A stretch of 30,187 nucleotides of DNA, from positions 1-30,187 of the IMG/VR virus record IMGVR_UViG_3300029448_007214, one strand, 5' to 3'. Below, one piece after another: positions 1 through 30,187 of this stretch (the first letter of the stretch is position 1; each line of letters starts with the position of its first letter). The notes beneath the pieces are model-generated. The model had not been told where the DNA came from and searched no databases. It saw only the letters and a program-made list of their open reading frames with translations. This DNA is from a virus. The position numbers were made by a program, and so were the translations under genes.

Positions 1-137
1 ATACTTGGACTTGGAAAGCCTTTGCACAAGTAGGAGCTTTATGTCCTGTACCTGGTCACGCAACTCATTTACAAGACAATTGCATAACACCTTACATAAA
101 TTGGGAAACTATTTACGATGCAATACGTAGCTCATAA
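1..137 (+). CDS. 3' end of an unidentified protein (partial)
   Basis: An open frame enters from the left edge; its first complete codon is at 3 and it ends with TAA at 135-137. The visible tail has about 44 residues and includes CPVPGHATHLQDN and PYINWETIYDAIRSS. It overlaps the start of the following aminotransferase by 20 bases, as is usual for neighbours in this operon. I do not recognise the family from this tail. Its position at the head of the sugar genes suggests, by inference only, another glycan-related enzyme. The other two frames either stop early or read as low-complexity peptide. Confidence 0.6.
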   Translation, partial: TWTWKAFAQVGALCPVPGHATHLQDNCITPYINWETIYDAIRSS

Positions 138-1110
138 AAAGATCGACTATTCGACTCTTACACGATATTTAGAACCAGCTCATAAAACTAATCAGTTTAC
201 TAACGGTGGCTGGGCTATAAATGAGCTTGAAACTCGTGCTCGTGAGATGTTAAAAATTTCTGAATCAAAGGCTATTGTAGCAACATCATCAGGAACATCA
301 GCACTTCATGCTATTCTATTTGCAATGATGAGACAAAATAATTCTAATCTGAGAGTAGCTACACAAGATTTTACTTTTCCTTCGTCATCTCAGGGTCCAG
401 CTACCGGTCCTATTATTGTCGATGTAGATCAAAACTGTAATATGAATATTTATGATGAGTTTGCTCATAATTACGGTCAAATCTATATAGTAACAAACTG
501 TTTTGGAAACGTTCAAGATCTTGATAATATTTTGTTGTATGCTCAAGAACACAAAAAAATAATTATATTTGACAACGCTGCAACTCCTTATACGTTTTAC
601 AACGGAATAAATACTTGTAATTTAGGACAGGCATCTTTTGTATCACTTCATCATACAAAACCTTTAGGATTCGGAGAAGGAGGTTTAGCTATCATAGATA
701 GACACCTTGAAGAAGGTGTTAGAATTGCTTGTAATTTTGGATTGGTAAATGGACAATTTAATGAAAGAGGAAGTAATTTTAAGATGAGTGAAATCTCTGC
801 TTCCGCAATTCTTCAATATTGGGATTCGTTTAATATTGATGATTTACAGAAAAAACTGCTTGATAATTATTTCAATAAACTATTTGAAATTAATAAACAA
901 TTTCAAGGAACTGTATTTCCAAACTATTCAGACGAAGATAATTTTTTACCCTCTTGTTTGCCTTATATATTTGAAAGACAAATGACTGAAAATGACTTTC
1001 CAGATGAAGATTGCAAAAAGTACTATCACCCTTTAAGAGGATTATCTAATTCTGTGGAGTTGTACAAAAAAATTATATGTTTTCCTATATTTGAGGATGG
1101 TAATGAATAA
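118..1110 (+). CDS. DegT/DnrJ/EryC1/StrS-family sugar aminotransferase
   Basis: Predicted PLP-dependent aminotransferase that adds an amino group to a keto nucleotide sugar. Motifs follow family order: ATSSGTSALHA (residues 55-65) fits the PLP-phosphate loop, FDNAATPY (151-158) carries the Asp that contacts the pyridine nitrogen, and HHTKPLGFGEGG (178-189) carries the probable Schiff-base lysine, K181. At 330 residues it is slightly short for the family (usually 360-400). It begins inside the end of the upstream frame and its stop overlaps the next gene, an RmlB-like dehydratase. That pairing is the classic route to a 4-amino or 3-amino dideoxy sugar: the dehydratase makes the 4-keto intermediate and this enzyme aminates it. 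Family assignment is firm; the substrate is unknown. Confidence 0.88.
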   Translation: MQYVAHKKIDYSTLTRYLEPAHKTNQFTNGGWAINELETRAREMLKISESKAIVATSSGTSALHAILFAMMRQNNSNLRVATQDFTFPSSSQGPATGPIIVDVDQNCNMNIYDEFAHNYGQIYIVTNCFGNVQDLDNILLYAQEHKKIIIFDNAATPYTFYNGINTCNLGQASFVSLHHTKPLGFGEGGLAIIDRHLEEGVRIACNFGLVNGQFNERGSNFKMSEISASAILQYWDSFNIDDLQKKLLDNYFNKLFEINKQFQGTVFPNYSDEDNFLPSCLPYIFERQMTENDFPDEDCKKYYHPLRGLSNSVELYKKIICFPIFEDGNE

Positions 1111-2065
1111 GATAGCAGTTATTACAGGATTTGCAGGATTTATAGGTACAACTTTTACACAACTACTCTTAAGTAAAGGCTGGAGAGTGTATGGAATTGA
1201 TAAATCAACACACGTTGCAAATTTTGCTCATTTATACTATGATCGTAATTTTTTTACTTACATTCAAGGAGACATCAAAGATATTGACTGGCTTCCAGAG
1301 TGTGATGTCATATTTAATTTTGCTGCTGAGTCTGACGTTGATATTGGAAATCAAAACTGCTCAAACTTTATTCAATCTAATATTGATGGTGTAAGAAATC
1401 TCTTAGAACTTGTAAATAATAGGATTGTAATTCGTTCTGATAAACCTTTATTTTTCCAAATATCTACTGATGAAGTTTACGGTGATATTATTGAAGGTGA
1501 GTTTGATGAGTCTGCTGTGTTAAATCCGTCTAACCCCTATTCTGCATCTAAAGCTGCAGCTGATCTGTTAATTCAAAGCTGGGCAAGAACTCATGGGTTA
1601 GAATATGTAATCGCTCGACCCTCCAACAATTATGGTTTCTATCAATACCCAGAAAAATTAATTCCACTTGCTGTAAAAAGACTGACACGGGGAAAATCAA
1701 TAAAACTTCACAACATGGGTAAACCTTACAGAACGTGGACTCACTCTGAAGATACAGCAGAGGCTATTCTGTTACTCTATGAAAAAGCAGAGAGAAATCG
1801 TATTTTTAATATTTCTTCACAGTACGAGCAGAGGAACATTGATACAGTTCACAAAATTTTAAAATCTTATTTTTTAGGTAGAATCAATAGGTCTCTACCT
1901 AAAATAAATGATTATTGTGATTTCTCTTATGAAAGACCAGGACAAGATGAAAGATATGCAATTTCATGCGAACCTCTAAGAGAGTTAGGTTGGGAACCAA
2001 AACATGATTTTGACAGAGACATTATAGAGTTAGTCAATCACTATAAAAAGGAGTTTGTTTGGTGA
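1103..2065 (+). CDS. dTDP-glucose 4,6-dehydratase-like SDR (RmlB-like)
   Basis: NAD-dependent extended short-chain dehydrogenase, probably forming a 4-keto-6-deoxy nucleotide sugar. An N-terminal Rossmann motif TGFAGFIG is followed by QGDIKD, the RmlB-type active-site segment STDEVYGDI, the catalytic YxxxK in PYSASKAAADLL, and SNNYGFYQYPEKLIPLA, which closely resembles the RmlB segment SNNYGPYHFPEKLIPL. The start was chosen at ATG 1103 because GAGG (1093-1096) lies 6 bases upstream; in-frame TTG 1091 and ATG 1097 leave no room for a ribosome binding site. Length is 320 residues against about 350 in RmlB. It overlaps the preceding stop by 8 bases and the next start by 4, implying translational coupling. 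Confidence 0.88.
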   Translation: MNKIAVITGFAGFIGTTFTQLLLSKGWRVYGIDKSTHVANFAHLYYDRNFFTYIQGDIKDIDWLPECDVIFNFAAESDVDIGNQNCSNFIQSNIDGVRNLLELVNNRIVIRSDKPLFFQISTDEVYGDIIEGEFDESAVLNPSNPYSASKAAADLLIQSWARTHGLEYVIARPSNNYGFYQYPEKLIPLAVKRLTRGKSIKLHNMGKPYRTWTHSEDTAEAILLLYEKAERNRIFNISSQYEQRNIDTVHKILKSYFLGRINRSLPKINDYCDFSYERPGQDERYAISCEPLRELGWEPKHDFDRDIIELVNHYKKEFVW

Positions 2066-3078
2066 AAAAGAAAAAAGTAGTAATTACAGGTATTTCTGGT
2101 CTTCTAGGAAGTACTTACGCACGTTATTTAATCAATAAAGGTTGTTATGAAGTTGTAGGAATCGATAATATGATAGGCGGTGTTGAGGGTAATGTTCCTG
2201 AACGCGCTCAATATATCAGAGGAGATATTCAAGATACTGCTCTATTAACTGAAATATGTGAAGGAGCTGATTGTGTATTTCATACTGCGGCACTTCCTTA
2301 TGAAGGTTTAAGTGTTTTCTCTCCTGCAATCACTGTCAATTCAATCGTATCTGGAACAGTATCTGTAGCTTCAGCTTGTATCGCTAATGATGTAAGACTT
2401 TTAATTAATTGTTCTTCTATGGCTCGCTATGGAGATCAACAACCACCTTTTACAGAAGATATGATTCGTAAACCTGTAGATCCTTATGGATTAGCGAAAG
2501 CCCAAGCTGAAGAACACCTTGAGATGTTAAACGAAATTCACGGACTAAATTTTGTAACAGTTGTTCCACACAACGTAATTGGTATTGGTCAGAGATATTA
2601 TGATCCTTTTAGAAACGTTGTGGGAATCATGATTAATCGTTGTATTCAAGGTAAACCAATCGTTATTTACGGTGACGGTGAACAAACAAGGTCTTTTTCA
2701 AATGTTTTGGATTGTATTGAAGCTGTATACAAAATGATGACAACTGATAGAGACATTGCAAGACAAATATTTAATATTGGTCCTGATGATAATGAGATTT
2801 CAATCAAACAATTAGCTTATAAAGTAGGACACTATTGTGAAATATATCCATCATTTAACCACTTTCCTGATAGACCCAGAGAGGTTAAAAACGCCTATTG
2901 TTCTTCAGATAAAATTAGAAAAGAATTCAATTATAATGCTTCAATTACAGTAGATCAGTCTATTAAAGACATGGTCGGATGGATAAAAGGGATGGAGCCA
3001 AAAGAGTTTGAATATCATTTACAATTAGAATTTACAACTGATGAAACCCCTAAAACATGGACGGATAAGTTAATCTAA
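2062..3078 (+). CDS. NAD-dependent nucleotide-sugar epimerase/dehydratase (GalE-like)
   Basis: A second extended SDR. It has the cofactor motif TGISGLLG, the acidic GIDNMIGG that binds the NAD ribose, RGDIQD, NCSSMARYG in the catalytic Ser/Thr region, and YGLAKAQAE with the YxxxK pair. PHNVIGIGQRYYDPF and YGDGEQTRSF match the substrate domain of UDP-hexose 4-epimerases. The start is taken as GTG 2062, with AAGGAG (2048-2053) 8 bases upstream, rather than TTG 2059. The start overlaps the TGA of the RmlB-like gene. With the previous two genes it makes a nucleotide-sugar conversion set. Whether it is an epimerase, dehydratase or reductase cannot be settled from motifs. Confidence 0.86.
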   Translation: MKKKKVVITGISGLLGSTYARYLINKGCYEVVGIDNMIGGVEGNVPERAQYIRGDIQDTALLTEICEGADCVFHTAALPYEGLSVFSPAITVNSIVSGTVSVASACIANDVRLLINCSSMARYGDQQPPFTEDMIRKPVDPYGLAKAQAEEHLEMLNEIHGLNFVTVVPHNVIGIGQRYYDPFRNVVGIMINRCIQGKPIVIYGDGEQTRSFSNVLDCIEAVYKMMTTDRDIARQIFNIGPDDNEISIKQLAYKVGHYCEIYPSFNHFPDRPREVKNAYCSSDKIRKEFNYNASITVDQSIKDMVGWIKGMEPKEFEYHLQLEFTTDETPKTWTDKLI

Positions 3079-3215
3079 TGTTATCTAGTTATGAATGGAT
3101 GTTACTAAGAGTCCTTGAAACTGAATTACAAAACCTTGAATTAAATAACAATAAACCAAAAATTAGAAATTGGTTACAACAGCGAATTAATAATTTAAAA
3201 AATAAAATTAAATGA
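3078..3215 (+). CDS. Small hypothetical protein, 45 residues
   Basis: A short frame starting in a TAATG overlap with the upstream epimerase stop and ending with TGA at 3213-3215. The product is lysine- and asparagine-rich with regularly spaced leucines and isoleucines (MLSSYEWMLLRVLE, then LQQRINNLKNKIK), so one or two amphipathic helices are likely. It fills a gap that otherwise has no gene, and its overlap style matches the rest of the operon. I know of no homologue. Residues are ordinary and no membrane segment or signal peptide is visible. Confidence 0.5.
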   Translation: MLSSYEWMLLRVLETELQNLELNNNKPKIRNWLQQRINNLKNKIK

Positions 3216-3242
3216 TATGAAACATAAAGAGTATAATTTTAT

Positions 3243-3983
3243 ATGAGCGTAAAAATCATAACACCCTATGTATATGAACAAGAAATAAAAGAACACAAAG
3301 ACTTATTTTGGGAATTAGATATACATTATGAAAGAGACGTAGCAGGCATTGGTTCTGACCTAATGTTTCAAAAAATGTGGAATCAGTTTCCTGAAGACGA
3401 CATTTTTATTTTACATGCCGACATGACTCCGCATCATGACGGCTGGTTTGAGGAGGTGCTTGAATATGTCGAGCAATATCCAAAAGCAGGAATGTTTGGT
3501 TGTTTGCTATTGTACCCTGCAAGAGACAAGAGTGGCAAATATTACATTCAATGTGCAGGAGGCAAATTCAGTGATGAAAGACCAGATCACTTTGGAAGTG
3601 GGTTGGTTCTTGAGAACGGGGGAACATTTAAGTCAGAGCTGGAGATTGATACAGGACAGTACGATTCCACGAGGGAGGTGGCATGGACAACATTTGGAGG
3701 TTGCTACATTAGACGGAAGTTTATCAATTCCGTGGGCGACTTTGACCCCTCCTTTGAGTGGACATACAACAGAGACGTTGATTACTGCCTTACAGGAAGA
3801 CAAAATGGTTTTCACATCTATCAAATACCTGTACGAATCTTTCACCATGAATCAAGAGATAATAAGCGAATAAAGGATGAGTCTAAACTTAAGATGGAAA
3901 TGAGAAACCTCGCTCGACTACAGACGAAATGGGCAAACTCAAACTTTTATAAAACGCTGGACAAGGAGATAAAAAATGGATAA
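3243..3983 (+). CDS. GT2-like glycosyltransferase
   Basis: Predicted GT-A fold glycosyltransferase. IFILHADMTPHHDGW (about 54-68) sits where family 2 enzymes have the metal-binding DxD. WTTFGGCYIRRKFI and FDPSFEWTYNRDVDYCLTGRQNGF, followed by VRIFHHES, match the acceptor-site region of rhamnosyltransferase-type GT2 proteins (GGxxxxRR, then D-D-x-x, then HH). At 246 residues it lacks part of the usual N-terminal nucleotide-binding half or has a reduced version. Base composition rises to roughly 48-53% G+C over 3421-3720, well above the flanking genes, suggesting separate acquisition. An AAAGAG stretch precedes the ATG by about 11 bases. Confidence 0.78.
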   Translation: MSVKIITPYVYEQEIKEHKDLFWELDIHYERDVAGIGSDLMFQKMWNQFPEDDIFILHADMTPHHDGWFEEVLEYVEQYPKAGMFGCLLLYPARDKSGKYYIQCAGGKFSDERPDHFGSGLVLENGGTFKSELEIDTGQYDSTREVAWTTFGGCYIRRKFINSVGDFDPSFEWTYNRDVDYCLTGRQNGFHIYQIPVRIFHHESRDNKRIKDESKLKMEMRNLARLQTKWANSNFYKTLDKEIKNG

Positions 3984-4188
3984 GGTGTATATAACTAAAG
4001 ATGAGTTAACAAATTCTATACACAAACAACGTGAAAAAGCAGGTCCTTTAGTCACAACATTAATCGTGCTAGCCTTGTGTGTTAGTGTAGTATGGTTAAT
4101 ACCGTTGATGGTTTTTTGGGTATTGTTTTTGATGTTCTGTATACCGTTTTATTTGTTAGATAAGTATATTTTTAATAGGAGAAAATAA
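3976..4188 (+). CDS. Small membrane protein, 70 residues
   Basis: A good ribosome binding site (AAGGAG at 3963-3968) lies 7 bases before the ATG. A charged N-terminal stretch of about 24 residues is followed by a long hydrophobic region, roughly residues 25-62, long enough for two closely spaced membrane helices, and then a basic tail FNRRK. This suggests a hairpin in the inner membrane with both ends in the cytoplasm. It overlaps the glycosyltransferase before it and shares one base with the methyltransferase after it. It could anchor or help the glycan enzymes, as small membrane partners of glycosyltransferases do, but that is inference. Confidence 0.72.
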   Translation: MDKVYITKDELTNSIHKQREKAGPLVTTLIVLALCVSVVWLIPLMVFWVLFLMFCIPFYLLDKYIFNRRK

Positions 4189-4931
4189 TGGGTAAGTTAA
4201 ATTATGAGTGGGTCAAAGCCTCGCTTGAAATGGCAGATAATGAAAAGTCTAAATTAACAGAAAGAGAGCGAGATCTATTTGGACTTAGCTCTATCAGATT
4301 ACGTTGTTTAATTAATAATTTATGTGCGGCAGAAAAAGTAAACTATTTAGAAATTGGATGTTACAAAGGTGCTACTTTAATTTCTGCTGCTCGTGGAAAT
4401 GATGTTACTGCAGTTGGTGTAGATAACTTTAAATATGATGACAGAGAACCTAATAAGTGGGCACCTGAAGGTTACATCTGGGATAATATGAAGTCTCAAC
4501 TTGATGCTAATATTAATACATATAGGCTACAACCTGATGTAGTAAATGGAGAGTCTATATCAATTATTGAATCAGATTTTCAAAAAGCAGATTTACCAAA
4601 AAATAAATTTAATGTATGTTTTTTTGATATTTCACCAGTAGATGAAGCTTCATATGAAGAGTTTTTTAACCATGTATTACCAAGTCTCACTCAAAGCTCA
4701 GTTGTAATATTTAGTCAACAATCAAACCATGTTCATGCTAATCATCTAAATGACGCTATCACTAAGTATTCTAATAGTGTTAATTCACAGTTCAACGAAA
4801 AAAGAGTATCTGGAAGCAACGCTGATGCAACTAAATACTATAGTGGTATTCGGATATTCGGTTTTGTCAAAAAAGCTGTTTCAAAAACAGATACTAAAAC
4901 CTCAAATAATACACAGGTAAAAAATGACTAA
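4188..4931 (+). CDS. SAM-dependent methyltransferase (class I)
   Basis: The segment NYLEIGCYKGATLISAA (about 52-68) is the glycine-rich SAM-binding motif I of class I methyltransferases. AVGVDNF follows at the expected spacing for motif II (acidic residue binding the ribose), and FNVCFFDIS fits motif IV. The overall pattern is closest to the Methyltransf_24 type often found among glycan and secondary-metabolite genes. AGGAG at 4173-4177 serves the ATG, which overlaps the upstream stop by one base. In this setting it most likely methylates a sugar hydroxyl or a glycan end. The last 30 residues are a polar Lys/Thr/Asn tail, probably disordered. Confidence 0.8.
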   Translation: MGKLNYEWVKASLEMADNEKSKLTERERDLFGLSSIRLRCLINNLCAAEKVNYLEIGCYKGATLISAARGNDVTAVGVDNFKYDDREPNKWAPEGYIWDNMKSQLDANINTYRLQPDVVNGESISIIESDFQKADLPKNKFNVCFFDISPVDEASYEEFFNHVLPSLTQSSVVIFSQQSNHVHANHLNDAITKYSNSVNSQFNEKRVSGSNADATKYYSGIRIFGFVKKAVSKTDTKTSNNTQVKND

Positions 4932-5775
4932 GAAAAAAAGTGCGATTAGTTTAATATCATATGATGCAAATCGATTTTTACCAAAATCAATTGAACGCTA
5001 TTACAATTATGTTGATGAAATTATACTAGGTATAGATAAAGATCGTATAACATGGAGCGGAAATACATTTTCTATAGATGAGAATGCACTGTGGAACGAT
5101 TTATCTAAAATTGATGGTGATGGAAAAATCTCAATCATTGAAGAGGACTTTCATCAATCTGAGGTTGCAATTGAAAATGATAATTATGAACGTAATTTTT
5201 TAAAATCTCAATGTTCTTATGATTGGATCTTTTCTTTTGATGCTGATGAAGTATTAGTAAATGCAAAAGATTTCTTTTACGATTTTTGTCCAATAGCAGA
5301 ACCTTACTTTGATACAAGAGATATTTGTATGACTTGGGCTACTCCTTACAAAGTTGTTACAGATGATGAAGGCAATTCACAAATTTTAGTCATAGCTGAT
5401 GAAAATGATTGTCCATTTTTTGGAGAGAATCAAGGAGTTGTTACATCTAAAGATAGCACTTATACCTATGCAAGATGGACAGACAAATCTGCTGCAGGAA
5501 ATAACAGACTTATGAGTCCTCTAGTTGCCCTACACTGGAGTTTGTGTAGACCTGATAATGAATTGCATGAAAAGATCAATAATATCGGGCATTCTGATTT
5601 AGTTGAAAAAGATCCTTTTTATCAAATTTGGTCTCAAGTTACTTGGGATAACTATCATGAATTAGAAAATTTTAAAACTTCAGGACTAGGTGGTTCTCAA
5701 TGGCCTAAACTATTTGCTGTACCTCATGATGAGGTTGAAAATTATATTAAACAATTTGCTGGGAGAGCTTACTAA
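4924..5775 (+). CDS. Glycosyltransferase (GT-A, family 2-like)
   Basis: The protein opens with SAISLISYDANRFLPKSIERYYNYVDEIILGIDKD, an opening strand-helix-strand typical of GT-A enzymes where the sugar nucleotide binds. DWIFSFDADEVL (about 100-111) holds the metal-binding DxD (D106, D108) followed by Glu. The C-terminal half has conserved-looking aromatic and His residues (ALHWSLCR, TWDNYHELENF). It overlaps the methyltransferase by 8 bases and the next glycosyltransferase by one. Its length, 283 residues, is normal for a single-domain GT. Donor and acceptor are unknown. Confidence 0.76.
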   Translation: MTKKKSAISLISYDANRFLPKSIERYYNYVDEIILGIDKDRITWSGNTFSIDENALWNDLSKIDGDGKISIIEEDFHQSEVAIENDNYERNFLKSQCSYDWIFSFDADEVLVNAKDFFYDFCPIAEPYFDTRDICMTWATPYKVVTDDEGNSQILVIADENDCPFFGENQGVVTSKDSTYTYARWTDKSAAGNNRLMSPLVALHWSLCRPDNELHEKINNIGHSDLVEKDPFYQIWSQVTWDNYHELENFKTSGLGGSQWPKLFAVPHDEVENYIKQFAGRAY

Positions 5776-6947
5776 TGAAGATTGAAATAGTCGGTAAATT
5801 TTACGATAATCACTCACTTACTATCATTAATCGTAACCTAGCAATTGAGTTAAGTAATAGTCATGATGTCTATGTCACTCCTTTAGATTCATATGATCCT
5901 GCTTATGGAGTAAGTAAACATATTATAAAAAAGATAAAAACCCTTACGGAAAAAGAACATCCTAAACAAGGTGGATTAGATATTCAAATTAGACACTCTT
6001 ACCCACCAATATGGCAGTGGCCTTCACATGACAATACTAAGGTAATTTACATTCAACCTTGGGAATACCCAAAGTTACCTTTTGAATGGCAACATAAATG
6101 GGAAACTTTTGCTGACCATATTATTGTTCCTTCAAATTATATAAGAAATATTGCAATCAGAGGAGGTCTAGATCCTCAAAAGATTAGCACTATCCCAAAT
6201 GGTTATAACGATAAAGTATTTAATAAGGAAGCAAAACCTACAAACAAATTTGGAATAGATTCGAGCAAATTTAATTTTGTTTATGTCGGTAATTCTCAAT
6301 GGAGAAAAGGTTTAGATATTCTTATAAATGCGTGGCATAAAAGTTTTAAATCTTATGATAATGCCAGACTTATTATTAAAGACAATCCACAAATTTATGG
6401 TAAGAACAATGTACTAAATGAGATAGTTAAAATGCAGTATAAGACTGGATGTGCTAAAGTAACGTATATTGATAGTGTGCTATCTGATGAAGATATGTCA
6501 GAGTTGTTCGCAGCGTCTAAAGTTGTTGTGCACCCTTATAGAGCAGAAGGATTTGGTATGCATATCCAAGAAGCTGTAGCCTGTGGTTGTTTACCTATTT
6601 TACCAGATAAAGGTCCTCACCAAGATTTTATACCAGATGATATTGGTTTAAGAGTGCAAACTAAGCCATCTCCTATAGATATCACTTCTGGAGAAGTTTT
6701 TGCTCAAAAACCAGGTGACTCTTTTACCATGATGAATTCTCATACATTTATGAACGAGCCAGATGGACATTCTTTACAAAAAATGTTACAATGGATCTAT
6801 CACTCACATGATAAAGAAGAGTATTTTAAAAGAGCAAACGAAGTTGAATTACCAAATACTTGGGAAACAGTTGCTAAATCTTATATAGAAATTATTGAGA
6901 ACACACATGGAAAAGAATCAAGCCCCTTCCGAATCAGAAATAGATAA
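5775..6947 (+). CDS. GT4-family glycosyltransferase (GT-B fold)
   Basis: The C-terminal half carries the hallmark of family 4: FNFVYVGNSQWRKGLDILINAW opens the nucleotide-sugar domain, and AEGFGMHIQEAVACGCLPILPD contains the E-x7-E donor-binding motif. The N-terminal half has IIVPSNYIRNIAIRGGLDPQKISTIPNGYN, the normal hinge region of this family. Length (390 residues) is full. GGGAG at 5761-5765 precedes a TAATG start overlap. The 3' end runs 41 bases into the Fe-S carrier gene. It probably adds one of the sugars made by the upstream nucleotide-sugar genes to a glycan, whether host surface or virion. Confidence 0.88.
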   Translation: MKIEIVGKFYDNHSLTIINRNLAIELSNSHDVYVTPLDSYDPAYGVSKHIIKKIKTLTEKEHPKQGGLDIQIRHSYPPIWQWPSHDNTKVIYIQPWEYPKLPFEWQHKWETFADHIIVPSNYIRNIAIRGGLDPQKISTIPNGYNDKVFNKEAKPTNKFGIDSSKFNFVYVGNSQWRKGLDILINAWHKSFKSYDNARLIIKDNPQIYGKNNVLNEIVKMQYKTGCAKVTYIDSVLSDEDMSELFAASKVVVHPYRAEGFGMHIQEAVACGCLPILPDKGPHQDFIPDDIGLRVQTKPSPIDITSGEVFAQKPGDSFTMMNSHTFMNEPDGHSLQKMLQWIYHSHDKEEYFKRANEVELPNTWETVAKSYIEIIENTHGKESSPFRIRNR

Positions 6948-7446
6948 ATGGTTTGCTGAACTTGAAGCAGAACTAGAGCAAACTAAAGATGAAAATGAAA
7001 TTGCAAGACTAGCTCAAAAGGTTTTAGATAATCATCAACCATCTCTTGCAGATAAAGTATTACAAGATTTTCATGGAAACGCTCCAATTATTGATGAGTC
7101 TTATTCTGGTCAGTTGCCAGAAATTACTCCTAAAGCTAGAATATTTATTACTCAGAATTTGGAAGAAGGACAATATTTTAAGTTTTCAGTCTACGGTGGA
7201 GGATGCTCAGGTTTTAATTATGCTTTTGATGTGGCTTCAGAAATTACAGACGAAGACATTCAGTTTTCGGAATCACCGCCAGCTTTAGTAGATCGTGAAT
7301 CTTTACAATTTTTATACGGAACTACTATAGACTTAGAAGATCAAGGGATGAATAAGCTTCTCAAAGTTGATAATCCTGGAGCTCGTGCTTCATGTGGTTG
7401 TGGAACTAGTTTTGCTTTTGATGAAGAATTGTTAGATATATATTAA
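6907..7446 (+). CDS. A-type iron-sulfur cluster carrier (IscA/ErpA/HesB family)
   Basis: The C-terminal 105 residues match A-type carriers: VYGGGCSGFNYAFD (C100) and NPGARASCGCGTSFAFD (C163, C165) give the three cluster-binding cysteines at the IscA/ErpA spacing. Members of this family hand [2Fe-2S] or [4Fe-4S] clusters to apo-proteins. An unusual N-terminal extension of about 70 residues is highly acidic and helical (DKWFAELEAELEQTKDENEIARL) and may dock to a partner. The start is ATG 6907; in-frame TTG 6895 is less likely. The gene overlaps the GT4 gene and is joined by a TAATG junction to a 2OG-Fe(II) oxygenase-like gene. Of the other genes here, NrdA and the oxygenases use iron, but none is an obvious Fe-S client. 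Confidence 0.9.
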   Translation: MEKNQAPSESEIDKWFAELEAELEQTKDENEIARLAQKVLDNHQPSLADKVLQDFHGNAPIIDESYSGQLPEITPKARIFITQNLEEGQYFKFSVYGGGCSGFNYAFDVASEITDEDIQFSESPPALVDRESLQFLYGTTIDLEDQGMNKLLKVDNPGARASCGCGTSFAFDEELLDIY

Positions 7447-8078
7447 TGAGAGATTTTAACTGGATTGTTAATGATAGCGGGTTGCCTTGGCTAAAACTTA
7501 ATATAGACTTCAATCATGAATCTATGTTAAAAGAAGCTGTTGCATTAAAAGACAAGTTTGTTAAACATCGTGATCAAGATGGGACAGGTGGTTACAGACA
7601 TGAGGGTTGGCGCAGTTTAGCTATTCATGGTATTTCATCAGAAAAGACTAATCATTATGAACAATATGGATATAAATCTAATGATGAAACTCCATACCGC
7701 TGGACTGAGATATCAGGGTTGTGTCCTAACACAGTTGCTTTTTTTAAAAACGTCTTTCCCTATAAAAAATATTTTAGAGTAAGATTCATGCTATTAGAGC
7801 CTGGAGGGTTCATCACTCCTCATGTAGATACTGATATCCATAAATTATCTCCTATTAACATGGCACTTAATCATCCTAAAGGATGTAAAATGAAAATGAA
7901 GGGTCATGAAGGTTTTGTCCCATTTAAACCAGGAACTGCTATGATGTTAGACGTTGGCAATGAACATGCATATATCAATGATTCTGATGAAGATAGATAC
8001 CATATTATTGTTCACGGAGTAAAAACTAAAGAATTTGAAGAGCTGGTAATAAGAAGTTATGAAACGAATTATGGGTAA
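7446..8078 (+). CDS. 2OG-Fe(II) oxygenase, aspartyl/asparaginyl beta-hydroxylase-like
   Basis: YFRVRFMLLEPGGFITPHVDTD (about 109-130) provides the HxD iron ligands H126 and D128 in the setting used by aspartyl/asparaginyl beta-hydroxylases (R-x-R on the preceding strand, PGG before the His). GTAMMLDVGNEHAYINDSDEDRYHIIVHG supplies the distal His H174 and the 2-oxoglutarate-binding Arg R184. The double-stranded beta-helix core therefore looks complete. The product is 210 residues and starts at TAATG with no strong ribosome binding site, implying coupling to the Fe-S carrier gene. Substrate could be a protein side chain, a glycan lipid or a nucleobase; sequence alone does not say. Confidence 0.82.
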   Translation: MRDFNWIVNDSGLPWLKLNIDFNHESMLKEAVALKDKFVKHRDQDGTGGYRHEGWRSLAIHGISSEKTNHYEQYGYKSNDETPYRWTEISGLCPNTVAFFKNVFPYKKYFRVRFMLLEPGGFITPHVDTDIHKLSPINMALNHPKGCKMKMKGHEGFVPFKPGTAMMLDVGNEHAYINDSDEDRYHIIVHGVKTKEFEELVIRSYETNYG

Positions 8079-9432
8079 AAATAAAAATTATGTAGTTGGG
8101 ATTTATGACGATACTCGTATATCTAATAACTTAACTCAAGCAGAAAAAAATAAAGAAATTACTGAGTTTTTTACAAGATTTAAATACTTTGGCCCAATTA
8201 TAGTTAAGAATAATATTAACGATGTATTAGATGAAGCCTTAGAACATGATGTTGATTACTGTATAGTTCAATCTGTTGGTCATATCATTAAAGATGCCTT
8301 GTTTTTTACTTTTATCGAGAAATGGATAGAAAAACAAGATTTTTTTATTACAGGACATATTATGGATAAAAATAAAAAGAACCTTAATAATCCAACAGGC
8401 AAAGAAGGTTATTATGGATTACATAAGCAGTGTATGTTGGTTAATTTAAACTACTATAAAAAATTTGATAAACCAGTCTTTGGTAACAAAAATAGTGGAG
8501 AAGAGTTTGTGGTCAAGGCTGAGAGACATGCTAAAAATATTCATGATGATTATACACCATTATCTTTAAAACCAACAGAAGAACTAACTATATGTACACC
8601 TCTAGTTGATGGTTGGAACTTTATCAATGTTAGTTTGCAAAATGATCTGACGGTATACAATTTTCATCCAAAAATTCGCGAGTCTAAAGAGTATATCTAC
8701 CCTACGACCAGTGCTGCAGAGTTAGAGCATCAACTTTCATGGATAACTAATATAGTTAACTACGCTCAACAATGTGTATTTTTTTGGAATACAGAAAATT
8801 ATGCAGATCTAAAGTATGTCCCTATCGATAAACCTATTAAAAAACTCTATGCAGTTGCTGCTAGTTTTAAACCTAATATGATATTAAATCATTACGGATT
8901 TACTGATAATTGTGAGATAGTGTATTACGACTATAGCAAGGCTGCTTTAGCTTTTAAAAAGTTATTACTAAAAGAATGGAATGGCGAAGATTATCCTTTA
9001 TTTTTAGACTATGCACAAAAGAAATTTCAAATTAATGAAACAGGTGGGAATGAAACTCAAAAATTAAGTAGAAATCAGCTATGGGAACGAGAGCTAGAGT
9101 GGTGGGGATCTGAAAAAGATATTAAAGATCATTGGGATAGATATAAAAATCTAAATCATTCTTTCATTCATTGTGATATATGTGAGGCGCCAGAAAAGCT
9201 AACTTCTCAAATCACTCCTGAAGAAGATTCTGTCATATGGTGGAGTAACGCTTTTCACACAGTTGGAGCACAATATACAAGAGGACTAAAAGGTGTTAAA
9301 AGCAGTTACGAAAATTGGCTACAACAAATTAATAATAAAAATCCAAATATTTGGATTTTAGGAAAAGACTACTTAGACAGACCTGTAGAAGGTGATAAAT
9401 TAAAGGATTATTTATATGCTTATGATTGCTAA
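8059..9432 (+). CDS. Large unidentified protein, 457 residues
   Basis: No motif gives a confident family. The N-terminal third has features that would suit a GT-A-like fold: YVVGIYDDTR at the start, then HDVDYCIVQSVGHII, then FFITGHIMDKN and GYYGLHKQCMLVNLNYYKKF, which resembles the acceptor region of some glycosyltransferases. The C-terminal part is rich in Trp and acidic residues (WERELEWWGSEKDIKDHW, VIWWSNAFHTVGAQY). Start could be ATG 8059 or ATG 8071; 8059 keeps a short AAGAAG nearby. It overlaps oxygenase-type genes on both sides (20 and 17 bases), so it probably works in the same pathway. Not predicted to be secreted or in the membrane. Confidence 0.55.
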   Translation: MKRIMGKNKNYVVGIYDDTRISNNLTQAEKNKEITEFFTRFKYFGPIIVKNNINDVLDEALEHDVDYCIVQSVGHIIKDALFFTFIEKWIEKQDFFITGHIMDKNKKNLNNPTGKEGYYGLHKQCMLVNLNYYKKFDKPVFGNKNSGEEFVVKAERHAKNIHDDYTPLSLKPTEELTICTPLVDGWNFINVSLQNDLTVYNFHPKIRESKEYIYPTTSAAELEHQLSWITNIVNYAQQCVFFWNTENYADLKYVPIDKPIKKLYAVAASFKPNMILNHYGFTDNCEIVYYDYSKAALAFKKLLLKEWNGEDYPLFLDYAQKKFQINETGGNETQKLSRNQLWERELEWWGSEKDIKDHWDRYKNLNHSFIHCDICEAPEKLTSQITPEEDSVIWWSNAFHTVGAQYTRGLKGVKSSYENWLQQINNKNPNIWILGKDYLDRPVEGDKLKDYLYAYDC

Positions 9433-10000
9433 GACAAAGTTAGTTTTTGATAACTCTTGGCTATCAAAACTCACTTTTAAACCTCATGACGATTATGATT
9501 TAGCAGGTAATGTTGATGCAGTAGCAATTAAGAGCGTTGATGGAAATGCTCATAGTTTTTATCGTCGTAAATCTATTGAGTATCCAGAAGATTTTACTTA
9601 CACTAAATACTATAATTTATGTAAATCCCTTATTGATTTTTTTGAGTTTGAAACTACCCGTATAAGAGTACATAAACAAGAACCTGGTCAAATTATCCCT
9701 ATTCACACAGACGATAATAATATTAACGCAAAAACAAATGATGATTTTAGATTAAGAGCAGTTACCGCCTTAACTGGTAATGATGATTTTATCTATCAGT
9801 TTCAATTAAATAATGAGATAGAACAGTTTAGCTTAAAAACTGGAGAAACAGTTATATTTGATCCTGACTTAGTAGGACACGGTATGGTTAATCAATCGTT
9901 AGATAAAACTAGATACTCATTGGTTCAAGTTTTTAAAGCATACCCAGTATCTAACTGGTTGAAAAACTTTATTAATACAGATAAAATAGAAATTATATGA
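9416..10000 (+). CDS. 2OG-Fe(II) oxygenase-like protein
   Basis: TTRIRVHKQEPGQIIPIHTDD (about 80-100) repeats the pattern seen in the hydroxylase at 7446: a basic strand, a Pro-Gly turn, then an HxD motif (H97, D99). The distal ligand is probably H155 in DPDLVGHGMVNQ, with R166 (DKTRYSLVQVF) placed to bind 2-oxoglutarate. I therefore read it as a second, divergent member of the aspartyl/asparaginyl hydroxylase-like group, 194 residues long. AAGGA lies about 8 bases before the ATG. The start overlaps the large unknown gene by 17 bases and the stop overlaps the PC4-like gene by 4. The substrate is unknown. Confidence 0.74.
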   Translation: MLMIAKTKLVFDNSWLSKLTFKPHDDYDLAGNVDAVAIKSVDGNAHSFYRRKSIEYPEDFTYTKYYNLCKSLIDFFEFETTRIRVHKQEPGQIIPIHTDDNNINAKTNDDFRLRAVTALTGNDDFIYQFQLNNEIEQFSLKTGETVIFDPDLVGHGMVNQSLDKTRYSLVQVFKAYPVSNWLKNFINTDKIEII

Positions 10001-10260
10001 ATATAGATTTTGGAACCGCATTTCACAAACCTAATGGTAACGCAGTGAAAGTTACAATAAATGAATTTAGAGAAAAATTGTACCTGCATATTAGAGAATA
10101 TTCAATGGATGGAGATACAGGTCAGTGGTATCCAACTAAGTCTGGATTCTCAATTCCTGCAGATGAAGTTAGTTCCTTGATCCCTCTTTTAGAAGATGCA
10201 AGCGACGCTGTTGCTCAACAATATGTTTGGAGCAAGCAATTAGAATTAGAACTGGAGTAA
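9997..10260 (+). CDS. PC4/YdbC-like ssDNA-binding protein
   Basis: The 87-residue product matches the PC4 (transcriptional coactivator p15) fold in order and spacing: KVTINEFREKLYLHIREYSM, then D-x-D-x-x-x-WYPTKSGFSIPADEVSSLIPLL. Eukaryotic PC4 and bacterial YdbC-type homologues share the core V-x-I-x-x-[FY]-x-x-K-x-x-[LV]-x-I-R-E-Y, the Lys/Gly-rich turn K-x-G-[IF]-[ST]-[IL], and a closing helix. These proteins form dimers that bind single-stranded DNA through a beta surface. It starts in an ATGA overlap with the oxygenase gene and ends just before a small HTH gene. A role in transcription or in protecting replicating DNA is likely but not shown. Confidence 0.8.
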   Translation: MNIDFGTAFHKPNGNAVKVTINEFREKLYLHIREYSMDGDTGQWYPTKSGFSIPADEVSSLIPLLEDASDAVAQQYVWSKQLELELE

Positions 10261-10262
10261 AA

Positions 10263-10571
10263 ATGAGCGTAAAAGCATGGAATGATGAACAAGAAGCAGA
10301 GCTGATAAAGCTTTATACTGAAGACGGTCAAAAAGACGTATTTAAATTAGCTGAACATTTCTCAAAAGGTTATAGAAGTGTTATAAGTAAGTTAGTTCAA
10401 TTAAAGATTTACGAAAAACCAATAATTGAAGAAGAAGATCGTTCTCAAACTGTTAAGGTTATGCTTCGTGAACTTGAAGAAATTCTTCAAATTGAGGTTG
10501 ATGGTGTTAATCTTAATAAAAAAGAGAATCTTCAGAAGCTTTTAAAAGCTGTAAAAGAAAAAATAATTTGA
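10263..10571 (+). CDS. Small HTH (SANT/Myb-like) DNA-binding protein
   Basis: ATG 10263 is chosen because GGAG (10254-10257) sits 5 bases upstream; the longer in-frame TTG 10227 lies deep in the previous gene. Residues 4-48 (WNDEQEAELIKLY, then DVFKLAEHFSKGYRSVISKLVQLKIY) form a three-helix SANT-like unit: an acidic first helix, a short second helix, and a basic recognition helix. The C-terminal half is a charged helix that may dimerise. The recognition helix resembles those of the four-repeat protein at 13171, so the two may be related by duplication. Probable early transcription or DNA-organising factor; the target is unknown. Confidence 0.7.
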   Translation: MSVKAWNDEQEAELIKLYTEDGQKDVFKLAEHFSKGYRSVISKLVQLKIYEKPIIEEEDRSQTVKVMLRELEEILQIEVDGVNLNKKENLQKLLKAVKEKII

Positions 10572-10774
10572 TGGCTGCAAAAAAGAATAGAAATAATAAG
10601 GTATGGATGATTCCTGAAGGAGAAAAAAGAAACTCTGCTTCATATCATTTCATTCATCCAAAAACTCTGAACCAACTAAGAAACGGAGTTAAACTTCGTA
10701 TGAAAAAGTATCACCCTAAAATACGTCAGCATGTTTGGTTTGTAGAAACAAAAATGCCACCTCACTCTAAATAG
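10571..10774 (+). CDS. rpmG: Ribosomal protein bL33-like
   Basis: The C-terminal 40 residues align with bacterial bL33. From memory, E. coli bL33 ends [21 protein letters not shown]; here the segment is KLRMKKYHPKIRQHVWFVETK, with 11 of 21 positions identical, including the R-Q-H-V block that contacts 23S rRNA. The preceding SASYHFIHPKTLNQLRNGV matches the beta strand and loop (GTGHFYTTTKNKR) with one gap. It lacks CxxC pairs, so it is the zinc-free form. The 67-residue length is close to cellular bL33 (about 55) plus a basic N-terminus. Start ATG 10571 overlaps the upstream TGA. Likely enters or modifies host 50S subunits late in their life; function in infection is inference. Confidence 0.8.
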   Translation: MAAKKNRNNKVWMIPEGEKRNSASYHFIHPKTLNQLRNGVKLRMKKYHPKIRQHVWFVETKMPPHSK

Positions 10775-10782
10775 GAGAACAC

Positions 10783-11229
10783 ATGAGAGAAACATATGAA
10801 CAGTATATGGTAAGACGATTACAAGAAGAAGAGCAAAAAGACAAAAAAATTGCTAATGAATTAGAGGAAAGAGCTTGGAAAAACCTAGAAAATAGAAACA
10901 GAAAGATATATGAATCTCCAGATGGAGGAAAAACTATCTATTCTAGACCTTTTGGAGAACCTCTTACTCGCGTTGTAATTCAATCCCCAGAGAAACAAAA
11001 TAACTTCTCCAGTGATACGGATATGGTTAATCATCCTCCTCACTATAATAAAGGTATTGAAACAACCAAATATATTGATTCATGGAATATGGGCTTTTCT
11101 CAAGGTAATGTAATCAAATATGTTACTAGATATAACTTAAAACATGAAGATAAACAAAAACAGCTTGAAGATCTTAAAAAAGCTCGTTGGTATCTTGAAG
11201 ACTTAATTAAAATGGTAGAAAACTCGTAA
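10783..11229 (+). CDS. DUF3310 (T7 gp1.7-like) protein with N-terminal coiled coil
   Basis: The C-terminal 70 residues (VNHPPHYNKGIETTKYIDSW, then GNVIKYVTRYNLKHED, then LKKARWYLEDLI) are the signature of the DUF3310 family, widespread in phages and including the T7 gp1.7 nucleotide kinase group: NHPxHY at the start and IKYVxRYxxK in the middle. The first 45 residues are a strongly charged helix (MVRRLQEEEQKDKKIANELEERAW), likely a coiled coil or oligomerisation arm. AGGAG precedes the ATG. The stop codon begins the loop of a terminator, so this gene ends its operon. A role in nucleotide metabolism fits the family and the nearby replication genes. Confidence 0.78.
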   Translation: MRETYEQYMVRRLQEEEQKDKKIANELEERAWKNLENRNRKIYESPDGGKTIYSRPFGEPLTRVVIQSPEKQNNFSSDTDMVNHPPHYNKGIETTKYIDSWNMGFSQGNVIKYVTRYNLKHEDKQKQLEDLKKARWYLEDLIKMVENS

Positions 11230-11245
11230 TACTTCGAGTTTTCTA
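11216..11245 (+). terminator. Rho-independent terminator, probably bidirectional
   Basis: A perfect 11-base inverted repeat, TAGAAAACTCG (11216-11226) and CGAGTTTTCTA (11235-11245), flanks an 8-base loop that begins with the stop codon of the DUF3310 gene. The arm gives TTTT after the G+C core on either strand, so it could stop transcription in both directions. It separates the glycan/small-gene operon from the ligase. Confidence 0.72.
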
Positions 11246-11275
11246 TTGATTCTTACTTAATTTCTCTGTTATATT
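11246..11275 (+). promoter_or_regulatory. Candidate sigma70-type promoter for the ligase gene
   Basis: TTGATT (11246-11251) and TATATT (11270-11275) are separated by 18 bases, a reasonable match to the sigma70 consensus immediately after the terminator. Transcription would begin about 7 bases after the -10, almost on the ATG at 11282, so the ligase message could be leaderless or nearly so. No Shine-Dalgarno-like sequence is present in the 30 bases before the ATG, which agrees with that. Confidence 0.5.
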
Positions 11276-11281
11276 CTTTAT

Positions 11282-13024
11282 ATGAATTACAAAGAACTTA
11301 AACAACTTATCCAAAAACATAATCATGCTTACTATGATTTATCTGCACCTACTCTGTCTGATGCGGAATATGATCAACTGTATGATAAACTTGAGACTAT
11401 GGAATCTGCTCAAGGGTGGAGAGACTATGACTCTCCAACTCTTGGTGTTGGCGGAGCAGCTGGTAAAATTACTCATCCTTATAAGTTGTACTCACTTCGC
11501 AAAATTTATGAAGGTGAAGAAGAAGTAGAATCTTGGATGGATGTGATTCTACCAAAAATTGACGGTTCAAATCTTACACTAGTTTATCGCAGAGGCAAGC
11601 TTAAATTAGCTATCACTCGCGGTAATGGCGAGCAAGGTGAAGATGTAACTCATCTTGCAGAATGGATTAAAAATGTTCCTCACCGTATAGATACTGAATT
11701 TGATGAGATTGTTGTCAACGGTGAGTGTGTAACAGACAATGAAGTTGAAAACTTTAGAAACTATGTCTCAGGCGCACTAGGATTAAAATCTGCATACGAG
11801 TTTAAAGATAGAAATATTAATTTTATAGCACACGATTGGCTCGGAATTGATATGGACTATAAACCTCGTATGAAAATTCTAACAGCAATGGGATTCTTTA
11901 CAGTTCTAGAAGAACGTGCTTGGAATTATCCAAAAGATGGAATAGTTTATCGTTGTAACTCATATGAAAAATCACAACAGCTTGGATATACTTCTAAATA
12001 TCCACGATTTGCTGTAGCTCTCAAAAAGCGTATGACAGAAGTTGCTATCACCACTCTACAAGACGTATTGTGGGTTGTAGGTCGCACTGGAACTGTAAAC
12101 CCTACAGGAGTTATAGATCCTGTTGTGATTGATGATGCTACTATTTCTCGTGTCACTCTTCATAATATAGGTATTATTGAGGAACACAATTTAGGTTTAG
12201 GTGATCTAATTCAAATCGAGCGTGCTGGTGGTGTTATACCAAAGTTTATTGGTGTAATGCAACACTCTCAACACGGTATTAAGATTACAAAAAATCACGC
12301 AGAAGAGACTATTGGTCAGCAAACAAAACGAGATGGTCCTAGACTATTGGTTGCAGATCGTAATAACATTAACACATCAAAAGTTTTAGAACACTTTATC
12401 AAAACTATTGATATTAAAGGATTAGGACCTGCCTCTGTTAAGAGAATGGGACTAACACACCCAGTTGACATATTTGATGATCAACCTTGGGCAAAACTTG
12501 GTGCCAACGGTGCCAAAGTCGAAGCTGAGATTGAAAGAACAAAAACCAAACCTTATGATATTGTTCTTGCTTCCCTTGGCATTCCTGGAGTTGGTAGACG
12601 TGCTTCTAAATTAATTATAAGCAAGATTCCAGCATTCAGAAATCTAAGAGATATTGAAACCACAGAAATAAAAGGTATTGGCCCTTCTACTGTTGATTCA
12701 GTTTTATCTTGGTTAGACGAAAACGAAGAGTGGGTTTTAACCTTGCCTCTTCAACTAGAACAAAATGTCACGGTTGAAGAAACAGTTGGAGCTCCTGCTC
12801 GCAAAGTGTGTATTACAGGAAAGCTGGATATGACTCGCGGCGATCTTGCAGATCGTCTCGAAAACAAAGGATTTAAAGTAACATCAACAGTCACTAAAGA
12901 TTGTTATGCTCTTATTACAGGTGGTGATACAACATCATCTAAATATAAGCGTGCTGTTACTCTTGGTGTAACCATTATCGATTATTGGTCAAGCCAAAAA
13001 GAAGTCTTAAGCGGTGATTTTTAA
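11282..13024 (+). CDS. ligA: NAD-dependent DNA ligase, single chain
   Basis: Seals nicks using NAD. Domains in order: Ia (residues 1-40, HNHAYYDLSAPTLSDAEYDQLYDKL, which binds NMN); adenylation domain with the AMP-accepting lysine K92 in LPKIDGS and TRGNGEQGED; OB fold (VGRTGTVNPTGVIDP, TLHNIGIIEEHNLGLGD, ERAGGVIPKFIGV); helix-hairpin-helix region (IKGLGPAS, LGIPGVGRRA, IKGIGPST); C-terminal BRCT domain (RKVCITGKLDMTRGDLADRLENKGF). At 580 residues it is about 90 shorter than E. coli LigA. The four zinc-finger cysteines normally between OB and HhH are absent: that segment reads GPRLLVADRNNINTSKVLEHF. As I recall, T5 carries its NAD ligase as two separate subunits, so a fused form in an otherwise T5-like layout is a difference. 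Confidence 0.93.
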   Translation: MNYKELKQLIQKHNHAYYDLSAPTLSDAEYDQLYDKLETMESAQGWRDYDSPTLGVGGAAGKITHPYKLYSLRKIYEGEEEVESWMDVILPKIDGSNLTLVYRRGKLKLAITRGNGEQGEDVTHLAEWIKNVPHRIDTEFDEIVVNGECVTDNEVENFRNYVSGALGLKSAYEFKDRNINFIAHDWLGIDMDYKPRMKILTAMGFFTVLEERAWNYPKDGIVYRCNSYEKSQQLGYTSKYPRFAVALKKRMTEVAITTLQDVLWVVGRTGTVNPTGVIDPVVIDDATISRVTLHNIGIIEEHNLGLGDLIQIERAGGVIPKFIGVMQHSQHGIKITKNHAEETIGQQTKRDGPRLLVADRNNINTSKVLEHFIKTIDIKGLGPASVKRMGLTHPVDIFDDQPWAKLGANGAKVEAEIERTKTKPYDIVLASLGIPGVGRRASKLIISKIPAFRNLRDIETTEIKGIGPSTVDSVLSWLDENEEWVLTLPLQLEQNVTVEETVGAPARKVCITGKLDMTRGDLADRLENKGFKVTSTVTKDCYALITGGDTTSSKYKRAVTLGVTIIDYWSSQKEVLSGDF

Positions 13025-13068
13025 TAAAAAGAAAAACAACCAAGTCACCATATACTGTCATATTTCAG

Positions 13069-13097
13069 TTGCTTGTTATAAAGTTTTTCTGTAATAT
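13069..13097 (+). promoter_or_regulatory. Sigma70-type promoter for the four-repeat DNA-binding gene
   Basis: TTGCTT (13069-13074), a 17-base spacer, and TAATAT (13092-13097) make the clearest promoter in the window. It lies in a 146-base gap after the ligase stop and would give a leader of about 65 bases before ATG 13171. The strong promoter, the strong ribosome binding site and the codon use of the gene all point to high expression. Confidence 0.65.
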
Positions 13098-13109
13098 CTC
13101 TATATAAAG

Positions 13110-13162
13110 TCAAGAGATTAAGAAAACTCTTGAAAATTCAACAAAACTTAATGTTCGAGGGG
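13110..13162 (+). promoter_or_regulatory. Leader hairpin and strong ribosome binding site
   Basis: In the leader, TCAAGAG (13110-13116) pairs with CTCTTGA (13127-13133) around a 10-base loop, a perfect 7-bp stem near the predicted 5' end, a position known in phage messages to slow decay. The ribosome binding site GAGGGG (about 13157-13162) lies 8 bases before ATG 13171 and is the most G-rich in the window. GTTC and GAAC flank it, so a weak hairpin could also hide it. Confidence 0.5.
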
Positions 13163-13170
13163 AACAATAC

Positions 13171-13854
13171 ATGTCTAAGTTTGAATACACTGATGAAATG
13201 GTTACTCGTATGCACGATGTTGCAGGTTCAGGAGTAACTGAAGATATTATCGAATCACTGATGGGTGAGTTCGATTTTCCACGTCGGTCAGTCACAGCAA
13301 AGCTTCGCAAGCTGGGCTATGACGTACCAAAGAAGCCAGGTGCAGCACCTGTATTCTCAGCTGACGAAACTGATGCTCTGGCATCATTTTTAGAAGCCAA
13401 TTCTGGCAACATGACTGCTGAAGAAATTGCCGATTCTTTCATGGATGGTAAATTCACAGCACGCCAGATTAACGGTAAGGCTCTTTCACTGGAAATGACA
13501 GCTCACGTCAAGCCAGCTGAAAAGAAAGTAACACCACGCACTTATTCTGAAGAAGAAGAGTCAACAATCACATCTATGGTTGAAGGTGGTTCTTACCTTG
13601 AAGAAGTTGCTGATGCAATGGGTCGTTCTGTTAACTCCATTCGTGGTAAGCTTCTTTCAATGGGCCTCAAGGCTCCTCAGCGTGATAAAAAGACTGTTAA
13701 GTCAGATCCTTATGAAGGTATCGAAGATATGCTTGATCAAACAGTTGAAGAGATTGCAACTTCATTCGATAAAACTGTTCGTGGAGTAAAAACAGTGCTT
13801 ACACGTCGTGGCCTGAGCTGTGCAGATTACACACCTAAAGCTGCAAGTGAGTAA
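13171..13854 (+). CDS. Four-repeat HTH DNA-binding protein (candidate T5 D5-like)
   Basis: The 227-residue product is built of four diverged SANT/HTH-like units, at about 4-52, 61-113, 124-169 and 178-220. Each has an acidic first helix (YTDEMVTRM, FSADETDAL, YSEEEESTI, YEGIEDML), a middle helix (EDIIESLM, EEIADSFM, EEVADAM, EEIATSF) and a basic recognition helix (RRSVTAKLRKLG, ARQINGKALSLE, VNSIRGKLLSMG, VRGVKTVLTRRG). Its position between ligase and helicase matches the early DNA-binding protein D5 of T5, as I recall the map. G+C content and codon choice (CTG, GGC, CGT, GGT) stand out from neighbours and suggest high expression. It probably coats or bridges phage DNA or represses transcription. 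Four units could wrap several helical turns. Confidence 0.82.
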   Translation: MSKFEYTDEMVTRMHDVAGSGVTEDIIESLMGEFDFPRRSVTAKLRKLGYDVPKKPGAAPVFSADETDALASFLEANSGNMTAEEIADSFMDGKFTARQINGKALSLEMTAHVKPAEKKVTPRTYSEEEESTITSMVEGGSYLEEVADAMGRSVNSIRGKLLSMGLKAPQRDKKTVKSDPYEGIEDMLDQTVEEIATSFDKTVRGVKTVLTRRGLSCADYTPKAASE

Positions 13855-13885
13855 TTCTCGCTCTTAACTTTCTGATTGTTAAGGA

Positions 13886-13915
13886 GGGATGGTGGAAACA
13901 CCATCCCTTATTTAT
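13886..13915 (+). terminator. Rho-independent terminator with GAAA tetraloop
   Basis: GGGATGGTG (13886-13894) and CACCATCCC (13899-13907) form a perfect 9-bp stem closed by a GAAA (GNRA) tetraloop, followed by TTATTTAT. It stands 32 bases after the stop of the four-repeat protein gene, so it would end that monocistronic message. AAGGAGG overlaps its left foot (13881-13887), and a small second hairpin (CTTAAC 13863-13868 with GTTAAG 13878-13883) would compete for the same AAG. Confidence 0.85.
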
Positions 13916-14221
13916 ATGACCTCAATAATTCTTGAAGATTTGTCTGATGAACTAATAGATACTATTCTTTCTTTACACCCAAAAGATAGAGCCTCTTACT
14001 TTGAAAAGATGGCTAAAAACTACTATCCACATATTGAGCCTGAAACAGATGAATTTAATAGTTTAATTGAATCCTATAACTCATCTTTTTATGTTGAAAA
14101 ACTGTATAGAACTAATCGTTTTTTTAATGAAAAATTTACGATAGTTTACACTGAAACAGGGCTAGTCCGTAACGCCATCTGTGATTTGTTCTTTGCAGAT
14201 GATGACCTCATTACCCATTAA
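13916..14221 (+). CDS. Hypothetical protein, 101 residues
   Basis: I take ATG 13916 as the start. The longer in-frame ATG 13889 lies inside the terminator stem and only one base after AAGGAGG, too close for initiation. From 13916 the only strong ribosome binding site upstream is that same AAGGAGG, 28 bases away in linear sequence but about 8 bases away if the terminator hairpin is folded. The product is acidic, with DLSDELIDTILSLHPKDRASYFEKMAKNYYPH forming likely helices, and ends LFFADDDLITH. I do not recognise the family. It sits alone between two regulatory elements. Confidence 0.6.
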   Translation: MTSIILEDLSDELIDTILSLHPKDRASYFEKMAKNYYPHIEPETDEFNSLIESYNSSFYVEKLYRTNRFFNEKFTIVYTETGLVRNAICDLFFADDDLITH

Positions 14222-14229
14222 ATGACATC

Positions 14230-14270
14230 TTGCTAATTGCACTCAGTTATGTTATTATTACTAATAATAA
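14230..14270 (+). promoter_or_regulatory. Promoter overlapped by a perfect 19-base palindrome (candidate operator)
   Basis: TTATTATTACTAATAATAA (14252-14270) is a perfect palindrome with 9-base arms around one C. Its first six bases can serve as a -10 box (TTATTA) 16 bases after TTGCTA (14230-14235). AGGAG follows immediately at 14272-14276, 6 bases before the ATG of an HTH protein. A dimeric regulator bound here would block both the promoter and the start region, so autoregulation by the downstream gene is a reasonable guess. Confidence 0.5.
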
Positions 14271-14282
14271 CAGGAGATATCT

Positions 14283-15050
14283 ATGGCAGAAATTACAGAG
14301 GCAAAAATTCGTCAAGCTATCTGGATGATTAAAGCAAAAAAGACTAAAAAGTCTATTTGTGAACATCTTGGTATTGCTTATAATACAAAACGTCTTGATC
14401 AAATCATAAAAGATTTCCATGACAGACAAGAACGTGAAGCTGATTTAAAGAAAAAAGCTCGTTCAAAGATTTTTTCAAAAACTGAAAAGCAGTCTATTGC
14501 AGACGATTATCTAAGTGGTGATTCTCAATCTGCCATTGCTAAACGCAACTACATTTCTCCACAACGCGTTAAGAACATTCTTATGGAGATGAATGTTCCT
14601 ATTCGTGCTCGTGGAAAAGGTAAGGCTGCAAAAGTAGATCATGTAGTACAAGATCTTGAGGTTCGTTTTAATAAAAATGATAAAGTGTTCTATGCGCCTG
14701 AAAATTGTTTTGCAACTATACGTGAAGTATATGATGAAGAGTATCTTGAATACCTTGAAAATGGTAAACAAAAATGGATAGAGCTTGCTTCATTTAACCC
14801 TGACCCAAAAACTGGTTTATGTGGTAAATTTGCTGAACCAGAAAAAGGAGTTCACTATGAAATATACTGGCTTCTTGAAGGACAACAATTTGCTACATGG
14901 AAACTTGATTCTCTCTTGCTACATCGTCAAAAAATTGATAAAGTAATTGAAGAAACTGGTAGAGAATCTTACTTAATCTATAAAAACGATGATTATGGTG
15001 GGTATAAAACTGTAACTCGTGATAAACTTTTCCCTGTTAAGGCTGGTTAA
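14283..15050 (+). CDS. Two-HTH regulatory protein, 255 residues
   Basis: Residues 1-45 and 65-108 each look like a helix-turn-helix of the resolvase/CENP-B sort: KKTKKSICEHLGIAYNTKRLDQIIKDF, and SIADDYLSGDSQSAIAKRNYISPQRVKNILMEM. A basic linker (RARGKGKAAK) follows. The remaining 145 residues appear beta-rich with many aromatics (KVFYAPENCFATIREVYDEEY, VHYEIYWLLEGQQFATWKL) and have no motif I know. AGGAG precedes the ATG, and the stop abuts the helicase ATG by one base. Likely a replication or transcription regulator, perhaps a replication-origin binding protein given its place directly before the helicase. T5-type phages have such a protein nearby in my recollection. Confidence 0.66.
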   Translation: MAEITEAKIRQAIWMIKAKKTKKSICEHLGIAYNTKRLDQIIKDFHDRQEREADLKKKARSKIFSKTEKQSIADDYLSGDSQSAIAKRNYISPQRVKNILMEMNVPIRARGKGKAAKVDHVVQDLEVRFNKNDKVFYAPENCFATIREVYDEEYLEYLENGKQKWIELASFNPDPKTGLCGKFAEPEKGVHYEIYWLLEGQQFATWKLDSLLLHRQKIDKVIEETGRESYLIYKNDDYGGYKTVTRDKLFPVKAG

Positions 15051-16438
15051 TGGCAATTGACTTACAAAAACTTACTCTGCGTAGACTACTAGATACGCAG
15101 AGTAATGATCTATACTCTAAATTATTGAATCAATACTTTACTGGTATTAATTCTATATTGTTTGATAAGATAAAATCTTTTTACAAAGCCAACACTCGTC
15201 TGCCGTCTACAGACGAGATTCTTACGCTGAGAAAAGACACAGGACTTCAAGAGTATATTGAAAACCAAATTTGTTCAGAAGATAATCAAAATGAACAGAT
15301 TCAAGATGAGTTTTTAATAGCTCAATTACAAGATTATTATATTCGAGATGAAACTATTGATTTCATGGATAAGCTAGTTGATGATCTCGATGATTTAGAA
15401 AAAGTAGAAGTAGTTGATAAGTTTCAAAATCATCTTTTACATCTAAATCAAGCAATTCCACATGATGACGAGCTTTATGATGTAGCAGAGTTAGACTTTT
15501 TTCCTTCCGAAGACGATTTTAGAATATATCCTTCCGGCTTGTCTTCTGAGTTTGATGCTATCAACGGTGGTTTTGCTACTCAAGAACTAATTCTTCTCGG
15601 TGGGCGACGTGGTTCTGGTAAATCTATCATTTCTCTTAATTTAGCACTTAATAGATTTTTACAGGGTAATACAACTGCTTTCTTTACTATTGAAATGAGG
15701 TATAAAGAAGTTTATGATAGAGTATTATCTATTGTTTCGGAAGTTCCTTTTCTTGATATATTTAGGAATAAGCTATCTGATACACAAAAATTAAAATTAG
15801 CTAAAGCAAAGTTTGAAACATTTTATAAACCTTCAGAAAAAGTTGATGAGTTATTAAAAAATCTTGAATACACAAAAGACTACAAAAACTTTGAAAAGCG
15901 TGTAAAGATCGAAAAACCAGAACTAAAAGACAACAGGTTTTTTATGATTGATGATGAGTCTTTAACACTAAATCGTATTGATCACTACTGTAATATGTTT
16001 TCTTCGAAATACCCAAACTTTAATATGGGTGTTGTAGACTATATCAATATTGTAAAACATGAAAATCAAAAAGATTGGCAAACACAGATTACAATTGCAG
16101 ATAATCTTAAATCTTTATCACGTAAATACGATATTACTATGCTTTCTCCTTACCAAATCGATGCTACAGGCGAGGCCAGATTTGCTAAAGGCATCCTTGA
16201 TTCAGCTGACAGAAGCTTTAACTTTTTTCCTCCACCAGAAGGAGATGATCGAAGTTTAGAGAATAAGATATCAATTCATACTACTAAAATGCGAAACGGT
16301 AAACACATGAGCTTTGATGTTCATATGGATTGGTCGTGTGTAAAAATTAACCCAAATTTATCAGATACAATCAGTGAGAAACCACATAATGCAGCTAAGT
16401 TCGGATCTGATAAACAAGAAAAGGCTAAAGATTTATGA
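15050..16438 (+). CDS. Replicative DNA helicase, DnaB-like
   Basis: Unwinds DNA ahead of the fork. The C-terminal RecA-like motor has a Walker A motif LGGRRGSGKS (about 183-192), H1a-like FFTIEM, the Walker B strand MGVVDYINIV, and the later sensor region TMLSPYQIDATGEAR. KMRNGKHMSFDVHMDW at the C-terminus matches the end of the DnaB core (TKxRxG). The N-terminal 140 residues are helical and poorly conserved, as in phage DnaB relatives such as T4 gp41. Length 462 is normal. Two perfect inverted repeats lie in the first 170 bases of the gene (listed separately). The primase gene is separated only by one small gene. Confidence 0.88.
   Translation: MAIDLQKLTLRRLLDTQSNDLYSKLLNQYFTGINSILFDKIKSFYKANTRLPSTDEILTLRKDTGLQEYIENQICSEDNQNEQIQDEFLIAQLQDYYIRDETIDFMDKLVDDLDDLEKVEVVDKFQNHLLHLNQAIPHDDELYDVAELDFFPSEDDFRIYPSGLSSEFDAINGGFATQELILLGGRRGSGKSIISLNLALNRFLQGNTTAFFTIEMRYKEVYDRVLSIVSEVPFLDIFRNKLSDTQKLKLAKAKFETFYKPSEKVDELLKNLEYTKDYKNFEKRVKIEKPELKDNRFFMIDDESLTLNRIDHYCNMFSSKYPNFNMGVVDYINIVKHENQKDWQTQITIADNLKSLSRKYDITMLSPYQIDATGEARFAKGILDSADRSFNFFPPPEGDDRSLENKISIHTTKMRNGKHMSFDVHMDWSCVKINPNLSDTISEKPHNAAKFGSDKQEKAKDL
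15074..15103 (+). repeat. 10-bp inverted repeat inside the helicase start
   Basis: ACTCTGCGTA (15074-15083) and TACGCAGAGT (15094-15103) are perfect complements around a 10-base loop, starting 24 bases into the helicase gene. In the mRNA this would form a stable hairpin just behind the initiation site. There is no U-run after it, so a control or processing element is more likely than a terminator. Confidence 0.6.
15195..15217 (+). repeat. 8-bp inverted repeat inside the helicase gene
   Basis: CTCGTCTG (15195-15202) and CAGACGAG (15210-15217) form a perfect 8-bp stem with a 7-base loop, about 90 bases after the first helicase hairpin. Both hairpins lie where the protein is weakly conserved, leaving codon choice free to maintain RNA structure. 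Confidence 0.55.
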
Positions 16439-16650
16439 CAGATTTAAGACAAAAACTTACAGATCGAATAGATCAATTACAAACCTGGATGGAATCCAAT
16501 TATCATCGAAAAGATAACGACTCAAACATGGAAGTATGGGATCATTGTTTGTCATTAAGTAGATTCTGGTCTGTTTTATCAGAAGAAGACAGAGATTTTA
16601 TTGAAGGTGCTAAACACGCAGTTATTGAAAAATCTAAGTGGAATGTATAA
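16435..16650 (+). CDS. Small hypothetical protein, 71 residues
   Basis: Starts in an ATGA overlap with the helicase stop and ends in a TAATG overlap with the primase start. The product is polar and helical (LRQKLTDRIDQLQTWMESNY, then WDHCLSLSRFWSVLSEEDRDFIEGAKHAVIEK) with no membrane segment. Placement between helicase and primase suggests a small accessory of the primosome, but I recognise no homologue. Confidence 0.65.
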   Translation: MTDLRQKLTDRIDQLQTWMESNYHRKDNDSNMEVWDHCLSLSRFWSVLSEEDRDFIEGAKHAVIEKSKWNV

Positions 16651-17507
16651 TGGATTTGATTGAACTATTGAATCGCAGAGGGATTGAGTATAGAAAAACT
16701 AATAATCCAGAAGAAATTCTGATCTCATGCACAAGCGGTGAACATATAGACAAATCTCCAAGTCTTTCATACAACCTTGAGAAAAATGTTTTTCATTGTT
16801 GGAGTTGTGGTTTTTCAGGAGGTATTACAAAGTTTATGGTATCTATTGGTGAAACTGTTAGACTTGATGTTGATAGTAAACAACCTTATAAACTAAAAAA
16901 ACTTAAAGACAAGATTAGGAAAGTTATTGAATTAGATGAGATACATCTTCCTGAAGAAAGACATCTTTACGCTGGTGAGTTTAAAGGTATATCAGGAAGT
17001 GTTATGAAAGAATTCCAAGCATTCACAACTCAGCACTTAGGGCTGAAGGATTATATTTGCATTCCGGTGTATCAATTTGGTAAACTTAAGTTTATAGAAG
17101 GAAGATATGCAGGTATGGTTTCAGGTAAACCTAAATACTATCGCCGTCCTCAAGGTGCAGGAGTATCAGATATATTATTTCCTCTAGATAAAGTAAAAAA
17201 CACAAACTATGTAATTCTTGTTGAAGGAATATTTGATATGCTAAATATGTGGCAACTAGGCTATAAAAATACGCTCTGTATATTTGGAGCCTCTAATTTT
17301 AGTCGTAAAAAACTAGAAGTTCTTGATCGTATTGGCGTAACACGAGTTGATATTCTTATGGATCCAGATGCACCTGGTCAAATGGCTGCTACTAAAATTT
17401 CAAATGCTCTTGATACTAAAAATATTAGTTCACGTAATATCAAACTTCCTGTAGGCATAGATGCGGGTGATTTAAATCAGAGACAAGCGGAGGCTTACTT
17501 AAAATGA
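16650..17507 (+). CDS. DNA primase, DnaG-like
   Basis: Makes RNA primers for lagging-strand synthesis. The N-terminal zinc-binding domain has C27, H32, C50 and C53 in ISCTSGEHIDKSPSLSYN and VFHCWSCGFSGG, the CHC2 pattern of DnaG and T7 gp4. The Toprim core has E192 in YVILVEGIFDML and the D-x-D pair D238/D240 in DILMDPDAPGQMAA. The region between (KDYICIPVYQFGKLKFIEGRY, YYRRPQGAG) fits the RNA polymerase domain. At 285 residues it is compact and lacks DnaG's helicase-binding C-terminal domain. I take ATG 16650, in a TAATG overlap, rather than GTG 16638. Confidence 0.88.
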   Translation: MDLIELLNRRGIEYRKTNNPEEILISCTSGEHIDKSPSLSYNLEKNVFHCWSCGFSGGITKFMVSIGETVRLDVDSKQPYKLKKLKDKIRKVIELDEIHLPEERHLYAGEFKGISGSVMKEFQAFTTQHLGLKDYICIPVYQFGKLKFIEGRYAGMVSGKPKYYRRPQGAGVSDILFPLDKVKNTNYVILVEGIFDMLNMWQLGYKNTLCIFGASNFSRKKLEVLDRIGVTRVDILMDPDAPGQMAATKISNALDTKNISSRNIKLPVGIDAGDLNQRQAEAYLK

Positions 17508-19762
17508 GTGATGTATGTTTTGTATTTCCAAGTACAGCAGAAAAAGATGCAAATAAAATTATTGATAAATATCTGAAAAATGTAGAATATGATGTAAAGT
17601 ATCTTCATTCTGGTGCTAAAGAAAAGATTCTTAAAAAAGATATTGATTTAGACATAGAAAATGAATTAAAAGACTACAAAATACTTGTTTGTATCGGTGC
17701 AGAATCGCTTAAATATGTCGCTGGCATGACAGGTGTACAAAAATATAATGGTGTGTTCTTAGAAAAACGCTATCTTCCTATTATGCACCCAAAAATTACT
17801 ATTATTAAACCACAACTTGAAGATGAGATTCAGCGTGCTTTTGGTCAGATTCCAAAACTTTTATCAGGTGAGGATATTGGCAAAAAAGCTGATAAAGATT
17901 ATTGTTTTATTGAAACAGCTGATCAATTTAGTAAGTATAAACAAGAACTTGAAGATGCACCAACACTTGTAGTAGATATTGAAACAACCTCTGTGTCTCC
18001 TCAAACAGGCACTATTTTAGGTATTGCTATTTCTACCAGACCACATCAAGGTTTATATGTGTCTATTGATATTGTAAACGCTAATAAAAAATGGTTTCAC
18101 ATGTTATTTGCAAACCGTAAATGTATTTTCCATAACTCAAAGTTTGATACTAACTATATGGAAACAGAACTTGGATTTGAATTTCCTGATTATGAAGATA
18201 CTATGTTACTTCATTACTGTTTAGAAGAAGCTGTTGGGACACACGGACTTAAACCACTTGCTCTGAGATTCACTGATTTAGGTGATTATGAACGTGAGCT
18301 AGATGAGTATAAAAAGTCTTGGGCTCGTAAAAATAAAGTAAAACTTGCTGATTTTAACTATGGAATGTTACCTAGTGATATTCTTGCCCCTTATGCGTGT
18401 AAAGATGCTGATGCAACATTTCAGCTCTATGTTAAGTTCAAACCACTTGTGGATAAGAGTGAAGAGTTTAATCGACTCTATAAAACTATTCTTATGCCAG
18501 CTACGCATGCTATGAAGCGTCTTGAAAAGAATGGCGGCCCAATTGATATCGATCAAGTTACATATCTTACAGAACAATATACAATCGATATGGAAGAGTG
18601 TCTTGAAGAAATTATGATGAGTGACGCGGTGCAACGTTTTGAGCGTACACAAGGTAAAGACTTTAATCCTAATTCTACTTATCATCTTCGTGAGTTGTTC
18701 TTTAACATTCTTAACATGAAGGTAAGTAAAAAAACTGAGACTGGTGCTCCTTCAACTGATAAAGAAGTTCTTGCAAACATGGGACATCCTCTTGCTGACG
18801 CTATTCTTGATTTGCGTGAGAAAACTAAACTAGCAGGAACTTATATATCTAACATTAGAAATGGAGTAGATAAAGATGGCAGGCTTCGTTCTGGTTTTAA
18901 TGTTCATGGTACTACTTCGGGACGTTTATCGAGTAGCGGAAACCTTAACTATCAGAATATTCCACGAGACAACAAAGACATCAAAAAACTATTCCGAGCA
19001 CGACCAGGATATAAAATAATTCAATGTGACTTAGGAACAGCTGAGGTATATTATGCAGCTATGTTAAGTGGTGATCAGTTTTTACAGAAAGCGTTCATTG
19101 ACAAACTTGACTTTCACTCTTATGTTGCAAAACAAATGTTTAACTTACCTGAAGAAGTAAATGAAGTAAAAAAGATTCATCCTAATGAGCGACAGTATGC
19201 TAAGGCTATTACATTTGGTATCATGTATCAAGCTGGTCCTGCAAAAATTGCAGAAACTGTTAATAAAGATGCTAAATCAGGAGAAGAGATCTCTGTCCCA
19301 CAGTCCAAACAATTTATTAATAAATATTTCTCAGAAGCTAAAATGCTGAAAAAGTTTATCGATTCTTCTAACCAGCAGATTGAGAACCACGCTTTCATAT
19401 ATTCTTTCTTTGGTCGGAAGCGGAGACTTCCAGAAGCTAAGTCACCAAACCAAGGAGTAGCAAAACACGCTATTAGATCAGGGGTTAATTTTTTAGTTCA
19501 GTCAGTAGCCTCTGATATTAACATACTAGGAGTTGTTGATTTAATTACATGGATTGAAGATAATGATTATCTCAATGCTATTTTACCCTTTACAGTAGTG
19601 CATGACTCTATTGTAGCTGAGGTAAGAGAAGATCTAGTTGATACATATATTGATAATGCACGTCGCTGTATTCAAAAAGATCGTGGACTTACGATTCCAG
19701 GTTGTCCAATCAAGGTAGATTTTGAAATTGGTCCAAGTTGGGGTGAGCTTGAAGACGTTTGA
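17504..19762 (+). CDS. DNA polymerase, family A, with 3'-5' exonuclease and UDG-like N-terminus
   Basis: Replicative polymerase of 752 residues. Exonuclease motifs: VVDIETT (D158, E160), FHNSKFDTNYME (D215), YACKDADAT (D301). Polymerase motif A is QCDLGTAEVYYAA (D509, E514), motif B RQYAKAITFGIMYQAG (R563, K567, F571, Y575), motif C TVVHDSIVAEV (H700, D701, S702). Bacterial Pol I has HDE in motif C; here Glu is replaced by Ser. F571 corresponds to E. coli Phe762, common in virulent phages. The first 120 residues (LVCIGAESLKYVAGMTGV, YLPIMHP) resemble a degenerate uracil-DNA glycosylase fold, as in some other phage family A polymerases. No 5'-3' exonuclease domain is present. Starts in an ATGA overlap with the primase. 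Confidence 0.93.
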   Translation: MSDVCFVFPSTAEKDANKIIDKYLKNVEYDVKYLHSGAKEKILKKDIDLDIENELKDYKILVCIGAESLKYVAGMTGVQKYNGVFLEKRYLPIMHPKITIIKPQLEDEIQRAFGQIPKLLSGEDIGKKADKDYCFIETADQFSKYKQELEDAPTLVVDIETTSVSPQTGTILGIAISTRPHQGLYVSIDIVNANKKWFHMLFANRKCIFHNSKFDTNYMETELGFEFPDYEDTMLLHYCLEEAVGTHGLKPLALRFTDLGDYERELDEYKKSWARKNKVKLADFNYGMLPSDILAPYACKDADATFQLYVKFKPLVDKSEEFNRLYKTILMPATHAMKRLEKNGGPIDIDQVTYLTEQYTIDMEECLEEIMMSDAVQRFERTQGKDFNPNSTYHLRELFFNILNMKVSKKTETGAPSTDKEVLANMGHPLADAILDLREKTKLAGTYISNIRNGVDKDGRLRSGFNVHGTTSGRLSSSGNLNYQNIPRDNKDIKKLFRARPGYKIIQCDLGTAEVYYAAMLSGDQFLQKAFIDKLDFHSYVAKQMFNLPEEVNEVKKIHPNERQYAKAITFGIMYQAGPAKIAETVNKDAKSGEEISVPQSKQFINKYFSEAKMLKKFIDSSNQQIENHAFIYSFFGRKRRLPEAKSPNQGVAKHAIRSGVNFLVQSVASDINILGVVDLITWIEDNDYLNAILPFTVVHDSIVAEVREDLVDTYIDNARRCIQKDRGLTIPGCPIKVDFEIGPSWGELEDV

Positions 19763-20252
19763 TGATATAAAGTTTCCATTCTTTGGTTTATATAAAAAAC
19801 CAGAAAAAATTTCTTTTACCTTAGATAAGATATTTATTAATAGAACTTTATCAAGCCATAAAGAAACAGTTGATGATAAATCACTAGATGGAGACTATTT
19901 TGCTAGACTTTTACAGATGAACAGAAGAATTAACTTCGACTGCACTTGTAAAGATTTGCAACAGTTAATATTTCAGCGTCCTATGTGGGGGATGGATGCT
20001 GATGCTAAACTTTTTGACTTATCAGACAGATCTTATCACCTATCAATTAAAAAGAAAATCATAAAAACAAGAGATAATTTAATATGGGTAAATAAAATAT
20101 CATATCCTTTTCACGTTCCAACACAAGAAGAACTATCCATAGACACTGAATCACTTTACGCTGTGATGGTTAGCATAAATAATGAGTGGTATATAAAACA
20201 ATTTACTATGGATGATAAAGACGTGAACGTAAGAAAGAAGATTTTATTATGA
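19743..20252 (+). CDS. Hypothetical protein between polymerase and SF2 helicase
   Basis: The frame is open from before the polymerase stop, but no ATG occurs for the first 60 codons. GTG 19743, with G-rich bases just upstream, is the most likely start; TTG 19749 is an alternative. The product (about 169 residues) begins VSLKTFDDIKFPFFGLYKKPEKISFTLDKIF and contains two adjacent Cys (DCTCKD) and a long basic stretch SIKKKIIKTRDN. No known motif. Overlap with both neighbours and consistent codon use support a real gene. A polymerase accessory role is possible but unproven. Confidence 0.6.
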   Translation: MSLKTFDDIKFPFFGLYKKPEKISFTLDKIFINRTLSSHKETVDDKSLDGDYFARLLQMNRRINFDCTCKDLQQLIFQRPMWGMDADAKLFDLSDRSYHLSIKKKIIKTRDNLIWVNKISYPFHVPTQEELSIDTESLYAVMVSINNEWYIKQFTMDDKDVNVRKKILL

Positions 20253-21535
20253 ACAAAGCCAAAGTAAAAAAGATTTTAATCGCAGATAAAATTTATATTA
20301 AAAAGAAAGATGTTGAAGATGCGGATAAACTTTTACAATTATATACCTATGACAATGGAGATGAATTTCTCTCCACCATTTCAGAAGACGATGAATACTA
20401 TATCGTACCGTCAAACTCATACCATAAACTTGAGTGGGAAGAAATTGAAGACCAAAGAAACTTTGTTTCGATGGAAGAATCTCATGAGTTCTCTGGTAAG
20501 TTGCGGTGGGAACAACAAGAAGTAGTAGATAAGTTTTTTAGTAGAGGTAGGGCTAGATCAGGTATTTTGCAAGCTCCGTGTGGGTGGGGTAAAACATTTA
20601 CAGGGTGTGAGATAATATCAAAAAACAATACTCAAACACTTGTAATGGTTCACACTAAACTTTTATTCCGTCAGTGGATCGAAGAACTAGAAAGACAATT
20701 ACCAACAGCTAAAATTGGCAAGATTGGTGATGGATTGTTTGATGTACAAGATATTACAGTAGGAATTTACAAGTCAGTTTATAATAGAAGAGATGAGCTA
20801 GAAGACAAATTCTCTGCCGTCCTTGTTGATGAGGCTCATCTCTGCCCTGCTGAAATGTTCTCAACGGCTCTTAACTCATTAAATGCTAAAGTAAAAATTG
20901 GTATATCTGCTACCCCAAAGCGTAAAGACGGTAAGCATGTATTCTTAGCAGACTATTTTTCACCATATTTAGTAGAGGCACGGGACCCAAGGCAGTTACA
21001 AGACCCAGTAGTCCAAATTAAACGTACAGACTTCCGATTTCCAGTAATCGATCCAAAAAGAGACTGGTCGCGCCAGTTGAACCAACTTTGCAAGAATAAA
21101 GATTACTTGGCTGCCATAGCGGATTTTGCAAAAAGACAGATAGTCTCTGGGCGATGTCCTCTGATATTAGGTGAGCGTGTGCAAATGTTAAAAGATTTAC
21201 AGGAGCTAATTCCTGATAGTATATGTTTGATTGGAGAAACAGATGAATCAACTAGAAAAGATGTTCTTTCGGGCGTTGGAGGAAAATATAAAGCAGTCTT
21301 ATCAACAAAACTTTTTGATGAAGGGATTAGCTGTCATAGGCTTGATACACTGTATCTTACTTGTCCTTCTAACAATCCTATTAAGCTTGAACAGCGAATT
21401 GGTCGTATCATTCGTGAACACCCTGATAAGCAAGTCCCTATGATAGTAGATTGGTGGTTATCAGGTGGGATTGTAGCAAGACAACAAACTAAACGGTTAG
21501 AATGGTATAAATCTCGTGGATATTACATACTTTAA
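20249..21535 (+). CDS. Superfamily 2 ATP-dependent helicase (T5 D10 / T4 UvsW-like)
   Basis: Motifs in order: RWEQQEVVDKFF (about 86-97, Q-motif-like), Walker A LQAPCGWGKTF (108-118), Ia LVMVHTKLLFRQW, motif II VDEAH (193-197), motif III GISATPKR, motif V TKLFDEGISCHRLDTLYL, motif VI QRIGRIIRE. This is the compact DEAH layout of the T5 D10 and T4 UvsW helicases, which handle recombination and stalled-fork intermediates. The first 85 residues form an extra domain, as in that group. It starts in an ATGA overlap and its last 20 bases overlap the next gene. Length is 428 residues. Confidence 0.9.
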   Translation: MNKAKVKKILIADKIYIKKKDVEDADKLLQLYTYDNGDEFLSTISEDDEYYIVPSNSYHKLEWEEIEDQRNFVSMEESHEFSGKLRWEQQEVVDKFFSRGRARSGILQAPCGWGKTFTGCEIISKNNTQTLVMVHTKLLFRQWIEELERQLPTAKIGKIGDGLFDVQDITVGIYKSVYNRRDELEDKFSAVLVDEAHLCPAEMFSTALNSLNAKVKIGISATPKRKDGKHVFLADYFSPYLVEARDPRQLQDPVVQIKRTDFRFPVIDPKRDWSRQLNQLCKNKDYLAAIADFAKRQIVSGRCPLILGERVQMLKDLQELIPDSICLIGETDESTRKDVLSGVGGKYKAVLSTKLFDEGISCHRLDTLYLTCPSNNPIKLEQRIGRIIREHPDKQVPMIVDWWLSGGIVARQQTKRLEWYKSRGYYIL

Positions 21536-21965
21536 TTGGTACGAATTAGTCTCAAAGGCAAGAAAAGATCAAGCTGCAATTCTAGTCTTGGCATTTGCAC
21601 AAACTTCGTTGTATAATGCTAGAACAACTAAAGGATTAATGAGAGCACTAAATATAAACCATATTCCAATGTTTTTGTTTACAGCTGGTTTACTAGAACA
21701 GAAAAAAGATAAACTAGTTTGTAAATATAAAACTGAAGAACCTATGAGTTATTTAAAAAATCCTTGGTTCTTTACACATAATGTAGATACACAAACTAAA
21801 CTTGAATATTTACATATGCTTTCTATGCGTAGAATTAGCGAAGCTCAAGACTATATCGCTAAAAATTACATTAGAAAAGAATTACAAAGCCCTTATTTAG
21901 AAATAAAAGGCGATAAAATATATTTTTTACCTGAGTCCTCGGAGTCGAGGAAATCCTACACATAA
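21516..21965 (+). CDS. Hypothetical protein, 149 residues
   Basis: Probable GTG start at 21516, inside the helicase gene, with no good ribosome binding site, so translation may be coupled. The protein is helical and basic (FNWYELVSKARKDQAAILVLAFAQTSLYNARTTKGLMRALN) and may have a winged-helix shape: NINHIPMFLFTAGLLEQKKDKLVCKYK reads like a recognition helix and wing. I give no function. A position between the SF2 helicase and SSB corresponds to an unassigned gene in T5-like phages as I recall. Confidence 0.6.
   Translation: MDITYFNWYELVSKARKDQAAILVLAFAQTSLYNARTTKGLMRALNINHIPMFLFTAGLLEQKKDKLVCKYKTEEPMSYLKNPWFFTHNVDTQTKLEYLHMLSMRRISEAQDYIAKNYIRKELQSPYLEIKGDKIYFLPESSESRKSYT
21936..21951 (+). 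promoter_or_regulatory. Hairpin upstream of the SSB gene
   Basis: TCCTCGGAGTCGAGGA forms a 6-bp G+C-rich stem with a GAGT loop near the end of the preceding gene, 45 bases before the SSB start. A smaller GTTC/GAAC hairpin follows just before the ribosome binding site AAGGAG (about 21983-21988). Structures at this place could control SSB synthesis, as happens for T4 gp32, but there is no direct sign of it. Confidence 0.4.
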
Positions 21966-21995
21966 GTTCTAACGAACAACAAAGGAGAAACAACT

Positions 21996-22655
21996 ATGGT
22001 CGCATGGGATCAAGCCAAAGGAAAACAGTCCTCTGGATCAAATCAACGCAGAGAAATTCAACGGTTAACACTCGGTGTCGGTGACACTAAAGTAAGACTT
22101 GTTGGAGATGTCATGCCTCGTTACTGCTACTGGGTAGTAACAAAAGAAGGCAAGAAGATGCCTGTAGAATGTCTACAATTTTCTCGTGAGGCAGAATCAT
22201 TTGATAATTCTGCTCCTGACCCTTTCAAAGAAATCGATGAAGCTATCTACTCTGATAAGCCTCAGTTTTCTTACGTTTGTAACGTAATTGATCGTTCAGA
22301 TAATCAAATTAAACTGTTTGATCTTCGAGCAACAATCTATTCACAGATTGTAGATTACGCTACAAATCCTGATTATGGTAATCCTGCTGATCTTAGTAAT
22401 GGATACGACATTACGATCAAAAAAGAAAAAACAGGGCCACTACCACAAAATGTTAAGTATTCAATCATTCCAGCTCGTAATAATTCACCTCTTACAGATG
22501 CAGAAAAAGAACTTGAGCTTTTTGACCTTTCTAAAATCTATAAGCGTCAAAGTTATGATGAACAAAAAGAGTGGTTGTTGCAAAATACTGCATATTTCGC
22601 CGGAGATGTGTCCGACGAGTTCAAGCCTGTAGAAGACGTGGATGATTTAGCCTAA
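21996..22655 (+). CDS. Candidate single-stranded DNA-binding protein (gp32-like)
   Basis: The central region KVRLVGDVMPRYCYWVVTKEGKKMPVECL and later QIKLFDLRATIYSQIVDYA, then YDITIKKEKTG and KYSIIPARNN, follow the pattern of gp32-type OB-fold SSBs: a strand pair, a long insertion, then a strand reading like the gp32 segment before its C-terminal domain. The tail is acidic (FKPVEDVDDLA), the feature by which SSBs recruit partners. A strong AAGGAG precedes the ATG. Placement after helicase and polymerase genes agrees. One cysteine pair is absent, so no zinc ribbon like that of T4 gp32. The assignment is by pattern, not by close similarity. Confidence 0.68.
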   Translation: MVAWDQAKGKQSSGSNQRREIQRLTLGVGDTKVRLVGDVMPRYCYWVVTKEGKKMPVECLQFSREAESFDNSAPDPFKEIDEAIYSDKPQFSYVCNVIDRSDNQIKLFDLRATIYSQIVDYATNPDYGNPADLSNGYDITIKKEKTGPLPQNVKYSIIPARNNSPLTDAEKELELFDLSKIYKRQSYDEQKEWLLQNTAYFAGDVSDEFKPVEDVDDLA

Positions 22656-23467
22656 TGAAAAAATCTTTAGCAGATATGAAACCTGCTGACGGTAAAGAAG
22701 CACCGAAGGAAAAGTCTTTCGGTGCTTTCAAAGCCGTTGACGGTAATCAAGCAACAATTGATCTTGAACAATTGAGAAAGCATAACATCTTTTTTGCGAC
22801 CCCTTGCTATGGTGGAATGTTGACAGATCAATTCTTTTTATCTATGTTTCGAGCGTCTCAAACTCTAATGAGACATGGAATTAATTTTAGAGTTACAACA
22901 CTACGTAACGAATCTTTAGTAACTCGTGCTAGAAACATTCTCACAGCTATGTTTATGGAATCAGACTGTACTCATTTGTTGTTTATTGATTCTGATATTG
23001 AATTTGATGCTGAGTCAATTCTTAGAGCTTTAGCTTATGACAAGCCTATTATGGCAGCTGCATACCCAAAAAAAGCCCTTCCGATTCAGTATGCCATTAA
23101 CTTTAAGTTCAAAGACATAGAGAAAAAACAAGTTAGAGTTGAAAACGGCGCAGTAGAAGTATTAGATGCCTCAACCGGTTTCTTTTTGATTAAACGTGAA
23201 GTGCTGGAAAAAATGATGCAAGAGTATCCTGAACTTCATTATCGTAATGATTCCAATATTGATCCAAAATTTAATAAATATTGTTATGCTTTGTTTGATA
23301 CCTGGTTAGATCCTAATGATAATCGATATCTTTCAGAGGACTATACTTTCTGCCGTAGATGGCAAAACTTGGGTGGTGAGATTTGGTTAGATCCAAATAC
23401 AAAACTTAATCATGTAGGAAGCTACACATTTGAAGGTGATGTAGGAAAGATCATTGGTAGAAGCTAA
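22655..23467 (+). CDS. GT-A glycosyltransferase within the replication module
   Basis: HLLFIDSDIEFDAESILRALAYDKPIMAAAYPKK holds the DxD motif (D112, D114) with the family 2-like context. ASTGFFLIKREVLEKM and YLSEDYTFCRRWQNLGGEIWLDP match the acceptor loop and the late ED motif, and LNHVGSYTF closes the core. The first 35 residues are polar (ADGKEAPKEKSFGAFKAVDG) and likely disordered. It starts by sharing one base with the SSB stop and is followed by an oxygenase gene. A glycosyltransferase lodged among DNA replication genes rather than the glycan genes suggests DNA glycosylation as in T-even phages, or protein glycosylation. Neither is shown. Confidence 0.8.
   Translation: MKKSLADMKPADGKEAPKEKSFGAFKAVDGNQATIDLEQLRKHNIFFATPCYGGMLTDQFFLSMFRASQTLMRHGINFRVTTLRNESLVTRARNILTAMFMESDCTHLLFIDSDIEFDAESILRALAYDKPIMAAAYPKKALPIQYAINFKFKDIEKKQVRVENGAVEVLDASTGFFLIKREVLEKMMQEYPELHYRNDSNIDPKFNKYCYALFDTWLDPNDNRYLSEDYTFCRRWQNLGGEIWLDPNTKLNHVGSYTFEGDVGKIIGRS
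22698..22727 (+). repeat. 13-bp hairpin at the start of the glycosyltransferase gene
   Basis: AAGCACCGAA (22698-22707) pairs perfectly with TTCGGTGCTT (22718-22727). The stem extends inwards by G.U, G-C and A-T to a 4-base AAAG loop, giving 13 pairs in all. It lies 43 bases after the SSB start of the next gene's ATG. There is no U-run after it, so it may be a 3' stabiliser or partial attenuator that sets SSB expression above that of the glycosyltransferase. Confidence 0.6.
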
Positions 23468-24101
23468 AACATACCAACTAAAACCAATAGTTGGAGAGGA
23501 ACGAAATAAGTGTTTAAATAGTATCATCATCAGAGGAGAAGTTTTTGATGATGAGTATCATTGGCCTAATCTTTGTAGATTTTTAGATAAAAACAAAAAT
23601 CTATTCAATAATCAGTATTTTACGAAAGCCCAAACTATTGAAGAGTTTAAAGGGAGAACTATTCCCTTTAAACTTTTAGATTCTCAAAATGAGATAAGAT
23701 ATACATTTAAATCTTATATGAATCTTTGTAGATTTTTAGGACAACAACTAATTCACGAATACACAGGTGAGCTTCACTTTCCAGATAATACAGAGCTTAC
23801 TAGGTGGGAAACTGGAAGAGAGATGACTGTGCATTCAGATAACTCTTGGCCAGACGGAGATCAAACTGATCACCCAACATCATTTAGAACATGGTCAGCT
23901 ATCTACTATATTAATGATTTGTATGAGGGTGGAGAGATTTATTTTCCAAAACTTGATTGGAGTTATAAACCAAAAGCTAACACACTTTTAGTGTTTCCAT
24001 CAAATGATAAGTTTGTTCACGGGGTGACAAAAGTTTTAAAAGGAGAAAGATACACTTTTGCTATTTGGTATACGCAAAACTTTCAGTATCTTGAGATTTA
24101 G
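23454..24101 (+). CDS. 2OG-Fe(II) oxygenase, prolyl 4-hydroxylase-like
   Basis: TGREMTVHSDNSWPDG holds HxD iron ligands H127 and D129. FVHGVTKVLKGERYTFAIWY gives the distal His H189 and the 2-oxoglutarate-binding R199. Between them, AIYYINDLYEGGEIYFPKLDWSYKPKANTLLVFPS is the very typical P4Hc core (YLND...GGE..F...G.LlvFp). The first 85 residues are a less conserved helical cap. Start is probably TTG 23454, 7 bases after AGGA; there is no ATG in frame before the conserved core. It overlaps the glycosyltransferase by 14 bases. Joint action with that enzyme on one substrate (hydroxylate, then glycosylate) is an attractive guess. Confidence 0.85.
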   Translation: MVEAKTYQLKPIVGEERNKCLNSIIIRGEVFDDEYHWPNLCRFLDKNKNLFNNQYFTKAQTIEEFKGRTIPFKLLDSQNEIRYTFKSYMNLCRFLGQQLIHEYTGELHFPDNTELTRWETGREMTVHSDNSWPDGDQTDHPTSFRTWSAIYYINDLYEGGEIYFPKLDWSYKPKANTLLVFPSNDKFVHGVTKVLKGERYTFAIWYTQNFQYLEI

Positions 24102-24124
24102 ACACAACAGTGACGTGACTACTA

Positions 24125-24231
24125 GGCAACTCCGTTGCCACGGCTGCGTCTCTCCGAGACTAACGCTAGAACACAACGTTTCAAGCCTTGTTCCACAGCT
24201 TTTCACCTGCGGTGATGCGTTGTTCACTAGC
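24125..24231. other. G+C-rich structured intergenic element
   Basis: The 201-base gap between two genes has about 52% G+C over 24121-24240 against about 17% in the next 60 bases. It contains three short stems with 3-base loops: GGCAAC/GTTGCC (24125-24130, 24134-24139), GTCTC/GAGAC (24148-24152, 24156-24160) and TCACC/GGTGA (24203-24207, 24211-24215). A longer stem encloses the third: GCTAG (24165-24169) with CTAGC (24227-24231), then ACAACG (24173-24178) with CGTTGT (24218-24223). Read on the minus strand, all three loops are C(GNA)G: GGA, GGA, GCA. No tRNA shape and no convincing ORF fits. It may be a structured RNA or a DNA hairpin element such as an origin or promoter. Confidence 0.6.
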
Positions 24232-24240
24232 TAACTCACA

Positions 24241-24302
24241 TAAATTAGCATATTTTTTGAGAATTAGCAATAACAAAAATTTTATTTTGAACAGATATTA
24301 TA
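24241..24302 (+). promoter_or_regulatory. AT-rich leader, candidate promoter
   Basis: About 17% G+C. TTGAGA (24257-24262) lies 17 bases before TTTTAT (24280-24285), a modest sigma70-type match; TATTAT (24296-24301) is a better -10 but has no good -35. Either would drive the SGNH-like gene, whose GTG start at 24303 has no Shine-Dalgarno. An AT-rich tract beside a structured G+C-rich element is also how a replication origin would look. Confidence 0.35.
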
Positions 24303-25091
24303 GTGCATAAACAAATAACTCTTTTACCAATATTAGGAGGGAAAGACTACCCTAAAAATGTAACTGTTGAGTGGCATGGTCTTGACACTAAAAGCCTATT
24401 TAAAGAAAATCTTAAAAAGTTAGATCAAAGCTGGTTTTATGCTAATAATAAAATAACTTATGAATTAAACTCTCAAGGATACAGATGCAAAGAATTTGAT
24501 GAAATAGATTGGATTAATAGTTATGCAGTTGTCGGGTGTTCTCACATATTTGGGTCTGGAAATAGATTAGAAGATACAATTCCACATCTTATACAAAAAA
24601 AGACAGGTGTAAATTGTATTAATTTAGGTGTTCCTAGTTCGTCTTGTGAGCACCAATTTCTTAATACTCTCTTACTTTTAAGCTATACTAAGGTTAAAAA
24701 AGTAATTGTTGTTTGGACGTATCCTACTAGAACTAATGTATATGAGAAAACAAAATTTCATCGCTTAGATAGACTCGTAAACAAGCTGTTGATTAGTGGT
24801 TATGATAAAAATTTTCATAACAAACAGATGCTACAAAGCTTAGTGCAACTCACTTTTGGTAATCTAGAACACTCTGTATTTTTACTTGACACTTATAGAC
24901 AAATTTTTTCAAACAGCTATAGACACTCTGTATCACAATTTAATATAATAGATTTAGAGAAAGAGTTTGGTGGACACGATCACTATGACTTAACCAATAA
25001 ACTTAGATCTCCTGATCTAGCTCGTGATATGCAGCACTACGGTCCTATGTGGAATAGTCTAGTTGCTGATAAAATATCTTGTACACTATAA
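24303..25091 (+). CDS. SGNH/GDSL hydrolase-like protein
   Basis: YAVVGCSHIFGSGNRLEDTIPHLI (about 74-97) resembles block I of SGNH hydrolases with nucleophile S80; CINLGVPSSSCEHQFLNTL fits the block II/III region; ARDMQHYGPMWNSLVADKI near the C-terminus gives the D242-x-x-H245 pair of block V. YELNSQGYRCKEFDE is a pattern often seen just before block I in phage and polysaccharide-linked members. Such enzymes remove or transfer acyl groups on sugars or lipids. The Asn of the oxyanion hole is not clear, so it could be inactive. Start is GTG 24303; no in-frame ATG is available near. Not overlapping its neighbours. Confidence 0.62.
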   Translation: MHKQITLLPILGGKDYPKNVTVEWHGLDTKSLFKENLKKLDQSWFYANNKITYELNSQGYRCKEFDEIDWINSYAVVGCSHIFGSGNRLEDTIPHLIQKKTGVNCINLGVPSSSCEHQFLNTLLLLSYTKVKKVIVVWTYPTRTNVYEKTKFHRLDRLVNKLLISGYDKNFHNKQMLQSLVQLTFGNLEHSVFLLDTYRQIFSNSYRHSVSQFNIIDLEKEFGGHDHYDLTNKLRSPDLARDMQHYGPMWNSLVADKISCTL

Positions 25092-25105
25092 TAGAAAGAA
25101 GGTAA

Positions 25106-26068
25106 ATGATTAAAATTTTATGTTCAGCTGATTGGCACATCAATCTACACAAAAAGAAGGTTCCATACGATTGGCAGGTCAATCGATTTCGTGAAATGTT
25201 TCGCAAGCTGATCGCCCTTGAGGCACGTGTAGATGTGCATGTGATAGCTGGTGACATCTTTGATAAAAAGCCTGAGCCAGATGAAATCTCACTGTTTTTA
25301 AGCTATATCAATTCAGTGACCGTTCCCACTCTCATCATTCCAGGAAATCATGAAGCTACTCGCAAGGGGGAAACATTCTTTGAGCATTTAACTGAAAAGA
25401 ATGCTATCAAAAATACTCATGTGCAGGTATTTACCAGAAATGGTCGTTGTGAAATAGCAGGACAAGGATTCCAGTTGTTTCCATATGGCGAGATGCAAAC
25501 TGATAACCTACCTGAGTATGAATCTGGAGATATTCTTGTGACTCATATTCGCGGAGAAGTTCCACCACATATCACTCCAGAGTATGACTTTGATAAGCTT
25601 AATCCATGGGGTTTGACACTGTTAGGTGATTTACATTTTAATCACCGCTATCAAAACACTAATTGCTATTATCCAGGATCGCCAGTTAATACAACTTTTG
25701 ATCGCGATGAAAAGCGTAAATACGGAGTAGATATTTATGAAGTGATAGATTCACATAACTACACACGTGAATTTTACGATTTAGATCTTCCAAAGCTAGT
25801 ACGTCGCACAATTCAAGCTGGAGAAAAAATGCGACCTGATTCTCATCATCATGTGATGTATGAGGTGACTGGTAATATAGATCAACTGTCAAAGATTGAA
25901 CGGTCTGATCTACTAGACAAAAAAGTTGTAGAAAAGCCTCAAGAAGATGCAACTCTTGATTTAAAAAACAAAACAATCTATGAAGAACTTGAAATCTATC
26001 TTAACCATATTAAGGTAGCTGATACTGAAAGGGTGTTAAATGAGTACAAGTCTTTGGGACTCAATTGA
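25106..26068 (+). CDS. SbcD/Mre11-like nuclease subunit (T5 D12 / T4 gp47-like)
   Basis: Metal-dependent phosphoesterase motifs in order: SADWHI (D9, H11), IAGDIFDKKP (D50), PGNHEA (N81, H82), ILVTHIRGE (H147), LLGDLHFNH (D175, H177). It should act with the SbcC-like ATPase as a DNA end-processing nuclease for recombination-dependent replication. A good ribosome binding site (AAAGAAGG) precedes the ATG. Length 320 is typical. G+C reaches about 50% over the first 200 bases of the gene, higher than the neighbours. Its 3' end overlaps a PP-loop gene by 29 bases, which separates it from its partner subunit. Confidence 0.9.
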   Translation: MIKILCSADWHINLHKKKVPYDWQVNRFREMFRKLIALEARVDVHVIAGDIFDKKPEPDEISLFLSYINSVTVPTLIIPGNHEATRKGETFFEHLTEKNAIKNTHVQVFTRNGRCEIAGQGFQLFPYGEMQTDNLPEYESGDILVTHIRGEVPPHITPEYDFDKLNPWGLTLLGDLHFNHRYQNTNCYYPGSPVNTTFDRDEKRKYGVDIYEVIDSHNYTREFYDLDLPKLVRRTIQAGEKMRPDSHHHVMYEVTGNIDQLSKIERSDLLDKKVVEKPQEDATLDLKNKTIYEELEIYLNHIKVADTERVLNEYKSLGLN

Positions 26069-26972
26069 TTATTCTTTGAACCGTACTTATTGGTTGTATG
26101 AAAAAAATCAATCAATTTGGCGTCCTGCTGATTATGATTGGGATTTTGCTGGAATACATAGAGGAGCTATAGTCTCTGTACCAGAGTATTCAAGAAGAGG
26201 AAGCAACTTGTTTGTTGATATGAAAAAGTTAGTATCAAAATTTCATCAAACACATAAAGGTGAATACGTAATTACTATGAGTGGAGGAATAGATTCAGAA
26301 CTAGTAGCAGAAACATTTTATCAACTAAATATTCCTTTTAGAGTGTTAATACAGAGACTGTTTAAAGGCGCGAATGACTATGACATTATGTATGCTATTA
26401 AATATTGTAAACAGAGATCAATTCCTTATAATTTGATTGGTCTTTCTTTTGATAAATTTGTCAAACACATCATTCCTGATGCATGCACCTATGGTCAGTT
26501 TTCGGCATCTTATTCACAAATAGCACTAACTAATTTGTTTAACTATGTAAAAGAGTCTGAAATCATAGTTTTTTCAGGGCACAATCCTGACTTTGATCCA
26601 TACATTGGAATCGGTTGGAATGAGGATTCGCCTAATTTAGTTAAACAAGCAATCGCTAAAAATAAAAAGTTCTTTACTTTTACATCTCTTGAACCTATTT
26701 TTTGTCACTATGCCGCAAACTATGACCCAGATCAACCAGGCATGAAAGATAATGAATTTATCTACTCTGTATATCCACAACTGCCTAGACGTAAAAAACT
26801 AACAGGCTGGGAATACGTTGATCAATATCAACTATTTGATATAATTGAAGAAGTTAATTCGTATTCTAAAACACTATTTACTCCTTTTATTTCTTGGCCT
26901 AGATTTAAAGATAAATTTGATGAACGATTCCCTCTTAAAAAAGTGCATCAACTAAAAAACGGAAAAGTATAA
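26040..26972 (+). CDS. PP-loop (adenine nucleotide alpha-hydrolase) ATPase
   Basis: EYVITMSGGIDSELVAETFYQL contains the PP-loop SGGxDS (81-86), which binds the pyrophosphate of ATP in enzymes that adenylate a substrate (asparagine synthetase, ThiI, QueC, GMP synthetase). FRVLIQRLFKGANDYDIMYAIKYCKQRSIPYNLIGL gives the usual next strand and helix, and IIVFSGHNPDFDP fits the later conserved strand. It has no CxxC zinc site, so it is not QueC, and no glutaminase domain. The 310-residue protein has an aromatic-rich N-terminus. It overlaps the nuclease gene by 29 bases and shares one base with the SbcC-like gene. The substrate is unknown; modification of a base, sugar or protein is likely. Confidence 0.78.
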   Translation: MSTSLWDSIDYSLNRTYWLYEKNQSIWRPADYDWDFAGIHRGAIVSVPEYSRRGSNLFVDMKKLVSKFHQTHKGEYVITMSGGIDSELVAETFYQLNIPFRVLIQRLFKGANDYDIMYAIKYCKQRSIPYNLIGLSFDKFVKHIIPDACTYGQFSASYSQIALTNLFNYVKESEIIVFSGHNPDFDPYIGIGWNEDSPNLVKQAIAKNKKFFTFTSLEPIFCHYAANYDPDQPGMKDNEFIYSVYPQLPRRKKLTGWEYVDQYQLFDIIEEVNSYSKTLFTPFISWPRFKDKFDERFPLKKVHQLKNGKV

Positions 26973-28798
26973 TGTCTCAAATATTACTAAAAACACTTAA
27001 ATTTTCTAATATGTTTTCATATGGAAAAGATAATGAAATTGATTTACAAAAAGCAATAATTACTCAGCTTACAGCTCCTAATGGTAGCGGTAAGTCATCT
27101 ATTGCTATGATTATTCAAGAAACTCTATTTAATAAAAATATCAAAGGAATCAAAAAATCTGATATTCTTAATCGTTGGTCAAAAGAAAAGAACTGGAAAT
27201 CAGAACTTACTTTTGTTGCTGATGGTAAAGATTATATCGTTACAGTTAGTCGCAGTGGCGCACAAACAAAAGTAAAGCTTTTAGAAAATGGTGTTGATAT
27301 ATCAGATCATAAAGTGTTAGATACCTACAAAATTATTTCTCAAATCATTGGACTAGACTTTGATGTGTTTTCACAACTTACATATCAGTCATCTACAGAT
27401 TTACTTGAGTTTTTAAAAGCAACAGATGCTAATCGTAAAAAGTTTTTGATCAACCTATTTAACCTTGAAAAGTATATTGCCATCGGTGATACTATTAAGG
27501 CAAAAGCGATTGAAACTGATCGTGAATATAGTAGACTTCAAGGTGAGCTCAAAACTATTGAAGATTTTTTAGCAATTACTAAAATTCCTCAAAAACAAAC
27601 TGAATCTGATGTGCCATCAGTAGATGAAAATCTTCAGCAGCAAATTGGAGTTCTACAGCAAGAGCTTGATAACTATGAAGCAACTTGCAAAAAAATTGAT
27701 AAAAATAACATGTATTCAGAAGAGCGTGATTCTATACAGTTTGATGCTGGACTACAAGAACCAGCTGAGTTTGAATTTTGGGATGAATATCAAACTCTTA
27801 AACAAGATTTGATCATGTTAAAACGCGATATGGATAGGCTTGTGAATGATATTTCTAACATGAAACTGAATGATAAATGTTTGTCTTGTGGTCAAACTAT
27901 CGATGTTTCTCATCTTGAGATTATTAAACAAGATTTACAAGATCAGCTGAATGAAAAGACTACTTTACATCGAGAGGGTATGATAAAAGCTACTAAATGG
28001 TCTAATGAGGTTAAAGAAACTGATGCTCTCAAAAAACAGTATGCCGAGAACAAAAGAAAAATAGAAAGATTTGAGCATCTTACACAATTAATAGATTCAT
28101 CAATACCTAAAACTTATCCTGACATTGGAGATATTGAGTCACGAATTAACTCTCTGAAAAGAGAATATTCTACACAGTTTTATGCAGCAAGCGAAGCACA
28201 AGAACACAACAAACAGGTAGGAATTCATAATGCAAGAGTTGAAGCACTAATTGACCAAAAAAATGAATTTTCAATTAGACAAAAAAATATAAAAGATGTT
28301 ACATTAACTAAATCAAATCAGATAAATTCTTTAAATATTCTTAAAAAAGCGTTTAGCACATCTGGCATCGTGGCGTTTAAATTAGAAAATTTAACTAAAG
28401 AGTTAGAAAACTCTATAAATTATTACTTATCTTTGTTAAGTGATGGTCAGTTTCAAGTTGAGTTTAAACTTGATAAAGAAAAATTAAACATTTCTGTTAT
28501 CAATAATGGCATATCAACTCCAATTGAAACCGTATCTGGTGGTGAATTTAGTAGGATTCAAACTTCTATTTTGTTAGCAATTCGCAATCTACTATCTAAG
28601 CTTGGAGGTAGTAGTGTTAATCTTTTATTCCTTGATGAAATCACTGGAGTATTAGATGACGAAGGAAAAGATAAACTAATCGAAGTGCTACAGAAAGAAG
28701 ATAATCTAAATGTCTTCTTAATCTCACACGACTTTACCCACCCACTTATCGATAAAATCTCTATTGTCAAAGAAGACAACATCAGCACGATACAATAA
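26972..28798 (+). CDS. SbcC/Rad50-like ATPase subunit (T5 D13 / T4 gp46-like)
   Basis: Walker A is LTAPNGSGKSS (about 33-43). Two coiled-coil arms flank a zinc hook CLSCG (C303, C306) through which two molecules join. The C-terminal half has the ABC signature ETVSGGEFSRIQTS and Walker B LLFLDEITGVLDD with the D-loop, then LISHD as the switch His. At 608 residues it has the short arms typical of phage members (T4 gp46, 560), against over 1000 in SbcC. Pairs with the SbcD-like subunit upstream. The stop is followed by 10 bases and nrdA. Confidence 0.92.
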   Translation: MSQILLKTLKFSNMFSYGKDNEIDLQKAIITQLTAPNGSGKSSIAMIIQETLFNKNIKGIKKSDILNRWSKEKNWKSELTFVADGKDYIVTVSRSGAQTKVKLLENGVDISDHKVLDTYKIISQIIGLDFDVFSQLTYQSSTDLLEFLKATDANRKKFLINLFNLEKYIAIGDTIKAKAIETDREYSRLQGELKTIEDFLAITKIPQKQTESDVPSVDENLQQQIGVLQQELDNYEATCKKIDKNNMYSEERDSIQFDAGLQEPAEFEFWDEYQTLKQDLIMLKRDMDRLVNDISNMKLNDKCLSCGQTIDVSHLEIIKQDLQDQLNEKTTLHREGMIKATKWSNEVKETDALKKQYAENKRKIERFEHLTQLIDSSIPKTYPDIGDIESRINSLKREYSTQFYAASEAQEHNKQVGIHNARVEALIDQKNEFSIRQKNIKDVTLTKSNQINSLNILKKAFSTSGIVAFKLENLTKELENSINYYLSLLSDGQFQVEFKLDKEKLNISVINNGISTPIETVSGGEFSRIQTSILLAIRNLLSKLGGSSVNLLFLDEITGVLDDEGKDKLIEVLQKEDNLNVFLISHDFTHPLIDKISIVKEDNISTIQ

Positions 28799-28808
28799 AG
28801 GAAAAATA

Positions 28809-30187
28809 ATGACAGAAGTAATTAAACGTGATGGTTCTCGTGAGCCTCTTGATATCGAAAAATTACACAAGGTGGTGTTTTATGCTTGCGAAGGAATTAA
28901 CGGTGTAAGTGCAAGTGAAGTTGAAATTAAAAGTCAGATTCAATTTTTTGATGGAATGACAACTGCTGAGATACAAGAAACTTTAATCAAGGCTGCTGCT
29001 GATCTCATTTCAGAGGACGCTCCTAACTATCAGTGGGTAGCAGGAAGATTAATTAACTACCACTTAAGAAAAATGGTGTATAGCCAATTCGAGCCTTGTA
29101 ACTTACGTAACTTAGTTGAAAATAATGTTGAGCTTGGATTGTATGATTCTGAAATTTTACAGGCATACTCGAAAGCAGAGTTTAACAAACTAAATAAAAC
29201 GATTAAACATGATAGAGATAATACTCTTACATATGCTGCGATGGAACAGTTTCGTGGTAAATATCTTGTGCAGAATCGTGTTACAAAGAGAATATACGAA
29301 ACTCCGCAAATGGCTTATATGCTAATTGCAATGACTCTTTTTCAGGCATACCCAAAAGAGTCTAGATTGAAATGGGTTAAAGACTACTATGATGCAATAT
29401 CTACCTTTGATATTTCTTTGCCTACTCCTGTTATGGCTGGTGTACGCACTCCACAAAGACAGTTTAGTTCATGCGTCCTTATTGAAACAGACGATTCGCT
29501 GGACAGTATTAATGCTTCTACTAGCAGCATTGTTAAGTATGTCAGTCAAAAAGCAGGCATCGGCATCGGAGCTGGACGTATTAGAGCCCTTGGTTCTCCC
29601 ATCAGAAGCGGAGACGCTTACCATACAGGAGTTATACCGTTCTATAAAATGTTCCAATCTGCAACACGATCTTGTAGTCAAGGAGGAGTGCGAAATGGAG
29701 CAGCCACTTTGTATTACCCTATCTGGCACTACGAAGTGGAAGATTTGCTTGTCCTTAAAAACAACAAAGGAACTGAAGACAATAGAGTCAGACATATGGA
29801 CTATGGAGTACAATTTAATAAACTGATGTACGAACGTCTCTTAGAAGGCGGCAATATTACTTTGTTCTCTCCATCAGATGTGCCAGGTTTATACGAAGCT
29901 TATTTTAATGATCAAGAAGAATTCAAGTACTTGTATGAAAAAGCGGAAGTGCACCCTAACATTCGCAAAAAAACAATCCCAGCTATTGAACTATTTTCAA
30001 AATTTATTGAAGAGCGTAAAAACACAGGTCGTATCTATTTAATGAACGTAGATCACGCTAATGCTCACTCATCATTTGATGAAAAAGTTGCACCTATTCG
30101 TCAGTCAAATTTATGTTGTGAAATTAATCTTCCAACAAAACCACTAACTGATTTTAATGATGAAAAAGGTGAAATCGCTCTTTGCAC
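28809..30187 (+). CDS. nrdA: Class Ia ribonucleotide reductase large subunit (3' end cut off)
   Basis: Open to the right edge; 459 complete codons are visible. AAAGGA is 6 bases before the ATG. An N-terminal ATP cone (IKRDGSREPLDIEKLHKVV) provides allosteric control. The catalytic core then closely follows E. coli NrdA: RQFSSCVLIETDDSLDSI (C222, matching E. coli C225), GIGIGAGRIRALGSPIRSG, SCSQGGVRNGAATLYYPIW, and SNLCCEINLPTKPL with C436 and E438 matching C439 and E441. An extra Cys, C437, stands next to the thiyl-radical Cys. Makes deoxynucleotides for phage replication. The small subunit would be expected just downstream, outside this window. Confidence 0.95.
   Translation, partial: MTEVIKRDGSREPLDIEKLHKVVFYACEGINGVSASEVEIKSQIQFFDGMTTAEIQETLIKAAADLISEDAPNYQWVAGRLINYHLRKMVYSQFEPCNLRNLVENNVELGLYDSEILQAYSKAEFNKLNKTIKHDRDNTLTYAAMEQFRGKYLVQNRVTKRIYETPQMAYMLIAMTLFQAYPKESRLKWVKDYYDAISTFDISLPTPVMAGVRTPQRQFSSCVLIETDDSLDSINASTSSIVKYVSQKAGIGIGAGRIRALGSPIRSGDAYHTGVIPFYKMFQSATRSCSQGGVRNGAATLYYPIWHYEVEDLLVLKNNKGTEDNRVRHMDYGVQFNKLMYERLLEGGNITLFSPSDVPGLYEAYFNDQEEFKYLYEKAEVHPNIRKKTIPAIELFSKFIEERKNTGRIYLMNVDHANAHSSFDEKVAPIRQSNLCCEINLPTKPLTDFNDEKGEIALC

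Follow-up and report, generated by a model that had tools for sequence, protein, structure and literature searches.

DNA hairpins with GNA or GNNA loops form extraordinarily stable mini-hairpins (PMC4686876). Phage N4 uses a related fold in its promoters, where a triloop hairpin of the template strand is closed by a C-G pair and contains a sheared G:A pair, while part of the stem sequence may vary provided that it still pairs (PMC4496689). For T5-like phages, the replication apparatus has not been widely studied (PMC5180179). Here we describe a conserved non-coding element of about 140 bp from uncultured T5-like phages, in which tandem hairpins of this kind covary. GNA mini-hairpins, hairpin promoters and iteron origins were already known; as far as our searches go, their covarying combination is new, and no description of the element was found in the literature searched. 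We regard it as nearly certain that the element is real. Judging from sequence comparison, it very likely represents a functional site on the phage DNA.

The stretch of DNA analysed (the window) is a virus record of 30,187 bp in which every gene reads rightward. A sugar/glycan biosynthesis block is followed by a T5-like replication block comprising NAD ligase, D5-like protein, DnaB-like helicase, primase, polymerase, D10-like helicase, SSB, D12 and D13; a ribonucleotide-reductase-like gene is present as well. The polymerase is about 40% identical to that of T5. Next to the replication block, the run of sugar-nucleotide, glycosyltransferase and oxygenase-like genes (positions 118–10000) is, among the relatives compared, common to G001 and G002 only. 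Between D12 and D13 lies a gene with an SGGIDSE (PP-loop ATPase-like) motif (26040–26972), which is kept in relatives G001–G011 and was not found in the regions of T5 or Vibrio phage Thalassa that were searched.

The hairpins are located in a gap at 24102–24302 (Table 1). A preliminary description of the window had noticed three minus-strand C(GNA)G hairpins here, with the triloops GGA, GGA and GCA closed by C-G pairs. All three were confirmed and turned out to be the sole hairpins of this kind in the window: among its 50 triloop hairpins with a stem of at least 5 bp, exactly these three are of the C(GNA)G type. On the plus strand they read GGCAAC-TCC-GTTGCC, GTCTC-TCC-GAGAC and TCACC-TGC-GGTGA, and they contain four, three and three G-C pairs, respectively. 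In dinucleotide shuffles of the whole window, such hairpins averaged 0.38 per 30 kb; two of them within 90 bp arose in 0 of 300 whole-window shuffles, and when the gap alone was shuffled, 0 of 20,000 versions contained as many as two. The G+C-rich island reported earlier (52% against 17%) was reproduced with slightly different values, namely 54.2% at 24125–24231 and 18.3% in the next 60 bases. The interval first assigned to the island, 24125–24231, thus contains a real element, but the conserved part is wider and spans about 24110–24252. A larger stem with a 3x3 internal loop, proposed to enclose hairpin 3, is indeed present in the window (24165–24183 with 24213–24231), but it is not conserved across 79 relatives. 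The corresponding regions paired over at least 5 bp in 51% of them versus 52% in shuffles, and the enclosing stem was therefore ruled out as a conserved feature.

Table 1. Features of the hairpin-bearing element in the window
Feature	Position	Strand	Details
Conserved GTGACGTGAC block (tandem GTGAC)	24110..24119	+	5' of hairpin 1
Hairpin 1	24125..24139	-	GGCAAC-GGA-GTTGCC on minus strand; 6 bp; GNA triloop
Hairpin 2	24148..24160	-	GTCTC-GGA-GAGAC on minus strand; 5 bp; GNA triloop
Box 1, TTCAAGCCTT	24180..24189	+	Weakly conserved; 11 bp before box 2
Box 2, TTCCACAGCT	24191..24200	+	Family consensus TGTTCAnnAGCT
Box 3, TTCA	24202-24205		Overlapped by left arm of hairpin 3; 11 bp after box 2
Hairpin 3	24203..24215	-	TCACC-GCA-GGTGA on minus strand; loop GNA, GNNA in some relatives
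Box 4, TTCACTAGCT	24223..24232	+	32 bp after box 2 (31-33 in relatives)
Conserved TTAGCATA	24245..24252	+	In A+T-rich right flank

Relatives were collected by two routes. A search with D12 yielded 77 loci, most of which carried tandem hairpins to the left of D12. An independent pattern scan of IMG/VR contigs, keyed on the box/hairpin-3 part alone, gave 96 stretches, which were reduced to 79 distinct elements by removing duplicates and one false match (L091). Hairpins 1 and 2 were both present in all 79 elements recovered through hairpin 3. Since the scan asked for the box/hairpin-3 part alone, the test of stems 1 and 2 is unbiased by the discovery of the element. Eight long element-bearing records gave one match per contig. 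The carriers are uncultured T5-like phages that form a large group, represented here by metagenomic contigs. The element was absent from the INPHARED phages and from the 49 kb scanned of each of T5 and Thalassa, and a search of sequenced prokaryote genomes revealed no link to a host. Rfam returned no match at the gathering score and permissive matches were near chance; neither an Rfam family nor a tRNA identity was found. On the element-bearing T5-like contig of relative G002, we observed a permuted tmRNA gene (L171:14689-15017, minus strand) with the tag ANDNFAHEDYALAA, which we take to look alphaproteobacterial and to hint at such a host. The longest ORFs of G001, G002 and G011 (2,138–2,411 codons) encode large late-block proteins starting with a CFPAGT/CFIGGT-like stretch, which suggests an intein or Hint domain. 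Two further hairpin candidates were set aside. A cluster at 60.1–60.7 kb of the distant relative G010 lies inside Lys/Arg-rich reading frames and was taken as chance; an upstream GTATC-GGA-GATAC hairpin of many relatives was not counted, as its sequence and distance suggest that it lies within the SSB gene, where it would code for a G-V/I-G-D-T stretch.

A lack of compensatory stem changes in relatives had been named beforehand as grounds for giving up the hairpins; instead, we found strong covariation around a conserved G-N-A loop. Scored on distinct hairpin sequences, 115 of 115 cells of stem 1 were paired, with a covariation score of 0.384 versus 0.084 in shuffles, and 97.8% of the cells of stem 2, with 0.500 versus 0.134. 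Both scores exceeded all 500 shuffles and every slid register. Changes on both sides occurred in four of five pairs of either stem, and zero pairs had changed on one side alone, so that no G-U pair is present. When corrected mutual information was computed for all column pairs of the whole element, the top three were stem pairs, each with 100% Watson-Crick pairing. The minimum number of state changes on a tree of 69 D12 proteins was 7 for stem 1 and 11 for stem 2, counts that are to be read with the possibility that the element recombines separately from D12. Many of the stem changes come down to two block types, GCAAC with GTCTC versus GGAAC with GGCAC; some look like block swaps, so that the independent events are fewer than the cells. 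Wobble at the stem ends was asymmetric, A-C on the plus strand being commoner than G-T, a hint of the minus strand that was set aside because the events were few.

The loops also follow a rule. Read on the minus strand, the loop of hairpin 1 is GNA in 79 of 79 elements and that of hairpin 2 in 77 of 79, the remaining two having GTTA. In both hairpins the closing C-G pair and the first and last loop bases are invariant, and the plus-strand middle base is A, C or T; about 20 changes, one four-base loop counted in, occurred in the loop of hairpin 2 on the D12 tree. Hairpin 3 carries TGC or TAC on the plus strand in most copies. Four-base loops on this strand are TAAC, TGCC and TGGC, corresponding to GTTA, GGCA and GCCA on the minus strand, with TGCT in two copies as the exception. 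The minus-strand loops can hence be read as G-N-A or G-N-N-A, and the hairpins of the window combine such a loop with C-G closure and at least two G-C pairs. This rule, defined by dozens of natural variants, is the main argument for folded single-stranded DNA of the minus strand. Conserved secondary structure is nearly always taken for RNA, but in this element both the loop rule and the missing G-U pairs speak for single-stranded DNA that folds, the absence of G-U being expected for DNA and also possible for short strong RNA stems. Folding energies were uninformative as a guide to RNA versus DNA or to the strand: ViennaRNA energies of both strands were equal for three-base loops, and mean z-scores were modest for RNA and DNA alike. 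Taken together, the element probably acts at the DNA level, and we infer that its acting form is single-stranded DNA, specifically the minus strand.

The INDEPENDENCE of genes was examined next. Element and D12 point the same way in 117 of 117 locus copies, several of these loci being copies of one contig. The distance to D12 is 78–88 bp in 68 copies and 650–3,513 bp in the others. At least nine gene types adjoin the element downstream and at least seven upstream. The G002 copy is flanked by a small gene and by dUTPase and is located about 6 kb downstream of D12. The interchangeable neighbours and the placement in G002 indicate that the element is not the leader of one particular gene; a leader of D12 was ruled out, since 0.65–3.5 kb of other genes can intervene and the G002 element is downstream of D12. 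The surrounding module encodes the DnaB-like helicase, primase, polymerase, D10-like helicase and SSB. The flanking genes are swapped far more than the element itself, which therefore sits at a gene-exchange hotspot.

Duplex features accompany the hairpins. TTCA boxes occur at 0, 11 and 31–33 bp (box 2, the left arm of hairpin 3 and box 4), spacings that correspond to about one and three helical turns, and the flanking boxes show a TTCA...AGCT pattern. The GTGACGTGAC block is found left of hairpin 1 in the window and in many relatives. The right flank has 18% G+C, and the TTAGCATA motif within it may belong to an unwinding region or represent a weak -10 box. Just right of this motif, L083, L103 and L028 contain a possible fourth short hairpin, TTTC-TAC-GAAA or TTTC-TCAC-GAAA, that obeys the same loop rule. 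A recurrent promoter motif was rejected, as the box, TTAGCATA and GTGACGTGAC motifs gave no more than scattered matches with one mismatch at other sites. An intrinsic terminator was rejected as well, no terminator-like site being seen in the region.

Among the roles considered in the preliminary description, a single-stranded DNA mini-hairpin site is the best supported because of the loop rule, the lack of G-U pairs, the independence from flanking genes and the single copy per genome. We tentatively read the element as a single-copy cis-acting DNA element that may serve as a replication-initiation or priming site, an assignment that we hold at slightly less than an even chance. It is based on a unique, gene-independent site within a replication module, phased boxes, an A+T-rich flank and single-strand hairpins, from which we infer that the process served would be replication. 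In this model, the duplex would be opened by supercoiling, fork passage or initiator binding, and on the opened minus strand two C(GNA)G mini-hairpins would form next to each other, with a third among the helically phased TTCA...AGCT boxes. The folded strand as well as the boxes would then be recognised by proteins: the phased boxes would be bound by an initiator or by the D5-like DNA-binding protein, the A+T-rich right flank would open, and the minus-strand hairpins, persisting against the phage single-strand-binding protein, would direct the phage primase and the DnaB-type helicase. More speculatively, the element might be a clade-wide origin of T5-like phages that is encoded by the fold of one DNA strand, with stems that drift as long as they pair, loops fixed as G-N-A/G-N-N-A and phased duplex boxes for an initiator; we consider this possible yet doubtful. 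If true, a phage with double-stranded DNA would have a single-stranded DNA origin defined by covariation, and an origin at this site would provide a testable replication start point for T5-like phages. GC skew in five long relatives follows the gene strand without a switch at the element; as an origin test it was uninformative and gives no support. A search for the T5 origin-binding protein, run without a positive control, gave no match in the partial records searched, and no initiator was identified.

Control of transcription at the DNA level appears unlikely, although several features would suit it. As single-stranded hairpins do in phage N4, the folded strand and the phased boxes could constitute an upstream activation or hairpin-promoter region; it would serve the rightward operon, whichever genes this holds, and would be read by the host RNA polymerase with phage factors. 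The rightward genes have the minus strand as their template, so that a template-strand G-N-A triloop hairpin does lie upstream of genes, and the constant orientation suits a promoter region. TTAGCATA is followed by a short leader and resembles a -10 box, a manual reading reveals a possible promoter (TTCACT-17-TAGCAT) overlapping the right side of the element, and L053 has a terminator-like hairpin just upstream. However, the promoter scan reported none at the element, the spacing between box 4 and TAGCAT varies from 15 to 17, and the motifs are absent from other gene starts, though such phages normally have many promoters. An N4-type promoter, as suggested at the outset, found no support: the longest ORFs in six partial relatives do not resemble the giant virion RNA polymerase (about 3,500 aa, T7-like fold), a search with Pfam RNA_pol PF00940, run without a positive control, gave no match, and the element is unique. 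Were it a promoter after all, hairpin promoters would extend beyond N4-like phages.

A structured RNA is rather improbable. It could be a transcript leader or processing element on the plus strand, or the minus strand could give rise to a small antisense RNA; either way, a protein would recognise two or three hairpins. Tandem hairpins that covary and keep their loop ends are a typical trait of protein-binding RNA, and the plus strand is expected to be transcribed by read-through. Neither stem, however, shows G-U or any other one-sided change. Loops such as GTTA, GGCA and GCCA fit the GNNA rule of DNA and not the GNRA rule of RNA. The interchangeable neighbouring genes, the missing Rfam match and the region's lack of a terminator-like site also argue against an RNA.

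Least likely, and in our view very improbable, is a recombination, nicking or packaging site at which the hairpins would be substrates of the adjacent D12/D13 (SbcCD-like) nuclease or a cleavage mark: it would also account for the gene swapping around the element with its highly variable neighbours and for the position 78–88 bp before D12 in most copies, but D12 is about 6 kb upstream of the element in G002, the element has no linked transposase or integrase, and SbcCD is known to act on long palindromes, not on 5-bp hairpins.

Returning to the replication-initiation or priming site as the preferred reading, we compared the element with known systems. Escherichia phage T5 has a homologous gene order (ligase, D5-like protein, DnaB-like helicase, primase, polymerase, D10, SSB, D12, D13), but a putative terminator lies between its D11 and D12 and no such hairpin cluster occurs in the 49 kb scanned. 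The mini-hairpins of Hirao, d(GCGNAGC) and d(C-GNNA-G), obey the same GNA/GNNA rule with C-G closure (PMC4686876), yet they are a known physical motif rather than a covarying element that defines a phage clade. Like the promoters of the N4 virion RNA polymerase, the element has short stems, variable in part where pairing persists, and three-base, C-G-closed loops of the sheared G:A type on the template strand; unlike them, it has two adjacent hairpins plus a third and phased boxes, and it is present in one copy per genome, whereas N4 has several early promoters. With iteron-type and single-strand-initiation origins of phages and plasmids, to which no sequence relation was found, it shares phased direct boxes, an A+T-rich flank, hairpins, the single copy and the place inside a replication gene module.
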